A stretch of DNA of 64,000 nucleotides. Source: Winogradskyella tangerina (lineage in GTDB: Bacteria; Bacteroidota; Bacteroidia; Flavobacteriales; Flavobacteriaceae). Position numbers and translations under genes: made by a program. The notes beneath the pieces were generated by a model that was not told where the DNA came from, ran no database searches, and saw only the letters and a program-made list of their open reading frames with translations. Shown here piece by piece: positions 1-64,000 of this stretch; position 1 is the first letter of the stretch; every line of letters starts with the position of its first letter. The stretch covers positions 124,001-188,000 of the forward strand of contig NZ_QERF01000010.1 of assembly GCF_003260205.1 (NCBI RefSeq), read 5' to 3'.

Positions 1-714
1 AATGCACTATCTCACAACTTGAGTTTAGCGTATAATAGTTTTAATCTGTTTAATTACACCAACGTATTTGCAATTGTAAACTACAGTAAAAACATTGATC
101 AGATTAGACCATTGACTAATTTTGAAAGTGTTATTAGAACTAATACGTTCTTCAATTCGAACTTTGCAGATGAGAACTTATTTGTAACAGGTAGAGTTCA
201 GAGAACATTCGGAAAGATTAGAGCAACGTTAAGAACAACCTTCAACTACAGTAAGTTTAACTTATTCGTTCAGGGTGAGCGTTCAATTAATGAAACTTTT
301 TCTCAAACTTATGCTCCAGAGATTCGTACGAATTTTAGAGAGGCGCCAAATGTAAGATTGAGATATTCACACAGAATTAATAATAACGATCAAGGAACGA
401 ACTCTACGCGATTCGTAACACGTACACCTTCGATCCGATTTGATGCTTACATCTGGAATTCTTTAACCTTCATTACAGATTTCCGATATACAGAGCAAGA
501 TGATGGTGATCAGGTGCAATCGTTTAAAACCTGGGATGCTTCTCTGCGTTACAGAAAAGATAGAGATGCTAAATGGGAATATCAGTTAAGAGCTACTAAC
601 TTGTTAGATATCGATTCTAATATTAGTAACGGTGCTGGTAATATTTCGGTTTTCAGTTCAGAGACCTTTATACAACCAAGATTTATAACCTTTAGGTTAA
701 CATACACTTTATAA
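1..714 (+). CDS. Outer-membrane beta-barrel protein, C-terminal part (5' end outside window)
   Basis: The frame is open from base 1, so the gene begins upstream and only the last 237 residues are visible. The product alternates short polar/aromatic strands (for example RLRYSHRIN, SLRYRKDRD, QLRATNLLD) and ends FRLTYTL, an aromatic-rich terminal strand as in Bacteroidetes outer-membrane barrels that follow a carboxypeptidase-regulatory/plug region. It is probably a TonB-dependent-receptor-like or 'outer membrane beta-barrel family' protein, acting in the outer membrane; the substrate cannot be told from this fragment. A TTG at 19 is an internal codon, not a start. A strong hairpin follows the stop codon. 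Confidence 0.75.
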   Translation, partial: NALSHNLSLAYNSFNLFNYTNVFAIVNYSKNIDQIRPLTNFESVIRTNTFFNSNFADENLFVTGRVQRTFGKIRATLRTTFNYSKFNLFVQGERSINETFSQTYAPEIRTNFREAPNVRLRYSHRINNNDQGTNSTRFVTRTPSIRFDAYIWNSLTFITDFRYTEQDDGDQVQSFKTWDASLRYRKDRDAKWEYQLRATNLLDIDSNISNGAGNISVFSSETFIQPRFITFRLTYTL

Positions 715-715
715 A

Positions 716-760
716 TAAAAAAACCTCCAGCACTCAGACAAGACTGAGTGACTGGAGGCT
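716..760. terminator. Hairpin terminator between convergent genes
   Basis: Arms CCTCCAG (724-730) plus CACTCAG (731-737) pair with CTGAGTG (744-750) and CTGGAGG (752-758), leaving one bulged A and a six-base loop. On the minus strand it is followed by a run of seven T, so it best terminates the lipoprotein gene at 784-2607; on the plus strand the following CTTTCCCC is a poorer U-tract. It separates two convergent genes. Confidence 0.8.
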
Positions 761-783
761 TTCCCCTAACATGATTTATTGTT

Positions 784-2607
784 TTAGTTGTCTCTTAATA
801 CATGAACAACACCAGTGATGGTGTGTGGGTTGCCATCATAATCTTCATAGCTTCCACTAAAGTTCACGTCTATATACTCACCTACATTTCCTAGGGCAGT
901 AAGGTTGTAGATAATGGAATTATTGTTTCCTGATACGTTGATACATTCGCCGATAAAGAATCCGGTACCATCTTCTTCATTAGTAAATTCATAATTGTCG
1001 TAAGATCCTAATAAGTTCATAGCATCTAAGACACCAAACATATAGAAACAGTTTTCCTGATCGTTATTACTTGCGAAAATATCAATTGACGGACCGCCCC
1101 ATTGGCCTTGGCCTTCAGCATAAAAATTCGCATTAATATTATCGAAAATTAATACACTTTCGTTATCATCAATAGTGTATTCAATAAACTCAGCGATAGC
1201 ATTACATGCGCTGATTGTACCTACGTTTGTTTCAGGTGTGGTAAAGGTATAGGAAATTTCACCTGTAGTTTGAATATTAGTATAATCACTTCCATTTATC
1301 GTGAAGGTGTTATCTTCATCACATCGAATGAGACTAATTTCAAAAGTACCGTCACTCACCGCATCAATAAAAGTTTGGTTGCCGTAAGTCAATTGTACAT
1401 AACCGTCTGAAACTGGGTCTCCGTTACAAGTATTGAATGTTCCCGTTACCGTTTCTGTGATGGTATCTGGTGTACTGTTAATAGTAATTTGCACGAAGGA
1501 ATCTTCAGTAAATGGCCCGACAGTTTGTCCATAAAGTGGATCCGTTCCGCAGATATTATAACTGTAAACATTAAGTTCTAAAACTTCGTTACTCGGTACA
1601 TAACCACATACTTCGCCATTTTCATTTGTATAACCGTAGGTAGTTCCGAAGGTAGCACTAGTGATCGAAACTTGTAAATTTCCTAAGGGCTCATTATTAT
1701 CATCTGTTGTGGTAACACAAAGTACAATGGCTTCAGCAGGAATATCACAATTCCAGAATGAAAAATGAGAAACTGTTCCAACATACATGTTACCTTGTAG
1801 TGTTGCTACACCTTCTTCAACCCAATAACCACGGGCTTCATCAAAATACCATAACGGAATTGTAGCCGGTGCGTTAGGAATTAAACTTGCATCCACAGGA
1901 ACCATTATTTCAGAAGTTGAACCTTCGGCTAGATTTAAATCTTCACCTGCGGTACCTCGTAGCTCTATGGCTAACATACCTAAAGTTTGTAGCATACGCT
2001 CAGCGCCATCTTCGTTTTGTGCATAAAGCATCCCAGGCATTTGAAGTGCCATGTCTTCGTCGGTTGGGTCTAGGTGATGCATAATTACATCTACAGAGCC
2101 ATCATAACTTGTTCCGTCTTCCTTGATGAAGTTTCCATCGAAGCTCACAGAACTTCCGTCGTTACCTGTTACAGTGCTAGAAGCACCGCTGTTTACAGTT
2201 CCGGTAATGGTGGCTTCAAGCATCATAATAGTGACCTTGTTGGTTCCTTCGGCTGGCACCACACTTCGTGAAGCGTGAATATATCCAGTTTTCTCAGCTT
2301 TTATGTAGCCAAATCGTTCATTGAGTGTTGCATTATTAATAATGAAAACACCATTATTATCTGTTGTTGCGGTTTGGTTTCCAATGGTGATGGTTACACC
2401 TGAAATTGGGAGCTTGTTGATGTCAATTACGTTTCCGATGACATCTCTTGAAATTTGATTTCCGAAGTACTCAGAAAATGTATCCGGAATGTCTTCTTGT
2501 TGTTGATCATTTGGAATAACGCCGTCGTCTTCCTGACAGGAGGTCATTACCAAAAGTGAAAGTAAAAGGATTAAAATAAGATTTGGGTAGTTCTTAATTC
2601 TTTTCAT
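784..2607 (-). CDS. Lipoprotein with N-terminal carboxypeptidase-regulatory-like domain, function unknown
   Basis: 607 residues. A hydrophobic signal sequence ends in the lipobox VMTSC, with Cys24 the predicted lipidated residue. The following QEDD is an acidic stretch like the lipoprotein export signals of Bacteroidetes, so surface exposure is an inference. Residues about 55-130 resemble a carboxypeptidase-regulatory/beta-sandwich module (GNVIDINKLPISGVTITIG, then TDNNGVF). The rest is Ig-like, with repeated short beta-rich segments (VTTTDDNNEPLGNLQV, VTGTFNTCNGDPVSDG) and no catalytic motif I recognise. The gene stands alone between metK and the barrel gene and ends at a strong terminator. 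I do not recognise the family. Confidence 0.7.
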   Translation of the reverse strand: MKRIKNYPNLILILLLSLLVMTSCQEDDGVIPNDQQQEDIPDTFSEYFGNQISRDVIGNVIDINKLPISGVTITIGNQTATTDNNGVFIINNATLNERFGYIKAEKTGYIHASRSVVPAEGTNKVTIMMLEATITGTVNSGASSTVTGNDGSSVSFDGNFIKEDGTSYDGSVDVIMHHLDPTDEDMALQMPGMLYAQNEDGAERMLQTLGMLAIELRGTAGEDLNLAEGSTSEIMVPVDASLIPNAPATIPLWYFDEARGYWVEEGVATLQGNMYVGTVSHFSFWNCDIPAEAIVLCVTTTDDNNEPLGNLQVSITSATFGTTYGYTNENGEVCGYVPSNEVLELNVYSYNICGTDPLYGQTVGPFTEDSFVQITINSTPDTITETVTGTFNTCNGDPVSDGYVQLTYGNQTFIDAVSDGTFEISLIRCDEDNTFTINGSDYTNIQTTGEISYTFTTPETNVGTISACNAIAEFIEYTIDDNESVLIFDNINANFYAEGQGQWGGPSIDIFASNNDQENCFYMFGVLDAMNLLGSYDNYEFTNEEDGTGFFIGECINVSGNNNSIIYNLTALGNVGEYIDVNFSGSYEDYDGNPHTITGVVHVLRDN

Positions 2608-2702
2608 AGTTTGAAGATTTAGTTTTAATTAAGCTGTTATTAGCTATCTGAACATAAAACATTTCAAACTGAAAAATTCCTACCTCTAGGTCTAACAATA
2701 AA

Positions 2703-2732
2703 AAAACTCTAATCAAATCTGATTAGAGTTTT
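2703..2732 (-). terminator. Terminator of metK
   Basis: Arms AACTCTAATC (2705-2714) and GATTAGAGTT (2721-2730) form a perfect 10-bp stem with a six-base loop. Read on the minus strand, it lies just after the metK stop codon and runs into a T-rich tract. Confidence 0.8.
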
Positions 2733-2754
2733 AAATTTTGAGATAATATATTTA

Positions 2755-4008
2755 TTAAATATCAAATGCTGCTTTGACCTTATCTACATAGTCTAATTTT
2801 TCCCAAGTAAATAGCTCTACGTCGATTGTTTTAGAATCCCCATTAGGCTGTTCAAAGGTTTTAGAAACTACTTCGTTTTGTCTGCCCATATGCCCATATG
2901 CGGCTGTTTCACTATATATAGGTTGACGTAATTTTAAACGACTTTCGATTGCTGCAGGTCGCATATCAAAAACTTCTGAGACTTTTTCTGCAATCTCTCC
3001 ATCGGTAATATTGAATGGGCATGTTCCATAGGTGTCTATAAAGATTCCCATAGGTTCTACTACGCCAATTGCATAAGATACCTGTACCAAAATTTCCTCA
3101 CAAAGGCCAGCGGCAACAAGATTTTTTGCAATATGCCTAGTAGCATAAGCTGCACTACGGTCTACCTTACTTGGATCTTTCCCAGAGAATGCTCCACCAC
3201 CGTGAGCGCCTTTTCCACCATAAGTATCTACAATGATCTTTCGTCCTGTGAGCCCAGTATCGCCGTGAGGACCGCCAATAACAAATTTTCCGGTAGGATT
3301 AATATGATAGGTAATATCTTCAGTAAATAATGGCTTAATATGTTCTGGAACTTTGGCCACTACACGCGGAATTAAAATTTCTATGATGTCTTTTCTGATT
3401 TTGTCTAACATAGCTTCATCAGAATCAAAGTCATCATGTTGTGTCGATACCACAATGGCATCAATACGCTGAGGTGTATTGTCATCACTATACTCAATTG
3501 TAACCTGACTTTTAGAATCTGGCCTTAAGTAAGTAATGTCCTTATTTTCTCGTCGTAAAGCAGCTAATTCTTTTAAGATAAGATGTGAAATATCTAGTGC
3601 TAACGGCATATAGTTGTCCGTTTCATTAGTGGCATAACCAAACATCATACCTTGATCACCAGCACCTTGTTCTTCTTTCGAAGCTCTGTCCACACCGCGA
3701 TTAATGTCTTCAGATTGTTCGTGTATTGCTGAGAATACACCACAAGAATTACCGTCAAACATATACTCTCCTTTGGTGTAACCAATCTTGTTGATGGTAT
3801 CTCTTGCTATTTTCTGAACATCTAAATAGGTATTAGATTTCACCTCGCCAGCCAAAACTACTTGACCAGTAGTAACCAACGTTTCGCAAGCCACTTTAGA
3901 TTCTGGATCAAAGGCTAAAAAATTATCAATTAAGGCATCACTAATCTGATCTGCAACTTTATCTGGATGCCCCTCAGAAACACTTTCAGACGTAAATAAA
4001 TATGGCAT
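2755..4008 (-). CDS. metK: S-adenosylmethionine synthetase
   Basis: 417 residues; makes S-adenosylmethionine from methionine and ATP in the cytoplasm. Diagnostic segments are visible: [13 protein letters not shown] at 13-25 (catalytic His14 and Asp16), [12 protein letters not shown] near 120, and [13 protein letters not shown] followed by [16 protein letters not shown], the phosphate-loop signature of the family. The length is slightly above the bacterial norm of about 385-400, with the extra residues distributed in the middle (the segment around 185-230). It is transcribed divergently from the SAM-riboswitch-controlled metH-metF genes, so the two arms of the SAM cycle share one intergenic region. 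There is no S-box on the metK side. Confidence 0.97.
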
Positions 4009-4132
4009 AAATCCTGTATTTTATAATTTAATTTGAAAGATTGCTGAGTCGCTAGAGAAGTTAATTACTTACTGCTTTAGCATTTTTTTATAAGGTTGCA
4101 ATCAGACAAATTTTTCCTTGTTAAAACGAAGG

Positions 4133-4140
4133 CAAAAGTA
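4133..4140 (-). promoter_or_regulatory. Candidate -7 element for metK
   Basis: The minus strand reads TACTTTTG, a perfect match to the Bacteroidetes -7 consensus TAnnTTTG. It lies about 125 bases before the metK start, giving a long leader. A TTG lies about 23 bases further upstream (4164-4166), near the usual -33 position. Confidence 0.45.
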
Positions 4141-4250
4141 GAAAATTTAATTGAAATGCATATCAATTTTAGATTTTTATGAATAAATTAGGTTTTTAGG
4201 TCTTTGTATTAGATATTTGTCAGCCTAAAGTTCAGTTTATTTATTGAAAT

Positions 4251-4348
4251 GTTATCAAGAAAGGTGGAGGGAATAGACCCTTTGATACCTTGGCAACCCT
4301 TATACGTAAGAAGGTGCTAAATTCTACTGTTTTTACAGAACAGATAAC
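4251..4348 (+). ncRNA. SAM-I (S-box) riboswitch aptamer upstream of metH-metF
   Basis: The conserved S-box core is readable in order: GTTATC (P1 5' strand, 4251-4256), AAGAAAGGTGGAGGGA (4257-4272), GACCC then TTGATACCTTGGCAACC (to 4298), AAGGTGCTAAATTCTAC (4310-4326), and GATAAC (P1 3' strand, 4343-4348) pairing with GTTATC. The aptamer binds S-adenosylmethionine and normally represses methionine genes when SAM is plentiful. It precedes metH, metH2 and metF, which re-make methionine. No intrinsic terminator with a U-run follows, so control is probably on translation (see the adjoining hairpin). Confidence 0.93.
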
Positions 4349-4367
4349 GGAAACTAAATCTTCATTT

Positions 4368-4397
4368 TCCTGATAACAAACATTAAACATATCAGGA
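4368..4397 (+). promoter_or_regulatory. Start-proximal hairpin: predicted riboswitch expression platform
   Basis: TCCTGATA (4368-4375) is fully complementary to TATCAGGA (4390-4397), and the second arm ends exactly at the metH ATG (4398). This hairpin would bury the ribosome-binding region. Its 5' arm overlaps TGATAACA (4371-4378), which is an 8-base perfect complement of TGTTATCA (4250-4257), the P1 5' strand. P1 with the first GATAAC (SAM bound) and this alternative pairing (no SAM) are mutually exclusive, giving a simple translational switch. This is inference from base complementarity. Confidence 0.65.
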
Positions 4398-5402
4398 ATG
4401 CCAAATAACATATCAACAGAATTACAAAAACGAATCCTTGTGCTCGACGGTGCAATGGGTACAATGTTACAAGCTTATAATTTTACCGAAGCTGATTTTC
4501 GAGGTGAGCGGTTTAAAGATTATCCAACCCCATTAAAAGGGAATAATGACCTGCTCTCAATAACGCAACCTCAAGCTATCGCTGAAGTACATGCCAAATA
4601 TTTTGAAGCAGGTGCCGATATTGTAGAAACGAATACATTTTCAGGTACTACAATTGCAATGGCCGATTACAATATGGAGGATTTGGTTTATGAACTGAAC
4701 TTTGAATCTGCAAAAATTGCACGCCAGGTGGCTGATGAATTTACTGCAAAGAATCCTGAAAAACCACGATTTGTAGCGGGTAGTATAGGCCCAACTAACA
4801 GAACAGCAAGTCTGTCGCCAGATGTGAATAGACCAGAATATAGAGCTATTACATTTAACGAATTACGAATAGCTTACAAGCAACAGGTTGAGGCGCTGAT
4901 TGATGGTGGAGCTGATGTATTATTGGTTGAAACTGTTTTCGATACACTTAATGCTAAAGCCGCATTATTTGCTATTGAGGAAGTAAAAGAAGAACGTCAA
5001 ATAGATATTCCAATAATGGTATCTGGTACAATTACTGACGCTTCTGGAAGAACATTGTCTGGACAAACAGTTGAAGCTTTTCTCACTTCAATTTCGCATA
5101 TTCCACTAATGAGTGTAGGTTTTAATTGTGCCTTAGGTGCTAAACAATTGAAGCCATACTTACAGCGACTTTCTAACGAAACAGAATTTTACACATCGGC
5201 TCATCCCAATGCAGGATTACCAAATGCTTTTGGAGAATATGATGAAAGTCCTGAGGAAATGCAAGCCCATATTGAAGGGTATCTCAAAGATGGTTTGGTA
5301 AACATCATAGGCGGATGCTGTGGTACGACACCAGACCATATTAAAGCGATTGCAGATGCTGCCCAAAAATACCAACCAAGATTAATTCAAGAAATTGCCT
5401 AA
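4398..5402 (+). CDS. metH: Methionine synthase, homocysteine-binding half (split MetH N-terminal domain)
   Basis: 334 residues: the homocysteine S-methyltransferase barrel only. It opens with [14 protein letters not shown] and ends with the zinc site [11 protein letters not shown] (Cys307, Cys308), with the third cysteine in [11 protein letters not shown] near 241. In most bacteria this barrel is the first domain of one 1,200-residue MetH; here the gene stops after it and the folate, B12 and reactivation domains are encoded by the next gene. Stop and start overlap (TAATG), implying coupled translation in near equal amounts. It is controlled by the SAM-I riboswitch directly upstream. The split arrangement is common in Bacteroidetes. 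Confidence 0.95.
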
Positions 5403-8083
5403 TGCCAGAAGTTGATTGTAAGAAATATTTAACCCTTTCGGGACTAGAACCTCTTGTTGTTACACCCGAGAGCAATTTTATAAATGTAGGTGAACGAACT
5501 AACGTTACCGGATCGCGAAAGTTTCTTCGACTGATAAAAGAAGAAAAATTCAATGAAGCTTTAGATGTGGCTAGAGATCAGGTCGAAGGAGGAGCACAAA
5601 TCTTGGATGTGAATATGGATGAAGGAATGCTTGATGGTGTTGAAGCCATGACGACCTTCCTAAATCTTATCGCCTCAGAGCCAGATATTGCGCGTATTCC
5701 TATAATGATAGATAGTTCTAAATGGGAAATCATAGAAGCAGGTCTTCAAGTGGTTCAAGGGAAATGTGTGGTTAATTCCATTAGTCTCAAAGAAGGGGAG
5801 GAAGAATTTAAGCGTCAGGCAAAATTAATTAAGCGTTATGGCGCCGCTGTTATCGTCATGGCCTTTGATGAAAAAGGTCAGGCAGATAATTACGAACGCA
5901 GAATTGAAATATGCGAGCGTTCTTACAATATTTTGGTGAATGAGGTGAAATTTGCACCTCAGGATATCATTTTTGATCCTAATATATTTCCTGTAGCAAC
6001 AGGAATGGATGAGCACAGAAGAAATGCACTCGATTTCTTCGAAGCTACTAAATGGATTCGCGAAAACTTGCCATATGCCAATGTATCAGGTGGTGTGAGT
6101 AATGTTTCATTTTCCTTCCGTGGGAATAATGTTGTACGTGAGGCTATGCATTCGTCCTTCTTATTTCATGCCATAAAAAATGGAATGAATTTAGGTATCG
6201 TTAATCCAACTATGCTTGAAGTCTATGATGAAATCGATAAGGAACTCCTAGAGCATGTTGAGGATGTGTTATTTGACAGACGCGATGATGCTACCGAGCG
6301 CTTATTAGATTTTGCAGAATCCGTAAAGGGTCAGAAAAAAACACAAGAAACAGCCACTCTCGAATGGCGAAATCAGCCGCTTCAAGACCGAATAACTCAT
6401 GCCTTAGTTAAGGGTATTGATGCATTTATTAACGAAGATGTTGAAGAAGCAAGGTTGCAAGCTACCAAACCAATTGAAGTCATTGAAGGACCATTGATGA
6501 TTGGTATGAACGTTGTAGGCGATCTATTTGGAAGTGGTAAGATGTTTCTTCCTCAGGTGGTGAAGTCTGCTCGAGTGATGAAAAAAGCAGTCGCCTATTT
6601 GCAACCCTTTATTGAGGCCGAAAAAGATGGTAAGCAAGCCTTTGCTGGTAAGATATTAATGGCAACTGTTAAAGGTGATGTTCACGACATAGGTAAAAAT
6701 ATTGTAAGTGTCGTTTTAGGTTGTAACAACTATGAAATTGTTGATCTGGGTGTGATGGTACCACCCGAAAAGATCATAGAAACTGCTAAGGCAGAAAATG
6801 TAGATATTATTGGCTTAAGCGGACTCATAACGCCTTCATTAGATGAAATGGTGTACGTGTCTAAAGCCATGGAAAAAGAAAACTTAAATATTCCTCTTAT
6901 TATTGGTGGGGCAACAACATCGAGAGCGCATTCTGCAGTAAAGATTGCGCCTCATTACAGCAATACTGTAGTTCATATTAATGATGCTTCAAGAGCAGTA
7001 ACGGTTGTTGGAAACTTACTTCAGAAAGACAATCAAGTTTATAAGGATCAGATTAGAGATGAATATGATCAATTCAGAGAACAATTCTTAAAACGCGGGA
7101 AAAAGAAGGAATATCTTCCGCTCGCCGAAGCGCGAAAGAACAAATTCAAAATTGATTGGGAAACTACAGAGATCATTGCACCTGAGCAACTAGGTATTCA
7201 TGTTCTGGAAGATTTTGATATTACAAAGCTTGAAGCTTATATCGATTGGTCTCCGTTTTTCAGAAGTTGGGATCTTCATGGTAGATACCCAAATATCCTT
7301 AAGGATGAAATTGTTGGTGAGCAGGCTACAGAATTATTCGATGATGCTCAGGAAATGTTGAAGCGCATTTTTGATGATCGCCTATTGAAGGCTAAAGCCA
7401 TTTTTGGATTGTTCCCTGCAAATACAATAGATGATGACGACATTGAAATTGAACTAAACGGAACCACAAAAAAGTTCTTAACCCTTCGTCAACAATCAAA
7501 GAAAGCACAGGGCAAACCAAATATAGCATTGGCAGATTTTGTTGCTCCTAAATCGACTGGAAAGCAAGATTATCTGGGCTGTTTTTGTGTTACCACCGGA
7601 TTTGGTACTCAAGAAATTGCAGCGCAATATGAGAAGGACAACGACGACTATAATGCCATAATGATCAAAGCGCTAGCAGACCGTTTAGCAGAAGCATTTG
7701 CAGAATATCTTCACAAGGAAGTCCGAACTAACTATTGGAATTATGCTAAAAATGAGGAGCTTTCTAATGAAGAGTTGATCAAAGAAGCCTATAAAGGAAT
7801 CAGACCTGCACCAGGCTATCCTGCATGTCCAGATCATTTAGAAAAAGAAACCATTTGGGATGTTTTAAAAGTTGAACAAACCATAGGTGTAAAATTAACC
7901 GATAACCTTGCCATGTGGCCGTCGGCAAGCGTTAGTGGTTATTATTTTGCAAATGCCGAAGCAAGATATTTTGGTTTAGGAAAAATAACAGACGATCAAG
8001 TTAAAGATTATAGTGAACGAAGAGAAATCACTTTAGAAGAGGCACAAAAATGGCTTAACCCAAACATTGTAAACGAAGCATGA
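5402..8083 (+). CDS. metH2: Methionine synthase, folate/cobalamin/activation half (split MetH C-terminal domains)
   Basis: 893 residues. Domain order: pterin-binding domain from about 25 ([15 protein letters not shown]), B12 cap near 330-400, cobalamin-binding domain with DVHDIGKNI at 426-434 (His428 would be the axial cobalt ligand) and [13 protein letters not shown], then the SAM-dependent reactivation domain with [12 protein letters not shown] near 800. Together with the preceding homocysteine barrel it makes a complete cobalamin-dependent methionine synthase that transfers the methyl group of 5-methyl-tetrahydrofolate to homocysteine. The start overlaps the previous stop, and its own stop overlaps the metF start (ATGA). 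Confidence 0.96.
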
Positions 8084-9036
8084 AAGTAACAGAACATATA
8101 GAACAATCGAACGGAACAACACAGTTTTCATTTGAAATTTTACCACCACTAAAAGGACAACATATTCAATCGATATTCGATAATATTGATCCATTAATGG
8201 AGTTCAAACCGCCATTTATAGACGTCACATATCATCGTGAAGAGTACGTTTATAAAGAAGTTGAAGACGGTCTGTTAAAAAAACAAGTGGTTAAAAAACG
8301 ACCGGGAACCGTTGGTATTTGTGCGGCTATTCAGAATAAATATGGAGTTGACGCCATCCCTCATATTTTATGTGGCGGATTTTCAAAGGAAGATACCGAG
8401 AACTTTTTGGTAGATCTCGATTTTTTAGATATCGATAATGTAATGGCATTGAGAGGTGATGCCGTAAAAAGTGAAACCTATTTTAGACCAGAAAAGGATG
8501 GCCATACTTACGCCAGTGAATTGGTTGAGCAAATTCAAAATCTAAACCAGGGGAACTATCTCGATGATGAATTGCAGAATAGTTCGTGCACAAATTTTTG
8601 TATCGGTGTCGCCGGATATCCAGAAAAACACATGGAGGCACCAAGTTTAGAAAGCGATATTCACTTTCTGAAAAAGAAAATCAAAAAGGGAGCGACTTAT
8701 ATCGTGACCCAAATGTTTTTCGATAATAAAAAATTCTTTCAATTTGTGGATAAGTGTAGAAAAGAAGGGATAACAGTGCCAATTATTCCGGGGTTGAAGC
8801 CAATTGCTACGAAGAAGCAACTCAATTTAATTCCACATCGTTTTCATGTTGATTTACCAGAAGAGCTCATTATCGAAATTGTAAAGTGCAAGGATAATAA
8901 GCAAGTAAGGCAAATTGGGATTGAATGGTGTATTGAGCAATCTAAAGAGTTGCAGAAGGCTGGTATTCCGGTGCTTCATTATTACTCGATGGGGAAAAGC
9001 GATAACATCAAAGCTATCGCGAAGGAGGTTTTCTAA
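8080..9036 (+). CDS. metF: Methylenetetrahydrofolate reductase
   Basis: 318 residues; reduces 5,10-methylene- to 5-methyl-tetrahydrofolate, the methyl donor for the MetH pair encoded just upstream. The N-terminal [11 protein letters not shown] is the family's beta-barrel entry with the catalytic Glu; NVMALRGDA is the FAD/folate-binding loop, and [18 protein letters not shown] is the conserved strand near the C-terminal third. The ATGA overlap with metH2 and absence of a terminator place it third in the riboswitch-controlled operon. Confidence 0.95.
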
Positions 9037-9088
9037 ACCATTACATTTTATTAAGCATTAGATAACATAAACACCTTTGGTGAATGTG

Positions 9089-9096
9089 TAATTTTG
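9089..9096 (+). promoter_or_regulatory. -7 element upstream of the 32-residue peptide gene
   Basis: TAATTTTG matches TAnnTTTG exactly and ends 21 bases before the ATG at 9118. No clear -33 TTG at the usual distance was found. Confidence 0.45.
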
Positions 9097-9117
9097 CGGA
9101 ATAATTTAACCCAGATC

Positions 9118-9216
9118 ATGAAATTTATAAAACGAAATAAAGTGGAATTTAAATTTGCATTGCAACTATTGGCAATTGCAGCAATTTCTTTATTAGTTGC
9201 TTTCTTCATAAATTAA
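9118..9216 (+). CDS. Small single-pass membrane peptide (32 residues)
   Basis: ATG at 9118 opens a 32-codon frame ending TAA at 9216. The product has a basic N-terminus (MKFIKRNKVEFKF) followed by one hydrophobic stretch (LQLLAIAAISLLVAFFI) and then stops, so it looks like a single transmembrane helix with the N-terminus inside. A perfect TAnnTTTG element lies 21 bases upstream, and the next gene has its own element directly after the stop, which argues that this is an independent gene rather than a chance frame. No function can be assigned. Confidence 0.55.
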   Translation: MKFIKRNKVEFKFALQLLAIAAISLLVAFFIN

Positions 9217-9225
9217 ATAATCTAT

Positions 9226-9233
9226 TACTTTTG
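9226..9233 (+). promoter_or_regulatory. -7 element upstream of the PagL-like gene
   Basis: TACTTTTG matches TAnnTTTG exactly and ends 17 bases before the ATG at 9251. Confidence 0.45.
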
Positions 9234-9250
9234 TCAGTAACAGATTTTCT

Positions 9251-10345
9251 ATGAAGTTTAGACTTACGAGTTTTATTTGCTTACTTGGACTTGTGTTATT
9301 TTCACAAGATAAGAAGGGCACCGACACTTATTTCGACCTCAACTATTTTTCAGGTAATATTGCGCTTCATAATAACGATATCCTTCATCTTATAAATGGT
9401 CATCCAGAAGGAGTTATCTTAAGTTGGAATAAGAAAACTTTCGGGACAGAAGACTGGCAACAACGGTATAATTATCCTGATTATGGAGCTTCTTTCATTT
9501 TTCAAAATTTGAAAAACGAAGTTCTTGGTAATAATTATGGTCTGTACGCCCATTATAATTTTTACTTTTTCAAACGGCATCTTATGTTGAGGGTCGGACA
9601 AGGAATAGCTTACAATACCAATCCATACGACAAAGAAGAAAACTTCAAGAACATAGCTTTTGGTTCTCATTTCTTGAGTTCCACCTATGTGATGTTGAAT
9701 TATAAAAAGCAGAGAATTTTCGATCGCTTTGGTCTTGAAGGTGGTTTATCGCTAATTCATTATTCAAATGCTAATGTAAAGGCGCCAAATACGAGTATCA
9801 ATACCATTACCCTCAATGTTGGATTGACCTACGATCTCGATGAAGAAAATTCAGAGTATATTGATGATTTGGATGACGAAAAGTTTACCGAACGCATTAA
9901 ATACAATATAGCCTTCAGAACTGGTGTTAACCAAAGTGACATTATCGGTAGCGGACAGTTTCCTTTTTATATACTATCGGCCTATGCAGATAAAAGATTG
10001 AGTCATGTAAGTGCTATACAAGTTGGTGCAGACTTGTTCTTTTCTAATTTTTTAAAGGAATTAATTTACTATCAATCAGTATCATTTCCTGAGTTGAATG
10101 TTAGTGGCGATGAAGATTTTAAGCGGGTCGGACTTTTTGTTGGTCACGAGTTATTTATAAACAAAATGTCTATTGAAACGCAGCTAGGATATTATGTTTA
10201 TTACCCTTTTGATTTTGAAGGCAGAACATATATCAGAATAGGTTTAAAACGCTATTTTGGAAATAAATTCTTTGGTGCCATGACCCTAAAATCTCATGGT
10301 GCAAAGGCCGAAGCTGTAGAATTTGGAATTGGAGTAAGGTTATGA
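9251..10345 (+). CDS. Acyloxyacyl hydrolase / lipid A 3-O-deacylase (PagL)-like outer-membrane protein
   Basis: 364 residues with an N-terminal signal sequence ending near VLFSQD. The central segment LSLIHYSNANVKAPN carries His170 and Ser172 in the His-x-Ser arrangement of PagL-type lipid A 3-O-deacylases, followed by beta-strands of an outer-membrane barrel (TITLNVGLTYDL). PagL proteins remove the 3-linked acyl chain from lipid A. This protein is about twice the length of PagL and has a long C-terminal half with further strands ending EAVEFGIGVRL, as in Bacteroidetes 'acyloxyacyl hydrolase' proteins. Enzyme activity is inferred from the motif only. Confidence 0.7.
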   Translation: MKFRLTSFICLLGLVLFSQDKKGTDTYFDLNYFSGNIALHNNDILHLINGHPEGVILSWNKKTFGTEDWQQRYNYPDYGASFIFQNLKNEVLGNNYGLYAHYNFYFFKRHLMLRVGQGIAYNTNPYDKEENFKNIAFGSHFLSSTYVMLNYKKQRIFDRFGLEGGLSLIHYSNANVKAPNTSINTITLNVGLTYDLDEENSEYIDDLDDEKFTERIKYNIAFRTGVNQSDIIGSGQFPFYILSAYADKRLSHVSAIQVGADLFFSNFLKELIYYQSVSFPELNVSGDEDFKRVGLFVGHELFINKMSIETQLGYYVYYPFDFEGRTYIRIGLKRYFGNKFFGAMTLKSHGAKAEAVEFGIGVRL

Positions 10346-10386
10346 AGTATATCAATCCGCAATATGCAGAAACTAATAATTGAAGT

Positions 10387-11130
10387 ATGAGAAGACTTAT
10401 TTACATCCTATTATTTTTTTGTTTTGCTTGCAATAGCGAAGATGCCAACGATTGCTTTCAGACCGCGGGTGATATCATCCAGGAAGAAGTGATGGTTTCT
10501 TCTTTTGAAAGAATTTTGGTCAATAGAGATATTGAATTGATCGTTATTCAGGCTGACGAATATAAAGTTACGATAGAAACTGGAGAAAATCTTTTGAATG
10601 ATGTAAAAGCGGAAGTTATTGGAAACCGATTGGTGCTCACAGACGATAATACGTGCAATTTTGTACGAGACTATGGTATAACCAAAGTTTATGTTGAAGC
10701 CCCTAACATCACCGAAATTCGAAATTCATCACAATACGAAGTGTCTTCTCAAGGGGTGCTAACTTATCCTAGCCTGAGTTTAATTTCTGAGGATTTTAAT
10801 GAAAGTGTTGCCTTTACCGTTGGGGATTTTAGGCTTACCGTGAATAACCAAAGTTTGAATATTACTTCAAACAATATTTCGTCTTTCTTTATCGATGGTT
10901 CAACAGATGAACTATTTGTTGGTTTCTTTTCTGGTTCGGGACGATTTGAAGGTGAAAATCTTATAGCACAAGATGTAGAAATCAGTCATCGAGGAAGTAA
11001 CGATATGATAATTAATCCTATTCAATCATTAACAGGAATTCTAAGAGGCACTGGCAACGCTATTGCAGTTAACGAGCCACCGTTGGTAGACGTTGAGCGC
11101 ATTTATACCGGACAGTTAATTTTTAACTAG
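10387..11130 (+). CDS. Lipoprotein with head-GIN domain (DUF2807)
   Basis: 247 residues. The short signal sequence ends in FACN, making Cys15 the lipidation site. The body is a right-handed-repeat-like beta protein: FERILVNRDIELIVIQ, then VYVEAPNITEIRNSSQYEV, SGSGRFEGENLIAQDVEISHRGSNDMIINP, the pattern of DUF2807 'head GIN' domains of Bacteroidetes cell-surface proteins. The role is unknown; adhesin-like function is only a database label for the fold. Its last 8 bases overlap tail-to-tail with gldA on the other strand, leaving no room for a terminator. Confidence 0.75.
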   Translation: MRRLIYILLFFCFACNSEDANDCFQTAGDIIQEEVMVSSFERILVNRDIELIVIQADEYKVTIETGENLLNDVKAEVIGNRLVLTDDNTCNFVRDYGITKVYVEAPNITEIRNSSQYEVSSQGVLTYPSLSLISEDFNESVAFTVGDFRLTVNNQSLNITSNNISSFFIDGSTDELFVGFFSGSGRFEGENLIAQDVEISHRGSNDMIINPIQSLTGILRGTGNAIAVNEPPLVDVERIYTGQLIFN

Positions 11131-12016
11131 TTAACTCCCTGAATAAACTTTCAAGACTCGTATTTTTCTGATTGAGCTGAAGAATTTTTAAGTCGTTATC
11201 GTGAGCAAAATCAAAGACATGAGAACGCATATCTGTTGTTGTAGAAAAGGTGATCTCATATACAAATCCACTAGGGTTTTTAACCGACGCTACTTGCGGA
11301 AGTTTCAATAAAAAAGCATCTTCAACTCGATAATCAAATTCCACAACTACCACTTGATCTTGGCCTTCGCGGAGATCTTTAAGGTACTTATCTGCAACAA
11401 CTTCACCTTTGTTGATGATGATTACACGGTCGCACATGGCCTCAACTTCTTGCATAATGTGGGTAGAAAGAAAAACTGTTTTTTCTTTACCAATGGTTCT
11501 GATGAGATTTCTAATTTCAACTAATTGGTTAGGATCTAATCCGGTTGTAGGTTCATCTAAAATTAACACATCAGGATTGTGAAGCAGTGCATTCGCCAAA
11601 CCAACACGCTGACGGTAACCCTTAGATAATTGCCCGATTTTCTTATGTGCTTCTGGAGTAAGGCCAGTTAATTCAATAACCTCTTCGATTCTAGATTTTG
11701 GCGTTCCGTAAACGTTGGCGTTAAAACTGAGGTATTCTCTAACAAATAATTCTGTATATAGCGGATTGTGTTCGGGTAAATACCCCACGCTGCTTTGAAC
11801 ATTTTTCTTTTCAGAATTAACATCAAAACCATTAACACTTGCATCGCCATCAGAAGCTTCAATAAAGGTTGTTAAAATCTTCATCATGGTTGATTTTCCG
11901 GCGCCATTTGGCCCTAAAAAGCCAACGATCTCGGCAGAATTTACCTTAAATGAGACATCATTAAGTGCCTTTTGATCTTTATAAAGCTTTGTGATGTTTT
12001 TTACTTCGATGGACAT
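11123..12016 (-). CDS. gldA: Gliding-motility ABC transporter ATP-binding subunit GldA
   Basis: 297 residues from the ATG at 12016; a TTG two codons upstream is less likely. Walker A GPNGAGKST is at 35-43, the signature LSKGYRQRVGLA near 135, and Walker B LILDEPTTGLDP follows; the switch His is in FLSTHIMQEVE. The C-terminal 70 residues match GldA-type subunits. GldA works with membrane subunits GldF and GldG, which are not in this window, in flavobacterial gliding. The identification rests on overall similarity to GldA rather than on a unique motif, so another ABC-2 type ATPase is possible. Confidence 0.8.
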   Translation of the reverse strand: MSIEVKNITKLYKDQKALNDVSFKVNSAEIVGFLGPNGAGKSTMMKILTTFIEASDGDASVNGFDVNSEKKNVQSSVGYLPEHNPLYTELFVREYLSFNANVYGTPKSRIEEVIELTGLTPEAHKKIGQLSKGYRQRVGLANALLHNPDVLILDEPTTGLDPNQLVEIRNLIRTIGKEKTVFLSTHIMQEVEAMCDRVIIINKGEVVADKYLKDLREGQDQVVVVEFDYRVEDAFLLKLPQVASVKNPSGFVYEITFSTTTDMRSHVFDFAHDNDLKILQLNQKNTSLESLFRELTS

Positions 12017-12120
12017 TATCAAGAAAGTTTAGTCAAAAATAAGTAATATATAATAGGGCTCAATGTTTATTATCAAATCTTTAAAACTAAGGTCAATTGC
12101 TAAAAAAGCCGAGTTAACAA

Positions 12121-12151
12121 TTTTGAATTGTAAAAATATTAACTACATTAG
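12121..12151 (+). promoter_or_regulatory. Candidate promoter of the aromatic amino acid operon
   Basis: TTTTG (12121-12125) and TACATTAG (12144-12151, one mismatch to TAnnTTTG) are 18 bases apart, close to the Bacteroidetes -33/-7 spacing. The predicted start of transcription is just before the leader peptide ATG at 12169. Confidence 0.4.
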
Positions 12152-12168
12152 CCACTTAATTAATAAGA

Positions 12169-12219
12169 ATGAATATATCTAAAACATATTATAACTGGTT
12201 TTATTTCTTTTTTAAGTAA
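12169..12219 (+). CDS. Aromatic leader peptide (attenuator), MNISKTYYNWFYFFFK
   Basis: A 16-codon frame ATG to TAA encodes MNISKTYYNWFYFFFK: eight of nine residues from 7 to 15 are Tyr, Trp or Phe. It precedes pheA, an aminotransferase, tyrA and DAHP synthase/chorismate mutase, the enzymes that make those amino acids. A run of codons for the pathway's end products before a terminator is the classic design of a ribosome-mediated attenuator: scarce charged tRNA stalls the ribosome and lets transcription continue. The frame is too short to be found by length alone; the composition and position carry the case. Confidence 0.85.
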   Translation: MNISKTYYNWFYFFFK

Positions 12220-12224
12220 AGGAA

Positions 12225-12288
12225 CGAGGCTGAGTATGTTTTATTTAAATATAATTTATAAAAGTCTCGATTAAGTCGAGACTTTTTT
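12225..12288 (+). terminator. Attenuator: terminator with competing antiterminator before pheA
   Basis: AAAAGTCTCGA (12260-12270) and TCGAGACTTTT (12276-12286) form an 11-bp stem with loop TTAAG and a T-run (12283-12288), ending three bases before the pheA ATG. CGAGGCT (12225-12231) can instead pair with AGTCTCG (12263-12269; seven pairs, one G-U), breaking the terminator. A ribosome halted on the aromatic codons (12187-12213) would leave the first of these strands free, at least when halted on the earlier codons; one at the stop codon (12217-12219) would cover it. The logic is inferred from complementarity. Confidence 0.75.
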
Positions 12289-12291
12289 ATT

Positions 12292-13119
12292 ATGACAAAA
12301 CCAATAGCTATACAAGGTATAAAAGGCTCATTTCATCATGAGGTGGCACAGCAATACTTCAATATGAAGACTGAAGTGGTAGAATGCATGTCTTTTGATA
12401 GTGCTGTGGACAGTCTCATTAATGGCGATACAGATAATATCGTTATGGCTTTGGAAAATTCTATTGCTGGGTCCATTATACCTAACTATGCGCTCATCGA
12501 TAATCATAACTTACACATTGTTGGAGAATACTATTTAGAAATTGAGCACAATTTATTAGCCCTGAAAGGTGAAACCATCGACTCGATTAAAGAAGTGCAT
12601 TCGCACCCAATGGCCTTATTGCAGTGTAAGGTGTTTTTGAAAGATTATCCACATATAAAGTTGGTTGAGGCGAAGGATACAGCCGATGTTGCGAAGCAAA
12701 TTTCAGATGGCAATATTGAAGGAATAGCTGCCATCGCAAGCAAAAATGCGGCTCAGTTATATGGACTTGAAATTTTGGCTGAAGGTATTCAAACGATAAA
12801 ACACAATGAAACGCGCTTTGTAATTGTAAGACGACAAAACCATATTTTTGAAGAAAGTGAAGTCAATAAAGCATCCTTAAAATTTCAATTAGATCACAAG
12901 CGCGGTAGTTTAGCTACGATCTTAAATGTTATGAGTGATTGTAAACTCAACCTTACTAAAATTCAGTCATTACCAAAAATAGAAACACCGTGGAAGTATG
13001 CTTTCTTTGTAGATGTTACCTTTGAAGACTATAAAGACTACGCCAAAGCGAATTCAATAATGCAGCTCATGGCAGAAAATTTCAAGGTATTAGGCGAATA
13101 TAAAAATGCAAGATTATGA
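12292..13119 (+). CDS. pheA: Prephenate dehydratase
   Basis: 275 residues; converts prephenate to phenylpyruvate for phenylalanine. Residues 1-180 form the dehydratase domain (AIQGIKGSFHHEVAQQYF, ALENSIAGSI, NETRFVIV with the catalytic Thr-Arg-Phe), and 190-275 an ACT domain (SLATILNVMSDCKLNLTKIQSLP) that usually binds phenylalanine for feedback inhibition. There is no chorismate mutase domain here; it is supplied by the fusion at the end of the operon. It is the first structural gene behind the attenuator and overlaps the next gene by ATGA. Confidence 0.95.
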   Translation: MTKPIAIQGIKGSFHHEVAQQYFNMKTEVVECMSFDSAVDSLINGDTDNIVMALENSIAGSIIPNYALIDNHNLHIVGEYYLEIEHNLLALKGETIDSIKEVHSHPMALLQCKVFLKDYPHIKLVEAKDTADVAKQISDGNIEGIAAIASKNAAQLYGLEILAEGIQTIKHNETRFVIVRRQNHIFEESEVNKASLKFQLDHKRGSLATILNVMSDCKLNLTKIQSLPKIETPWKYAFFVDVTFEDYKDYAKANSIMQLMAENFKVLGEYKNARL

Positions 13120-14258
13120 TTGAGGTAGCTGATCGATTAAAACATGTTGAAGAATACTATTTCTCTAAGAAATTAAGGGAAGTTGCATTCTTAAAATCAC
13201 AGGGAAAACCAATTATTAATCTGGGTATTGGTAGCCCTGATCTTGAACCACCTTTCAAAGCATCAATGCTTCTGAAAGACAGTTTAGACGAAGAAGGAGC
13301 TCATAAATATCAGAGTTATCAAGGGCTTCCTGAACTTCGAGATGAGATCGCTAATTTCTATAAATCGCGCTATAAGGTAAGTATTAGTGGGCAAACAGAA
13401 GTTTTGCCTTTGCTAGGAAGTAAGGAAGGTATAATGCATATTTCAATGGCTTTTTTGAATAAAGGTGATGAGGTGTTAGTTCCAAATCCTGGCTATCCAA
13501 CTTATGCCGCTGTAACTAAACTTTTGGAGGCTAAACCGGTACTTTATGATCTTACAGAAGAGAATCATTGGTTGCCAGATTTTATAGCACTTGAACGTTT
13601 AGACCTTAGTAAAGTAAAAATCATGTGGATCAATTATCCGCATATGCCAACTGGCGCAAATGCACCGAATAAATTTTACGATGAAGTAATTGCTTTTGGG
13701 AAACGCCATAATATTCTCATTGTTAATGATAACCCATATAGCTTCGTTTTGAATGAAAAACCAATCAGCATTATGCGTTATAACAATGCTAAATCGGTGT
13801 GCTTAGAATTGAATTCGTTTAGTAAAACATTCAATATGGCCGGATGGCGCGTTGGAATGGTGGTAGGAAGTTACGAACATCTTTCGGCAGTTTTAAAGGT
13901 GAAGAGCAATATGGATTCCGGGATGTTTTACGGCGTGCAGAAAGGTGCCATTGAAGCTTTAAAATGTTCAGACATGTGGTTTGTAAGTTTGAACAGTGTT
14001 TACGAACAAAGACGTGAGCTTATTTGGAAATTGGCTGAAGCATTAAACTGCACATACGATGAATATGCCACCGGAATGTTTGTTTGGGCAAAATTACCAC
14101 CCCATATAAAATCAGAAGAATTTTCGGATCTCGTACTGAAAGAGCATTCTATTTTTATTACACCTGGAACAGTTTTTGGCACTAACGGTGAAGGCTACGT
14201 ACGATTTTCATTATGTGCACCAGAAAAGATAATTGAAGAGGCAATAGCAAGAGTTTAG
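13116..14258 (+). CDS. PLP aminotransferase, aspartate aminotransferase fold I (aromatic operon)
   Basis: 380 residues. PLP-binding features: NLGIGSPDLEPP, PNPGYPTYAA, WINYPHMPTGA and LNSFSKTFNMAGWRVG, whose Lys binds the cofactor. Such enzymes transaminate keto acids; lying between pheA and tyrA with 4-base overlap to pheA, it probably converts phenylpyruvate and 4-hydroxyphenylpyruvate to phenylalanine and tyrosine, or prephenate to arogenate. The motifs alone do not choose between these, nor exclude a broader amino acid aminotransferase. Confidence 0.85.
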   Translation: MIEVADRLKHVEEYYFSKKLREVAFLKSQGKPIINLGIGSPDLEPPFKASMLLKDSLDEEGAHKYQSYQGLPELRDEIANFYKSRYKVSISGQTEVLPLLGSKEGIMHISMAFLNKGDEVLVPNPGYPTYAAVTKLLEAKPVLYDLTEENHWLPDFIALERLDLSKVKIMWINYPHMPTGANAPNKFYDEVIAFGKRHNILIVNDNPYSFVLNEKPISIMRYNNAKSVCLELNSFSKTFNMAGWRVGMVVGSYEHLSAVLKVKSNMDSGMFYGVQKGAIEALKCSDMWFVSLNSVYEQRRELIWKLAEALNCTYDEYATGMFVWAKLPPHIKSEEFSDLVLKEHSIFITPGTVFGTNGEGYVRFSLCAPEKIIEEAIARV

Positions 14259-14263
14259 CGAAT

Positions 14264-15115
14264 ATGGAGAATATTTTTGTCATTGGAGTAGGATTAATTG
14301 GAGGGAGTTTTGCATTAGATATTAAAGCGCAAAATTCGGATGGTATTATCTACGGAATCGATAATAACGAAGACCATTTAAATGAGGCGCTCGACTTAAA
14401 GATCATTGATAAAAAAGCAGATTTTGAAGACTTAGATAAAGCGGATTTAGTGATCATCGCTATTCCTGTGGATGCAACCCTTCAGGTTTTGCCAAAAGTA
14501 TTGGATCAGGTTTCTGACAGTGCCATTGTTTTTGATGCTGGTTCCACCAAAGAAGACATCTGCCTTAAGGTAAAACACCACCCTAAGCGTCGTAATTTCC
14601 TAGCGGCACACCCAATAGCTGGTACGGAGTACTCTGGGCCTAAAGCTGCATTGCATGGCCTCTACAAAAACAAAACAAATATTATATGTGAGGTTGAAGA
14701 AACAGCATTCAAACTTCAGGAGAAAGCATTGAAATTATTTTCAGATCTCGGAATGCGTATTCGCTATATGAACCCCAAAGCCCACGACAAACACATTGCT
14801 TACGTTTCGCACTTATCGCACATAAGCTCGTTTATGCTTGGTAAAACGGTGATTGAAAAAGAAAAGAACGAACGCGATATTTTCGATATGGCGGGCAGTG
14901 GTTTTGAAAGTACAGTACGTTTGGCAAAAAGTTCACCAGCCATGTGGACGCCTATTTTCGAACAGAATAAAACCAACGTAATTGAAACTTTAGACGAGTA
15001 CATCAGCAACCTTCAACATTTTAAACAACTAATGGAAAAAGGTGATTTTGAGGCCGTTTACAATGAAATGGAAACTACAAATCACATTAAAGATATATTG
15101 AACGGAATACAGTAA
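14264..15115 (+). CDS. tyrA: Prephenate dehydrogenase
   Basis: 283 residues; oxidatively decarboxylates prephenate to 4-hydroxyphenylpyruvate for tyrosine. The NAD(P) Rossmann motif GVGLIGGSFALD sits at residues 8-19, followed by VIIAIPVD, FDAGSTKED and LAAHPIAGTEYSGPKAA, the catalytic-His region of TyrA, and HDKHIAYVSHLSHISSFML. It lacks the C-terminal ACT domain of some TyrA proteins. It starts five bases after the aminotransferase stop and belongs to the attenuator-controlled operon. Confidence 0.93.
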   Translation: MENIFVIGVGLIGGSFALDIKAQNSDGIIYGIDNNEDHLNEALDLKIIDKKADFEDLDKADLVIIAIPVDATLQVLPKVLDQVSDSAIVFDAGSTKEDICLKVKHHPKRRNFLAAHPIAGTEYSGPKAALHGLYKNKTNIICEVEETAFKLQEKALKLFSDLGMRIRYMNPKAHDKHIAYVSHLSHISSFMLGKTVIEKEKNERDIFDMAGSGFESTVRLAKSSPAMWTPIFEQNKTNVIETLDEYISNLQHFKQLMEKGDFEAVYNEMETTNHIKDILNGIQ

Positions 15116-15148
15116 AAATTTAGAAAAAGAAAGAAGATTAATAGTCCT

Positions 15149-16231
15149 ATGGAGAATAAAAAAGAATTGAGAAATTGGTTAGATGCTTTCAACTTAGAGC
15201 ATCCGTTGGTAATTGCCGGACCATGTAGTGCAGAAACCGAACAGCAAGTGCTTCATATAGCACACCAATTAAAAGATAGTGATGCCACAGTTTTTAGAGC
15301 AGGAATTTGGAAACCAAGAACCCGACCAGGAAATTTTGAAGGCGTTGGGGCACTTGGATTAAAGTGGCTTCAAAAGGCAAAAGAAGAAACCGGAATGTTG
15401 ATCACTACCGAAGTGGCCAACCCTAATCATGTTGAATTAGCACTGAAGCACGATGTCGATATCCTTTGGATCGGAGCAAGAACAACTGTAAGTCCATTTA
15501 TTGTTCAGGATATCGCAGATGCATTAAAAGGTACCGATAAACCTGTTTTGATCAAAAACCCAGTGAATCCCGATTTATCACTTTGGTTAGGAGCTGTTGA
15601 GCGGTTTTACACGGCAGATGTAAAAAATCTTGGTGTGATTCATAGAGGGTTTTCAACTTATGAAAAAACACGCTACAGAAACAATCCGGAGTGGCAATTA
15701 GCCGTAGATTTGCAAAGCCGTTTTCCAGATTTACCATTGATATTAGATCCTTCGCACATTGCAGGGCGACGTGATATTATTTTTGATCTGAGTCAGACAG
15801 CATTAGACCTTAACTACGATGGATTAATGATTGAAACACATCACGATCCTGATAATGCTTGGAGTGATGCCGCACAGCAAATTACACCAGATACTTTAAT
15901 TAAATACACTGAAGATCTACGTATTAGAAAAGAAGTAGGTGAGGCAGCAGAGTTTAAAAACAAGATCAACACATTGAGAACCAAGATCGATGTGATCGAT
16001 CACCAACTTATTGAAATATTAGGGAAACGAATGCAAGTCGTTGAAGACATTGGTAGCCTTAAGAAAAAGCACAACGTTGCAGTTTTACAGAATAAACGTT
16101 GGAATGAGATCTTAGGTAAAATGATCCTTGAAGGTGAAGAGAAAAATCTAAGTGAAGAGTTTATTCTAAGGATGTTTAAAGCGATTCACCAGGAATCGAT
16201 TAACCATCAGGAAGAAATTATTAATCATTAA
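15149..16231 (+). CDS. Bifunctional DAHP synthase / chorismate mutase
   Basis: 360 residues. Residues 1-265 are a type I-beta DAHP synthase (IAGPCSAETEQQ, FRAGIWKPRTRPGNFEG, DPSHIAGRRD), the first committed enzyme of the shikimate pathway. Residues 275-350 are a chorismate mutase domain (LRTKIDVIDHQLIEILGKRM, IGSLKKKHN). The fusion of the first enzyme with the chorismate branch enzyme is common in Bacteroidetes and may allow feedback inhibition through the mutase. It is last in the operon and is followed by a strong terminator. Confidence 0.93.
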   Translation: MENKKELRNWLDAFNLEHPLVIAGPCSAETEQQVLHIAHQLKDSDATVFRAGIWKPRTRPGNFEGVGALGLKWLQKAKEETGMLITTEVANPNHVELALKHDVDILWIGARTTVSPFIVQDIADALKGTDKPVLIKNPVNPDLSLWLGAVERFYTADVKNLGVIHRGFSTYEKTRYRNNPEWQLAVDLQSRFPDLPLILDPSHIAGRRDIIFDLSQTALDLNYDGLMIETHHDPDNAWSDAAQQITPDTLIKYTEDLRIRKEVGEAAEFKNKINTLRTKIDVIDHQLIEILGKRMQVVEDIGSLKKKHNVAVLQNKRWNEILGKMILEGEEKNLSEEFILRMFKAIHQESINHQEEIINH

Positions 16232-16233
16232 TA

Positions 16234-16261
16234 AAAAAGGCTCGCAACTGCGAGCCTTTTT
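16234..16261 (+). terminator. Terminator of the aromatic operon
   Basis: GGCTCGC (16239-16245) pairs with GCGAGCC (16250-16256), extended by A5/T5 flanks, with a four-base loop and a T-run. It lies three bases after the DAHP synthase/chorismate mutase stop. Confidence 0.9.
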
Positions 16262-16367
16262 GTTTTTGTGTATTCACTCATTGAAACGGCGTGCTGACGC
16301 ATTTTTCGTTTTACAAGCTAAAATTTGCGTTTAGGTTTGGGGTATTAACCAACACCAAAACATCTCA

Positions 16368-17018
16368 ATGAAACTACTTTTTAGCTTATTAGTTCTTTTT
16401 TTTACGACTCAAATTTTTTCTCAAATTACAATTAAAGGCCAAGTATTCAGCGATTCAATCCCCTTAGAATCTGCTAGTGTTTATATAAAACACACTACAT
16501 CTGGAATGGCTACAGATATAAATGGAGACTTTACGCTTAACGCAAAGCAAGGCGATACTTTAGCAGTTTCTTATTTGGGGTATAAAACCAAAGAGGTGAT
16601 TGTAACAGACGGCAATGATTTAAATATTGAATTAATCACTGATAGCTTTGATGAAGTTGAAATTGTAGGATACCTAGTGGCAGTAAACAAAGAATCTATT
16701 TTCAGGTGTTTCGGAAGTACCCGTGAAGTTAAGCCAATATTAGAAAGGGAATTTGATAATACTGAAGATGGTAATAGACTAATATTATACCCAAATCCTT
16801 CTTCAAATGGCATTTTCAAATTAAAACTATATGAAGATTACGATGCGATTAAAATTTCTGTGGTCAACATATCAGGCCAAATCATAAATAAATTTACTTA
16901 TCAAAAATTCGGAGAAGATCTTACTATTGATTTGTCCCAATGCGCTCAGGGTTTTTACATTATTAATATTGTTGCAGATGGAGAACCTCTACAGGCAATA
17001 AAAGCAATACGCGGATAA
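16368..17018 (+). CDS. Secreted protein with carboxypeptidase-regulatory-like domain and T9SS sorting domain
   Basis: 216 residues. Signal peptide MKLLFSLLVLFFTTQIFSQ; residues 20-105 are a beta-sandwich of the carboxypeptidase-regulatory-like type (ITIKGQVFSDSIPLESASVY, GMATDINGDFTL, YLGYKTKEV). Residues 140-216 match the type A T9SS C-terminal domain: LYPNPSSNGIFKLKL, ISVVNISGQII, GFYIINIV and a terminal basic strand. Such proteins are exported by the type IX system and attached to or released from the cell surface. It has its own transcription unit and no enzymatic motif. Confidence 0.75.
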   Translation: MKLLFSLLVLFFTTQIFSQITIKGQVFSDSIPLESASVYIKHTTSGMATDINGDFTLNAKQGDTLAVSYLGYKTKEVIVTDGNDLNIELITDSFDEVEIVGYLVAVNKESIFRCFGSTREVKPILEREFDNTEDGNRLILYPNPSSNGIFKLKLYEDYDAIKISVVNISGQIINKFTYQKFGEDLTIDLSQCAQGFYIINIVADGEPLQAIKAIRG

Positions 17019-17046
17019 AAAAAGCCCGCAATTGAGAGCTTTTTTT
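17017..17046. terminator. Imperfect hairpin between convergent genes
   Basis: A7-GC (17017-17025) pairs with GC-T7 (17038-17046), with unpaired CCGCAATTGAGA inside that contains a small CAATTG. It resembles the terminators at 16234 and 21072 but is degenerate in the middle. The A/T flanks work in both directions. Confidence 0.5.
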
Positions 17047-17048
17047 AG

Positions 17049-17474
17049 CTATTCTTCAGACCATTCCCAACCATTCTTAAGGTAAACTGATTTTAATAGC
17101 GCTTCCCAATTTGCCTTATGCATTTTAAATTGGTCGTCTGTTAATATGGGTTTAACTTTAGCATCTATTTTACTGATAAGTTTGGTCAATTCTGTCTTGA
17201 TTTCCTCATCTGTGTAATCTTTGTCTTTATCATTAAGGCGCTGCATATCATATACATATTGTAAAATATACATATAGTATTCCTCTTCAACCTCCTCAGA
17301 GAGGTTCATAGCTTTGGTTTTTTCATAGAAATATAATTGCAGGTTTGCGCGTTCTTCAACTGTAAATACTTCAACCTTGTTCTTTTCACGTTCAAGTTGT
17401 TTATTAGACTGGCCACAAAGCGTCATGCAAGTGAGCATTGATAGGGTAACGAATAATAGTTGGATAGTTTTCAT
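17049..17474 (-). CDS. Small secreted protein, unrecognised
   Basis: 141 residues from the ATG at 17474, which begins a clean signal peptide (MKTIQLLFVTLSMLTCMTLCGQ); the longer frame upstream to 17537 contains no secretion signal and would run through the -7 element. The mature part is acidic and helical: EERANLQLYFYEKTKAMNLSEEVEEEYYMYILQYV and a C-terminal LTDDQFKMHKANW. The latter recalls LTxxQ segments of Spy/CpxP periplasmic chaperones, but the similarity is short and I do not assign it. It is monocistronic. Confidence 0.6.
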   Translation of the reverse strand: MKTIQLLFVTLSMLTCMTLCGQSNKQLEREKNKVEVFTVEERANLQLYFYEKTKAMNLSEEVEEEYYMYILQYVYDMQRLNDKDKDYTDEEIKTELTKLISKIDAKVKPILTDDQFKMHKANWEALLKSVYLKNGWEWSEE

Positions 17475-17494
17475 GATAGTTAGTTTTTCTAATT

Positions 17495-17502
17495 CAAAAG
17501 TA
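17495..17502 (-). promoter_or_regulatory. -7 element of the 17049-17474 gene
   Basis: The minus strand reads TACTTTTG, an exact TAnnTTTG match, 20 bases before the ATG at 17474. It supports that start over the longer frame. Confidence 0.5.
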
Positions 17503-17593
17503 GTTTGAAATGCATTTAAAATTAAGAAATTATACACTGAAACGTCTTAAAATAGAGGTGAAATAACCTTAACTCTCTTCGAATTATTTCAAA

Positions 17594-18355
17594 CTAAGAG
17601 TTTATCCAGCTTTTAACGGCATTAGATTTCCCTTTACTAACAACGATGCGGTCTTTGTGAGGTGGTTGCGTAATTATTATCAGCTTACCATTAAAGTAAA
17701 ATTTGATTTTAACGATCGCAGATTTGTTCAATATAAATTGGCGATTCACGCGCATAAATAATTTTGGGTCTAGTTCGGCTTCAATGTCTTCTAGCTTCTT
17801 GTTGATCACATATTTTTGATTGTCAATTGTTGTAGCTTTAACAACGCCAGAATCTATCGAGAAATAGGCAATATTATCTGTTTTTATTGGGATGAGTTCG
17901 TCGCGTTTCTGAACCAGATAAGTTGCTTTGTAATTGGCGATGGAAGTATCTAAGAGTTGCATTAACGCATTGAGATTTGGCTGGGATTGTGCAGTTGTTC
18001 CTTGTGTCTCTTTATACTTATCTATTGCATTTGAAATTTCTTCTTTCTGAAGAGGTTTTAGTAAATAGTTGATACTATTCACTTGAAAAGCCTGAATCGC
18101 GTATTGATCATAAGCTGTAGTAAATATTATGGGTGTTTTAATTTCTACCTGATCAAAGATCTGAAAGGAAATACCATCTGCTAAATGAATATCCATAAAT
18201 ATCAGATCTGCGTCTGGCGATTCTGAAAAATAGGTCACTGCAGATTTCACTGAGTCTATTGTTTTTAAAACTTCGATTTCGGCATCTATGTTGTCTAATA
18301 TGTAGATCAGATTTTCGGCAGCAGCAATTTCGTCTTCAACAATTACAACTTTCAT
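17594..18355 (-). CDS. LytTR-type response regulator
   Basis: 253 residues. Residues 1-120 are a receiver domain with acidic pocket VEDE at 6-9, phosphoacceptor Asp in LIFMDIHLADG near 55, and LKPL with the conserved Lys. Residues 145-250 are a LytTR DNA-binding domain (IPIKTDNIAYFSIDSGVVKATTID, LFMRVNRQFILNKSAI). It overlaps its sensor kinase gene by four bases, so the two form a two-component system. Target genes are not evident; the neighbouring small secreted-protein genes are candidates by position only. Confidence 0.9.
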   Translation of the reverse strand: MKVVIVEDEIAAAENLIYILDNIDAEIEVLKTIDSVKSAVTYFSESPDADLIFMDIHLADGISFQIFDQVEIKTPIIFTTAYDQYAIQAFQVNSINYLLKPLQKEEISNAIDKYKETQGTTAQSQPNLNALMQLLDTSIANYKATYLVQKRDELIPIKTDNIAYFSIDSGVVKATTIDNQKYVINKKLEDIEAELDPKLFMRVNRQFILNKSAIVKIKFYFNGKLIIITQPPHKDRIVVSKGKSNAVKSWINS

Positions 18356-19386
18356 ATATTTTGGATTAGAGGTAATTTAACAATAAATATATTATTGTGA
18401 TCTGAAATAGTGATATGTTCACCCATTAGTAGCTTGTAGCGCTTATTAATATTTTCAAGTCCTTTACCGGTGCTATGAACTAAAGTTGCTCTGGGTCTTA
18501 TTTTATTTTCCACAACTAGCATTTCGTCTTTCATATAAATCGAAACATTTAAAGGGTGAGCTTCTGATATTTCGTTATGCTTTATGGCGTTTTCTACTAA
18601 TAATTGCAAACTTAGGGTAGGTAGGCTTTTTCTCATTGAATCTTCTGGTATATTTATTTCTATTGAAAACCGATCTCGATACCTTGCTTTAATGAGATAG
18701 ATATAGCTATTTAAAAATTTGAGTTCTTCCTTAACAGTTGTCAGATCTTGCTGCCCGCTCTGTAGAATGTAGCGGTACATGTATGCAAGTTCATTCACAA
18801 AAGTTGTGGCTTCATCGTTGCCTCTTACTAATGAATTAAGAGAATTTAAAGCATTGAATAAAAAGTGAGGATTGATCTGATTTTTTAATGCGGTAATTTC
18901 ATTCTGAAGGCTTTGCTGTTTTAATAGTTCTTTCTCAGCTAAATCATTGCGATGAATAATCTGAAATCTCAATATCCTTGATATAAAGATAACGATGACC
19001 AAAATTGTAAAATAGACAAAGTAGACCATCCCTCTATTTGTAGTGTCTAGGGCCGAATTTGTGCTAACACGATGTATAAAAAAGAACAAAAATACGGTTG
19101 CAAAAAATAGAACGATATTGGTCATCGTGGTAACAAGAGCGTTTAGGATTTTATTAGATCTGAATAGTGTATGGATCCAATTGGTATTTAGTTGTAACCC
19201 AATCCAGGCATAGACAGATAAGAAAATCACTCTGGTAAGAACATCATTTATAGATACTTGATTAAAGGATTTACTGATACTATCGAACACCTCATATAAT
19301 TCTAGAATTCGAGGTAGGTTTACCAGAAATGCAATTAATAATGCAATAGAAATTAATGTGGATTGTTTAACTACTATGTTTTTCAA
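18352..19386 (-). CDS. Sensor histidine kinase, LytS/YehU type
   Basis: 344 residues. Four N-terminal hydrophobic segments (about 10-135) precede a short coiled coil and the kinase core: NQINPHFLFNALNSLNSL with the phosphorylated His near 175, and an ATPase domain with LQLLVENAIKHNE (N box) and GKGLENINKRY (G box). It is of the short LytS type without separate periplasmic sensor domain, so the signal is probably sensed in the membrane. It is co-transcribed with the response regulator (4-base overlap). Confidence 0.9.
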   Translation of the reverse strand: MKNIVVKQSTLISIALLIAFLVNLPRILELYEVFDSISKSFNQVSINDVLTRVIFLSVYAWIGLQLNTNWIHTLFRSNKILNALVTTMTNIVLFFATVFLFFFIHRVSTNSALDTTNRGMVYFVYFTILVIVIFISRILRFQIIHRNDLAEKELLKQQSLQNEITALKNQINPHFLFNALNSLNSLVRGNDEATTFVNELAYMYRYILQSGQQDLTTVKEELKFLNSYIYLIKARYRDRFSIEINIPEDSMRKSLPTLSLQLLVENAIKHNEISEAHPLNVSIYMKDEMLVVENKIRPRATLVHSTGKGLENINKRYKLLMGEHITISDHNNIFIVKLPLIQNI

Positions 19387-19471
19387 TTTTAGATCGAAAG
19401 GTTGAATACTATAAAAATGGAAATTAGTTAAAATATATGATTTTGAAGTTTCTCAAATTAATTTAATGGAT

Positions 19472-19504
19472 AGAAAAAAAACCTCTTGCGGTGCGCAAGA
19501 GGTT
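19472..19504 (-). terminator. Terminator of the 19530-20258 gene
   Basis: AACCTCTTGCG (19480-19490) and CGCAAGAGGTT (19494-19504) form a perfect 11-bp stem with loop GTG. On the minus strand it is followed by T7. It lies 25 bases after the stop codon. Confidence 0.9.
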
Positions 19505-19529
19505 CTGTATTAATTTTAAAATAAGTCCA

Positions 19530-20258
19530 TTAACCGCGGCGTCGCTTTCTTTTGGTGTCTTTTTCATCACGCTCGTTTCTGTCATCTCGTCGCTCTCTGC
19601 GATCTTCTTTTCGTTCTCTGTTGTCTTCGGCAAGTTCACGTTTTGTAGCTTCAATATCTTGTTTCATTGTATTAACGAATTCTAAGACTAACTGTTTTTT
19701 GGCTTGCGCGTCGTCACCGTTGTCAAAATTAAAACTGTAAGCCTTCAGAGTTTTTAAAATATTTGCTTGTTGTTCGGCTCTATCAATCTGTTGTTGAAAA
19801 TCTCTAACATCATCACGACGGTCTCTTTTATCGTCTCTTTTATTTGCTCGATCACGCGCCATATCTCTTTTATCGTCATTTCTGTCAAACCTTCCATTTT
19901 CAGAATCTTCTCTGTTATCTCTAATTTCTCTACGTTCAGATCGAACTTCTGCTGAACTTTGCGCAATTTCTCTTCTCGCTTGTTTTGCTTTCGCGCCACT
20001 TTGCTCTACTTCCCTGATCATATCTGTGATGATATTCGCTTTCAGTTTGTTAACCTGAGTTGAATCTTTAGTGTCAAAAGCGGTATTAAAGAGTGCTAAT
20101 TTTGTTTTAAATGCTTCCAATTCTTTAACATCACGTTCTAGCATTTTTTTGCCTTCAACTATTTGTTTAGTATTCTGTATCGCTTCTTTGGTGTTTTGAG
20201 CATTTATCATATACCCAAAACCTAAAAGGAGAACGGTTAATTTTAATGAAGTTTTCAT
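19530..20258 (-). CDS. Secreted, highly charged coiled-coil protein
   Basis: 242 residues with signal peptide MKTSLKLTVLLLGFGYMINAQ. The mature part is mostly Arg, Asp, Lys and Glu, with runs such as RDDKRDRRDD and KEDRRERRDDRNERDEKD and a basic tail KRKRRRG; it is likely helical or disordered, without hydrophobic core blocks. A regular segment at 22-85 (EAIQNTKQIVEGKKMLERD) and one at 160-200 (QQANILKTLKAYSFNF) look folded. I do not recognise the family. The polyelectrolyte character suggests interaction with surfaces or other charged polymers, which is inference. Confidence 0.65.
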   Translation of the reverse strand: MKTSLKLTVLLLGFGYMINAQNTKEAIQNTKQIVEGKKMLERDVKELEAFKTKLALFNTAFDTKDSTQVNKLKANIITDMIREVEQSGAKAKQARREIAQSSAEVRSERREIRDNREDSENGRFDRNDDKRDMARDRANKRDDKRDRRDDVRDFQQQIDRAEQQANILKTLKAYSFNFDNGDDAQAKKQLVLEFVNTMKQDIEATKRELAEDNRERKEDRRERRDDRNERDEKDTKRKRRRG

Positions 20259-20293
20259 GGTGCTTAATATTTTTTTAAAATTAGTAAATAGAT

Positions 20294-20929
20294 TTAATTA
20301 TAGACTACTTCGTAAGTCACTTTTTCGTTATCGGTAACTTTCTTGTAGAGTATGTCATTGTACTCATAGTATGTTTTTCCATCAATTACGACTTCTTCAG
20401 AATCTTCATGTATTTCAGACACTATTGTGCCGATTTCTGGTGTAACGACTTCATACTTTTCATCCTCGTTATCAGATTCAGTATTTTCAATGTAATAAAT
20501 TCCTGAGTGGTAAAAATATATTGAAGGACCAATAACAATTCTAACATATCCAACTGGTAAGACTCCTATTCTGAAGCCTACAGGTGGCATAACTACGATA
20601 TATTCGTCACCATATTGAGTATAATAAATTCCTGAATAGTAAAAATATGGTAGTCCTCTATAGACGATTCTTACATGGTGTCTTGGTAAGGTTCTTATTA
20701 CTCTTCTGTGTCGTGGATATCTGTAATGAGGATTTCGCCTTACAGGTTGTGTTCTATATCTGTCATTGTGCCTGTGGTGATTAGTACCTACTTTTTTGTT
20801 AGTTCCAATACGTTCAGTTTTTACACCATTACCTCTTTTGGTGTCTCGTTTTTGCCCACTTAGTTCGCTCGGAAAAACTAAAAAGATAAGTATTAAACTA
20901 ATGCCTAATGTGTGTTTTAAAGTTCTCAT
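20294..20929 (-). CDS. Secreted DUF6515-like protein
   Basis: 211 residues, signal peptide ending FPSELSGQ. A Gly/His/Arg-rich linker (HRHNDRYRTQPVRRNPHYRYPRHRR) leads to a repeated beta-rich unit: YFYYSGIYYTQYGDEYIVVMPPVG then YFYHSGIYYIENTE, and a third looser copy ending YYEYNDILYKKV. The tyrosine-rich 'Y-x-SGIYY' pattern is that of DUF6515-type proteins of Bacteroidetes; function is unknown. A -7 element lies 48 bases upstream. Confidence 0.65.
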   Translation of the reverse strand: MRTLKHTLGISLILIFLVFPSELSGQKRDTKRGNGVKTERIGTNKKVGTNHHRHNDRYRTQPVRRNPHYRYPRHRRVIRTLPRHHVRIVYRGLPYFYYSGIYYTQYGDEYIVVMPPVGFRIGVLPVGYVRIVIGPSIYFYHSGIYYIENTESDNEDEKYEVVTPEIGTIVSEIHEDSEEVVIDGKTYYEYNDILYKKVTDNEKVTYEVVYN

Positions 20930-20976
20930 AATTCAAATATTTAGTGTGGTTATAAATCTCTGTTTTAATTCTTGTA

Positions 20977-20984
20977 CAAAGTTA
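20977..20984 (-). promoter_or_regulatory. -7 element of the DUF6515-like gene
   Basis: The minus strand reads TAACTTTG, an exact TAnnTTTG match, ending about 48 bases before the ATG at 20929. Confidence 0.45.
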
Positions 20985-21071
20985 TTTTACAAATAAGGGC
21001 GGTCTACTTAGTTTTTATGTGAAACGGTCAAAATGAAATGTGAATGGTCTTTTTTAAAGCGTGAAATATGT

Positions 21072-21102
21072 AATTAAAAAAAGCCCGCAATTGCGAGCTT
21101 TT
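21072..21102 (-). terminator. Terminator of the 21126-21614 gene
   Basis: AAAAGC (21079-21084) pairs with GCTTTT (21097-21102), then CGC/GCG around an AATT loop, with one C-A mismatch. On the minus strand a T-rich tract follows. The core CGCAATTGCG recalls the terminators near 16240 and 17030. Confidence 0.65.
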
Positions 21103-21125
21103 CAAAAATATAATTGAGTCTATAT

Positions 21126-21614
21126 TTATTTTCTGAAAGTATATCTGGTAATAAAGATTCCTTTGTTGTCGCCTTTACCACCGACACTTTCAACACCAGT
21201 GTTAATGAAAACCAGTTCCCAACCTTCGGCAATCATGGTATTGATCTTAGACGTCATAATAGCGTCATTGGCAGCTATATTCTGAAAGCGAATACCACCT
21301 AAGTTATAAAAGTTTAAAAGTTTAGTTTCTTCGTAATCTTTAATTCGAATTTCCCCTCTTTTAGATTTGTTTTTTTCATCCTTGTCTTTATCGCCAGATC
21401 TGGTTGTTGTGTACTCTTGAAAGTCTTTTACCTCATTAGCGGAGATCATTCGAGAACGACCTAGCCCATTCGGAACGATAGATTCTACCACTGTAACTAC
21501 CTTATACTCGTATGCAGCAACCGGTTTTTCTTCGTTAGAATCACTTTTGTTAATAAAAGAAAATGAAATAAGTCCTACAGCAATGGCTGCGATAAATAAG
21601 AAATTTTTTTTCAT
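21126..21614 (-). CDS. Secreted protein with DUF4177-like signature, function unknown
   Basis: 162 residues; N-terminal signal/anchor MKKNFLFIAAIAVGLISFSF. The mature part begins AAYEYKVVTVVES and ends with MIAEGWELVFINTGVE...GIFITRYTFRK, separated by a charged insert (SGDKDKDEKNKSKRG). The pair 'YEYKVV ... EGWELV ... RYTF' is the outline of the small DUF4177 fold. No function is known to me. It diverges from rsgA with 82 bases between. Confidence 0.55.
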   Translation of the reverse strand: MKKNFLFIAAIAVGLISFSFINKSDSNEEKPVAAYEYKVVTVVESIVPNGLGRSRMISANEVKDFQEYTTTRSGDKDKDEKNKSKRGEIRIKDYEETKLLNFYNLGGIRFQNIAANDAIMTSKINTMIAEGWELVFINTGVESVGGKGDNKGIFITRYTFRK

Positions 21615-21696
21615 AATTGTTGATTTAAGTTTTGTGTGCTTTAAATTAATGACTTTTTGGTTAAATGTCGTTACTTTGTTACTATTAATTTGATGA

Positions 21697-22647
21697 ATGA
21701 CAGGAACAGTTTATAAATCTACCGGAAGTTGGTATACCGTTAAAACTATGAACGGTAAGTTCTTCGAATGTCGAATTAAAGGAAAGTTTAGAATTCAAGA
21801 CATAAAAAGTACTAATCCAATTGCCGTTGGAGATAAGGTTCAGTTTGAAATTGAAACCAAAAACAATAAAGAAACTGGCGTTATAAATAGAATTGAAGAA
21901 CGTAGCAACTACATTGTAAGGCGCTCAGTTAAACTTTCGAAACAAACACATATCATAGCTGCAAATATCGATCAGGTATTTCTTTTAATCACCATCGATA
22001 ATCCACCTACATTTACAAGTTTTATAGATCGCTTTTTAGTAACGGCGGAGGCCTATTCTATAAACACCATATTGCTTTTTAATAAGATCGATACCTACGA
22101 TGAGGAGACCTTATTCGAGGTAAAATATCTAATGAGTATTTATAAGAAAATAGGCTATGAGTGCTTTGAAATTTCTGCAAAGACAGGGCTTAATATAGAC
22201 AAGGTAAAATCACTAATGTTAGACAAAGTGAGCATGTTTGCAGGACATTCAGGTGTAGGTAAATCAACCCTAGTTAACGCTATTGAGCCTTCGTTGAATC
22301 TTAAAACCAAAGAAATCTCGGAGCAACACATGCAAGGGCAGCATACAACCACATTTGCTGAAATGTTCGATTTGAGTTTCGATGCTAAAATTATTGATAC
22401 GCCAGGCATAAAAGGGTTCGGCGTTGTTGACATGGAAAAGGAAGAAGTAGGCGATTATTTCCCAGAATTCTTTGCTTTAAAACAAGATTGTAAATTCAAT
22501 AATTGTTTGCATCTAAAAGAACCAAAATGTGCTGTTAAACTTGCTCTTGAAAATGACGAGATTTCTTATTCGAGATATCGCAGCTATCTTCAAATTTTAG
22601 AAGGCGAGGAAGAACATTACAGAACCGATAATTGGGATAACGAATGA
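21697..22647 (+). CDS. rsgA: Ribosome small subunit-dependent GTPase A
   Basis: 316 residues; GTPase that assists late maturation of the 30S subunit. An N-terminal OB-fold (1-75) is followed by a circularly permuted GTPase: G4 LLFNKIDTYD comes before G1 GHSGVGKSTLVN and G3 DTPGIKGFG. The C-terminal zinc site is CKFNNCLHLKEPKC. Stop and the dtd start overlap (ATGA), so the two are co-translated. Confidence 0.95.
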   Translation: MTGTVYKSTGSWYTVKTMNGKFFECRIKGKFRIQDIKSTNPIAVGDKVQFEIETKNNKETGVINRIEERSNYIVRRSVKLSKQTHIIAANIDQVFLLITIDNPPTFTSFIDRFLVTAEAYSINTILLFNKIDTYDEETLFEVKYLMSIYKKIGYECFEISAKTGLNIDKVKSLMLDKVSMFAGHSGVGKSTLVNAIEPSLNLKTKEISEQHMQGQHTTTFAEMFDLSFDAKIIDTPGIKGFGVVDMEKEEVGDYFPEFFALKQDCKFNNCLHLKEPKCAVKLALENDEISYSRYRSYLQILEGEEEHYRTDNWDNE

Positions 22648-23096
22648 AAGTTGTAATTCAAAGGGTTTCAGAAGCATCTGTAGTTATTGATAAGCAGAGT
22701 GTTGCCTCGATAAAAAATGGATTGCTGATTTTAGTAGGAATTGTCAATGAAGATGCTATCGAAGATATCGATTGGCTTTGCAACAAGATCATTAACCTCA
22801 GGATATTTCCAGATGAAAATATGGTGATGAACCGTTCTATTTTAGATGTTGGTGGAGACATCATTGTAGTGAGTCAGTTTACGCTTCATGCAAGTACAAA
22901 AAAAGGAAACCGACCAAGTTATATTAAGGCTGCAAAACCAGATATAGCCATTCCGCTCTATGAAAAGTTTAAAGAGAAACTGCAACTGGATTTAAATACA
23001 CCAATTCAATCTGGTGAGTTTGGTGCAGACATGAAAGTACAACTGATTAACGATGGTCCGGTGACGATTATAATCGATTCAAAAGACAGAGTTTAA
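22644..23096 (+). CDS. dtd: D-aminoacyl-tRNA deacylase
   Basis: 150 residues, the normal length. It frees tRNA from D-amino acids. The signature SQFTLHASTKKGNRPSY (catalytic Thr region) is at about 78-94 and the cross-subunit motif NDGPVTI near 136-142 (NxGP). It follows rsgA with a 4-base overlap. Confidence 0.95.
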   Translation: MKVVIQRVSEASVVIDKQSVASIKNGLLILVGIVNEDAIEDIDWLCNKIINLRIFPDENMVMNRSILDVGGDIIVVSQFTLHASTKKGNRPSYIKAAKPDIAIPLYEKFKEKLQLDLNTPIQSGEFGADMKVQLINDGPVTIIIDSKDRV

Positions 23097-23232
23097 AACT
23101 CCAAAAAAGGTTTGTATATCTATAAATTTGAGGGGTTTGTTAAAATTTAATCAGTACGACTAAACCTACCAATATTTGTTTGGAAAAACATTTTTACTTG
23201 TTATATTGTATTGCCGATAAATCAATCACAAT

Positions 23233-25137
23233 ATGTACAGAAATACCTATTTTAGACTTGTACTTTTTTTACTTATTCCCATAGTCTGTCTTTCGCAGTC
23301 AGACGAAGATTACACCGCACTCAGCGTTCCGATTGATTTAAAAAAGAATTCTAATGCCGTGGTTCGATACGACAATCAGACCGTAGAGATCAATGATTTT
23401 AACGATATGACTGTGTTTACCAAACGTATAGTAACAGTTTATAATAAGTATGGAGATCGCCATATTAATGCTGTTGAGTTTTATGATGAAAATACCAACA
23501 TCAAGTCAATGGAAATCAAGATTTTTAGCGAATATGGTGATCAAATTAAGCGCGTGAAAAAAAATGATTTCACCGATCAAAGTGCGGTAAGTGGTGGAAC
23601 CTTATATTCTGATAATCGTGTAAAATATTTTGAATATAAACCAATCGATTATCCGTATACCATTGAATATACATCCGAGGTAAGATATAAAAGTACAGCC
23701 TTCGTGCCGCAGTGGCGTCCTATTGGTGGTTTCTATTTAGGGGTGCAATTTTCAGAATATAAAATCGTCAATAATACGGAAATCGACGTCAGGAAAAAAC
23801 TAAACACACGTGGCTTTGAGATCGAAGAACCAACAGACGGACACTATCAAATTAGAAACGCCCAAGGCATCAAATTTGAAACCTATAGTCCGCCTTTATC
23901 AGAGATTACACCTTTACTCAAAGTTGCCATGACCAACTTTAGTATGGAAGGTGTATCAGGAATAAATAACAACTGGCAAGATTTTGGAAAATGGATGCAC
24001 GATAGATTATTGACGGGTACAGACGAACTTCCTCAAGAAGTTATCGATGAAGTAAAGGCACTGACCAACGGTATTGATGACAAAGTAGAAAGGGCCAAAA
24101 TTGTTTATAATTATTTACAGGAAAAAACACGCTATATAAGTGTTCAAGTAGGAATCGGGGGTTGGAAACCCATTGACGCCATGGAAGTCGATCGCCTGGG
24201 TTATGGCGATTGTAAAGGACTATCAAATTACACGAAAGCCTTATTAGAAGTTGTGGATGTACCTTCGTATTATACCGTAGTCTACGGCGGTGATGATATA
24301 AAAAGTATTGATTCTAGTTTTTCCGTTACTGAAGGAAATCACGTGATTTTATGCGTTCCTACTGATGAAGAAAATATTTTTCTGGAGTGTACAAGTCAGA
24401 GCAATCCTTTCGGGTTTACAGCAGGATTTACAGATGATAGAGATGTCTTATTAGTAAAGCCTGACGGCGGCGAGATCGTTCATACTAAAGTTTATAATGC
24501 TGAGGATAGTGTTCAAAATACAACTGCTTCAGTAATTCTTGATGAAACCGGTAGCTTTAGCGCAGATGTAACTATTTCATCAACCGGATATCAGTACAAT
24601 ATGCATGAAGGCATTCAGAATGAAACCTCAAGAGACCAACAATTACACTATAAAGATTACTGGAGTCATATCAATAATTTATCTATCGACGATATCCAAA
24701 TAAACAATGATAAAGACGCAATTATTTTTAATGAACAATTGAAATTATCTACGGAAAATTATGCCTCTAAAAGTGGTCCTAGATTAATTTTACAGCCAAA
24801 TATTTTTAATAGAGTAACTAATATCCCGCAGCGGTATTCTAATCGGAAACTCGATTTTAAAATAGATCGCGCTTTTAAGGATACAGATGAGTTTGTAATT
24901 TCATTTCCTGAATCGCTTAAAATAGAAGCCATGGGCGAAGGCGAAACTCTCGATACCAAATTTGGATCGTATAGTTATAAGTTAGAAAAACTCGATGACC
25001 AAAAAATAAAATACACTAGAACATACATATTGAAAAAGGGAAATTATTCGAAGTCAGATTACAAAGATTTTCGAGATTTTATGAAATCGATTGTAAAATT
25101 TGACAAAACAAAAATTGTCCTTGTAAAAACCAACTAA
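23233..25137 (+). CDS. DUF3857 transglutaminase-like secreted protein, apparently active-site Cys present
   Basis: 634 residues with signal peptide ending VCLSQ. Residues 25-210 are DUF3857 (YDNQTVEINDFNDMTVFTKRIVTVYN, IDYPYTIEYTSEVRYKS). Residues 265-400 are a transglutaminase-like domain, with LGYGDCKGLSNYTKALL (Cys327), EGNHVIL (His) and FLECTSQ where an Asp would be typical. Such proteins are frequent in Bacteroidetes; substrates are unknown. It is followed after 20 bases by a paralogue in the same direction. Confidence 0.8.
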   Translation: MYRNTYFRLVLFLLIPIVCLSQSDEDYTALSVPIDLKKNSNAVVRYDNQTVEINDFNDMTVFTKRIVTVYNKYGDRHINAVEFYDENTNIKSMEIKIFSEYGDQIKRVKKNDFTDQSAVSGGTLYSDNRVKYFEYKPIDYPYTIEYTSEVRYKSTAFVPQWRPIGGFYLGVQFSEYKIVNNTEIDVRKKLNTRGFEIEEPTDGHYQIRNAQGIKFETYSPPLSEITPLLKVAMTNFSMEGVSGINNNWQDFGKWMHDRLLTGTDELPQEVIDEVKALTNGIDDKVERAKIVYNYLQEKTRYISVQVGIGGWKPIDAMEVDRLGYGDCKGLSNYTKALLEVVDVPSYYTVVYGGDDIKSIDSSFSVTEGNHVILCVPTDEENIFLECTSQSNPFGFTAGFTDDRDVLLVKPDGGEIVHTKVYNAEDSVQNTTASVILDETGSFSADVTISSTGYQYNMHEGIQNETSRDQQLHYKDYWSHINNLSIDDIQINNDKDAIIFNEQLKLSTENYASKSGPRLILQPNIFNRVTNIPQRYSNRKLDFKIDRAFKDTDEFVISFPESLKIEAMGEGETLDTKFGSYSYKLEKLDDQKIKYTRTYILKKGNYSKSDYKDFRDFMKSIVKFDKTKIVLVKTN

Positions 25138-25157
25138 TCACCAACAAACTCAAATCA

Positions 25158-27176
25158 ATGAAACACTTATTAATTATCGCTTGCTCATTTCTTTTTTTTG
25201 TAAGTAACGCCCAAGAAGTGAAATTTGGAAAAATTTCTAAATCCGAATTACAACAGAAAGTACATCCCAAAGATTCATCGGCAAATGCCGCGGTATTATA
25301 CAAAAAAGAAGAAATCTACTTTGTTTACACCGAGTCAGATGGGTTTATGCAGCATCGCGAAATTCACGAACGTATCAAAATATATAATAAGCAAGGGTTT
25401 GACTATGCTACCGAGAAAATATATCTCTACGAAGGTAATGGAGGTAACAAGGAAAAGGTGAACAAATTGAAAGGTTACACCTATAATTTAGTAGATGGAA
25501 AAATTGAAAAAGAAAAACTAAAAAAAGATGGCATATTTGAAGAAGATTACAACGAATTTACTGAGATCAATACCATCACGATGCCAAATATTAAAGAAGG
25601 TTCAGTGATTGAATTTAGCTATAAAATTGTGTCGCCATTTTTAGCGGTTGATGATGTAATATTTCAATATAATATCCCAATCGATAAATTCGATTTTAAA
25701 TTCAGAACGCCAGAATATTATGTATACGACAAAAAGGTAAATCCAAAGGCATTTTATTATCCAAATATTACAAGTTCCGTATCAGAATCTTCAGGGAAGT
25801 ATACCACCACTGGGGGAAGTAGAACTAATACGCTCAATGGTAGTAAAAATTACGGACAAGGTTCTTTTGACTATAAGGAAAAAGTTTTGTTAGCTAACGA
25901 GGTAGATATTCCTGCACTAAAAGTGGAAGCCTATGCCGGAAGTTTAGATAATTACAGAGCCAAATTGATTTTAGAACTTTCTGCTATCCTAAACAGTTAT
26001 GGTGGAATAGAAAAGTCTTTTTCTACCGATTGGAATAAGGTATGTCGTTCCATCATTGCAAATTCAGATTTTGGAAATCAGTTGAATCGTTCTAATTTCT
26101 TCAAAAATGATATTGAGGAAATTGCCGCAATGGGTAATGACGATTATCAAAAAGCATTATTGCTTCAGTCTTATGTTAAATCTAAAGTGAAGTGGAACGG
26201 TTTCTACGGTTACACGGCCATGAAGGGCACTAAAAAAGCTTACAGTGAAGGCGAAGGTAATGTGTCTGATATCAACTTGCTTCTTATTGCAATGTTGCGC
26301 TCTCAAGGTATTAAGGCGAGTCCGGTTCTAGTAAGTACTCGCGATAACGGAGTTCCGATTTTTCCAACACGAAAAGGATTCAATTATGTGATTTGTATGG
26401 TAGAAAGTGGCGATAGTTATATACTTCTTGATGCTACAGAACCTTATAGCATGGTTAACGTATTGCCGGCCAGAACTTTAAATTGGCAAGGTCGTTTATT
26501 AAGAGACAACGGAAATTCAACCTGGGTTTCATTAAGACCATCAAAACAATCAAGCGAAACGACCTCTTTAAATATTAAGATCAATGATGATTACTCTATT
26601 GAGGGTAAAGTAAGGCAAAGCATTACAGAACATCTCGCATTAAATTATAGAAATAGCTATAGTAATCTTTCGGCAGATGATCATATCAAACGATTAGAAA
26701 ATAACAAGGGGGATATCGAAATATCGAATCTAGAATTTGCAAATGACATGGATATTACAAAGCCTGTAATGATCTCTTATGACTACGAAGCCTCAGATGC
26801 AATCGATGAAGTAGGAGGAAACCTTTACTTTTCCCCACTGTTATTTTTTGCAATGGATGAGAACCCATTCAAGCTAGAACAAAGAGAATATCCAATTGAT
26901 TTTGCATTTCCGTTCAAGGATAGTTACCTTATCAATATAATGTTACCTGAAGGATATGCTGTAGAATCGCTGCCAAAGAGTGAGATATTCGAGTTTAAGG
27001 ATGGCGAGTCGAAATTTAAATATGTCATTAAAGAAAATGGTAAATTTTTGCAGCTAAGTATTGAGTTAAATTTAGGAAACTCCTTGATTAATCCTAGTGA
27101 CTACGGAGTATTCAAACAATTCTTCAATAAAGTTGTAGAAAAACAAGCAGAACAGATCGTTCTTAAAAAAGTATAA
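25158..27176 (+). CDS. DUF3857 transglutaminase-like secreted protein, catalytic residues degenerate
   Basis: 672 residues, signal peptide ending FFVSNAQ. The DUF3857 part (LYKKEEIYFVYTESDGFMQHREIHERIKIYN, PNIKEGSVIEFSYKIVSPF) and the following fold match the preceding gene. At the position of its GDCKG this protein reads GNVSDINLLL, with Val369 in place of Cys, and at the His position GFNYVIC has Tyr. The Asp position LDATEPYS is kept. It therefore looks like a non-catalytic paralogue that may bind the same ligand or partner the first. mazG follows one base after its stop. Confidence 0.78.
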   Translation: MKHLLIIACSFLFFVSNAQEVKFGKISKSELQQKVHPKDSSANAAVLYKKEEIYFVYTESDGFMQHREIHERIKIYNKQGFDYATEKIYLYEGNGGNKEKVNKLKGYTYNLVDGKIEKEKLKKDGIFEEDYNEFTEINTITMPNIKEGSVIEFSYKIVSPFLAVDDVIFQYNIPIDKFDFKFRTPEYYVYDKKVNPKAFYYPNITSSVSESSGKYTTTGGSRTNTLNGSKNYGQGSFDYKEKVLLANEVDIPALKVEAYAGSLDNYRAKLILELSAILNSYGGIEKSFSTDWNKVCRSIIANSDFGNQLNRSNFFKNDIEEIAAMGNDDYQKALLLQSYVKSKVKWNGFYGYTAMKGTKKAYSEGEGNVSDINLLLIAMLRSQGIKASPVLVSTRDNGVPIFPTRKGFNYVICMVESGDSYILLDATEPYSMVNVLPARTLNWQGRLLRDNGNSTWVSLRPSKQSSETTSLNIKINDDYSIEGKVRQSITEHLALNYRNSYSNLSADDHIKRLENNKGDIEISNLEFANDMDITKPVMISYDYEASDAIDEVGGNLYFSPLLFFAMDENPFKLEQREYPIDFAFPFKDSYLINIMLPEGYAVESLPKSEIFEFKDGESKFKYVIKENGKFLQLSIELNLGNSLINPSDYGVFKQFFNKVVEKQAEQIVLKKV

Positions 27177-27177
27177 G

Positions 27178-27504
27178 ATGAATATTAAAAATGCACAGAA
27201 GGAAGTTGATGTTTGGATTAAAACTCATGGTGTTCGGTATTTTAATGAGCTCACCAATATGGCACAGCTTACTGAGGAAGTAGGTGAGGTGGCACGAATT
27301 ATCGCTCGTCGTTATGGCGAACAAAGTGAGAAAGAAAGTGATAAGGAAAAAGATCTAGGTGAAGAATTGGCCGACGTGGTCTTTGTAGTTTTATGTTTGG
27401 CTAATCAGACCGGTATCGACCTACAAGCAGCTTTCGACAAGAAAATGGATAAAAAAACAAAACGCGATCACGATAGGCATCATAATAATGATAAATTAAA
27501 GTAG
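27178..27504 (+). CDS. MazG-like nucleotide pyrophosphohydrolase
   Basis: 108 residues, all-alpha NTP-PPase of the small MazG/dCTPase type. The metal-binding pattern EEVGEVARII (residues about 31-40) and DLGEELADVVFVVLCLANQTGIDL (58-80) corresponds to the E-x-x-E ... E-x-x-D signature. It would hydrolyse non-canonical or excess nucleoside triphosphates to monophosphate and pyrophosphate; the substrate is not predictable from sequence. Its ATG is one base after the previous stop, so it is in the same transcript, and aroA follows 29 bases later. Confidence 0.85.
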   Translation: MNIKNAQKEVDVWIKTHGVRYFNELTNMAQLTEEVGEVARIIARRYGEQSEKESDKEKDLGEELADVVFVVLCLANQTGIDLQAAFDKKMDKKTKRDHDRHHNNDKLK

Positions 27505-27533
27505 ATTTGCTACTTAATTAATTATTTGCACTT

Positions 27534-28760
27534 GTGAATATTCACCTTCTCAGATCAACGATCCATCCACAGTCATCACTAACCATAACGGGTTCAAAAA
27601 GTGAATCTAACCGATTGCTATTATTGCAGGCCTTATATCCAAATGTGGACATTAAAAACGGGTCTAATTCCGACGATTCGGTTTTAATGCGAAAAGCTTT
27701 GGAGTCAAAAGATGAGGTTATAGATATTCATCATGCCGGAACCGCCATGCGTTTTCTAACGGCATATTTTTCTATTCAGGAAGACCGAACAGTTATGCTA
27801 ACAGGTTCTTCGAGAATGAAAGAACGCCCAATTAAAATTCTTGTTGATGCCCTTCAAGACCTTGGTGCTGATATTGAGTATGTAGAAAATGAAGGTTACC
27901 CTCCGCTACGAATTAGAGGAAAAAAGTTAACCAAGTCTAAAGTTACGCTCAAAGCTAATGTGAGTAGTCAATATATCTCGGCATTATTACTGATCGCCTC
28001 AAGATTAGAGCATGGATTAGAACTCACCTTAGATGGTAAAATAACATCCGTGCCGTATATCAAAATGACCCTCAATCTTCTTGAGCAACTTGGTATTGAA
28101 ACGTGCTTTAATGCTAATGTTATTATCGTTAAGCCATTTTCTAAAATAGATGTTTCTAAAACGACCATAGTTGAATCTGATTGGTCTTCAGCCTCGTATT
28201 TCTATAGTATCGTAAGTTTAAGTGCACTTCATTCTGAAATTACCTTATCAACCTATAAGCAAGAATCATTACAGGGCGATTCTGTGCTTGCTGACTTATA
28301 CAAAGCTTTCGGAATTGAAACTACATTCGAAAACAATAGCATCACCATTAAAAAGACAGCGCATATCGAAGAAGAATCTAAAATTGAATTCAACTTAAGT
28401 AATGCACCAGATATTGCGCAAACCATAGCTGTTACTGCTTTTGGTTTAGGATTAGAATGTTATTTAACGGGTCTTCATACCTTGAAAATTAAAGAAACTG
28501 ATCGCCTTGTAGCCTTAAAAACTGAACTTGAAAAATTGGGAGGAGAGGTGACCATAACCGATGCAACCTTACATCTTAAACCATCAAGTTCAATAAAAAG
28601 CGATGTGACCATCGCAACCTATAACGATCATAGAATGGCCATGGCTTTTGCACCCTTAGGTTTGAAGACAGCACTCAAAATTGAGAATGCTGAGGTGGTG
28701 AGTAAATCGTACCCACAGTTTTGGGAGGATTTAAGTTCCTTGGGATTCCTAGTAAAATAA
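27534..28760 (+). CDS. aroA: 3-phosphoshikimate 1-carboxyvinyltransferase (EPSP synthase)
   Basis: 408 residues, slightly short for the family (about 427). It makes EPSP from shikimate-3-phosphate and PEP. Visible motifs: GSKSESNRLLLLQAL (phosphate-binding Lys/Ser/Arg), HHAGTAMRFLTAYF, GSSRMKERPI, SQYISALLLIAS and the late KETDRLVALKTEL and YNDHRMAMAFAP. No in-frame ATG precedes these, so the GTG at 27534 is the start. It lies apart from the aromatic operon at 12-16 kb, so it is not under the attenuator. Confidence 0.93.
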   Translation: MNIHLLRSTIHPQSSLTITGSKSESNRLLLLQALYPNVDIKNGSNSDDSVLMRKALESKDEVIDIHHAGTAMRFLTAYFSIQEDRTVMLTGSSRMKERPIKILVDALQDLGADIEYVENEGYPPLRIRGKKLTKSKVTLKANVSSQYISALLLIASRLEHGLELTLDGKITSVPYIKMTLNLLEQLGIETCFNANVIIVKPFSKIDVSKTTIVESDWSSASYFYSIVSLSALHSEITLSTYKQESLQGDSVLADLYKAFGIETTFENNSITIKKTAHIEEESKIEFNLSNAPDIAQTIAVTAFGLGLECYLTGLHTLKIKETDRLVALKTELEKLGGEVTITDATLHLKPSSSIKSDVTIATYNDHRMAMAFAPLGLKTALKIENAEVVSKSYPQFWEDLSSLGFLVK

Positions 28761-28772
28761 ACCCCTAATTAC

Positions 28773-28804
28773 TTGACAAGGCCTGTTTTGAGATTGTATA
28801 TTTG
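28773..28804 (+). promoter_or_regulatory. Promoter of queA
   Basis: TTG (28773-28775) and TATATTTG (28797-28804), an exact TAnnTTTG, are 21 bases apart, which fits a Bacteroidetes promoter. It excludes the TTG start at 28802 that would extend queA. Confidence 0.6.
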
Positions 28805-28831
28805 CAACTTCAAAAAAATAAACAACTTAAT

Positions 28832-29881
28832 ATGAAACTATCGCACTTCAATTTTAACCTTCCGGAAGAATTATTAGCAGAACATCCAGCAGAGCATAGA
28901 GATGAATCTCGTCTAATGGTTTTGGATAGAGCTAATCAAACGATCGAACACAAATTGTTTAAAGATGTTATCGATTACTTTGATGAAGGCGATGTGATGA
29001 TCTTAAATAACACTAAAGTTTTTCCAGCACGTCTTTACGGTAATAAAGAAAAGACAGGTGCGCGCATTGAAGTTTTTTTACTTCGCGAATTAAATCAAGA
29101 CCAACGATTATGGGATGTTCTTGTAGATCCTGCGCGTAAGATTAGAATTGGAAACAAGTTATACTTTGGTGATGACGAAACATTAGTTGCTGAAGTTATC
29201 GATAATACAACTTCAAGAGGGCGTACACTGCGTTTTCTATATGATGGATCTTATAATGACTTCAGAAGAAAATTAACTGAACTTGGTGAGACACCTCTTC
29301 CAAAATACATTAAGCGCGATGTAGAACCAGAAGATGAAGAGCGTTACCAAACAATTTTTGCAAAAAATGAAGGTGCCGTTGCTGCACCAACTGCCGGATT
29401 ACATTTCTCTAAACACCTTCTGAAGAGATTAGAGATCAAAGGCGTGGATATGGCTGAAGTGACACTTCACGTTGGGTTAGGGACATTCAACCCAGTAGAA
29501 GTTGAAGATCTATCTAAGCACAAAATGGATAGTGAAGAAATTGTAATTACAGAACGTGCAGCAGAAATTGTAAACAGAGGAATCAACAATAAGAGACGCG
29601 TTTGTGCTGTTGGTACAACCTCTATGCGAACTATTGAAAGCTCCGTTTCTTCAAGTGGTCGTTTAAATCCATTTGAAGGCTGGACCAACAAGTTCATTTT
29701 CCCACCGTACGATTTTAGTATCGCAAATAGTATGATTACTAATTTCCATACACCAAAATCAACATTATTAATGATGATTTCTGCATTTGCTGGTCATGAT
29801 TTTGTAAAGCATGCCTACGAAGAAGCTGTAAAAGAAAAATACAGATTCTATTCTTATGGTGATGCTATGTTAATCATATAA
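28832..29881 (+). CDS. queA: S-adenosylmethionine:tRNA ribosyltransferase-isomerase
   Basis: 349 residues from ATG 28832; the longer frame from TTG 28802 lies inside the promoter. QueA transfers the ribosyl part of SAM to 7-aminomethyl-deazaguanine in tRNA during queuosine synthesis. Recognisable stretches: [57 protein letters not shown] and [12 protein letters not shown]. It ends 22 bases before a strong terminator. Confidence 0.96.
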
Positions 29882-29903
29882 ATAAAGATTTTTAAGCATA
29901 TCA

Positions 29904-29939
29904 AAGCCTCTGAATAAATATACATTCAGAGGTTTTTTT
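29904..29939 (+). terminator. Terminator of queA
   Basis: CCTCTGAAT (29907-29915) and ATTCAGAGG (29924-29932) form a 9-bp stem followed by seven T. Confidence 0.92.
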
Positions 29940-29965
29940 GTCTGAAAGATTATTAACCAATTGAG

Positions 29966-29973
29966 TATTTTTG
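29966..29973 (+). promoter_or_regulatory. -7 element of rlmN
   Basis: TATTTTTG is an exact TAnnTTTG match, ending 6 bases before the ATG at 29980. It overlaps the apparent TTG start at 29971, so the true start is the ATG. Confidence 0.5.
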
Positions 29974-29979
29974 CATCCG

Positions 29980-31020
29980 ATGGAGGTTAAGAAGAAAGAC
30001 ATACGAGCATTAACAAAAGACCAGTTGCGCGAATTCTTCGTGAAACAAGGTGATAAAGCCTTTCGTGGTAATCAGGTTTATGAATGGCTGTGGCAGAAGT
30101 CGGCTCATAGTTTTGAGGATATGACCAACATTTCTTTGAAAACAAGAGAAATGCTCAAGGCCAACTTTGTGATCAATCATATTAAGGTCGATCAAATGCA
30201 ACGAAGCTCTGACGGGACCATTAAAAACGCCGTGCGTTTACACGATGACCTCGTAGTTGAGTCTGTTTTAATTCCAACTCCTTCTCGTACTACGGCTTGT
30301 GTTTCTTCACAGGTAGGCTGTAGTTTAGATTGTAAGTTTTGTGCAACGGCCAGACTAAAGCGAATGCGTAATCTCAATCCTGATGAGATTTACGATCAGG
30401 TAGTAGCCATAGATAATGAAAGTCGATTGTATTATGGTAGGCCTTTAAGTAATATTGTTTTTATGGGAATGGGAGAACCACTCATGAATTACAACAACGT
30501 ACTTAAAGCCATTGATAAAATCACCTCGCCAGAGGGCTTAGGAATGTCTCCAAAACGCATTGTAGTTTCAACTTCGGGAGTGCCAAAAATGATCAGGAAA
30601 ATGGCTGACGATGGTGTTAAATTCAAACTAGCCGTGTCTCTTCATTCTGCAATAGACGACGTCAGAACCTCGATAATGCCTTTCAATTCAACGTTCCCCC
30701 TAACCGATCTACGTGAAGCCTTACAGTATTGGTATGCCAAAACAAAGAATAGAATTACTTATGAATATGTGGTTTGGGATGGCATTAATGACCAAAGAAA
30801 AGATGTAGATGCGCTTGTGGCTTTTTGTAAATTTGCGCCGAGTAAAGTAAATCTTATTGAATATAATCCTATTGACGACGGGGAGTTTCAGCAGGCAGAT
30901 TCAAAAGCTATAGACATGTATGTGAAAGTGCTTGAAGCTAATAATATTACAGTAACCGTGCGACGAAGTAGAGGTAAAGATATTGACGCAGCCTGCGGAC
31001 AGCTGGCCAATAAAACATAA
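29980..31020 (+). CDS. rlmN: 23S rRNA A2503 / tRNA A37 C2-methyltransferase
   Basis: 346 residues. Radical-SAM cluster motif QVGCSLDCKFCATA (CxxxCxxC), the methyl-carrying Cys in DIDAACGQLANK near the C-terminus, and VVSTSGVPKMI in the core. It methylates carbon 2 of A2503 in 23S rRNA and A37 in some tRNAs. It stands alone, between the queA terminator and a convergent T9SS gene. Confidence 0.95.
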   Translation: MEVKKKDIRALTKDQLREFFVKQGDKAFRGNQVYEWLWQKSAHSFEDMTNISLKTREMLKANFVINHIKVDQMQRSSDGTIKNAVRLHDDLVVESVLIPTPSRTTACVSSQVGCSLDCKFCATARLKRMRNLNPDEIYDQVVAIDNESRLYYGRPLSNIVFMGMGEPLMNYNNVLKAIDKITSPEGLGMSPKRIVVSTSGVPKMIRKMADDGVKFKLAVSLHSAIDDVRTSIMPFNSTFPLTDLREALQYWYAKTKNRITYEYVVWDGINDQRKDVDALVAFCKFAPSKVNLIEYNPIDDGEFQQADSKAIDMYVKVLEANNITVTVRRSRGKDIDAACGQLANKT

Positions 31021-31048
31021 AAAAAAGCGGCTCGAAGCCGCTTTTTTA
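31018..31048. terminator. Bidirectional terminator rlmN / T9SS adhesin
   Basis: AGCGGCT (31026-31032) and AGCCGCT (31036-31042) with loop CGA, flanked by A-run and T-run, so it works from both sides. rlmN ends just before it and the minus-strand gene ends 19 bases beyond. Confidence 0.92.
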
Positions 31049-31066
31049 ATTTTATATGACTAGGTG

Positions 31067-32683
31067 TTAGTTTTTCGCAAACTTGATCGTTTTGAAATTG
31101 TCATTCACAAAGACCTTCGCTAAATACACACCATCATTCAATTGAGAAACATTGATACTCTCTCTAGTGCTGTTTAATGGTGTAGCAATAACTTTTTGCC
31201 CTAAGAGCGAATAGATTTCGATCTTGGTCATGTCGAGTGTCGAAGACTCTAATGTTAATTGCTCTAATTCTTTATTGTAGTGGTGCTCAAATGAATTTTG
31301 ATCAAATTCATTCACACTTAAAGATTCTTGAATAATCGAATCGAACATTAAAATAAATCCAGATCCGCCTGCACCAAATGACCTATAGGCAATGTAATAA
31401 TCTCCAGACATCCCTACTGAGAAGGTATTCATCTCTTCGTAGGCCATAGTTTCTAAACTTGCAAAATCACCTTGAATATCTATGCCGGTATTAGAGAATA
31501 ATGTTGCAACCTGATTGGCACCAGAATTAGGAGCATCTAGAATAAAGGCTTCAAGACTTGCATTATTTGGCGAACCATTGGTAACATTAAATCGTGTCGT
31601 CACCTGGTAATTCGTTCCGGCAGTCAAGGCAATTGGAGGGCTAATCATCCAGTCGTCCTTCATTATAGTTAATGGGTCACCATTAGCATTAGTTGCAAAA
31701 GTTTCGTTTACCATATCACCATCGAGATCTAAATCTTGTTGTGTGATCCATGATAAGGTATCACCATCTACATCTTCCGTTGTATAACAAGAAATAAAGG
31801 CATTATCGTTATCAAAAACTTCTGTAATTGGTACGCCATAGGTTGTACAATCAAATGCCGTTAAGAAACCAATAGGTCCCACTTGTGAGCTATCTCCATT
31901 TCCTCCTGTACAATTTGCTGTAATGTACATATCATAGGCCGTATCAGGCATTAAACCAGTAAAATCATAATTTGTAGCAGCTACATCATTAATGGTTGTC
32001 CCTGTTCCAGGCGTAAATCCATCAGCTCCAAATTCAATGTCGAAAACAGTTCCACCACCATTTGAATCAGTCCATGCGATATCAGCACTTGTCGTTGTAA
32101 TACCGTTTGGTCCTAAAACAAAATCTGTTGGATCAGCACAAGACGGTAGTTCAACAAAGTCAACGTTGTCTAATCCCCAAGCGTCACCATCGTTATTTTC
32201 CATAACAAATGCTACGTAAATACTACTACCAACATAGGCAGAGAGATCAACACTCCAAGGTTGAAAAGCACCACCGTTAGTATCTAGCTCATCAATAGTT
32301 AATAATATATCAGTAAAGCCACCAATATTAGTTTGACTAGGATCTGTTGAAACTCTAACAGTTACTTCAGAGCCAAAGTCTGGAGCGTTAAAGTCTGTCA
32401 TGTCGAAGGTTAACAAATTGGTAGTTGATGTAATTGCAACTTGTGGTGTTACCAGCCAATCTTCTGCGGTTTGCCCTGCTGGCAAAATTTCGGACCATCT
32501 TACAGTTGCGTAATCGGCCATATCATTTACTCCCCAAGACCATGTTGTACCTAGTCCATTGGAGCCTTCATACTCAACCCAACCTGCAGGGAGATTTGGT
32601 CCACCATCAAAGCTTTCAGGAAATTGAGCGTAGCTAAAAAAGCTCATGCAAAGGGTAATAACTAGTAAAGTAATTTTTTTCAT
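31067..32683 (-). CDS. Secreted cleaved-adhesin / fibronectin-III protein with T9SS sorting domain
   Basis: 538 residues. Signal peptide MKKITLLVITLCMSFFSYAQ; residues 20-175 a choice-of-anchor/cleaved-adhesin beta-jellyroll (FPESFDGGPNLPAGW, EDWLVTPQVAI, AYVGSSIYVAFVMENNDGDAWGLDNV); 185-275 a fibronectin type III-like module (TDFVLGPNGITTTSADIAWTD, LMPDTAYDMYITANC); a second jellyroll to 450; and a C-terminal type A T9SS domain (KIEIYSLLGQKVIAT, LNDGVYLAKVFVNDNFKTIKFAKN). It is probably an adhesin or surface-attached protein; there is no peptidase motif. Confidence 0.82.
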   Translation of the reverse strand: MKKITLLVITLCMSFFSYAQFPESFDGGPNLPAGWVEYEGSNGLGTTWSWGVNDMADYATVRWSEILPAGQTAEDWLVTPQVAITSTTNLLTFDMTDFNAPDFGSEVTVRVSTDPSQTNIGGFTDILLTIDELDTNGGAFQPWSVDLSAYVGSSIYVAFVMENNDGDAWGLDNVDFVELPSCADPTDFVLGPNGITTTSADIAWTDSNGGGTVFDIEFGADGFTPGTGTTINDVAATNYDFTGLMPDTAYDMYITANCTGGNGDSSQVGPIGFLTAFDCTTYGVPITEVFDNDNAFISCYTTEDVDGDTLSWITQQDLDLDGDMVNETFATNANGDPLTIMKDDWMISPPIALTAGTNYQVTTRFNVTNGSPNNASLEAFILDAPNSGANQVATLFSNTGIDIQGDFASLETMAYEEMNTFSVGMSGDYYIAYRSFGAGGSGFILMFDSIIQESLSVNEFDQNSFEHHYNKELEQLTLESSTLDMTKIEIYSLLGQKVIATPLNSTRESINVSQLNDGVYLAKVFVNDNFKTIKFAKN

Positions 32684-32790
32684 AAATGTCTGTTTTATGG
32701 ATTAATGAATTGAAAGTTACAAATAAATGTTAATGGTAGTTTTAAATTCGTGTTAATTAAATTTTTATCGATTTAACGGCCCTTAATTCG

Positions 32791-32798
32791 TAATTTTG
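32791..32798 (+). promoter_or_regulatory. -7 element of the prenyl diphosphate synthase gene
   Basis: TAATTTTG is an exact TAnnTTTG match, 18 bases before the ATG at 32817. Confidence 0.45.
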
Positions 32799-32816
32799 CA
32801 ATGTTTTTAGCTTAGA

Positions 32817-33794
32817 ATGAAAATAACTGAACAGATAAAACAACCCATAGATTATGAAATGGAACTTTTTGAACAAAAGTTTCAGCTATCTATGGCGAGT
32901 AAGGTGGCACTCCTTAACAGAATTACCCATTACATTGTAAATCGTAAAGGCAAACAGATGCGACCTATGTTTGTTTTTCTAGTCGCTAAAATGCTTAATA
33001 ATGGTTCTGTGAGTGAACGTACTTATCGTGGCGCTTCTGTTATTGAATTAATTCACACGGCTACACTCGTGCACGACGATGTTGTGGACGATAGTAACAG
33101 AAGACGAGGCTTTTTCTCTATTAATGCACTCTGGAAAAACAAGATCGCGGTATTAATTGGCGATTACCTTTTATCTAAAGGATTATTGCTATCTATAGAC
33201 AATAATGACTTTGATCTTCTGAAGATCATTTCAGTGGCTGTACGCGAGATGAGCGAAGGCGAATTACTTCAAATTGAAAAAGCAAGACAGCTAGATATTA
33301 CCGAAGACGTTTATTACGATATTATTAGGCAGAAGACTGCTACGCTTATCGCTGCCTGTTGCAGTTTGGGTGCGGCGTCAGTTAAGCCAAATACTGCGGA
33401 AGTAGAAACCATGAGAAGATTTGGAGAACTTATAGGTATGGCATTTCAGATAAAGGATGATCTGTTCGATTATGGTGAAGAGAAAATTGGTAAGCCAACA
33501 GGGATCGATATTAAAGAACAGAAAATGACTTTACCTTTAATACATGTACTGAATAACTGTTCGAAAAAAGACAAAGCTTGGCTCATCAATTCCGTTAAAA
33601 ATTACAATAAAGACCGTAAGCGTGTTAAAGAAGTGATCGCATTTGTAAAAGACAACGGTGGGTTAGATTATGCCATTACTAAGATGAAAGCTTTTCAGGA
33701 AGAAGCACTAAATTTATTGAATAATTACCCTGAATCACCTTATAAAGCCTCCCTAAAATTAATGGTAGACTATGTAATTGATAGAAAAAAATAA
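32817..33794 (+). CDS. Polyprenyl diphosphate synthase
   Basis: 325 residues, trans-prenyltransferase. First aspartate-rich motif LVHDDVVDDSNRRRG and second IKDDLFDYGE coordinate Mg and substrate diphosphates; KGKQMRP and GDYLLSKGL are further conserved. It makes the polyprenyl tail for menaquinone or a similar carrier, in the cytoplasm or at the membrane. Chain length cannot be told from the motifs. The gene stands alone after a TAnnTTTG promoter. Confidence 0.9.
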   Translation: MKITEQIKQPIDYEMELFEQKFQLSMASKVALLNRITHYIVNRKGKQMRPMFVFLVAKMLNNGSVSERTYRGASVIELIHTATLVHDDVVDDSNRRRGFFSINALWKNKIAVLIGDYLLSKGLLLSIDNNDFDLLKIISVAVREMSEGELLQIEKARQLDITEDVYYDIIRQKTATLIAACCSLGAASVKPNTAEVETMRRFGELIGMAFQIKDDLFDYGEEKIGKPTGIDIKEQKMTLPLIHVLNNCSKKDKAWLINSVKNYNKDRKRVKEVIAFVKDNGGLDYAITKMKAFQEEALNLLNNYPESPYKASLKLMVDYVIDRKK

Positions 33795-33911
33795 TTTTAA
33801 CTATCAAATTATCAATATATTATAAAAATTCTTTATTTTTTTAATTATATCAGACAACCATTTGTACAACTTTTGCGTCTTTATCAATAGAAGTGCAATC
33901 GTAACCACAAC

Positions 33912-34475
33912 ATGAAAGTTATACAACTTCACAAAAACGAAACTAAACTTATACAGAGAGCAGCGAAAAATAATCGCGAAGCGCAACATGTATTGTATGA
34001 GTTGCATGCACCAAAAATGTTAAGTGTTTGTAGGTACTACATTAAAGATGTTTATCAGGCGGAAGAAGTAATGCTGAATGGCTTCTTTAAAGTCTTCAAA
34101 TATCTTAAAACATTTAAAAATGAAGGTAGTTTCGAAGGTTGGATTAGACGGATAATGGTAAGGGAAGCGATTTCGTACTTAAGGCAAAATAAAGCTATAG
34201 AATTTGCGGCTGAAGATGAATATTTAGAGCACGATTATAGTAACAACGTTAACTCTAATATTGAGGTTGCAGAAATTCAACAGCTCATAGATAGTTTGCC
34301 AGAAGGATACAAAATGGTATTTGTAATGTACGCTATTGAAGGTTACAAACATCATGAAATTGCCGAATTATTGAACATCTCAGAAGGGACATCAAAATCG
34401 CAATTGTTTAAAGCACGACAGATGCTTCAGAAGAAAATAAAAGAATTAAATAACAGCAATTATGGCGCCAATTAA
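33912..34475 (+). CDS. ECF-type RNA polymerase sigma factor
   Basis: 187 residues. Sigma region 2 spans about 15-90 (AQHVLYELHAPKMLSVCRYY, ADE-like helices, FEGWIRRIMVREAISYL) and region 4 about 120-175 (LPEGYKMVFVMYAIEGYKHHEIAELLNISEGTSKSQLFKAR, a helix-turn-helix). It is an ECF sigma of the kind common in Bacteroidetes. Its last 14 bases overlap the following gene, which encodes a single-pass membrane protein that is the likely anti-sigma factor. Confidence 0.88.
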   Translation: MKVIQLHKNETKLIQRAAKNNREAQHVLYELHAPKMLSVCRYYIKDVYQAEEVMLNGFFKVFKYLKTFKNEGSFEGWIRRIMVREAISYLRQNKAIEFAAEDEYLEHDYSNNVNSNIEVAEIQQLIDSLPEGYKMVFVMYAIEGYKHHEIAELLNISEGTSKSQLFKARQMLQKKIKELNNSNYGAN

Positions 34476-35241
34476 ATTTGAAGAACAGTTAAAGGAGAAG
34501 CTAGAAGAGCGCAATTTGCAACCATCATCAGATGCTTGGTCAAAATTATCTGAACGTCTCGATGAAGATGAAAAAAGATCGAGAAAGCCATGGATAACAT
34601 GGTTGAGTGTAGCGGCAGGAGTCATTATAATGCTTTCAGTTCTTATTCAATCGTTTGGGTCGAAGACAGACCAAGAGGTAACACCACAAATGGTAGAAGA
34701 AGACGTAATTGAATTACCGAAACAAGATCAATTACCAATCATCAACGAAAATGAAACTATTGAATTGGCTGTTGAAGAGGATACTTCGAATGAGGTAAAT
34801 ACTTCGCCTGAGGAATCAAAAGAAGACCGAAAATTGATAGATCCTACTTCAGGTAAAAAGGAGCAACCAAAACTGCAATTGGCAGAACAATCAACAAATG
34901 ATGTGCAACCAAAAAATAGTATTGAAAAACCAAACGAAATTCAGAAGGCAATTGTCAACGAAACCCAGATCAATAAAGAAGCTGTAGCACAGGCACTCAA
35001 TGAATTAAATTCTGAAAAGACCCGTGCAACGGATCGTGAAGTAGATTCACTATTAAAGTTGGCAAGTAAAGAATTAGTTAAAGATAAATTGTTGAAGGAA
35101 ACCAGTAAAACAGTTGATGCGCAATCACTACTCAACGACGTTGAAGACGAGATGGGACAATCCTTCAGAAGTAAAGTTTACGAAGCGCTGAAAGGTGGCT
35201 ATAAAACTGTAAAAACGGCAGTAGCGCAACGTAATAATTAA
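34462..35241 (+). CDS. Single-pass membrane protein, probable anti-sigma factor
   Basis: 259 residues. A cytosolic N-terminal helix (KFEEQLKEKLEERNLQPSSDAWSKLSERLDEDEKR) precedes one transmembrane segment (ITWLSVAAGVIIMLSVLI, about 45-63) and a long Gln/Glu/Asn-rich tail outside. The 14-base overlap with the sigma gene and this topology fit an anti-sigma factor that binds the ECF sigma, but the N-terminal domain does not show the ASD zinc motif, so I rate the function as inferred. The long periplasmic tail may sense the outer membrane protein encoded next. Confidence 0.6.
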   Translation: MAPIKFEEQLKEKLEERNLQPSSDAWSKLSERLDEDEKRSRKPWITWLSVAAGVIIMLSVLIQSFGSKTDQEVTPQMVEEDVIELPKQDQLPIINENETIELAVEEDTSNEVNTSPEESKEDRKLIDPTSGKKEQPKLQLAEQSTNDVQPKNSIEKPNEIQKAIVNETQINKEAVAQALNELNSEKTRATDREVDSLLKLASKELVKDKLLKETSKTVDAQSLLNDVEDEMGQSFRSKVYEALKGGYKTVKTAVAQRNN

Positions 35242-35291
35242 TATCGAATCAATTAAATTAAATATAATAAATCATCAAAAAACGAACAGTT

Positions 35292-36383
35292 ATGAACACA
35301 ATTACACGATTAGTAGTATACCTGATTATTTCAGTAACAACAGTTGCTACGACCTATGCACAAGACACAAAAACCGACAGTACTAAGACGTCTTCGAATC
35401 AATACAAGATCGAAGCCTTAAAAGAACTGAAGACAAAAATCGAAAAGGAAGAACGCGAGTTCTTAAAGCAAGAAATTGAATCTATCAATCAACGTTTAGA
35501 CGCTAAGCAAATTACCCCAGCAGAGGCAGAAGAATTAAAAAAAGAAGCAGCAAAAAAGAGAGCTGCTAATATTGAAAACCGTTTGGCAATTATAGATAAC
35601 AAAATTGCGCTCCTTGGTAGAAATGAAGCTGGTTACGAAACCAACAATGACGACGATGGTTTTTTTTCAATAAAGTTTGGAGATGACGACGACGAATGGA
35701 CTGCAGTAAGATTCGGGAAAAAGAATAAACCGAGAAAGTACGACAGAAGAACCACATCAGATATTGTATTTGCATTTGGATTCAACAATGCATTGATCGA
35801 TGGGCAAGACCTAGGAGACTCTCCCTATAAAATTGCAGGATCTGGATTTATGGAATTGGGTTACGCCTGGAAAACCAGAATATTTGATAAAACGAACTTC
35901 TGGAGGTTAAAATATGGATTCTCATTTCAGTGGAACAAACTAGATATAAAGGACAACCAGTTTTTAGTTAATAATAATGACCAAATAACTTTAGAGGAGT
36001 TTCCTGTTGAGCTCAATAAAGCCAAATTTAGAACAACCAATTTAGTTTTCCCTGTACATCTAGAGTTTGGACCCTCTAAAAAGATTGAGCGCAAGAATTA
36101 CTTCAGATATTCAACTACTAACAGATTTAAAATAGGTCTAGGTGGTTATGCAGGACTTAACATTGGAAGTATGCAAAAACTAAAATATAAGGAAGACGGA
36201 AACCGCATTAAAGATAAGCAAAGAGGTGGCTTTGAGGTTAACGAATTCGTTTACGGTCTTAGTGGTTATTTAGCTTGGGGAGACGTAGCCTTATATGTAA
36301 AGTATGACCTCAATCCATTGTTTAAAGACCAAGCAGTAGATCAGAATAATATTTCAGTCGGTATCCGTTTTGATATGGACTAA
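35292..36383 (+). CDS. Outer-membrane-type protein with N-terminal coiled coil
   Basis: 363 residues. Signal peptide ending TYAQDTK; residues 35-110 are a Lys/Glu-rich coiled coil (EKEEREFLKQEIESINQRLDAKQITPAEAEELKKEAAKK); 115-150 a very acidic stretch (NNDDDGFFSIKFGDDDDEW); 160-363 an antiparallel beta-rich part with barrel-like strands (SDIVFAFGFNNALID, YKIAGSGFMELGYAW, NNISVGIRFDMD). It lies 50 bases after the membrane protein, in one transcript with the ECF sigma factor, and ends at a terminator with GAAA loop. It may be the target or stimulus of that sigma system. Confidence 0.65.
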   Translation: MNTITRLVVYLIISVTTVATTYAQDTKTDSTKTSSNQYKIEALKELKTKIEKEEREFLKQEIESINQRLDAKQITPAEAEELKKEAAKKRAANIENRLAIIDNKIALLGRNEAGYETNNDDDGFFSIKFGDDDDEWTAVRFGKKNKPRKYDRRTTSDIVFAFGFNNALIDGQDLGDSPYKIAGSGFMELGYAWKTRIFDKTNFWRLKYGFSFQWNKLDIKDNQFLVNNNDQITLEEFPVELNKAKFRTTNLVFPVHLEFGPSKKIERKNYFRYSTTNRFKIGLGGYAGLNIGSMQKLKYKEDGNRIKDKQRGGFEVNEFVYGLSGYLAWGDVALYVKYDLNPLFKDQAVDQNNISVGIRFDMD

Positions 36384-36407
36384 ACCAATCAATTTTTGAG
36401 TGTTTAG

Positions 36408-36440
36408 AACCTCAATCCAGAAATGGGTTGGGGTTTTATT
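36408..36440 (+). terminator. Terminator with GAAA tetraloop
   Basis: AACCTCAATCCA (36408-36419) pairs with TGGGTTGGGGTT (36424-36435): 12 pairs of which two are G-U, closed by a GAAA loop and followed by TTATTTT. It ends the sigma operon. Confidence 0.85.
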
Positions 36441-36457
36441 TTAAGACCTATTAAATC

Positions 36458-37183
36458 TTAATTTTCATCTACTAAAATTCGTTTAATTGTTTTTTCAACT
36501 TCGGCCTTATTCATTCCAGGTTTCATATAAGGATGATAAAGCATTTTGATAAGATCTGCATCTAATTTTGAAAGGTCCTTAGTTTGTGTGCTATCTGGTT
36601 TTTCTTGAAAAAACATACTGTCCGTAAACCACATAGAATCGTTCATAAGACCTAAACTTTGAGTAACTTCTTCTACAATAGTATTACCTTGATTTTCGAT
36701 GGGTTCTGTGATGTCAATGTAAATTACCGCCTTTGAAATTTCGAAAGTAATTTCATTGTAGTCGACCTCAGTGTATCCCACAAAATCTTCATCTATACCA
36801 TCAAATAAATTAGGTGCTACTTCTAAGATCGTGCTTTTTTCAACTAAAAGTACAAAGGCATTACCTTTTGCAGGATTGGATGTCAGTACAATCTCAAAAC
36901 CATCCTCCGTAAGATCATTAATTTTCTCAATTGTTTGTCTAACGATAGAAGCTTGCTCACTAAATCTATCACTTCCAAAGATATAGAGGTACATAGTATT
37001 GGTCCATTTGGTCGTAACCTCTGGGCTTTCGCCAAATTCAGACTTTAAGGCTATTTCTTTAAAATAGTCTTCCAGTACACAATCATACTGCGTTGGTGTA
37101 TAATCCTCAGAAGGGGTAATAAGATAAGCAATTATTAATGCTACAATTAAAGCTGAAATAAGAAGTGCAATTCTAGTCTTCAA
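36458..37183 (-). CDS. DUF2927 family protein, membrane anchored
   Basis: 241 residues. One N-terminal transmembrane segment (ALLISALIVALIIAYLI). The motif VEEVTQSLGLMNDS near 170 and the tail SKLDADLIKMLYHPYMKPGMNKAEVE match DUF2927, a family that resembles zincin proteases. Here the HExxH-like site reads EEVTQ, so a metal site is not supported. Role unknown; probably extracytoplasmic. Confidence 0.75.
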   Translation of the reverse strand: MKTRIALLISALIVALIIAYLITPSEDYTPTQYDCVLEDYFKEIALKSEFGESPEVTTKWTNTMYLYIFGSDRFSEQASIVRQTIEKINDLTEDGFEIVLTSNPAKGNAFVLLVEKSTILEVAPNLFDGIDEDFVGYTEVDYNEITFEISKAVIYIDITEPIENQGNTIVEEVTQSLGLMNDSMWFTDSMFFQEKPDSTQTKDLSKLDADLIKMLYHPYMKPGMNKAEVEKTIKRILVDEN

Positions 37184-37335
37184 TAATTGAATTTTTTTGA
37201 TGAAGTCTGTTCTACTTTATTTTAAAAGCTCTAAGACGAAGTTCGGCATTTTTTTGCTTGACTAAAATAACTTTTCAACATAAATTTTGAAAACAAATTG
37301 TTTGACTTAAATTTACAAACTTGCTGCACAATGTA

Positions 37336-37361
37336 ACACCCTGAGCTCGTCGAAAGGGTTT
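37336..37361. repeat. Interspersed inverted repeat, copy 1
   Basis: ACCCT (37338-37342) and AGGGT (37355-37359) flank the core GAGCTCGTCGAA. The core GAGCnnnGTCGAA recurs at 51919 and, with one change, at 55087. The following bases to 37456 contain a further imperfect stem (CTGCCTTGC near 37401 and GCGTGCAGGC near 37432), the layout of short palindromic repeats common in Bacteroidetes. It lies before dnaG. Confidence 0.6.
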
Positions 37362-37459
37362 AAACATTGAAGTAAGTAATCACAGTTAAGATTAGATTGC
37401 TGCCTTGCTCCATCGCTAAAATTATGGTGGCGTGCAGGCTCAAGGATGACAAAGAATAG

Positions 37460-39427
37460 ATGATCTCACAAAATACCATAGCACAAGTTTTTGAAACTGC
37501 CCGAGTAGAGGAGGTGATTGGTGATTTTGTACAGCTAAAGAAAGCAGGAAGCAATTTTAAGGGGCTTAGTCCTTTTAGCGAAGAGCGAACACCGAGTTTT
37601 ATGGTATCGCCAGTAAAACAAATTTGGAAGGATTTCTCTAGTGGTAAAGGTGGTAATGCCGTTACATTTTTAATGGAGCACGAGCATTTCACTTATCCTG
37701 AGGCCATCAGATATTTGGCAAAAAAGTATAATATTGAGATTGAAGAGACCGAGCGCACCGACGAAGAAAAAGCACAGGCCGATGCCAGAGAAAGTTTATA
37801 TCTGGTCAGTGAGTATGCTAATGAATATTTTCAAAAAATACTTCATAAAACTGATCAAGGTAAAGCTATCGGGCTTAGTTATTTTAAGGAGCGCGGGTTT
37901 ACTGAAGACACTATAAAGAGGTTTCAACTTGGTTATTCGTTAGATGAATGGCAAGCCTTTACGGATGATGCTTTGGGCAAAGGATATCAATTAGAATTTC
38001 TGGAGAAAACCGGACTTACAATCGTAAAGGACGAAAGGCGCTTCGATAGATTTAAAGGTCGTGTGATGTTTCCGATTCATAGTATGAGTGGACGTGTGCT
38101 TGGTTTTGGTGGCCGAATTCTAACCAACGACAAAAAAGCGGCTAAGTATCTCAATTCTCCTGAGAGTGATATTTATCACAAGAGTAAAGTACTTTATGGC
38201 TTGTATTTTGCCAAACAGACTATTGCCAAAGAAGACAATTGTTATTTGGTAGAAGGTTACACTGATGTTATTCAGTTTTACCAAACAGGTGTAAAAAATG
38301 TGGTGTCCTCATCAGGTACTGCATTAACCTCTGAACAAATACGATTAATCAATCGTTTAACTAAAAATATTACGGTTCTTTTTGATGGTGACGCTGCTGG
38401 GATAAGAGCCTCAATTCGCGGAATTGACCTTATTCTTGAACAAGGGATGAATGTTAAGGTTTGTACCTTTCCTGATGGTGAAGATCCCGACAGTTTTGCA
38501 AAGTCAAACACTTTAGAAGAACTTACAGAATATCTTAATTCTAATGCCAAAGATTTCATTCAGTTTAAAGCTTCACTTTTAGTTAAGGAGGCCAATAACG
38601 ATCCCATAAAAAAGGCCGAAACCATTAGGGAAATCGTTAATAGTATTTCCAAAATCCCTGATGCCATTAAGCGCGAGATTTATGTCCGCGAATGTGCTTC
38701 AATCATGGATATTAGCGAAGATGTCTTGTTTAGTACTTTAGCGCAGATCAGTAAGAAAGAGTTTCAGGAAGCCAATAAAAAATTCAAGCAAGATCAGAAG
38801 GCTTTTGAAGTGGTTAAAAATCAACCACAGCAACAACCAAAGGTTGATGTTCAGTATGAATTAGAGCGAAAAATTATTGAGATCTTAATGCTCTATGGTG
38901 ATAGAACGGAGCAGTTTGAAGATCTTATTTTGAAAGAAGATGAGGTTTCGGGCGAATTACTTTTAGAGCCAACAATTCATGAAGCACGAGTATTTGAGAA
39001 GATTTATCTCGACCTTCAAGAAGATGAGATGATGTTTTCCAATGAAAGATTCAGACAGTTGTACTATTCCATAATAGATCGCCTCAACCAAGACGAGAAT
39101 TTTTCAACCAAAGATTTTATAAATCAGCTCGATCAAGAATCTGCTAGTGAAGTAACTACCATTCTCATGGATGATGAAAAATACAATCTTCACGATTGGG
39201 AACGTAATCATATCATCCCAAAGGAAAAAGAGCATACCGTTGCCCAATTGGTAAGCCAAACCATTCTCAGTTTAAGATGCTATCTCATAGATCAAAAGGT
39301 AGCAGAATACAAGAACGAGACCTTGAATAATGATAGTGATACGCGTTCAATTGTTGAAGACGTAAAAGACTATCTAGGTCTTAAAATGTTACTGTCTCGT
39401 AAGCTAGGTAAAGTTATTGGTGGATAG
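37460..39427 (+). CDS. dnaG: DNA primase, zinc-finger cysteines absent
   Basis: 655 residues. The N-terminal region aligns in full with bacterial primases (NFKGLSPFSEERTPSFMVSPVKQIWKDFSSGKGGN), but the Cys-His-Cys-Cys zinc ligands are replaced: Ser37, Ser40, Asp58 and Ser61, with the usual spacing retained. The TOPRIM core is intact (VEGYTDVIQFYQTG, LFDGDAAGIRASIRG, DGEDPDSF), and the C-terminal third is the helicase-interaction region. It makes RNA primers for replication. The start ATG at 37460 is preceded by the interspersed repeat. Confidence 0.95.
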   Translation: MISQNTIAQVFETARVEEVIGDFVQLKKAGSNFKGLSPFSEERTPSFMVSPVKQIWKDFSSGKGGNAVTFLMEHEHFTYPEAIRYLAKKYNIEIEETERTDEEKAQADARESLYLVSEYANEYFQKILHKTDQGKAIGLSYFKERGFTEDTIKRFQLGYSLDEWQAFTDDALGKGYQLEFLEKTGLTIVKDERRFDRFKGRVMFPIHSMSGRVLGFGGRILTNDKKAAKYLNSPESDIYHKSKVLYGLYFAKQTIAKEDNCYLVEGYTDVIQFYQTGVKNVVSSSGTALTSEQIRLINRLTKNITVLFDGDAAGIRASIRGIDLILEQGMNVKVCTFPDGEDPDSFAKSNTLEELTEYLNSNAKDFIQFKASLLVKEANNDPIKKAETIREIVNSISKIPDAIKREIYVRECASIMDISEDVLFSTLAQISKKEFQEANKKFKQDQKAFEVVKNQPQQQPKVDVQYELERKIIEILMLYGDRTEQFEDLILKEDEVSGELLLEPTIHEARVFEKIYLDLQEDEMMFSNERFRQLYYSIIDRLNQDENFSTKDFINQLDQESASEVTTILMDDEKYNLHDWERNHIIPKEKEHTVAQLVSQTILSLRCYLIDQKVAEYKNETLNNDSDTRSIVEDVKDYLGLKMLLSRKLGKVIGG

Positions 39428-39431
39428 CCAA

Positions 39432-40061
39432 CTATGTTAAATTGTGATGCTTCGCCTGGTGAATAAGATCTACAATGTTATTAACGTTCAGTTTCTTAAA
39501 AAGTCTGGCTTTATAAGTACTAACCGTCTTTTCATTGATGTTTAACTCTTCGGCGATTTCCTTGTTTTTTCTACCTATTGAAAGCAATTTTAAAACTTCA
39601 ACTTCGCGGGTAGATAATTTTTTAAACATGCGACTTCTACTCTTACGAGTGTCTTCGTAACGCAAGTGTTTATCCATTTTTTCACTTAAGGAAACTTCAC
39701 CACCATGAATTTTTCTCACGGCAGCTTCAATAGCCTCTACATCTGCAGTTTTGTTCAAATAACCGGAAGCGCCAGCTTTGAGTGTGCTGATGGCGTAAAT
39801 TTCTTCAGGTTGATGACTGAACATCAATACATTTACAGATTTGTTTTCCTTTTTAATGGCTCTTAGAGCAGTAATACCGTTAAGTTCGGGTAAATCAATT
39901 TCAGAAATGATAACATCGACCTGATGACGTCTTACGAATTCGAAAATTTCGATACCACTACTTAACTTTCCAACTACTTCAAGATCGGGTTTGCTGTTTA
40001 AGAACAATTCTAGTCCTGTTCTAACAATGGGATGGTTGTCTACAATCAATATTCGTATCAT
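39432..40061 (-). CDS. NarL/LuxR-type response regulator with altered phosphoacceptor
   Basis: 209 residues: receiver domain 1-120 and LuxR-type helix-turn-helix 145-205 (FKKLSTREVEVLKLLSIGRKNKEIAEELNINEKTVSTYKARLFKKL). In the receiver the phosphorylated Asp position is Glu54 (DVIISEIDLPELNG), and the second acidic pocket residue is Asn9 (VDNHP), while the conserved Ser/Thr and Lys (SGYLNK) remain. It may therefore be constitutively active or regulated without phosphorylation. No kinase gene lies next to it. Confidence 0.88.
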   Translation of the reverse strand: MIRILIVDNHPIVRTGLELFLNSKPDLEVVGKLSSGIEIFEFVRRHQVDVIISEIDLPELNGITALRAIKKENKSVNVLMFSHQPEEIYAISTLKAGASGYLNKTADVEAIEAAVRKIHGGEVSLSEKMDKHLRYEDTRKSRSRMFKKLSTREVEVLKLLSIGRKNKEIAEELNINEKTVSTYKARLFKKLNVNNIVDLIHQAKHHNLT

Positions 40062-40199
40062 GACAATTGATTTTAGTTAGGGTTAATAGTGCGACAACAA
40101 AAACTAAGCTAAGAGATTGCGGCAGGATTGGTTTTGTAAAAATAGTCAAAAATTAAGCACTTATCGCAATTTATTCGACCAATTGTAATAAATTTCTTA

Positions 40200-40991
40200 T
40201 TATTTCTTCAATTCTTTAGGGATTTCGCAAACAGGAATCGGAACCATTTTATGCTGGTTCATGGTGTTAAATCGTTTGAAAATTTTGAAAACCTCTTTTT
40301 GTCTTCCTTCAAAATCAGATTCTGTCTTGCCTTCATCATTCATTTCCATTGCCCACTCTAATTCTGGATACGAAGCACCAATTTGATCTTCATCTGTTCG
40401 GTTATCGCCCCAAAGGCCATCTGTTGGAGCAGCGTCTAAAATTTCCTGATTAACACCCAAATGTGCAGCAAGGGCATAAACTTCTGTTTTTAGGAGATCT
40501 GCAATCGGACTAAGATCTACGCCACCATCTCCATATTTTGTATAGAAACCTACACCAAAATCTTCAACCTTGTTACCAGTTCCGGCTACGAGTAGTTTTT
40601 CGTAAGCAGCAAAATAATACAAGCTAGTCATTCTTAGGCGTGCTCTGGTATTGGCTAAGGACATAAAACGATCTTCTTCATTTTCCACCTCAGGAAAAGC
40701 GTCTTTTAGGCTTTCAAAAACAGGTGTCAGATTTACTTGGGTCATTCTAACCTTCGGGAATTGCGCTTTAAGCCAATTGATATGATTAAGAGCTCTCGAT
40801 ACTTGTTTTTCAGATTGATGAATGGGCATTTCAAGACAATGTACCTCTAAGCCTGTTTTAGCACAGAGGGTTGAAGTCAGGGCAGAATCGATTCCGCCAG
40901 ATATTCCAATTACAAATCCTTTCATGCCGGCATTAGTAGCATAGTCTTTCAGCCAATTGACGATATGGTTAACAACTTTTTCTGTTTGCAT
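40200..40991 (-). CDS. nadE: NH3-dependent NAD synthetase
   Basis: 263 residues; adenylates deamido-NAD and amidates it with ammonia to NAD. GISGGIDSALTSTLCAKT is the P-loop of the ATP pyrophosphatase type. GTGNKVEDFGVGFYTKYGDGGVDLSPIADLLKTEV and AAPTDGLWGDNRTDEDQIG are typical of the short bacterial enzyme without glutaminase domain. It is divergent from gldB, a common gene order in flavobacteria. Confidence 0.94.
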   Translation of the reverse strand: MQTEKVVNHIVNWLKDYATNAGMKGFVIGISGGIDSALTSTLCAKTGLEVHCLEMPIHQSEKQVSRALNHINWLKAQFPKVRMTQVNLTPVFESLKDAFPEVENEEDRFMSLANTRARLRMTSLYYFAAYEKLLVAGTGNKVEDFGVGFYTKYGDGGVDLSPIADLLKTEVYALAAHLGVNQEILDAAPTDGLWGDNRTDEDQIGASYPELEWAMEMNDEGKTESDFEGRQKEVFKIFKRFNTMNQHKMVPIPVCEIPKELKK

Positions 40992-41019
40992 AATGTTTAA
41001 AATTTTCTACAAAGAAGTG

Positions 41020-41027
41020 TACCTTTG
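41020..41027 (+). promoter_or_regulatory. -7 element of gldB
   Basis: TACCTTTG matches TAnnTTTG exactly and overlaps the in-frame TTG at 41025, so translation begins further down at an ATG (41064 or 41076). Confidence 0.5.
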
Positions 41028-41063
41028 CACAACAAAAATAGCGGAATCGTGTTAGGTTTAAAA

Positions 41064-42038
41064 ATGTTTCATTCAATGTCTTCAAGAATTATCATATTAA
41101 TAATATTGGGCACTTTTTTTATGTCTTGTAATGAGGATTCAAAGTTAGAATCAGAGATTTCTAAAATTGAGGCGGATTTTATCGTTGAGCGATTCGACAA
41201 AGCCTATCAGGAGGCAAGTCCTGCTGATCTGCCAAAACTTAAAAATGCCTACCCGTTTTTGTTTTCTAAAAATGATCCTGACTCTGTTTGGATTAAGAAA
41301 ATGAATGATCCTCTTCAAGCAGAGTTGCTTAAAGAAGTGAGTAAGGCTTATTCAGATTTTACTCAGGTGAAGAATGACCTTACGGGGCTTTTTCAACATC
41401 TGAAATATTACGATAAAACATTCTCTGTACCACGTGTAGTAACTCTAACCAATGATGTGGATTACCGTAATAAAACTATTGTGACAGATTCGTTAGTGCT
41501 TATTGCGCTTGATAATTTTTTAGGTGAAGATCATGAGTTTTATCAAAATATCCCGATGTATCTCGCCCAAAATATGACTCAAAATCAGATTGTGCCCGAA
41601 TTGGCGGATGGTTATGCAAGGAAATATACATTTCAGTCTGAACGGAATACATTTCTAGATGAAATGATTTACTTCGGAAAGCTACTTTATTTTAAAGATA
41701 AAATGATACCGTTTTTATCTGATGCTGAAAAAATGGGTTACACAGAACAAGAATTGAAATGGGCTGAAGCAAATGAAAGTCCGATTTGGAGTCATTTTAT
41801 TGAGAATGAAATGCTGTATAGTACCGACAGTAAATTACCAAGTCGATTTATTGCGGATGCGCCGTTTTCAAAATTTTATTTACAGTTAGACAATGAATCT
41901 CCCGGGAGATTAGGACAATATATTGGATGGCAGATCGTAAGAGCTTATGCCGAAAAAACAGGTGAAGGTGTTTTTCAAGTTTTACAAAAAGAACCAGAAG
42001 ACATCTTTGCAATTGCAAAATTTAAACCTAAGAAATAA
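41064..42038 (+). CDS. gldB: Gliding-motility lipoprotein GldB
   Basis: 324 residues from ATG 41064 (312 from ATG 41076). The signal sequence SSRIIILIILGTFFMSC ends in a lipobox, so it is a lipoprotein. The sequence pattern (ADFIVERFDKAYQEA, LPKLKNAYPFLF, YYDKTFSVPRVVTLTNDVDYRNKTIVTDSLVLIALDNFLG) matches GldB, an essential part of the gliding/T9SS apparatus. The next gene gldC overlaps by TAATG. GldB lies in the cell envelope. Confidence 0.9.
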   Translation: MFHSMSSRIIILIILGTFFMSCNEDSKLESEISKIEADFIVERFDKAYQEASPADLPKLKNAYPFLFSKNDPDSVWIKKMNDPLQAELLKEVSKAYSDFTQVKNDLTGLFQHLKYYDKTFSVPRVVTLTNDVDYRNKTIVTDSLVLIALDNFLGEDHEFYQNIPMYLAQNMTQNQIVPELADGYARKYTFQSERNTFLDEMIYFGKLLYFKDKMIPFLSDAEKMGYTEQELKWAEANESPIWSHFIENEMLYSTDSKLPSRFIADAPFSKFYLQLDNESPGRLGQYIGWQIVRAYAEKTGEGVFQVLQKEPEDIFAIAKFKPKK

Positions 42039-42373
42039 TGGCAAAAACCATAACATCTAAAATAGAATTGAATGTAGAACTCGATGAAAATCGCGTACCA
42101 GAGCGTCTCAATTGGTCCGCCCAAGATGGAGGAGTTCAGAATGAAGAAGCTAAAGCTATAATGCTTTCAGTGTGGGACAGTAATGCACAGGAAACACTTA
42201 AAATAGACTTATGGACCAAGGACATGCCTGTGGATGAGATGAAACTGTTTTTTCATCAAACGTTAGTCACTATGAGTGATACATTTTTGAGAGCTACTCA
42301 AGATGAAAAGATGACGGCCACTATGCGCGACTTCTGCGATTACTTTGCCGACAAACTAGAGTTGAAAAAGTAG
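42038..42373 (+). CDS. gldC: Gliding-motility protein GldC
   Basis: 111 residues, the usual length for GldC. The sequence (ITSKIELNVELDENRVPERLNWSAQDGG, AKAIMLSVWDSNAQETLKIDLWTKDMPVDEMK) matches the family. It is soluble, supports gliding, and is translationally coupled to gldB. GldC is not essential for gliding in the model species. Confidence 0.92.
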   Translation: MAKTITSKIELNVELDENRVPERLNWSAQDGGVQNEEAKAIMLSVWDSNAQETLKIDLWTKDMPVDEMKLFFHQTLVTMSDTFLRATQDEKMTATMRDFCDYFADKLELKK

Positions 42374-42380
42374 AGAGAAA

Positions 42381-43118
42381 TCAACTTCCAGATTTATAAA
42401 AAGGCACTGTATTAAAGCAATCGGCCTCGGTGGCGTTGGCATAATCTGGGTTTCGTCTTTTGAACCTCATAAATTTTGAAGTGTCATAAACCTCCCAGAT
42501 AACAAGTTCGTTATGACGACCCGTCCTTGTTTTAAGGTCAATTTCATTTTGTCTTATGATCTTTTCTACCGCCTCTTTATCGCCGATTTTCATCACCTTT
42601 CGTGAGCTATGTCCTTTGTAGATCTTGTTGACGATCCAATAGAATCGCACAGCCGGTTTTGGAGCATCAATTTCTTTTGGTTCAATACTATTTTCTTCCA
42701 CAACACTGCCTTCAGCCTTAACCTGTGTTGTTAATTTCTGACCTTCGTCTAAGCTTTCAATTTGGTTTGAAGCAATATCTTTTGAAAAGTGATCCGTTGG
42801 TTTATGAAGGATCAAGGTTATAATAATGAGTTTATTATGCACCTTAACCTCTGTAACATATCTACCATTTGGAAAATCTGTTAATGGAATTTTCGTCTGT
42901 TTACTGTCAACGACTATTGATCTTTCAAAATTGTCATTAAATATTGCAACTTTGGTAATGTCTCGTTGACCTTCAAGAATTAAAGTATCACCGGTTTTAT
43001 TTAAACTGTGTTTCAATTCTTCAGCTCGGTAATCGATATTTTGTAGCAGAGTAGCATTTTGACCATAGAAAAGTGTCGTCAAAAGCAAAAAAAGTATAGC
43101 ACATCCTTTTTTCATCAT
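42381..43118 (-). CDS. Secreted protein, unrecognised family (paralogue of 47234-48007)
   Basis: 245 residues from ATG 43118 (244 from 43115); the longer frame to 43145 is less likely since the signal peptide MKKGCAILFLLLTTLFYGQ begins here. The N-terminal half (ATLLQNIDYRAEELKHSLNKTGDTLILEGQRDITKVAIFN) and C-terminal RKVMKIGDKEAVEKIIRQ ... ELVIWEVYDTSKFMRFKRRNPDYANATEADCFNTVPFY match, with gaps, the protein at 47234. Function unknown; the conserved aromatic tail motif 'WEVYDxxKF' is the best mark. Confidence 0.65.
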   Translation of the reverse strand: MMKKGCAILFLLLTTLFYGQNATLLQNIDYRAEELKHSLNKTGDTLILEGQRDITKVAIFNDNFERSIVVDSKQTKIPLTDFPNGRYVTEVKVHNKLIIITLILHKPTDHFSKDIASNQIESLDEGQKLTTQVKAEGSVVEENSIEPKEIDAPKPAVRFYWIVNKIYKGHSSRKVMKIGDKEAVEKIIRQNEIDLKTRTGRHNELVIWEVYDTSKFMRFKRRNPDYANATEADCFNTVPFYKSGS

Positions 43119-43329
43119 AAGTAGGTTTTTGTTCGGGGGAAACAAATAATAATTAAATTATAAAAACCTTTTGAGGGTCTTGAGGTAAAGGTAACTATTG
43201 AATAGATCCAATTGCTACTATTAGGCTAAAGGGTATTTTTTTATGATAAAATGAGTGTGGTTTCGATAAAAGACGAAAATAAGTGACGAATGAAAGCGCG
43301 TTTTAAAGTGAAATGTATGTAGTCTATCT

Positions 43330-43791
43330 TCAGAATGTTACGTTAATTGTAGCGTCTAGATATCGCTTATAATTAGGTTGAGGAGCCAATTTTAATACCG
43401 CATCGATCCATGCTAAGCGTTCATGATTAATAATCTCTAATTCCCAAATACAAGGGGCGAGGCCGTTACCTGATAACTGTTCAAAATTATCGAGCTGATC
43501 ATAGTTAGATTTAAAAATATGTGTGTTCAGCATATTGTCGCCAACCCACCAATTAATTAGTGTAAAAATACCTTCGGTCCCGGCATGTAAAATTAAAAAT
43601 CCAATATGATTATGTTGGGCATTAAATCCATTATGAATTGCAAGCCATTCTGGTAATTTTTCTTTGACGTTTGAATAAAAATCTGAATAATCAAATTCGC
43701 CTTGCTTAGTAATGGTATAGACCTTAATCGACCAATCGTTTACCTTCAAGAGTTCCTTGAATTTTATATGTCGAGGTTTATATATTGCCAT
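43330..43791 (-). CDS. Conserved-looking hypothetical protein, no signal
   Basis: 153 residues, soluble. No signal peptide or membrane segment; the tail ends APQPNYKRYLDATINVTF. The segment GFNAQHNHIGFLILHAGTEGIFTLINWWVGDNMLNTHIFKS carries a dense set of aromatic residues and HxH. I do not recognise the family. It is monocistronic with a 180-base gap on both sides. Confidence 0.55.
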   Translation of the reverse strand: MAIYKPRHIKFKELLKVNDWSIKVYTITKQGEFDYSDFYSNVKEKLPEWLAIHNGFNAQHNHIGFLILHAGTEGIFTLINWWVGDNMLNTHIFKSNYDQLDNFEQLSGNGLAPCIWELEIINHERLAWIDAVLKLAPQPNYKRYLDATINVTF

Positions 43792-43942
43792 CAGATATTA
43801 GATATTTAGTTTAACAATTTGTAACGCATTGGTAATATTGCGATAATACTAGAATGTTATTTACAAACTATATTTGTGTCGCTATTAATCGTTATTGAAA
43901 CATTAGTTGGGCCTTCGCAATGAGAAGGAAACTAGTGTTTTT

Positions 43943-45670
43943 TTATTTGTCTACACTGTAAACAACTTCTCCATTGAATATGGTCATTACAACCTTAGTG
44001 TCTAAGATCTTAGATTCTTCAACCGTCATAAGATCCTGGTCGTAAATTGTGAAATCTGCTAACTTACCTGCAGTAATTGAGCCTTTAATATCTTCTTCAA
44101 AAGCCCCATAGGCAGCATCTAGAGTATAGGATCGCAACGCCTGAGTTCTTGTCATTTTTTGTTCAGGTTCATAGCCGCCTTCAGGAGTTCCTTTCAAGGT
44201 TTTTCTGCTTACACTGGCATAGAAACTTGCAATAGGATTTATGGGTTCTACTGGAACATCTGTGCCATTTACAATCGGGACACCACTTTGAAGCAGATCT
44301 TGCCACATGTAAGCACCTTCTTTAATCCGTTTTTCACCTAGTCGATCAATTGCCCATGGACGATCAGAAGACATATGAACCGCTTGCATTGCCGGTATAA
44401 CCTTCAAGGCCGCGAAACGTGGAATATCATCTGGATGTAAATGTTGTGCGTGTTCTATTCTGAATCTGTGATCGGTTGCAGCCTCAGGCATTTTTTCAAA
44501 TGCCATTTCGTAGCGATCTAGAATTTCGCGATTAGCACGATCACCAATGGCATGAGAACAAACTTGAAAACCATTTTTAAGTCCATTAAATGCGGTTTCT
44601 TTTACAAATTCCATTGGTAAGGTTTCATGCCCAAAATGATCAGGGCGATCTGAATATGGTTCTAGCAGCCACGCGCCACGTGAGCCAAGAGCGCCATCAC
44701 AATTTAATTTAACCGACCTAATGGTGAATAAATGATCTTCATCAATCATTACTCCTTTTTCGTACCAAGTACTCAGTAGTTCCTTGTCCCATCCAGTAAG
44801 CATGGCATAAATTCGCGTTTGCATTTTACCTTCAGATTTCATTTTCTCATAAAGTGCAATAGTCTCTTTTGGAATACCAGCATCATGAAAACTTGTGATT
44901 CCATTTTTATGGCAAGCTTCAACAGCAAGATCAAAAGCCTTGATATCACTTTCTGGAGTCCGTTCTGGAATATGTTGAGTAATTAAAGTCTGTGCACGCT
45001 CATTAAATACACCTGTAGGTCGCCCAGATGCATCAACCAATACTTCACCACCTTCAACTTCATATTTTCTTACACCATCTAACGAAAGGTCTAATAAGCC
45101 TGCAATTTCCATTGCTTTTTCATTTGCAAAACCTGCATGTCCACTAGCATGTCTTAGATAAACTGGGTTGTCAGGAGAAATTGCACTGAGCAAATGATGT
45201 GTTTGAAATCCGAGGACAACTTCAGACGGCATACTATCCCACTTGCTTTGGTGCCAGCCACGGCCGGTGATCCATTCACCTGGCTTACTTGATTTAACGC
45301 GTTCAGCGACGGCATCGATAATGGCTTGATAACTTGTAGTATTCAATAGATCTAAATTGAGTTCATTGTAGCCCAATCCCATAAAATGACCGTGGCCTTC
45401 AATTAAACCTGGGGTCATGGTTTTACCTTTTAGATCGATTATTTCGGTTTGTTCATTTTTATAAGTTTCAGCTTCAGCAAGCGAACCTGCAAATAGAATT
45501 TTGTTGTCTTTTGTAGCTACGGCTTCAACGGTTACAGAAGTAGAATCTACCGTATAAATAGTGCCTCCATAAATGAGCATGGTGGCGTATTCTTTCTCTG
45601 GATTTGTACAAGCAATTGTGGTGACAAGAGCCAAAATTACAATGGCAAATAGGGATAATCTAGATTTCAT
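43943..45670 (-). CDS. Lipoprotein amidohydrolase (YtcJ-like, amidohydrolase family 3)
   Basis: 575 residues. Signal sequence ends in TIACTNP (lipidated Cys21). Metal-dependent hydrolase core: PGLIEGHGHFMGLG (first HxH pair), FHDAGIPKETIALYEK, LNCDGALGSRGAW, HAIGDRANREILDRYE, RIEHAQHLHPDDIPRFA and NGTDVPVEPINPIASFYASVSRKT. YtcJ-type enzymes act on amides or N-formyl compounds; the substrate here is not predictable. Located in the envelope. Monocistronic. Confidence 0.88.
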   Translation of the reverse strand: MKSRLSLFAIVILALVTTIACTNPEKEYATMLIYGGTIYTVDSTSVTVEAVATKDNKILFAGSLAEAETYKNEQTEIIDLKGKTMTPGLIEGHGHFMGLGYNELNLDLLNTTSYQAIIDAVAERVKSSKPGEWITGRGWHQSKWDSMPSEVVLGFQTHHLLSAISPDNPVYLRHASGHAGFANEKAMEIAGLLDLSLDGVRKYEVEGGEVLVDASGRPTGVFNERAQTLITQHIPERTPESDIKAFDLAVEACHKNGITSFHDAGIPKETIALYEKMKSEGKMQTRIYAMLTGWDKELLSTWYEKGVMIDEDHLFTIRSVKLNCDGALGSRGAWLLEPYSDRPDHFGHETLPMEFVKETAFNGLKNGFQVCSHAIGDRANREILDRYEMAFEKMPEAATDHRFRIEHAQHLHPDDIPRFAALKVIPAMQAVHMSSDRPWAIDRLGEKRIKEGAYMWQDLLQSGVPIVNGTDVPVEPINPIASFYASVSRKTLKGTPEGGYEPEQKMTRTQALRSYTLDAAYGAFEEDIKGSITAGKLADFTIYDQDLMTVEESKILDTKVVMTIFNGEVVYSVDK

Positions 45671-45773
45671 ATAAGGTTAGTTTAAAAGCCTAAGTTACGA
45701 ATAAATCAGGTATTTGACGACCGAGTTTTCGAGGATACTTTCGTTCTATTAGAGGATCTTAATCAAGAATAAC

Positions 45774-46226
45774 TTATGCAAGCTTTATTTCATAAATGCG
45801 TGAAGTTTCTCCCCATGGGTGAAAACCATCTCCAACGTATTCAAAATCAAACTTTTCGTAATAACCGATATGACTTGTGCACAAATACAGATAGTTAAAG
45901 CCTAACTTTTTTGTATCGCCTTTTATTTTTTCAATTAGCAAATTACCATAAGAATTACCGCGGTAATTTTCGTCAATAAACAAGCCACAGAGCCAAGGAT
46001 AAAGATCACCACGACTAATAAAATCGTTAGTTATGAGTCCGGCACAGCCAATAATTTCGTTGTTGTGTTGTAGTAAATACCATTGCGGCAAGGCATTTCT
46101 TGCATTAATACTGTGAGCTATTGCATCTTCATAAATTTCGGGAAGAACGCTTTTCCAACGCTCCTGAAAATATGTAATGGCTATATCTATAAATTCTGGT
46201 TGCTCTCTGATGGAGATTATGTTCAT
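45774..46226 (-). CDS. GNAT-family N-acetyltransferase
   Basis: 150 residues from ATG 46226; an in-frame TTG at 46250 adds eight codons but is less likely. Motif A region LCGLFIDENYRGNSYGNLLIEKIKG (acetyl-CoA pyrophosphate loop) and LYLCTSHIGYYEKFDFEYVGDG at the C-terminus are typical. The acceptor is not known. It is followed by TfoX-N and a DUF4440-like gene in the same direction. Confidence 0.85.
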   Translation of the reverse strand: MNIISIREQPEFIDIAITYFQERWKSVLPEIYEDAIAHSINARNALPQWYLLQHNNEIIGCAGLITNDFISRGDLYPWLCGLFIDENYRGNSYGNLLIEKIKGDTKKLGFNYLYLCTSHIGYYEKFDFEYVGDGFHPWGETSRIYEIKLA

Positions 46227-46272
46227 CTTTTTGAAATTGTTCCGAAGCAATTTACATCATAAAGAATTAGCA

Positions 46273-46626
46273 TTATGGTTTTTGATATTGAGATTTATTA
46301 TAGTCAACTGCTTTGGTGACCCAATAGTCGAGATCTGTATCGAGATCAAATCCTTCAGGAGTAATAAAAATATAGCCTTTCATAGGTCTACCTGTAAAAT
46401 CCATTGGTAAACATTCCTCTTTGTGAATTTCTTGGTCGTAGGTGTCAACTCCGATTTTCGCCATAAGTAAGCTATCACCATATTTTTTATCGATATGAGT
46501 ACCGCAGCACATCTTATCATTGACCATAAAAACCAGTCCACCCATCATTTTTTTAGCATAAAAGGGCACATTTTTACTAGAAATAATCTGATGGATTCTA
46601 TCGCCTAAGTGTTCATCATATGCCAT
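46273..46626 (-). CDS. TfoX/Sxy N-terminal-domain protein
   Basis: 117 residues. KMMGGLVFMVNDKMCCG and LLMAKIGVDTYDQEI, then GRPMKGYIFI, fit the TfoX N-terminal fold. Full TfoX regulates natural competence in Gammaproteobacteria; stand-alone N-domain proteins are common in Bacteroidetes and their role is unknown. It is 11 bases from the next minus-strand gene. Confidence 0.8.
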   Translation of the reverse strand: MAYDEHLGDRIHQIISSKNVPFYAKKMMGGLVFMVNDKMCCGTHIDKKYGDSLLMAKIGVDTYDQEIHKEECLPMDFTGRPMKGYIFITPEGFDLDTDLDYWVTKAVDYNKSQYQKP

Positions 46627-46637
46627 ATTTCTTTGGT

Positions 46638-47138
46638 TTAGTTGGTTTCAGGTTTATTTGTTGAAGTGACACAATCAATTTTCCATTGATCACCATATTT
46701 TCTGTATATGGCGGTCCAAGCAAAATGTGTTTCGCTTTGCGTTAATTCGCCGTCTTCATTTTCACTTGTAATTGCAACGATCTTATCAACAATGGTGTAG
46801 GCCATCGTGCCGTCATCAGAAAATTTTATGACAGGTTCAGAGACATCATCCCATTTTAAGAATTCTACGCTCGAAAAATAACCATGATACCTCGAAATTG
46901 TTTCGCCTTTTTCAGGTTTACTAATGATACCACGATTAACAGAAATGAAATTATCTGAAAGTTGATCTGCAAATGCGATGGAATCTTTCTTGAAATGATA
47001 ATGGCGTTGTGCATGATGAAGGTCGAGAATTTTGGCTTTTTCAGATTCTAAATCCACAGGATGTTCAGAATTACAGGATAAAAACAAGAGTGCAAAAAGC
47101 AACAGCAGAAATGCTCTGAATGTGATGATTGATTTCAT
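46638..47138 (-). CDS. Lipoprotein with DUF4440 / SnoaL-like domain
   Basis: 166 residues. Signal ends in LLFLSCNSE (lipidated Cys22). The body (ILDLHHAQRHYHFKKDSIAFADQLSDNFISVNRGIISKP, then AYTIVDKIVAIT, FAWTAIYRKYGDQWKIDCVTSTNK) has the cone-shaped NTF2-like pattern of DUF4440. No activity can be assigned. Confidence 0.8.
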   Translation of the reverse strand: MKSIITFRAFLLLLFALLFLSCNSEHPVDLESEKAKILDLHHAQRHYHFKKDSIAFADQLSDNFISVNRGIISKPEKGETISRYHGYFSSVEFLKWDDVSEPVIKFSDDGTMAYTIVDKIVAITSENEDGELTQSETHFAWTAIYRKYGDQWKIDCVTSTNKPETN

Positions 47139-47233
47139 AATGAATTTAGCTTAGTCCTACTAATTTAGGCAAATGCGTAGAAAACTAATTCCTTTTGGCA
47201 AAAGTTTATGACCAGATAGAAAATGCCAGGGAA

Positions 47234-48007
47234 CTATTTCAAATTCACTGCAATTGTAGTGCTTGAAGTAACATAAAACGGAATAACATTGAACAGATCT
47301 GAAGACGTAGAATTGATATAATTGGGATCAGCTAGTTGGGCACGTAAGAATTTTGCCGAATCATAAACTTCCCAAACTTTTAATTCATTCGTTTTGCCAG
47401 AGCTATTATTGGCTTCCAATTTATTCCTTTTGATCAATTTTTTGGCCAGGGATTCATCGACCAATTTCATGGTTTTACTTGAACCAGTTTTATCGTTGAT
47501 TTTGAGAATTACCCAAAAGAATTTTTTATTGTTGTCGATTGCATTGTGCTTATTCGGAGAAAGCATGTTTTCAATTTTAATGTTCGACGAACCATTAATG
47601 GGTTTCATGTTTTCATCTAACATAATAGCACTATCATAAGATGCATTTTTGCCGTCCTTTGTAGAGTTCTGTGATGAGGTGTCATCTCTTTCATAGCGTA
47701 CAATTTCCATCAAAATAACTTTGTCTTCGAGTTTAGCTTCAACTACAAATTCTCCAATTGGCAAGTCAGAAATTGAAATTTTAGCATCGGATTGATCAAG
47801 CATTACTATTTTTTCGAAATCTTCATTAAAGATTTCAACCTTTAAAATCTTTTGTTCACAACCTAAAACTAAACTATCTCTAGTTTTATTGAGTTGATGT
47901 TTGAGTTCCTTTGCTTTCGGATTGAAATTTTTGAGCAGCACAGTATTCTGACCATTAAGACTAATAGTCAAAAACAACATAAGTAGCGAAAATAGTGTCT
48001 TATACAT
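47234..48007 (-). CDS. Secreted protein, unrecognised family (paralogue of 42381-43118)
   Basis: 257 residues from ATG 48007; the GTG three codons upstream is a weaker start. Signal peptide MYKTLFSLLMLFLTISLNGQ. It shares with the 42381 protein TVLLKNFNPKAKELKHQLNKTRDSLVL, the middle KKFFWVILKINDKTGSSKTMKLVDESLAKKLIKR, and ELKVWEVYDSAKFLRAQLADPNYINSTSSDLFNVIPFY. The middle is a variable low-complexity linker. The two genes lie 4 kb apart with five unrelated genes between, so the pair is an old duplication or was separated later. Function unknown. Confidence 0.65.
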   Translation of the reverse strand: MYKTLFSLLMLFLTISLNGQNTVLLKNFNPKAKELKHQLNKTRDSLVLGCEQKILKVEIFNEDFEKIVMLDQSDAKISISDLPIGEFVVEAKLEDKVILMEIVRYERDDTSSQNSTKDGKNASYDSAIMLDENMKPINGSSNIKIENMLSPNKHNAIDNNKKFFWVILKINDKTGSSKTMKLVDESLAKKLIKRNKLEANNSSGKTNELKVWEVYDSAKFLRAQLADPNYINSTSSDLFNVIPFYVTSSTTIAVNLK

Positions 48008-48176
48008 AATGATCACATTTAGATTTGAGGCTATAATATGCTATGTATCTACTACTAAAGTTACGGGCTTTTAGCGAAGGATTTACAGATTTAAGATGTT
48101 TTGCAATTTTCTGGGATGATATACTTCGAAATAAGATGTACAGCAAAAAAATAGGATTTAATAACCCCTTTTTTTG

Positions 48177-48190
48177 ACCGTTTAAACGGT
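48177..48190. promoter_or_regulatory. Perfect palindrome upstream of DUF4230-TetR operon
   Basis: ACCGTTTAAACGGT is a 14-bp perfect palindrome 19 bases before the DUF4230 ATG. Its half-site ACCGTTT differs from that of the paaE operator, so two different proteins, or another regulator, may bind. Autoregulation by the TetR protein is possible but not indicated by sequence. Confidence 0.5.
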
Positions 48191-48209
48191 AATTTAGTTA
48201 AATTAGCCT

Positions 48210-48830
48210 ATGCGAAAAATTCTATTTGGAGTTGTCATAACCCTAGTCGTCTTATTCACTTTTAAATACTGTGGGGAAAAATCTGAGGACAAAATTGTGC
48301 TTCAGGAAAACTCAACATTAATTCAGGAGCAAATTAAGAATGTGGGGAAACTTGTAGTCACAGAAGGACATTTTAGTGAGGTGTTTACCTATAAGAATTC
48401 CAAGTCGATATTTGGTGATTGGCTTGAAGCCGAAAAACAGGCCATTGTAATCGTAAATGCAGATGTCACCGTCGGATATGATCTTAGCAAGTTAGAATAT
48501 AAAATCGATGAAGATTCTAAAACGCTGCAAATTCTGAATATTCCCGATGAAGAAATAAATATTAATCCAGATCTTGAATATTATGATATTCAGGCAGATT
48601 TCTTAAATCAATTTGAAGCCAAAGACTACAATGACATCAAAGAAACGGTAAAAGCTTCTCTTATGAAAAAAATTGATAGTTCCGAACTAAAGTCGAACGC
48701 ACAAAATAGACTGCTTAGCGAGTTATCTAAATTTTATATCCTAACAAAATCCTTAGGCTGGACACTGAAATACAATACAACACCGATTGAGTCTATAGAA
48801 TCTTTTAAAACCATCGACTTCAAACTTTGA
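48210..48830 (+). CDS. DUF4230 protein, membrane anchored
   Basis: 206 residues. One N-terminal hydrophobic segment (KILFGVVITLVVLFTFKYC) and a beta-rich periplasmic domain (VGKLVVTEGHFSEVFTYKNSK, VIVNADVTVGYDLSKLEYKID, KSLGWTLKYNT) match DUF4230. Function unknown. Its stop TGA overlaps the TTG start of the TetR gene by three bases, so the two are coupled. Confidence 0.8.
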   Translation: MRKILFGVVITLVVLFTFKYCGEKSEDKIVLQENSTLIQEQIKNVGKLVVTEGHFSEVFTYKNSKSIFGDWLEAEKQAIVIVNADVTVGYDLSKLEYKIDEDSKTLQILNIPDEEININPDLEYYDIQADFLNQFEAKDYNDIKETVKASLMKKIDSSELKSNAQNRLLSELSKFYILTKSLGWTLKYNTTPIESIESFKTIDFKL

Positions 48831-49399
48831 GTAAAACTGAAACCCGAAAAGATGAAATCATTAGAGTAGCCGCAAGGTTATTCAAGGAGAAAGGATATAG
48901 CGCAGTAACTATGCGCGATCTCGCTGCAGAAATGGGTATTAAAGCGGCAAGTTTGTACAACCATATCAATTCTAAACAAGATATTCTCGATGAGATCATC
49001 ATCAATCTAGCTGAAGCTTTCACGGCAGGAATGAAGGAGATTCAGACTTCTGATCAGAGTTGTATAGGCAAACTAAAAGAGATCATCGAGTTACATGTGA
49101 AACTTTCTAGTCAGAACATTTATGGCATGGCATCACTAAATAATGATTGGATGCATCTCACAGAAAAACGCGCTTATTATAAAAAACTACGAACGGATTA
49201 CGAAGATGACTTTAGGCATATTCTAGAAGAAGGTATTACTTCCGGAGAAATCATAAACGAAAAGCCTGAAGTAATGATGTTTTCAATATTAACGACACTG
49301 CGCTCACTTTACATTTGGATACCGAAGAAAGAAGATCTAGATCTTAAAGAACTAACAACATCACTCCATCAAATCCTAATTACCGGAATTAACAAATAG
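48827..49399 (+). CDS. TetR-family regulator, likely repressor of the paa operon
   Basis: 190 residues. N-terminal HTH (DEIIRVAARLFKEKGYSAVTMRDLAAEMGIKAASLYNHINSKQDIL) of TetR type; the C-terminal ligand domain has no recognisable specificity. The start is TTG at 48827: no in-frame ATG occurs before residue 28, which lies inside the DNA-binding domain. The next gene is paaE, and a 20-bp inverted repeat overlaps its promoter. Phenylacetyl-CoA is the expected ligand by analogy with PaaR-type repressors; this is inference. Confidence 0.85.
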   Translation: MSKTETRKDEIIRVAARLFKEKGYSAVTMRDLAAEMGIKAASLYNHINSKQDILDEIIINLAEAFTAGMKEIQTSDQSCIGKLKEIIELHVKLSSQNIYGMASLNNDWMHLTEKRAYYKKLRTDYEDDFRHILEEGITSGEIINEKPEVMMFSILTTLRSLYIWIPKKEDLDLKELTTSLHQILITGINK

Positions 49400-49415
49400 T
49401 TTAGATTTAATTTTA

Positions 49416-49423
49416 TAACTTTG
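49416..49423 (+). promoter_or_regulatory. -7 element of the paa operon
   Basis: TAACTTTG is an exact TAnnTTTG match, 42 bases before the paaE ATG. The inverted repeat at 49430-49449 starts six bases after it. Confidence 0.55.
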
Positions 49424-49429
49424 CTGAAT

Positions 49430-49449
49430 AAACTAACAAGTGTTAGTTT
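49430..49449. promoter_or_regulatory. Probable TetR operator of the paa operon
   Basis: AAACTAACAAGTGTTAGTTT: nine-base arms AAACTAACA and TGTTAGTTT around AG. It covers the predicted transcription start, a repressor position, and lies between the TetR gene and paaE. Dyads of this size are typical for TetR dimers. Confidence 0.7.
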
Positions 49450-49465
49450 GAAATTTTATAATTGA

Positions 49466-50539
49466 ATGGCGGAGTTCCATAACTTAAAAGTTGAAGATAT
49501 TTACAAAGAAACAGAAGATACTTCTGTGGTTACTTTTGAAGTACCTTCAAATTTAGTAGAGGCGTTTAAGTTTAGACAGGGACAACATCTTACCCTGAAA
49601 GCTGATATCAATGGCGAAGATGTACGCCGTTCATATTCGCTTTGTTCAAGTCCTAACGAAGCCAAGTGGCAAGTTGCGGTCAAACAAATCCCTGGTGGTA
49701 AATTTTCAACCTATATCAACGAAGAGCTTCAGACTGGAGATGTTATTGAAGTGATGGCACCAAGTGGCACATTCGGAGTAGATAGCCATGCGGATAACGA
49801 CAAAAACTATTTATTCTTTGCCGCTGGAAGTGGAATTACACCCGTAATATCCATGATAAAAACACATCTGGAAGCTGAACCTAATTCTACTTGCAAGTTA
49901 TTTTATGTGAATAAGACCGCAAAATCAATTATCTTTAAGGAAGAACTTGAACAACTTCGGAATAAGTACTTCGGAAGACTTGAAATATATTATTTCTTAA
50001 CTCAGGAGCGTCGCGATATTGAATTATTTAACGGACGATTCGACGATGATAAAATGAAAGTCCTCACTAAGACCTTCATCGACATTCCAGATACCAACGA
50101 AGTATTTTTATGTGGTCCTGAAAAAATGGTGAACTACGTAAGCGAATATTTGATCAATGCAGGATTGCCCAAAGAATTAGTTCATTTCGAATTGTTTGTT
50201 ACAGGTTTATCCGAAGAGGACATTAAACGCCAAGAACGTTTAGCAAAACAAAACGTAGAAGGTACAGAAGTGATCATTGTCGATGGTGGAAAGGAATTCT
50301 TATTCACCATGACGAGCGATTACGACAATATCCTCGATGCAGCATTAAATGCTGGTGCGGATTTACCATTTGCCTGTAAAGGTGGTGTTTGTAGTACCTG
50401 TAAATGTCAGGTGACTGAAGGTGAAGTTGAAATGAAAATCAACTATGCTTTAGAAGATAAAGAAGTCGCCCAAAATTTTGTTTTAAGTTGTCAGGCTGTG
50501 CCAACAACTGATAAAGTAGTCGTAGACTTTGATGTCTAG
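49466..50539 (+). CDS. paaE: Phenylacetyl-CoA 1,2-epoxidase reductase PaaE
   Basis: 357 residues. FAD domain (RRSYSLCSSP), NAD domain (FFAAGSGITPVISMIKTHLE, FLCGPEKM) and C-terminal plant-type [2Fe-2S] ferredoxin domain (CKGGVCSTCKCQVTEG and a late Cys). It passes electrons from NAD(P)H to the PaaABC di-iron epoxidase. It is the first gene of the paa cluster here, whereas in E. coli it is fifth. Confidence 0.95.
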   Translation: MAEFHNLKVEDIYKETEDTSVVTFEVPSNLVEAFKFRQGQHLTLKADINGEDVRRSYSLCSSPNEAKWQVAVKQIPGGKFSTYINEELQTGDVIEVMAPSGTFGVDSHADNDKNYLFFAAGSGITPVISMIKTHLEAEPNSTCKLFYVNKTAKSIIFKEELEQLRNKYFGRLEIYYFLTQERRDIELFNGRFDDDKMKVLTKTFIDIPDTNEVFLCGPEKMVNYVSEYLINAGLPKELVHFELFVTGLSEEDIKRQERLAKQNVEGTEVIIVDGGKEFLFTMTSDYDNILDAALNAGADLPFACKGGVCSTCKCQVTEGEVEMKINYALEDKEVAQNFVLSCQAVPTTDKVVVDFDV

Positions 50540-50626
50540 TTTGAAGCATCAAATCAACATAAATGAAAAAGAAATTAAATTAAAATTTGCTTGTGGACTT
50601 GAGCCAATAGCACAAAGCCAAAAAAA

Positions 50627-51583
50627 ATGAGTGAAGAACAAATTAGAAGTTTAGAAAGAAATTTTAATGAGCGTATTGAGCGCGATGAAAAGATCGAGCC
50701 TAAGGACTGGATGCCAGAGAAATACCGCCAGACTCACATCCGACAAATATCTCAACATGCCCATTCAGAGATCGTCGGAATGCTTCCAGAAGGTAACTGG
50801 ATCACACGTGCGCCATCTCTTAGACGTAAAGTAGCGTTGTTAGCAAAAGTACAGGATGAAGCTGGTCATGGACTCTACTTATATAGCGCGTGCGAAACGC
50901 TTGGTGTAACTAGAGATGAATTATACGAGCAATTACACACGGGCAAAGCCAAATACTCTAGTATTTTTAATTATCCAGCACTAACATGGGCTGATATGGG
51001 TGCTATTGGTTGGTTAGTTGATGGTGCTGCAATCATTAATCAGGTGCCACTTTGTAATACTTCTTATGGCCCATACGCCAGAGCAATGATCCGTGTATGT
51101 AAAGAAGAAAGTTTTCACCAGAGACAAGGCTTCGAGATCATGTTGAAATTGGCAAATGGTACACCAGAACAAAAAGAGTTGGCACAAGATGCCTTGAACA
51201 GATGGTGGTGGCCAAGTTTAATGATGCTAGGACCAACGGATGATAAATCGGTTCATACTGAGCAATCCATGAAGTGGAAACTTAAACGTAAAACAAATGA
51301 CGAATTACGTCAGCAGTTTATTGACCAAACTGTGCCTCAAGCCGATGTTCTCGGATTAACAATTCCAGACCCTGATTTAAAGTGGAATGAAGAACGCCAG
51401 AGTTACGATTTTGGTGAAATCGATTGGGACGAATTCTGGCAAGTAGTTAAAGGTCATGGACCAATGAATAAAGAACGTATGAAGGCACGTGTTGGTGCTT
51501 GGGAACGTGGAACATGGGTGCGCGATGCAGCTATGGCTTACGCAGAAAAGAAACGTGCAAGAAAAGAAAAAGAAGCAGTTTAA
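50627..51583 (+). CDS. paaA: Phenylacetyl-CoA epoxidase catalytic subunit PaaA
   Basis: 318 residues, ferritin-like di-iron protein. Metal ligands sit in [19 protein letters not shown] and [13 protein letters not shown] (the ExxH pairs). It hydroxylates/epoxidises the ring of phenylacetyl-CoA together with PaaC, PaaB and the reductase PaaE. The start has 87 bases of spacer from paaE. Confidence 0.96.
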
Positions 51584-51595
51584 AACAACAACGAT

Positions 51596-51883
51596 ATGGC
51601 AACAAAGAATTGGCCTCTATGGGAAATCTTCGTTCGAAGTAAAAACGGATTGGAACACAGACATTTTGGAAGTTTACATGCTGCAGATGCCGACATGGCA
51701 CTCGAAAATGCTAGAGATGTCTACACGCGTCGAAATGAAGGCGTAAGCATTTGGGTTGTAGAATCAAAGCATATTACAGCTTCAAACCCAGAAAACAATG
51801 GCGAGTTATTTGAGCCTGCTCAAGATAAAGTATATCGTCATCCTACGTTTTATGATGTTCCAGACGAAGTAAAGCATATGTAA
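51596..51883 (+). CDS. paaB: Phenylacetyl-CoA epoxidase subunit PaaB
   Basis: 95 residues, as usual. WPLWEIFVRSKNGLEHRHFGSLHAADADMALENARDVYTRRNEGVSIWVVES is the PaaB signature. Structural subunit that bridges PaaA-PaaC; 12 bases after paaA. Confidence 0.96.
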   Translation: MATKNWPLWEIFVRSKNGLEHRHFGSLHAADADMALENARDVYTRRNEGVSIWVVESKHITASNPENNGELFEPAQDKVYRHPTFYDVPDEVKHM

Positions 51884-51910
51884 TTCAACGTTGATATGCT
51901 CGCATGAATT

Positions 51911-51937
51911 GTCACACTGAGCGCAGTCGAAGTGTTG
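51911..51937. repeat. Interspersed inverted repeat, copy 2
   Basis: ACACT (51914-51918) and AGTGT (51931-51935) around GAGCGCAGTCGA. It lies between paaB and paaC, within the operon, and makes a spurious N-terminal extension of the paaC frame from 51904. Core GAGCnnnGTCGAA is shared with 37343. Confidence 0.6.
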
Positions 51938-51966
51938 CACATGTTTCCTATCATAAAAGTCAAAAA

Positions 51967-52722
51967 ATGAAAAACGAAAATTTATACAACTATATTCTCG
52001 GTATCGCTGACAATAGTTTGATCTTAGGTCAACGCCTAGGTGAGCTAACAGGCCATGGTCCAAACTTAGAAACAGATATTGCTTGTACCAATATTTCACT
52101 AGACTTATTTGGTCAGGTAAGAAGCTATTTTCAATATGCAGGAAAGATCGCTGGTGACGGACGCTCTGAGGATGATATTGCCATGCTCAGAAAAGAGCGC
52201 GAATACAAAAACGTACTTCTGGTAGAACAACCAAATACTAATTTTGCATACACCATAGCAAGGCAATTTTTGTTTGATGCTTATCACTTGGCCTTCTTAA
52301 AGGAGTTGCAAAAAAGTCCTGATCTAACCCTATCTGCGATCGCTAACAAATGTGTGAAGGAAGTAAGTTACCACGAACGATTCTCCTCTGATTGGGTGCG
52401 ACGACTAGGTGATGGCACTGAAGAAAGCCGAGAGAAAATGCAAGAAGCTATTAATGACCTTTGGATGTACACAGATGAATTATTCCATCAAACGGAAGCA
52501 GACAAAGCAGTCGTAGCAGAAGGTATCGGCGTAGATGTGACTAATTTGAAAACTGCTTATTACGCTTATGTTGCCGAGGTTTTAGAAGAGGCAACTTTAG
52601 AAGTGCCAGAAACCAAGTACTTCCAAAAGGGAGGTAAAAATGGTGTTCATACAGAGCATTTGGGATATATTTTAGCAGAATTACAATATATGCAGCGCAC
52701 CTATCCGAATATGGAGTGGTAA
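51967..52722 (+). CDS. paaC: Phenylacetyl-CoA epoxidase subunit PaaC
   Basis: 251 residues from ATG 51967; the frame from 51904 is an artefact of the repeat. KNENLYNYILGIADNSLILGQRLGELTGHGP and CVKEVSYHERFSSDWVRRLGDGTEES are typical. Structural partner of PaaA in the epoxidase complex. Its spacer to paaB contains the interspersed repeat. Confidence 0.95.
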   Translation: MKNENLYNYILGIADNSLILGQRLGELTGHGPNLETDIACTNISLDLFGQVRSYFQYAGKIAGDGRSEDDIAMLRKEREYKNVLLVEQPNTNFAYTIARQFLFDAYHLAFLKELQKSPDLTLSAIANKCVKEVSYHERFSSDWVRRLGDGTEESREKMQEAINDLWMYTDELFHQTEADKAVVAEGIGVDVTNLKTAYYAYVAEVLEEATLEVPETKYFQKGGKNGVHTEHLGYILAELQYMQRTYPNMEW

Positions 52723-52727
52723 AATAT

Positions 52728-53228
52728 ATGACAATCACAGAGCAACATATTGACGACATATTAATTCCAATACTAGAAGAAGTTTCGGACCCAGAGATTC
52801 CTGTATTGTCTATTATGGATATGGGTGTAGTGCGTTCTGCAAAGTTAATAGATGGAAAGGTTAAGGTCGAAATTACACCGACCTATAGTGGTTGTCCGGC
52901 AATGGACGTGATTGGAGATGACATTAAAACGGCATTGAAGAAGGCAGGATATGAAGCAGAGATCGATCTTATTTTACATCCTGCATGGACAACAGATTGG
53001 ATAACGCCACGTGGTCGAAAAGCGCTTGAGGATTACGGCATTGCAGCGCCATTAGAAGCTGATGCTGATAAGGCAGTTTTACTAGAAGGTAAACGATTGG
53101 TAAAATGTACTAATTGCGGTTCTCATAATACAAGGATGGTGAGTCAGTTTGGTTCTACAGCTTGTAAAGCACAGTTTCAGTGTGATGATTGCCAAGAGCC
53201 ATTCGATTACTTTAAATGTTTGAAATGA
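52728..53228 (+). CDS. paaD: PaaD-like iron-sulfur assembly/epoxidase accessory protein
   Basis: 166 residues from ATG 52728. N-terminal MIP18/DUF59-like domain (LIPILEEVSDPEIPVLSIMDMGVVRSAKL, ITPTYSGCPAMDVIGDDIK) and C-terminal zinc ribbon (CTNCGSHNTRM, CKAQFQCDDC). PaaD is thought to help mature the iron centre. It begins 6 bases after the paaC stop. Confidence 0.93.
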   Translation: MTITEQHIDDILIPILEEVSDPEIPVLSIMDMGVVRSAKLIDGKVKVEITPTYSGCPAMDVIGDDIKTALKKAGYEAEIDLILHPAWTTDWITPRGRKALEDYGIAAPLEADADKAVLLEGKRLVKCTNCGSHNTRMVSQFGSTACKAQFQCDDCQEPFDYFKCLK

Positions 53229-53312
53229 TATTCTGAAGTTTCTCAATGTTTTCAGAAAGACTTTAGACCAGATAACAACTAACTAAAAATCAAATAAAAA
53301 GAGAATAAAGGT

Positions 53313-54095
53313 ATGAGCAATTCCATTCTTTTAAAGATTGAGAACAAAGTAGCACACATTACGCTCAATAGGCCAGAAGTTTTCAATAGCTTTAATCGTG
53401 AAATGGCCTTGAGTCTGCAAGAAATCCTTAACCAATGCGAATCAAATTCCGAAGTAAGAGCTATCGTTCTTACAGGAAATGGAAAAGCTTTTTGTGCCGG
53501 ACAAGATCTAAAAGAAGTCACCACGCCAGAGCTTAATCCAGGATTCAAAAAAATATTAGAAGAGCACTACAATCCTATCATAAAACAGATCCGAGAAATC
53601 AGAAAACCGATAATTGGCGCCATTAATGGTGTAGCCGCAGGAGCTGGCGCAAACATTGCCTTAGCTTGTGATATCGTAGTTGCGCACGAAAAGGTAAGCT
53701 TTATTCAGGCCTTCAGTTTAATTGGTTTAGTGCCAGATAGTGCCGGAACCTATTTTTTACCGCGATTAATTGGTTTTCAAAAAGCGCAAGCGCTAGCGAT
53801 GCTTGGGGATAAAGTTTCTGCAGAAGAGGCAGAACGCATCGGAATGATCTACAAAGTGATTCCAATAGATCAGTTTCAGGATGAGGTTCATAATTTGGCT
53901 GAGAAATTAGCTAATATGCCAACAAAGGCTTTGGGAATGATCAAGGAATTATTTAATGCATCGATGACCAATTCATTAGATGACCAATTAGATATGGAGT
54001 CTAAATATCAAATCGAAGCAGCTCAAAGTGAAGACTATAAAGAAGGTGTTGCGGCATTTATTGAAAAACGCAAACCGAATTTTCAGGGTAGATAA
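53313..54095 (+). CDS. paaG: 1,2-epoxyphenylacetyl-CoA isomerase PaaG
   Basis: 260 residues, crotonase fold. Whole-length pattern matches E. coli PaaG: FCAGQDLKE, NGVAAGAGANIALACDIVVA, SFIQAFSLIGLVPDSAGTYFLPRL, and SEDYKEGVAAFIEKRKPNFQGR at the end. It turns the ring epoxide into the seven-membered oxepin-CoA. The hydratase-type Glu of GGGCEL is absent, as expected for PaaG. Confidence 0.92.
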   Translation: MSNSILLKIENKVAHITLNRPEVFNSFNREMALSLQEILNQCESNSEVRAIVLTGNGKAFCAGQDLKEVTTPELNPGFKKILEEHYNPIIKQIREIRKPIIGAINGVAAGAGANIALACDIVVAHEKVSFIQAFSLIGLVPDSAGTYFLPRLIGFQKAQALAMLGDKVSAEEAERIGMIYKVIPIDQFQDEVHNLAEKLANMPTKALGMIKELFNASMTNSLDDQLDMESKYQIEAAQSEDYKEGVAAFIEKRKPNFQGR

Positions 54096-54117
54096 AAACT
54101 AAAAAGTGTCCCCAGGA

Positions 54118-55059
54118 ATGGACAATTTAAAAAACAGTCTTACAGAAGTCCACAACCGAATAAAACCATTTATTCATAAAACACCTGTATTAAGTTCGAG
54201 CTTAATTAATGCTATGATTGGCGCTGATCTGGTATTTAAGTGTGAAAATTTTCAGAAGATGGGTGCTTTTAAAATGCGAGGCGCTGCCAATGCTATTTTG
54301 TCCTTGTCTGAAGAAGACAGACAAAAAGGAGTGGTTACACATTCTTCAGGAAATTTCGCCCAGGCGGTCTCTCTTGCTGCCAAATCATTGGGAGTTAAAG
54401 CCTATATCGTAATGCCCGAAAATGCGCCACAGGTTAAAAAGGACGCTGTAAGAACTTATGAAGGTGAAATTATTGAATGCAAATCTACACCGCAGGCTAG
54501 GGCGTCAACAGCAGAAAAAATAAAAAACGAAAAAGGAGCGTCTTTTTTACATCCTTCTAATCAGGATGAAGTGATCTATGGAAATGCAACAGCAGCAATA
54601 GAATTATTAGAGGAATGTCCAGAATTAGACGTAATTTTAACACCAGTTGGAGGAGGCGGATTAATTGCTGGAACGGCATTAGCTGCAAAAGCATTTTCGA
54701 GTAAATGTAAGGTGATTGGTGGCGAACCAATGAATGTCGATGATGCCTATCGTTCCCTAATATCTGGAAAGATTGAAACTAATGAGCGTTTTGATACGGT
54801 TGCCGATGGATTAAGAACACATCTGGGCGATCGTAATTTTCCAATTATTAAGGACCATGTAGAGCGAATAATTCGGGTAGAAGAAGATGAGATCATTCAT
54901 GCTATGAGAATTATTTGGGAACGAATGAAGATTATTATAGAACCTTCGTGTGCAGTGCCTTTTGCGGCAGTGATGAAAGAAAAAGAAACGTTTAAAAACA
55001 AAAAGATAGGGATCATCTTATCGGGCGGAAATGTCGACGTTAAGAAGTTACCTTTTTAA
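54118..55059 (+). CDS. PLP-dependent serine/threonine dehydratase-like protein within the paa cluster
   Basis: 313 residues from ATG 54118 (a GTG four codons upstream is weaker). Tryptophan-synthase-beta-fold enzyme: CENFQKMGAFKMRGAANAIL with the PLP Lys, SSGNFAQAVSLAAKSLG, TPVGGGGLIAGTALAAKA, and GGNVDV. It resembles threonine/serine dehydratase or serine racemase. No step of phenylacetate breakdown needs it, so its place between paaG and paaH is unexplained. It might run on the same transcript without sharing the pathway. Confidence 0.85.
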   Translation: MDNLKNSLTEVHNRIKPFIHKTPVLSSSLINAMIGADLVFKCENFQKMGAFKMRGAANAILSLSEEDRQKGVVTHSSGNFAQAVSLAAKSLGVKAYIVMPENAPQVKKDAVRTYEGEIIECKSTPQARASTAEKIKNEKGASFLHPSNQDEVIYGNATAAIELLEECPELDVILTPVGGGGLIAGTALAAKAFSSKCKVIGGEPMNVDDAYRSLISGKIETNERFDTVADGLRTHLGDRNFPIIKDHVERIIRVEEDEIIHAMRIIWERMKIIIEPSCAVPFAAVMKEKETFKNKKIGIILSGGNVDVKKLPF

Positions 55060-55068
55060 ATAAAATTA

Positions 55069-55114
55069 GTCCTTAGATATTACACTAAGCATAGTCGAAG
55101 TGTAGGTGAAGGAC
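55069..55114. repeat. Interspersed inverted repeat, copy 3 with extended arms
   Basis: TACACT (55081-55086) and AGTGTA (55099-55104) surround AAGCATAGTCGA; a second pair GTCCTT (55069-55074) and AAGGAC (55109-55114) lies outside. It is in the gap between the PLP gene and paaH. Confidence 0.55.
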
Positions 55115-55133
55115 CATTTTGTAAACAACTAAA

Positions 55134-56297
55134 ATGAATATAGGAATAATAGGATCGGGTACAATGGGAAGCGGAATTGCACAGGTTGCAGCAACCGCAG
55201 ATTGTCAGGTAAAACTATACGATACTAATGATGCTGCGCTAGACAAAGCAAAGGCCTCTCTTGAAAAAATTCTCAGTCGTCTCATTGAAAAAGGCCGAAT
55301 TGATAGTACCGAAAAGCAAAGAATTCAGGCTAATATTTCATACGTTAATAGTCTTAAGGATTTATCCGATTCTGATCTCACTATAGAGGCGATCATTGAA
55401 AATTTAGACATCAAAAAGAAGGTGTTTTCAGAATTAGAATCTTATGTTTCCGACGATTGTATTATCGCTTCAAACACCTCTAGTTTGTCGATAGCTTCTA
55501 TTGCTGCCTCCTTGCAAAAACCAGAACGTTGTATCGGAATTCACTTTTTCAATCCAGCGCCTTTGATGAAATTGGTTGAAGTAATTCCAGCCATTCAAAC
55601 CTCAAAGGAAGTGCTCGATATTTCAGTAAAAACTATTTCAGATTGGAAAAAAGTAGTTGCAGTTGCTAAGGATACACCTGGTTTTATTGTTAACCGTGTA
55701 GCACGACCGTTTTATGGCGAATCCCTTCGTATTTATGAAGAAGGCATCGCCGATTTTGCAACTATCGATTGGAGCTTGAAAACATTAGGCGGTTTTAGAA
55801 TGGGGCCATTTGAGTTGATGGATTTCATCGGGAACGACGTCAATTATACGGTCACCGAAACGGTGTTTACAGCTTTTTATTTCGATCCACGTTATAAACC
55901 GGCATTTACGCAAAAACGCTTTGCTGAAGCAGGTTATTTAGGGCGCAAATCAGGAAGAGGTTATTATAACTATGCTGAAGGTGCTTCCAAGCCGGAGCCC
56001 AACGAGGATAAAGAATTGGCGCAGCGAATTTTTGAGCGTGTGTTAGTGATGCTAATTAATGAAGCTGCGGATGCCTTATTCTTGAATATTGCTTCAGCCG
56101 AAGACATCGATAATGCCATGACCAAAGGAGTGAATTATCCTAAAGGATTACTTGCTTGGGCCGACGAAAAGGGTATTGATTGGTGCGTTTCTCAATTAGA
56201 CGAGCTTTATAATGAATATCACGAAGACCGCTATCGTTGCAGTCCTTTATTGCGAAAAATGAATAGGGAAAATAAGACGTTTTTTAATGAAAGGTGA
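55134..56297 (+). CDS. paaH: 3-hydroxyadipyl-CoA dehydrogenase PaaH
   Basis: 387 residues. Rossmann motif GIIGSGTMGSGIAQVAA, catalytic region IHFFNPAPLMKLVEVI, KDTPGFIVNRVARPFYGES and a second C-terminal domain with KSGRGYYNYAEG. It oxidises 3-hydroxyadipyl-CoA in the beta-oxidation tail of phenylacetate breakdown. The last 11 bases overlap paaI. Confidence 0.93.
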   Translation: MNIGIIGSGTMGSGIAQVAATADCQVKLYDTNDAALDKAKASLEKILSRLIEKGRIDSTEKQRIQANISYVNSLKDLSDSDLTIEAIIENLDIKKKVFSELESYVSDDCIIASNTSSLSIASIAASLQKPERCIGIHFFNPAPLMKLVEVIPAIQTSKEVLDISVKTISDWKKVVAVAKDTPGFIVNRVARPFYGESLRIYEEGIADFATIDWSLKTLGGFRMGPFELMDFIGNDVNYTVTETVFTAFYFDPRYKPAFTQKRFAEAGYLGRKSGRGYYNYAEGASKPEPNEDKELAQRIFERVLVMLINEAADALFLNIASAEDIDNAMTKGVNYPKGLLAWADEKGIDWCVSQLDELYNEYHEDRYRCSPLLRKMNRENKTFFNER

Positions 56298-56694
56298 AGC
56301 AATTCCATATAAAATGTTAAGTCAAGATGCCTTCAGTCAATGGCTGGGGATAGAGATTTTGGAATGTGAAATCGGGCGTTGTAAAGTTGGTATGACCATT
56401 AGAAAAGACATGCTCAATAGCATGAATTTCGTGCATGGAGGCATTAGTTATTCACTGGCAGATACTGCCTTCGGTTTTGCAGCCAATACGCATGGTAAAT
56501 ACGCTGTCTCAATCGAAACGAGCATAAATCATATTGAGGCCTTAGAGGAAGGTGATGTTTTGGTAGCTGAGTCGGTTATTGAAAAAGTGAATAATAAACT
56601 AGGGTTCAATATTGTTGAGGTAAAGCGCGGGGACGAATTAGTTGCGCTGTTCAAAGGTGTGGTTTACAGAACACAAAAAGAGTGGGAGGAATAA
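56287..56694 (+). CDS. paaI: PaaI-type hotdog thioesterase
   Basis: 135 residues, the usual length. Hotdog signature FVHGGISYSLADTAFGFAANTHG. PaaI releases CoA from dead-end ring-hydroxylated intermediates. It overlaps paaH by 11 bases. Confidence 0.93.
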   Translation: MKGEAIPYKMLSQDAFSQWLGIEILECEIGRCKVGMTIRKDMLNSMNFVHGGISYSLADTAFGFAANTHGKYAVSIETSINHIEALEEGDVLVAESVIEKVNNKLGFNIVEVKRGDELVALFKGVVYRTQKEWEE

Positions 56695-56742
56695 TAAAAC
56701 AAAGTAATAAATAATATAAAACCTGTTTTTCAGGCATATAAA

Positions 56743-57951
56743 ATGAAAGAAGCATATATCATAGACGGTGTTCGTACACCAATAGGAAATTATAAAGGAA
56801 CACTTTCGGCCGTTCGGACAGATGATTTGGGTGCGCTTGTAATTTCTGAAGTTATAAAACGAAACCCCAACATTCCGAAAGAGGCTTATGACGATGTCAT
56901 TATGGGATGTGCTAACCAAGCCGGTGAAGATAATCGTAATGTAGCACGTATGGCGTCCTTACTAGCAGGTTTGCCATTTTCCGTACCTGGTGAGACGGTA
57001 AATAGATTGTGTAGTTCGGGGTTGTCGGCTATAATTCACGCCAATCGTGCGATAAAAGCAGGTGATGGCGATGTTTTTGTTTCTGGTGGCGTGGAAAATA
57101 TGACCAGAGGACCTTACGTTATGGCGAAACCTTCTTCAGCTTTTGGTGGCGATTCTAAAATGTATGATTCTACTTTTGGATGGCGTTTTGTCAACCCTAA
57201 GATGCATGAAATGTATGGCACAGATGGTATGGGTGTTACTGCTGAAAATTTAGTAGAGAAGTATAATATTTCACGCGAAGATCAGGATGCATTTGCTTAT
57301 TGGAGTCAGATGAAAGCCTCGAAAGCTCAAGAGAATGGACGCTTAGCTAAAGAAATCGTAACCGTAGAAATTCCGCAACGCAAAAAAGACCCTATTCAAT
57401 TTTCAAAAGATGAATTTATAAAGCCAGGTACTTCGAAAGAAATACTTGCAAAATTAAGACCTGCTTTCAAAAAGGAAGGCGGAAGCGTAACTGCTGGAAA
57501 TTCCTCAGGACTCAATGATGGTGCGGCGGCAACGATTGTAGCTTCAGAAGATGCCGTAAAGAAATATAACCTAAAACCTTTAGCCAGAATCGTGAGCTCT
57601 GCAGTTGTTGGAGTGGAACCTCGAATCATGGGCATCGGTCCAGTTCAGGCATCTAATAAAGCGCTTGAAAAAGCCGGTTTAACCATGGATGATATAGACA
57701 TTATTGAACTAAATGAGGCCTTCGCTGCGCAGGCATTAGCGTGTACAAGAGCTTGGGGACTTGCTGATGATGATCCAAGAATAAATCCAAACGGCGGATC
57801 TATAGCCATTGGTCACCCACTTGGAGTTACCGGAACACGAATTGCTTATTCTGCCGCTTTAGAATTGCATGAGCAGCAAAAACGCTATGCTTTGGTGACC
57901 ATGTGTGTTGGAGTCGGTCAAGGATATGCTGCAATTTTAGAACGCGTATAG
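56743..57951 (+). CDS. paaJ: 3-oxoadipyl-CoA / 3-oxo-5,6-dehydrosuberyl-CoA thiolase PaaJ
   Basis: 402 residues. Active-site Cys in NRLCSSGLSAI, His in ELNEAFAAQ and GHPLGVTGTR, second Cys in MCVGVGQGYA. Cleaves 3-oxo acyl-CoA in the two thiolytic steps, giving acetyl-CoA and succinyl-CoA. Confidence 0.93.
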   Translation: MKEAYIIDGVRTPIGNYKGTLSAVRTDDLGALVISEVIKRNPNIPKEAYDDVIMGCANQAGEDNRNVARMASLLAGLPFSVPGETVNRLCSSGLSAIIHANRAIKAGDGDVFVSGGVENMTRGPYVMAKPSSAFGGDSKMYDSTFGWRFVNPKMHEMYGTDGMGVTAENLVEKYNISREDQDAFAYWSQMKASKAQENGRLAKEIVTVEIPQRKKDPIQFSKDEFIKPGTSKEILAKLRPAFKKEGGSVTAGNSSGLNDGAAATIVASEDAVKKYNLKPLARIVSSAVVGVEPRIMGIGPVQASNKALEKAGLTMDDIDIIELNEAFAAQALACTRAWGLADDDPRINPNGGSIAIGHPLGVTGTRIAYSAALELHEQQKRYALVTMCVGVGQGYAAILERV

Positions 57952-58554
57952 ATGAAGATTTTAGTTATAGGAGGAAACGGTACCATTGGTAAAAAGGTAT
58001 GTGAGCGGTTAAAGCTAAAGCACGAAGTGATCGTTGCAGGGCGGACCGCTGCTGATGTTTCAGTGGATTTCTCTGATGCTAAGTCTTTAGAAACAATGTT
58101 CAAAACAGTTGGTAAATTAGATGCAATTGTCGCCATCGCCGGAGATGCCAAATGGGATAAGCTAGATAACCTGTCGGAAGATGACTTTTATATCGGAATA
58201 AAAAGTAAAATGATGGGTCAGGTGAATACCGTTAGAATTGGTAAGAACTATCTAAATCCTGGTGGATCAATAACGCTATCTACGGGTATTTTAGCTGATG
58301 ATCCTGTGGATATGACAACGAGCGCAGCCTTAGTCAATGGTGCTATTAATAGTTTTGTAAAGGCCGTCGCACTCGAACTCGATGAAGGTAAACGCATCAA
58401 TGTGATCTGTTCTGATTTGGTGGAAGATTCTTATGAAAAATATAAAGACTATTTCCCCGGAAATACGCCAGTGCCAATGCACAAAATTGTGGATGGATAC
58501 GTCAAGTCTATTGAAGGAAAAATTACAGGAAGAATATTACGAATAATGGCTTAA
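57952..58554 (+). CDS. SDR-like protein lacking the usual catalytic residues
   Basis: 200 residues. NAD(P)-binding start ILVIGGNGTIGKKVCERL and VAIAGDAKW are typical of the short-chain dehydrogenase fold. In the active-site helix, where SDRs have Tyr-x-x-x-Lys, it reads DMTTSAALVNGAINSFVKAVALEL, without that pair. Its ATG directly follows the paaJ stop. Role in the pathway is unknown; a structural or alternative catalytic use is possible. Confidence 0.75.
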   Translation: MKILVIGGNGTIGKKVCERLKLKHEVIVAGRTAADVSVDFSDAKSLETMFKTVGKLDAIVAIAGDAKWDKLDNLSEDDFYIGIKSKMMGQVNTVRIGKNYLNPGGSITLSTGILADDPVDMTTSAALVNGAINSFVKAVALELDEGKRINVICSDLVEDSYEKYKDYFPGNTPVPMHKIVDGYVKSIEGKITGRILRIMA

Positions 58555-58560
58555 GTTATT

Positions 58561-61059
58561 ATGGAAAAAATACAACATTATGTTCAGGGAAACTGGACAA
58601 CAGGTAAAGAGGACGGTACTCCAATTTTGGATGCAGTCACAGGCGAAGCTTTTACAAGCGTTGCCATTGAAGGATTAGATATTCCTGAAATTCTCAACTA
58701 CGGACGAACCAAAGGTGGTGAAGTTCTTCGGAAAATGACCTTTCAAGAACGTGGCAATATGCTTAAGAAATTGGCATTATATCTTTCTAAACGAAAAGAT
58801 GCTTTCTACGACTTAAGCTATAGAACTGGCGCCACAAAAGTGGACAGCTGGATTGATATTGAAGGTGGTTTCGGGAATCTCTTCGCTAATGCATCCTTAA
58901 GAAAATTATTTCCTAATCAACCTTTTCATGTGGAAGGTGATCCTGTAGATCTTTCAAGGGGTGGACGTTTTATGGCGCATCATATCATGGTTCCAAAAAA
59001 GGGTGTTGCAGTTCATATTAACGCTTTTAATTTCCCGGTCTGGGGAATGCTCGAAAAATGCGCAGTTAACTGGATGGCCGGAATGCCTGCGGTAGTTTTA
59101 CCCGCACCGTCATCGTCGTATTTGGCAGAAGCGGTTGCCAGAACGATCATTGATTCTGGAATTCTCCCAGAAGGCGCACTTCAAATAATTAACGGTACTG
59201 TAAGAACGATTTTAGATACTGTAGAATCTCAAGATGTAGTCACTTTTACGGGCTCAGCAGCAACAGGAAGATTGCTCAAAGCACATCCAAGATTGATTGA
59301 AGAATCAGTGCCATTTACAATGGAGGCCGATTCATTAAATGCTTCTATTTTAGGTGAGGATGCTGTACCAGGAACTCCTGAATTTGATCTGTTTATCAAA
59401 GAGGTTAGGAAGGAAATGACCGTGAAGGCCGGACAAAAATGTACGGCAATCCGTAGAATCATTGTACCTGAAAATCTAGTTGAAGACGTTCAAATTGCTT
59501 TAGGTAAAGCACTAGATAAAGTAACCATTGGTGATCCAAGACTCAAGGAAGTCCGAATGGGTTCTCTTGTGAGTCGACAGCAAGTTCAAGCAGTAAAAGA
59601 TTCTGTGAACGACTTAGCGAAGGAAGCACAGATTGTCTATGGAAATTTAGACAAGATAGAAACCATTGGCGCAGACGCAGAAAAAGGCGCTTTTATTAGT
59701 CCGATTGTCTTACGAGCTGACCAGCCTTTCAAAAATACCATCATTCATGAACGTGAAGCCTTTGGTCCGGTGAGCACAATTATGCCGTATAAAACTCTTG
59801 ATGAGGCTGTGCAATTAGCACAGATGGGTAAAGGATCTTTAGTGTCTTCAATCGCAACTTTTGATGATAAGATCGCAGCCGAATATGTGGTGAATGCAGC
59901 AAGTCATCATGGACGAATCCTAGTCATGAATCGCGAAATGGCAAAGGAAAGTACAGGTCATGGTTCACCATTACCATATTTGGTTCATGGTGGTCCTGGT
60001 CGAGCAGGTGGCGGTGAAGAAATGGGAGGAATGCGAGGAATTAAGCATTATTTGCAGCGTACCGCCATTCAAGGTTCGCCAACAACCATCACAGAAATTA
60101 CAGGAATTTATCAGGCGAATGCCAAGTATAAAGAAGCCGAACAGCATCCATTTAAGTACCATTGGGAAGACATTCAACCAGGAATGTCAATGAAAACCCA
60201 TAAGCGTACGATAACAGATTCTGATATCATTAACTTTTCAAATTTAACCTGGGATCATTTCTACGCGCATACCGATATTACGTCCTTAGACGGTAGTATT
60301 TTCGAAAAGCGAACAGCTCACGGCTATTTTATCATTGCTGCAGCAGCCGGATTGTTTGTTTATCCGAATAAAGGCCCTGTTTCGGCAAATTATGGATTAG
60401 AAGAATGCCGATTCCTGCGTCCATTATATCATAATGATACCATTTATGTAAGGCTAACTTGCAAGCAAAAAGTAGATCGAGATGTTGCTTCTGCTGAACA
60501 TCCGAGCGGAATTGTAAAATGGTTTGCTGAAATTTTTGATGCTGAAGATGAATTGGTTGCGGTAGCAACTGTTTTAACTATGGTTCAGAAGAAACAGGAA
60601 ACTTTTGTGGAGATCAACAGAGCAACAATTGAAGGATATCTAAGTAAACTAACTGAAGATACCAAGCCACTTTGGGGTAATATGACAGCACAGCACATGC
60701 TTGAGCACTTGGAATACTCAACGCGAATTTCGGCTGGTGAAATTCAGGATTTTGAATTTTCTACACCTGAAAAGATCATAGAAAAGGTAAATGCTACTTT
60801 GTACAATTATGAAAAAATGCCGAGAAATTTCGGAGCGCCGCCTAGACTAGAAGAAGAACTGAAAACCCTAACTCACGATAGTTTAGAAACGGCTAAGCAG
60901 CAGTTACTCGAAGCATATGATAATTTTGAAGCGTACTTTAAAGAGCATCCTGAGGCAACCTTGAAAAATATTGTCTTTGGAAATCTTAATCGATACGAAT
61001 GGCATTTATTCCACAGAAAACATTTCAATCATCATTTTGAACAATTCGGATTACTCTAA
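58561..61059 (+). CDS. paaZ: PaaZ (oxepin-CoA hydrolase / aldehyde dehydrogenase) with C-terminal DinB/DUF1569-like domain
   Basis: 832 residues, about 150 more than usual. Residues 1-525 are aldehyde dehydrogenase (FTGSAATGRL, TMEADSLNASIL with catalytic Glu, KAGQKCTAIRRI with Cys). Residues 530-680 are a MaoC-like hydratase (TDSDIINFSNLTWDHFYAHTD, RTAHGYFIIAAAAGLF) that opens the ring. Residues 682-832 (60604-61056) form a helical domain with TAQHMLEHLEYST and the tail FGNLNRYEWHLFHRKHFNHHFEQFGLL, the histidine pattern of DinB/DUF1569 proteins. That domain is not part of E. coli PaaZ. Confidence 0.9.
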   Translation: MEKIQHYVQGNWTTGKEDGTPILDAVTGEAFTSVAIEGLDIPEILNYGRTKGGEVLRKMTFQERGNMLKKLALYLSKRKDAFYDLSYRTGATKVDSWIDIEGGFGNLFANASLRKLFPNQPFHVEGDPVDLSRGGRFMAHHIMVPKKGVAVHINAFNFPVWGMLEKCAVNWMAGMPAVVLPAPSSSYLAEAVARTIIDSGILPEGALQIINGTVRTILDTVESQDVVTFTGSAATGRLLKAHPRLIEESVPFTMEADSLNASILGEDAVPGTPEFDLFIKEVRKEMTVKAGQKCTAIRRIIVPENLVEDVQIALGKALDKVTIGDPRLKEVRMGSLVSRQQVQAVKDSVNDLAKEAQIVYGNLDKIETIGADAEKGAFISPIVLRADQPFKNTIIHEREAFGPVSTIMPYKTLDEAVQLAQMGKGSLVSSIATFDDKIAAEYVVNAASHHGRILVMNREMAKESTGHGSPLPYLVHGGPGRAGGGEEMGGMRGIKHYLQRTAIQGSPTTITEITGIYQANAKYKEAEQHPFKYHWEDIQPGMSMKTHKRTITDSDIINFSNLTWDHFYAHTDITSLDGSIFEKRTAHGYFIIAAAAGLFVYPNKGPVSANYGLEECRFLRPLYHNDTIYVRLTCKQKVDRDVASAEHPSGIVKWFAEIFDAEDELVAVATVLTMVQKKQETFVEINRATIEGYLSKLTEDTKPLWGNMTAQHMLEHLEYSTRISAGEIQDFEFSTPEKIIEKVNATLYNYEKMPRNFGAPPRLEEELKTLTHDSLETAKQQLLEAYDNFEAYFKEHPEATLKNIVFGNLNRYEWHLFHRKHFNHHFEQFGLL

Positions 61060-61145
61060 ATAGATATTATCATAGCGGTAGGAAGAATTTAAATAGAATT
61101 AGAAAATAAATTTAGACTCCACAATTAGGAGGAATAAGAAATAAC

Positions 61146-61898
61146 ATGACACAACCATACGTAAAACAAACTATTGAAAACGGTGTAGGCTATATAGAGT
61201 TTTTTCATCCTGCACATAATTCATTACCGGGAGATATTTTAGCTCAACTGGCACAAACGATCACAGACGCAGGCACAAATGATGCTATTAAAGTCATCGT
61301 TTTAAAAAGTGGTGGTGATCGCACATTTTGCGCTGGTGCTAGTTTTAAGGAACTTATCAATATCAACGATGAGGCTACAGGAAAGGTCTTCTTTTCCGGA
61401 TTTGCAAACGTCATCAACGCCATGCGTAAATGCCCGAAGTTTATTATTGGGCGTGTTCAAGGTAAAACTGTGGGTGGAGGCGTAGGTGTAGCATCTGCGA
61501 CCGACTATTGTATGGCTACTAAATTTGCCGCAATTAAGTTGAGCGAACTAAATGTTGGGATCGGTCCGTTTGTAGTTGGACCTGCCGTTGAACGCAAGTT
61601 AGGATTAAGCGGTATGTCGCAAATTGCTATTGATGCCAACAGTTTTTATCCGGCAGAATGGGCAAAACAGAAAGGTTTATTTACCCAAGTTTTTGAAACA
61701 ACAGAAGAGCTCGATGAAGCCGTTAAATCCTTTGCGGAAAATCTATGTAATTATAATACCGAAGCCATGAAAGAAATGAAACAGATGTTCTGGAGAGGTA
61801 CAGAAGATTGGGATACCTTATTGGCTGAACGTGCAGCCATCAGTGGCCGTTTAGTGCTAAGTGATTTTACCAAAGAAACATTAAAGCGTTTCAAGTAA
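61146..61898 (+). CDS. paaF: Enoyl-CoA hydratase/isomerase, PaaF-like
   Basis: 250 residues, crotonase fold. FCAGASFKELININ is the oxyanion loop; GKTVGGGVGVASATDYCMATKFAAIKLSELNVGIGP carries one catalytic Glu (SEL) while the other, in GGGCEL of hydratases, is Gly. By position it should hydrate 2,3-dehydroadipyl-CoA, but the altered residue leaves isomerase or another reaction possible. Symbol is a guess by context. Confidence 0.7.
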   Translation: MTQPYVKQTIENGVGYIEFFHPAHNSLPGDILAQLAQTITDAGTNDAIKVIVLKSGGDRTFCAGASFKELININDEATGKVFFSGFANVINAMRKCPKFIIGRVQGKTVGGGVGVASATDYCMATKFAAIKLSELNVGIGPFVVGPAVERKLGLSGMSQIAIDANSFYPAEWAKQKGLFTQVFETTEELDEAVKSFAENLCNYNTEAMKEMKQMFWRGTEDWDTLLAERAAISGRLVLSDFTKETLKRFK

Positions 61899-61976
61899 AG
61901 GTATATCTTCCTTCGCATAGAGAAAAAGCAGACGTTTTAAATGTGATTGAAATAAAAGTTAATACAGTTAGTAATC

Positions 61977-61992
61977 TTTCCCTTTTGGGAAA
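61977..61992 (+). promoter_or_regulatory. Small hairpin upstream of paaY
   Basis: TTTCCC-TTTT-GGGAAA is a perfect 6-bp stem 15 bases before the paaY ATG, followed by AATTAAAAGGGG. Its meaning is unclear; it could stabilise or be a remnant of a short repeat. Confidence 0.35.
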
Positions 61993-62007
61993 ATTAAAAG
62001 GGGCCAT

Positions 62008-62604
62008 ATGATTTATGAATTCCAAGGCTATATTCCAGTAGTTCACGAGAGCAGTTTTGTGCATCCTTTGGCCGCTGTAACTGGCAATGTGATCATTGGA
62101 AAGAATTGTTATATCGGACCAGGCGCTGCTATCCGCGGTGATTGGGGACAGATCATCCTAGAAGATGGTGTTAATGTTCAAGAGAATTGTACGGTCCATA
62201 TGTTTCCCGGGAAATCTATCGTCCTTAAAGAAAGTGCACATGTAGGTCATGGTGCAATTATCCATGGCGCCAATTTAGGTAGAAATTGCTTAATAGGCAT
62301 GAATACAGTGATTATGGATGATGCTGAAATTGGCGATGAGTGCATTGTCGGTGCAATGGCTTTTATCAAAGCAGAAACCATTATCCCGAGACGAAGTTTG
62401 GTCGTCGGTAATCCGGCCAAGGTTATTAAGGAAGTTTCTGATGAAATGATCGCTTGGAAAACGAAAGGCACCGAATTATATCAGCAATTGCCTCGAGAAT
62501 GCCATGAAACACTAAAAGAGGTCGAGCCTTTACGCGAAGTGCCAGAAAACAGAAAAATGCAGGAGGATACTTATAAAACCCTCAGAGAAACCTTCAAAAA
62601 ATAA
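62008..62604 (+). CDS. paaY: PaaY, hexapeptide-repeat thioesterase / gamma carbonic anhydrase-like
   Basis: 198 residues, left-handed beta-helix with hexapeptide repeats (VIIGKNCYIGPGAAIRGD, NVQENCTVHMFPG). The metal histidines are in CTVHMF and AHVGHGAIIHGA. PaaY hydrolyses CoA esters that block the pathway. Last plus-strand gene of the paa block; its stop abuts the convergent Lrp gene. Confidence 0.93.
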   Translation: MIYEFQGYIPVVHESSFVHPLAAVTGNVIIGKNCYIGPGAAIRGDWGQIILEDGVNVQENCTVHMFPGKSIVLKESAHVGHGAIIHGANLGRNCLIGMNTVIMDDAEIGDECIVGAMAFIKAETIIPRRSLVVGNPAKVIKEVSDEMIAWKTKGTELYQQLPRECHETLKEVEPLREVPENRKMQEDTYKTLRETFKK

Positions 62605-63081
62605 TTAGAGTACTCTACTAATGTCGATCTCATTCGTTTCTTTCCCAGTAGAAAGCGTAATCAAACTTTGAACATTACCGAGGTATGGCAATAGGGTTAA
62701 TTTCGAAATGATAAAGTGTTCATAAGCTTCGATATCTTCAACAACAAGCTTTAACAAATAATCAAAATTACCGCTCACGCGATGGCATTCTACAATCTCT
62801 GGAAAATTGTTGATTTCCTTCACAAATTTTTCAAGATAACTACGTGTATGTCCTTGAAGTGTAATGCCAATAAAAACTGTAAGTTTTAGTCCAATCTTCT
62901 TATTGTCGAGTACAGCAACATACTTTTTAATAAAACCTTCGCGTTCAAGCTTTTTAATACGTTCAAAAACAGGAGATGTGGTCATGCCTAATTCTTCAGC
63001 AATGCTTTTGGTGGTGCGGTTGCTGTCTTTTTGGAGAATTCCGAGAATTTGAGTATCGATCTTATCAAGAATATAAGCCAT
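62605..63081 (-). CDS. Lrp/AsnC-family transcription regulator
   Basis: 158 residues. HTH DTQILGILQKDSNRTTKSIAEELGMTTSPVFERIKKLEREG and the RAM/ligand domain (VFIGITLQGHTRSYLEKFVKEI, ECHRVSGNFDYLLKLVVEDIEAYEHFI). Lrp proteins respond to amino acids. It is divergent from the E2 subunit, so control of branched-chain keto-acid breakdown (as BkdR) is a reasonable guess. The stop abuts that of paaY. Confidence 0.9.
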   Translation of the reverse strand: MAYILDKIDTQILGILQKDSNRTTKSIAEELGMTTSPVFERIKKLEREGFIKKYVAVLDNKKIGLKLTVFIGITLQGHTRSYLEKFVKEINNFPEIVECHRVSGNFDYLLKLVVEDIEAYEHFIISKLTLLPYLGNVQSLITLSTGKETNEIDISRVL

Positions 63082-63112
63082 AAGAATATTATTTTTTAAA
63101 TCTTTGACTACA

Positions 63113-63120
63113 CAAATATA
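63113..63120 (-). promoter_or_regulatory. -7 element of the Lrp gene
   Basis: The minus strand reads TATATTTG, an exact TAnnTTTG, 31 bases before the ATG at 63081. It adjoins the dyad at 63120-63169. Confidence 0.55.
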
Positions 63121-63169
63121 AAAGGAAATATTTCTTTTAAATATAGTATTTAAAGATATTATTCCTTTT
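63120..63169. promoter_or_regulatory. Nested dyad, probable Lrp binding region
   Basis: AAAAGGAA (63120-63127) and TTCCTTTT (63162-63169) lie outside, TTTAAATA (63136-63143) and TATTTAAA (63147-63154) inside, almost centred on the same base (63144.5 and 63145). It begins at the Lrp -7 element and covers the upstream promoter region. AT-rich sequence makes chance arms more likely. Confidence 0.5.
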
Positions 63170-63216
63170 TATTATGAATTTAGAAGTTATTAACAATCGA
63201 AAAACGCCGTAATACC

Positions 63217-63224
63217 TATCTTTG
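63217..63224 (+). promoter_or_regulatory. -7 element of the E2 gene
   Basis: TATCTTTG is an exact TAnnTTTG, 26 bases before the TTG start at 63251. Confidence 0.5.
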
Positions 63225-63250
63225 TTTCTTGTAATTTAAGTTAGAAACCA

Positions 63251-64000
63251 TTGGAAAATTTCGAATTTAAAATGCCTAAGTTAGGGGAGAGTATCACCGA
63301 AGCGGCGATCATAACTTGGTTTAAAAATGTTGGTGATAAGGTCGAGGAAGACGAAATGTTATTAGAGGTTGCTACGGATAAAGTAGACTCTGAAGTGCCG
63401 TCCAATGTCACCGGTATTATTGAAGAAATTCTATACCAACCGAACGATGTCATAAAGATTGGCGAGACCATCGCGATCATCAAAGTAGATGGTACAGTAG
63501 CATCAAAGCCTAAATCAAAAGGTACTGATAAGCAAGCTCAGAAACCAGAAGCAGCTAAGAAGAAAACCGCTAAACGACCAAAACCAAGTATGGCACAACC
63601 CGCTGTTGCTTCCGCTTCGTTTTCTACAGCAAATTCGAATACATTTTTTTCACCATTGATCATTTCCATTGCTAAAGATCACCATATTAGTTTTGAAGAA
63701 TTAGCAAGAATCCCTGCAACAGGAAAAGAAGGACGACTAAGAAAGAGCGATGTTTTCAATTATATCGACGAAGGAAGACCTTACAAGTTCGCACAGCCTG
63801 TAGTGCAAGATCCAACGGCATATCGCATTCCACAATTAACCTTTGATAAAGGCAAAGGAAAGATTGTAGAAATGGATCGCATGCGTCAAATGATCGCTGA
63901 TCATATGGTGTATTCAAAACATACATCACCGCACGTCACAGCTTATGTTGAAGCTGATCTTACCAACATGGTACAATGGCGCAATGCAAACAAAAAAGCC
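63251..64000 (+). CDS. 2-oxo acid dehydrogenase E2 component (dihydrolipoyl acyltransferase), 5' part
   Basis: 250 codons to the window end. Lipoyl domain MENFEFKMPKLGESITEAAIITW with the lipoylated Lys44 in VATDKVDSEVP; Ala/Lys-rich linker; subunit-binding domain FSPLIISIAKDHHISFEELARIPATGKEGRLRKSDVFNYI; start of the catalytic domain EMDRMRQMIADHMVYSK. The TTG at 63251 keeps the usual seven residues before MPKLGES; ATG 63272 would lose them. It transfers acyl groups to CoA, likely in a branched-chain keto-acid complex. Confidence 0.9.
   Translation, partial: MENFEFKMPKLGESITEAAIITWFKNVGDKVEEDEMLLEVATDKVDSEVPSNVTGIIEEILYQPNDVIKIGETIAIIKVDGTVASKPKSKGTDKQAQKPEAAKKKTAKRPKPSMAQPAVASASFSTANSNTFFSPLIISIAKDHHISFEELARIPATGKEGRLRKSDVFNYIDEGRPYKFAQPVVQDPTAYRIPQLTFDKGKGKIVEMDRMRQMIADHMVYSKHTSPHVTAYVEADLTNMVQWRNANKKA

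Follow-up and report, generated by a model that had tools for sequence, protein, structure and literature searches.

Our analysis indicates that the leader in front of pheA very probably attenuates transcription by a ribosome-mediated mechanism of the trp type. Judged from its DNA, this marine flavobacterium seems to control phenylalanine and tyrosine synthesis by having a ribosome sense, on a small, aromatic-rich peptide, whether these amino acids run short. The leader open reading frame (ORF), three RNA helices and their covariation, a characteristic spacing and the operon downstream are plain from the sequence and from its comparison with relatives, and together the peptide, the three helices and the spacing amount to a defined regulatory model from a phylum in which little is known of gene control.

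A reading made from the sequence alone had already pointed to the leader frame, the terminator and the antiterminator strand; the helix between 12180-12190 and 12233-12243, the promoter and the DAHP synthase as the operon's fourth gene go beyond it. Throughout, "the window" means the whole 64,000-nucleotide stretch analyzed, and all coordinates are in its numbering. The parts of the leader are as follows.

12122 to 12151, plus strand: predicted promoter of the Bacteroidota sigma-A type, with TTTG (12122-12125), an 18-nt spacer and TACATTAG (12144-12151)
12169 to 12219, plus strand: leader ORF encoding MNISKTYYNWFYFFFK, with Tyr, Trp and Phe codons, based on translation, homologues and aromatic-preserving substitutions
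12180 to 12190, plus strand: strand 1, within the leader ORF, pairing with strand 2b (protector helix), based on covariation and an 11-bp duplex in the window
12225 to 12231, plus strand: strand 2a, the antiterminator strand CGAGGCT, based on its pairing with 12263-12269, which is compensated in divergent leaders
12233 to 12243, plus strand: strand 2b, the partner of strand 1, based on covariation and the 11-bp duplex
12260 to 12270, plus strand: strand 3, the terminator 5' arm AAAAGTCTCGA, of which AGTCTCG (12263-12269) also pairs with 2a
12276 to 12288, plus strand: strand 4, the terminator 3' arm TCGAGACTTTT (12276-12286) and a T-run to 12288

The leader ORF and its promoter

A frame of 16 codons runs from ATG at 12169 to TAA at 12217-12219, and its product, MNISKTYYNWFYFFFK, carries the run YYNWFYFFF at residues 7 to 15. 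The sequence-only reading had described this frame, with its eight aromatic residues in nine, and the description was borne out to the base at 12169-12219. Among 1,776 short ORFs of 8 to 45 codons on both strands of the 64 kb window, only the leader ORF has more than six aromatics per nine residues, with three others reaching six, and an ORF with eight in nine turned up in 2 of 5,000 dinucleotide shuffles of 12100-12291. The RNA of 12160-12291 folds at -31.3 kcal/mol (z = -4.30), and 0 of 200 shuffles were equally low.

The promoter box ends at 12151, 17 nt before the leader ATG. A TAnnTTnG box stands 5' of the leader in 60 of the 70 loci examined, 59 of them reading TACATTAG or TACTTTAG, and the nearest TTTG lies 18 nt upstream of it in 35 of these 70 loci and 13 nt upstream in 21. 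An excerpt of PMC9723704 gives the flavobacterial -7 consensus as TAnnTTTG.

Terminator, antiterminator and protector helices

The terminator, located between the leader ORF and the first gene, consists of 11 Watson-Crick pairs (12260-12270 with 12276-12286), to which terminator prediction adds a 12th pair, G-T, and it ends three bases before the pheA ATG at 12292. Strand 2a (CGAGGCT) pairs with AGTCTCG at 12263-12269 through 7 bp, one of them G-U. Both an 11-bp terminator three bases 5' of pheA and a seven-base strand at 12225-12231 able to pair with the terminator 5' arm had been proposed beforehand, and both hold in the sequence. The protector helix, 1:2b, joins the codons that open the aromatic run (12180-12190) to 12233-12243.

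We examined covariation in two alignments. A2 comprises the window and 71 of the 80 named loci, with near-duplicates and two cut loci left out, and was aligned without structure; A3 was built from 91 sources, namely, the window, 25 of the 80 named loci, 15 of loci L111-L140, and loci L141-L190. In A2, the terminator (3:4) is paired in 96.1% of cells and the antiterminator (2a:3), which is nearly invariant there, in 92.1%, with 2 cells changed on both sides. The antiterminator is paired in 91.1% of the cells of A3, where both-side changes occur in 13 cells versus 2.0 in shuffles, a value that 0 of 500 shuffles reach, and where its outer pair 7 (12231:12263) is open in 44 of the 88 leaders counted. 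Sliding the antiterminator partner by -2 columns in A3 gave 38 both-side-changed cells versus 13, yet only 42% of the cells were then paired. All three strands are altered together in loci L186 (CGGAAT / GTTCCG / CGGAAC), L182, L176 and L184, and one genus (g147), probably Flavobacterium, has a different strand set in 12 of 12 loci, e.g., AGGATTGT / ACAATCCT or GGGATTGT / ACAATCCC.

For the protector helix, A3, which was fitted to this helix and thus favors it, shows 85.2% paired cells, both-side changes in 9 of 10 pairs, 83 both-side-changed cells versus 27.1 and a covariation score of 0.335 versus 0.172, with 0 of 500 shuffles reaching the last two values. The corresponding A2 figures are 63 cells versus 34.2 and a score of 0.266 versus 0.146, and two of five measures, pairs with both-side changes and pair types, are not above shuffles there (reached by 406 and 257 of 500). 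The leader combines an antiterminator that covaries and shares a strand with the terminator and a 1:2 protector helix that involves the leader coding region; the covariation supports the proposal that antiterminator and terminator pairing are mutually exclusive. As a separate observation, three loci (L165, L170 and L180) pair weakly at the antiterminator and L169, a near relative of L170, keeps the pairing; decay or an altered mechanism is possible in these three.

Covarying helices, together with DNA that is highly conserved within the genus as in an aptamer, would also suit a terminator governed by a metabolite aptamer or an RNA-binding protein, with the ORF being incidental. We consider this very unlikely, since across families the helix and loop sequences change wholesale whereas the codons stay aromatic, and since a riboswitch or T-box match in Rfam is absent at the leader. 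At gathering score, Rfam 15 has no family that matches the window leader or the relatives L111, L176, L186 and L190, and 12050-12320 gave no match at E values up to 5 except a low-scoring one to rimP on the minus strand. A riboswitch or T-box reading of the pheA leader thus found no support in Rfam and was rejected.

Aromatic codons in the leaders

The 134 leader contexts that we collected represent 124 distinct ORFs and 118 distinct peptides, the codons of which were aligned. At the core codons, 92 nearest-neighbor pairs held 47 single-base amino acid changes, after 28 multi-base codon differences had been set aside, and 38 of the 47 stay aromatic; the expectation from the substitution spectrum of the adjacent spacer is 23% (nominal p 5e-17, with non-independent pairs). 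That codon changes should track aromatic residues had been set beforehand as a check on the proposed attenuator, and they do. Core columns 16 and 17 are aromatic in 124 of 124 ORFs, and of the 121 entries in the Trp column, 96 are Trp and a further 20 are Phe or Tyr.

It had been suggested that one attenuator may read Tyr, Phe and Trp. Phe and Tyr codons are present in all 118 distinct peptides; as 18 of these peptides are without Trp, sensing of Trp is plausible but would come second. The only DAHP synthase found in the genome, being encoded in the operon, may explain why the leader has a Trp codon. The narrower idea that the Trp codon tracks DAHP synthase was rejected, as 10 Trp-less leaders among 19 operons also have DAHP synthase.

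TnaC-like arrest peptides conserve particular residues, especially near the C terminus. In a leader of this kind, a free aromatic amino acid would arrest the ribosome, and arrest rather than tRNA shortage would set the fold. The strong conservation of YYNWFYFFF within Winogradskyella would fit such a peptide, and Trp-sensing arrest peptides are known (PMC8429421, excerpt), but the pheA leaders do not keep the particular residues expected of an arrest peptide: Phe, Tyr and Trp interchange in the core, and length, C terminus and stop position all vary. Moreover, the geometry implies that arrest by a plentiful product at an aromatic codon would switch the biosynthetic operon on. Nascent-peptide arrest is, therefore, highly improbable as the mechanism here.

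Spacing and ribosome position

Read as a trp-type attenuator, the leader contains a ruler. From the start of the last aromatic codon to the GAG of 2a (or the aligned position), the distance is 15 nt in 117 of the 134 leaders and 12 to 18 nt in the others, and this spacing also holds in the ten leaders whose ORF lies in another frame relative to 2a. The stop codon lies +15, -9 or +6 nt from the GAG in 111 of 134 leaders and elsewhere in the rest.

According to toeprint data, a ribosome covers about 12 nt past the first A-site base. With a footprint of +11 to +13, 2a is free in 120 to 129 of the 134 leaders when the ribosome is on the last aromatic codon, and it is at least partly masked in 134 of 134 when the ribosome is at the stop. 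A footprint of +14 leaves 2a free at the last aromatic codon in only 3 of 134, and one of +9 or +10 leaves it free in all 134, yet a ribosome at the stop then masks it in just 106 or 108. It follows that the aromatic run ends at about the last position where a stall still opens the switch. At the general footprint value, a stalled ribosome would free 2a and a ribosome at the stop would mask it. It had been proposed that a ribosome at the leader stop codon would hide the antiterminator strand, and both the covariation and the fixed spacing support this.

Folding calculations give an antiterminator probability above 0.5 in 131 of 134 leaders when the ribosome occupies the last aromatic codon (0.9996 in the window), the exceptions being L165, L170 and L180, which form the antiterminator poorly. 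With the ribosome at the stop, the probability is zero, a value partly built in by masking 2a. With no ribosome, it is 0.04 in the window, yet above 0.5 in 72 of 134 leaders; the protector is thus not dominant everywhere, and the folding suggests that the fate of untranslated leaders may differ between species.

Spread of the leader among relatives

Of 80 named pheA loci, 68 have a leader that fits a Trp-containing pattern. Ten of the 12 loci outside the pattern are variants, such as YYNWNYFFY and YFGFYYFFF; L065 and L067 are cut by a contig end, and the tail of an aromatic frame remains visible in L065. In total, 78 of the 80 loci have a leader ORF with an aromatic run, which in L087 starts with GTG.

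A covariance model of 72 leaders (R1) was run over 397 family genomes. We retrieved 50 of the 57 matches listed between E 3.3e-14 and 3.0e-6, and all 50, a few of which duplicate named loci, lie 5' of pheA and have an aromatic leader. The R1 tally of 299 of 397 family genomes at E <= 0.01 includes noise and is not a count of true leaders, because weak matches occur in a search for second copies at E up to 1: ten of the 11 genomes searched have one match at 99 to 129 bits and all their other matches at 47.5 bits or less, and the best match of the eleventh (G115) reaches 52 bits.

A second model, R2, matched 23 of 246 order genomes and 13 of 247 class genomes at E <= 1e-4, counts that include family members; the loci followed up do not include G458 and G598, two of the matched genomes. 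Among the new loci (L241-L269), some of which repeat genomes already covered, 28 of 29 lie 5' of pheA and carry an aromatic leader, and L262 has no pheA in the stretch examined. The spread includes order families f2, f13 and f15 and class families f21, f30 and f55. Eighteen of the 20 R2 misses listed for the order belong to g147. When 20 genomes missed by R2 were searched with PheA, 16 proved to have pheA. In 14 of the 16 loci, among them all 12 from g147, an aromatic leader is present together with a terminator; the pheA loci L283 and L285 are without such a leader.

Choosing ORFs for aromatic content biases these tallies upward, the loci themselves having been found by PheA or RNA homology; besides Winogradskyella, six or more other families of the class retain the aromatic leader before pheA. 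Conservation of the leader frame in relatives, the other check set beforehand, was thus confirmed across the named loci, the model matches and the order and class loci.

One locus from another family of the order (G059, L253:1358-1640) has two aromatic leader ORFs in series 5' of pheA, each with its own terminator (MNNLVSTFRFFGFFFFRKEGAMS and MNQNTQQNFSFFGFFFFKWKSEAVD). Both leaders, which are outside the 118-peptide table, are Phe-rich and have no Tyr, and the pair is apparently a tandem attenuator.

Since the ORF and the terminator are both real, they could in principle represent a small hydrophobic protein gene with its own terminator, unrelated to pheA control. This is extremely unlikely: all leader loci examined sit just 5' of pheA, 2a persists in coding and noncoding positions alike and at a fixed distance from the last aromatic codon, a helix joins the ORF with 2b, and 10 of the 11 genomes searched show a single strong match of the element.

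The operon and other regulators in the genome

The proposed attenuator precedes four genes in the order pheA, aminotransferase, tyrA, DAHP synthase/chorismate mutase.

12292 to 13119, plus strand: pheA, prephenate dehydratase (PF00800)
13116 to 14258, plus strand: class I/II aminotransferase (PF00155), presumed aromatic, the substrate being taken from context
14264 to 15115, plus strand: tyrA, prephenate dehydrogenase (PF02153 and PF20463; NF006307 above cut-off)
15149 to 16231, plus strand: DAHP synthase-chorismate mutase fusion (PF00793 and PF01817)
16234 to 16261, plus strand: operon-ending terminator (terminator prediction)

For the aminotransferase, the best NCBIfam names are LL-diaminopimelate aminotransferase, below cut-offs. 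No further DAHP synthase was found in the genome: its other PF00793 match is KDO8P synthase, and class II (PF01474) has no match. The best named relatives of the window PheA are Winogradskyella records, with up to 91% identity, which makes a Winogradskyella origin of the window very probable. All four operon genes are present in 79 of the 80 named loci, L038 being a short contig, and DAHP synthase is present in all of 19 further loci. Three of these 19 (L227, L236 and L238) keep the aromatic leader, but their DAHP synthase gene comes immediately after pheA, and no aminotransferase or tyrA is recognizable within about 5 kb.

The window's genome also carries a leader, MKTIINNTWWWNFSNLCS, and a terminator 5' of trpE, where RF01692 (Bacteroid-trp) matches, and a His leader, MNNNQLHHHFQVIAQAR (HHH), and a terminator 5' of hisG (L218, minus strand), where Rfam has no match. 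Given the leaders before pheA, trpE and hisG, leader-peptide attenuation appears to govern three or more pathways in this genome. No leader was recognized in the upstream stretches read for thrA and the ilv genes of the same genome. At L288:1381-1800, two near-identical copies of GGAGGCACCACC...AAGCGCAAAACCCACTCAAACGAGTGGGTTTTTTGG lie 5' of ilv genes, each with a terminator-like hairpin and no Rfam match.

Elsewhere in the window, Rfam places two SAM riboswitch classes back to back at 4067-4350; the names of the neighboring genes were assigned by reading translations.

4125 to 4067, minus strand: SAM-II riboswitch (RF01726), before an S-adenosylmethionine synthetase-like gene (2755-4008)
4249 to 4350, plus strand: SAM-I riboswitch (RF00162), before split metH-like genes (4398-8083)

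A model for the probable pheA attenuator

We propose the following model for control of the operon. First, RNA polymerase presumably initiates a few bases past the end of the promoter box at 12151; as it moves through the leader ORF, a ribosome follows. We infer that the leader is translated, for which the aromatic-preserving substitutions give indirect support, that ribosome and polymerase are closely coupled at this point, and that the attenuator responds to Phe, Tyr or Trp starvation. When charged Phe-, Tyr- (or Trp-) tRNA is scarce, the ribosome would stall on an aromatic codon among codons 7 to 15, where it would cover strand 1 (12180-12190) and so block protector helix 1:2b. Strand 2a (12225-12231), left free, would pair with strand 3 (12263-12269) and prevent the terminator, and pheA, the aminotransferase gene, tyrA and the DAHP synthase gene would be transcribed. 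When the aromatic tRNAs are charged, the ribosome would instead reach the stop codon (12217) and mask about five of the seven bases of 2a, in which case strand 3 would pair with strand 4 and transcription would stop 5' of pheA. If the leader were left untranslated, helix 1:2b would favor termination in the window.

A wider version of this model is one that we put forward tentatively and lean somewhat against. In this scenario, the leader acts as an OR-gate for any aromatic amino acid across the whole class, wherein selection keeps some aromatic codon rather than a particular one at each core position, a shortage of any one of the Phe-, Tyr- and Trp-tRNAs would open a single switch that controls the Phe branch, the Tyr branch and the sole DAHP synthase, and the 15-nt ruler would imply close ribosome-polymerase coupling throughout Bacteroidia.

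Leader-peptide attenuation works only with a ribosome close behind RNA polymerase, and Bacteroidota are largely without Shine-Dalgarno sequences. With a ruler conserved across genera, the coupling of transcription to translation in Bacteroidota can be tested directly. The model further suggests a way in which one switch could serve three aromatic pools when there is only one DAHP synthase; E. coli has three DAHP synthase isoenzymes and several regulators.

Comparison with known systems

In the trp and pheA leaders of E. coli, a peptide rich in regulatory codons is combined with 1:2, 2:3 and 3:4 helices, and the position of the ribosome decides among them. Helix 1:2b of the window is the counterpart of helix 1:2 in the trp leader of E. 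coli. In enterobacteria, the trp leader and the pheA leader respond to a single amino acid each, while the window leader combines Phe and Tyr codons, in most cases with one Trp codon, and its operon comprises both branches plus DAHP synthase. Rfam has a leader family for enterobacterial pheA, and no match to it was listed in the Rfam searches of the window leader. One peptide reading several related amino acids of a shared pathway is known from the ilvGMEDA leader of Proteobacteria, which reads several branched-chain amino acids. The ilvB leader, as described in an excerpt of PMC10272879, is alike in this respect and differs in serving branched-chain amino acids and in belonging to Corynebacterium.

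Within Bacteroidota, Bacteroid-trp (RF01692) resembles the pheA leader as a leader-peptide cis-regulatory RNA before aromatic biosynthesis genes, but it reads Trp codons before trp genes, and its strands and peptide are unlike those of the pheA leader; the RF01692 model has no match in 12050-12320 at gathering score or at E up to 5. A 2004 study by Vitreschak reportedly mentions Bacteroidetes, and an earlier prediction of the pheA leader may exist in print. Bacteroid-trp is listed in PMC2864571, of which we consulted a part. For Flavobacterium psychrophilum, excerpts of a 2021 report (PMC9723704) describe structured 5' elements before pheA and hisG that are conserved in other Flavobacteriaceae genera and absent from Rfam, along with strong clues that attenuation by leader peptides acts upstream of amino acid operons. 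That pheA element, likened here by its description, is very probably the same as the window leader; section 19 of the report describes neither a leader peptide nor helices, names no mechanism for pheA and does not follow the element outside the family. In Bacteroides thetaiotaomicron, short ORFs in long 5' untranslated regions resemble attenuation leaders (PMC7366714, excerpt).

The sequence-only reading could not tell whether a regulator of this family is described for the lineage. Its kind is, through RF01692 and one sentence on the pheA 5' element in the consulted part of PMC9723704, whereas an Rfam family for the pheA leader is not; the literature searched yielded this leader only as an unnamed structured 5' element. 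The pheA leader could become an Rfam family beside Bacteroid-trp. In conclusion, leader-peptide attenuation itself is known, and what our analysis adds is the peptide, a model of three helices backed by covariation, the ruler and the occurrence of the leader outside the family.
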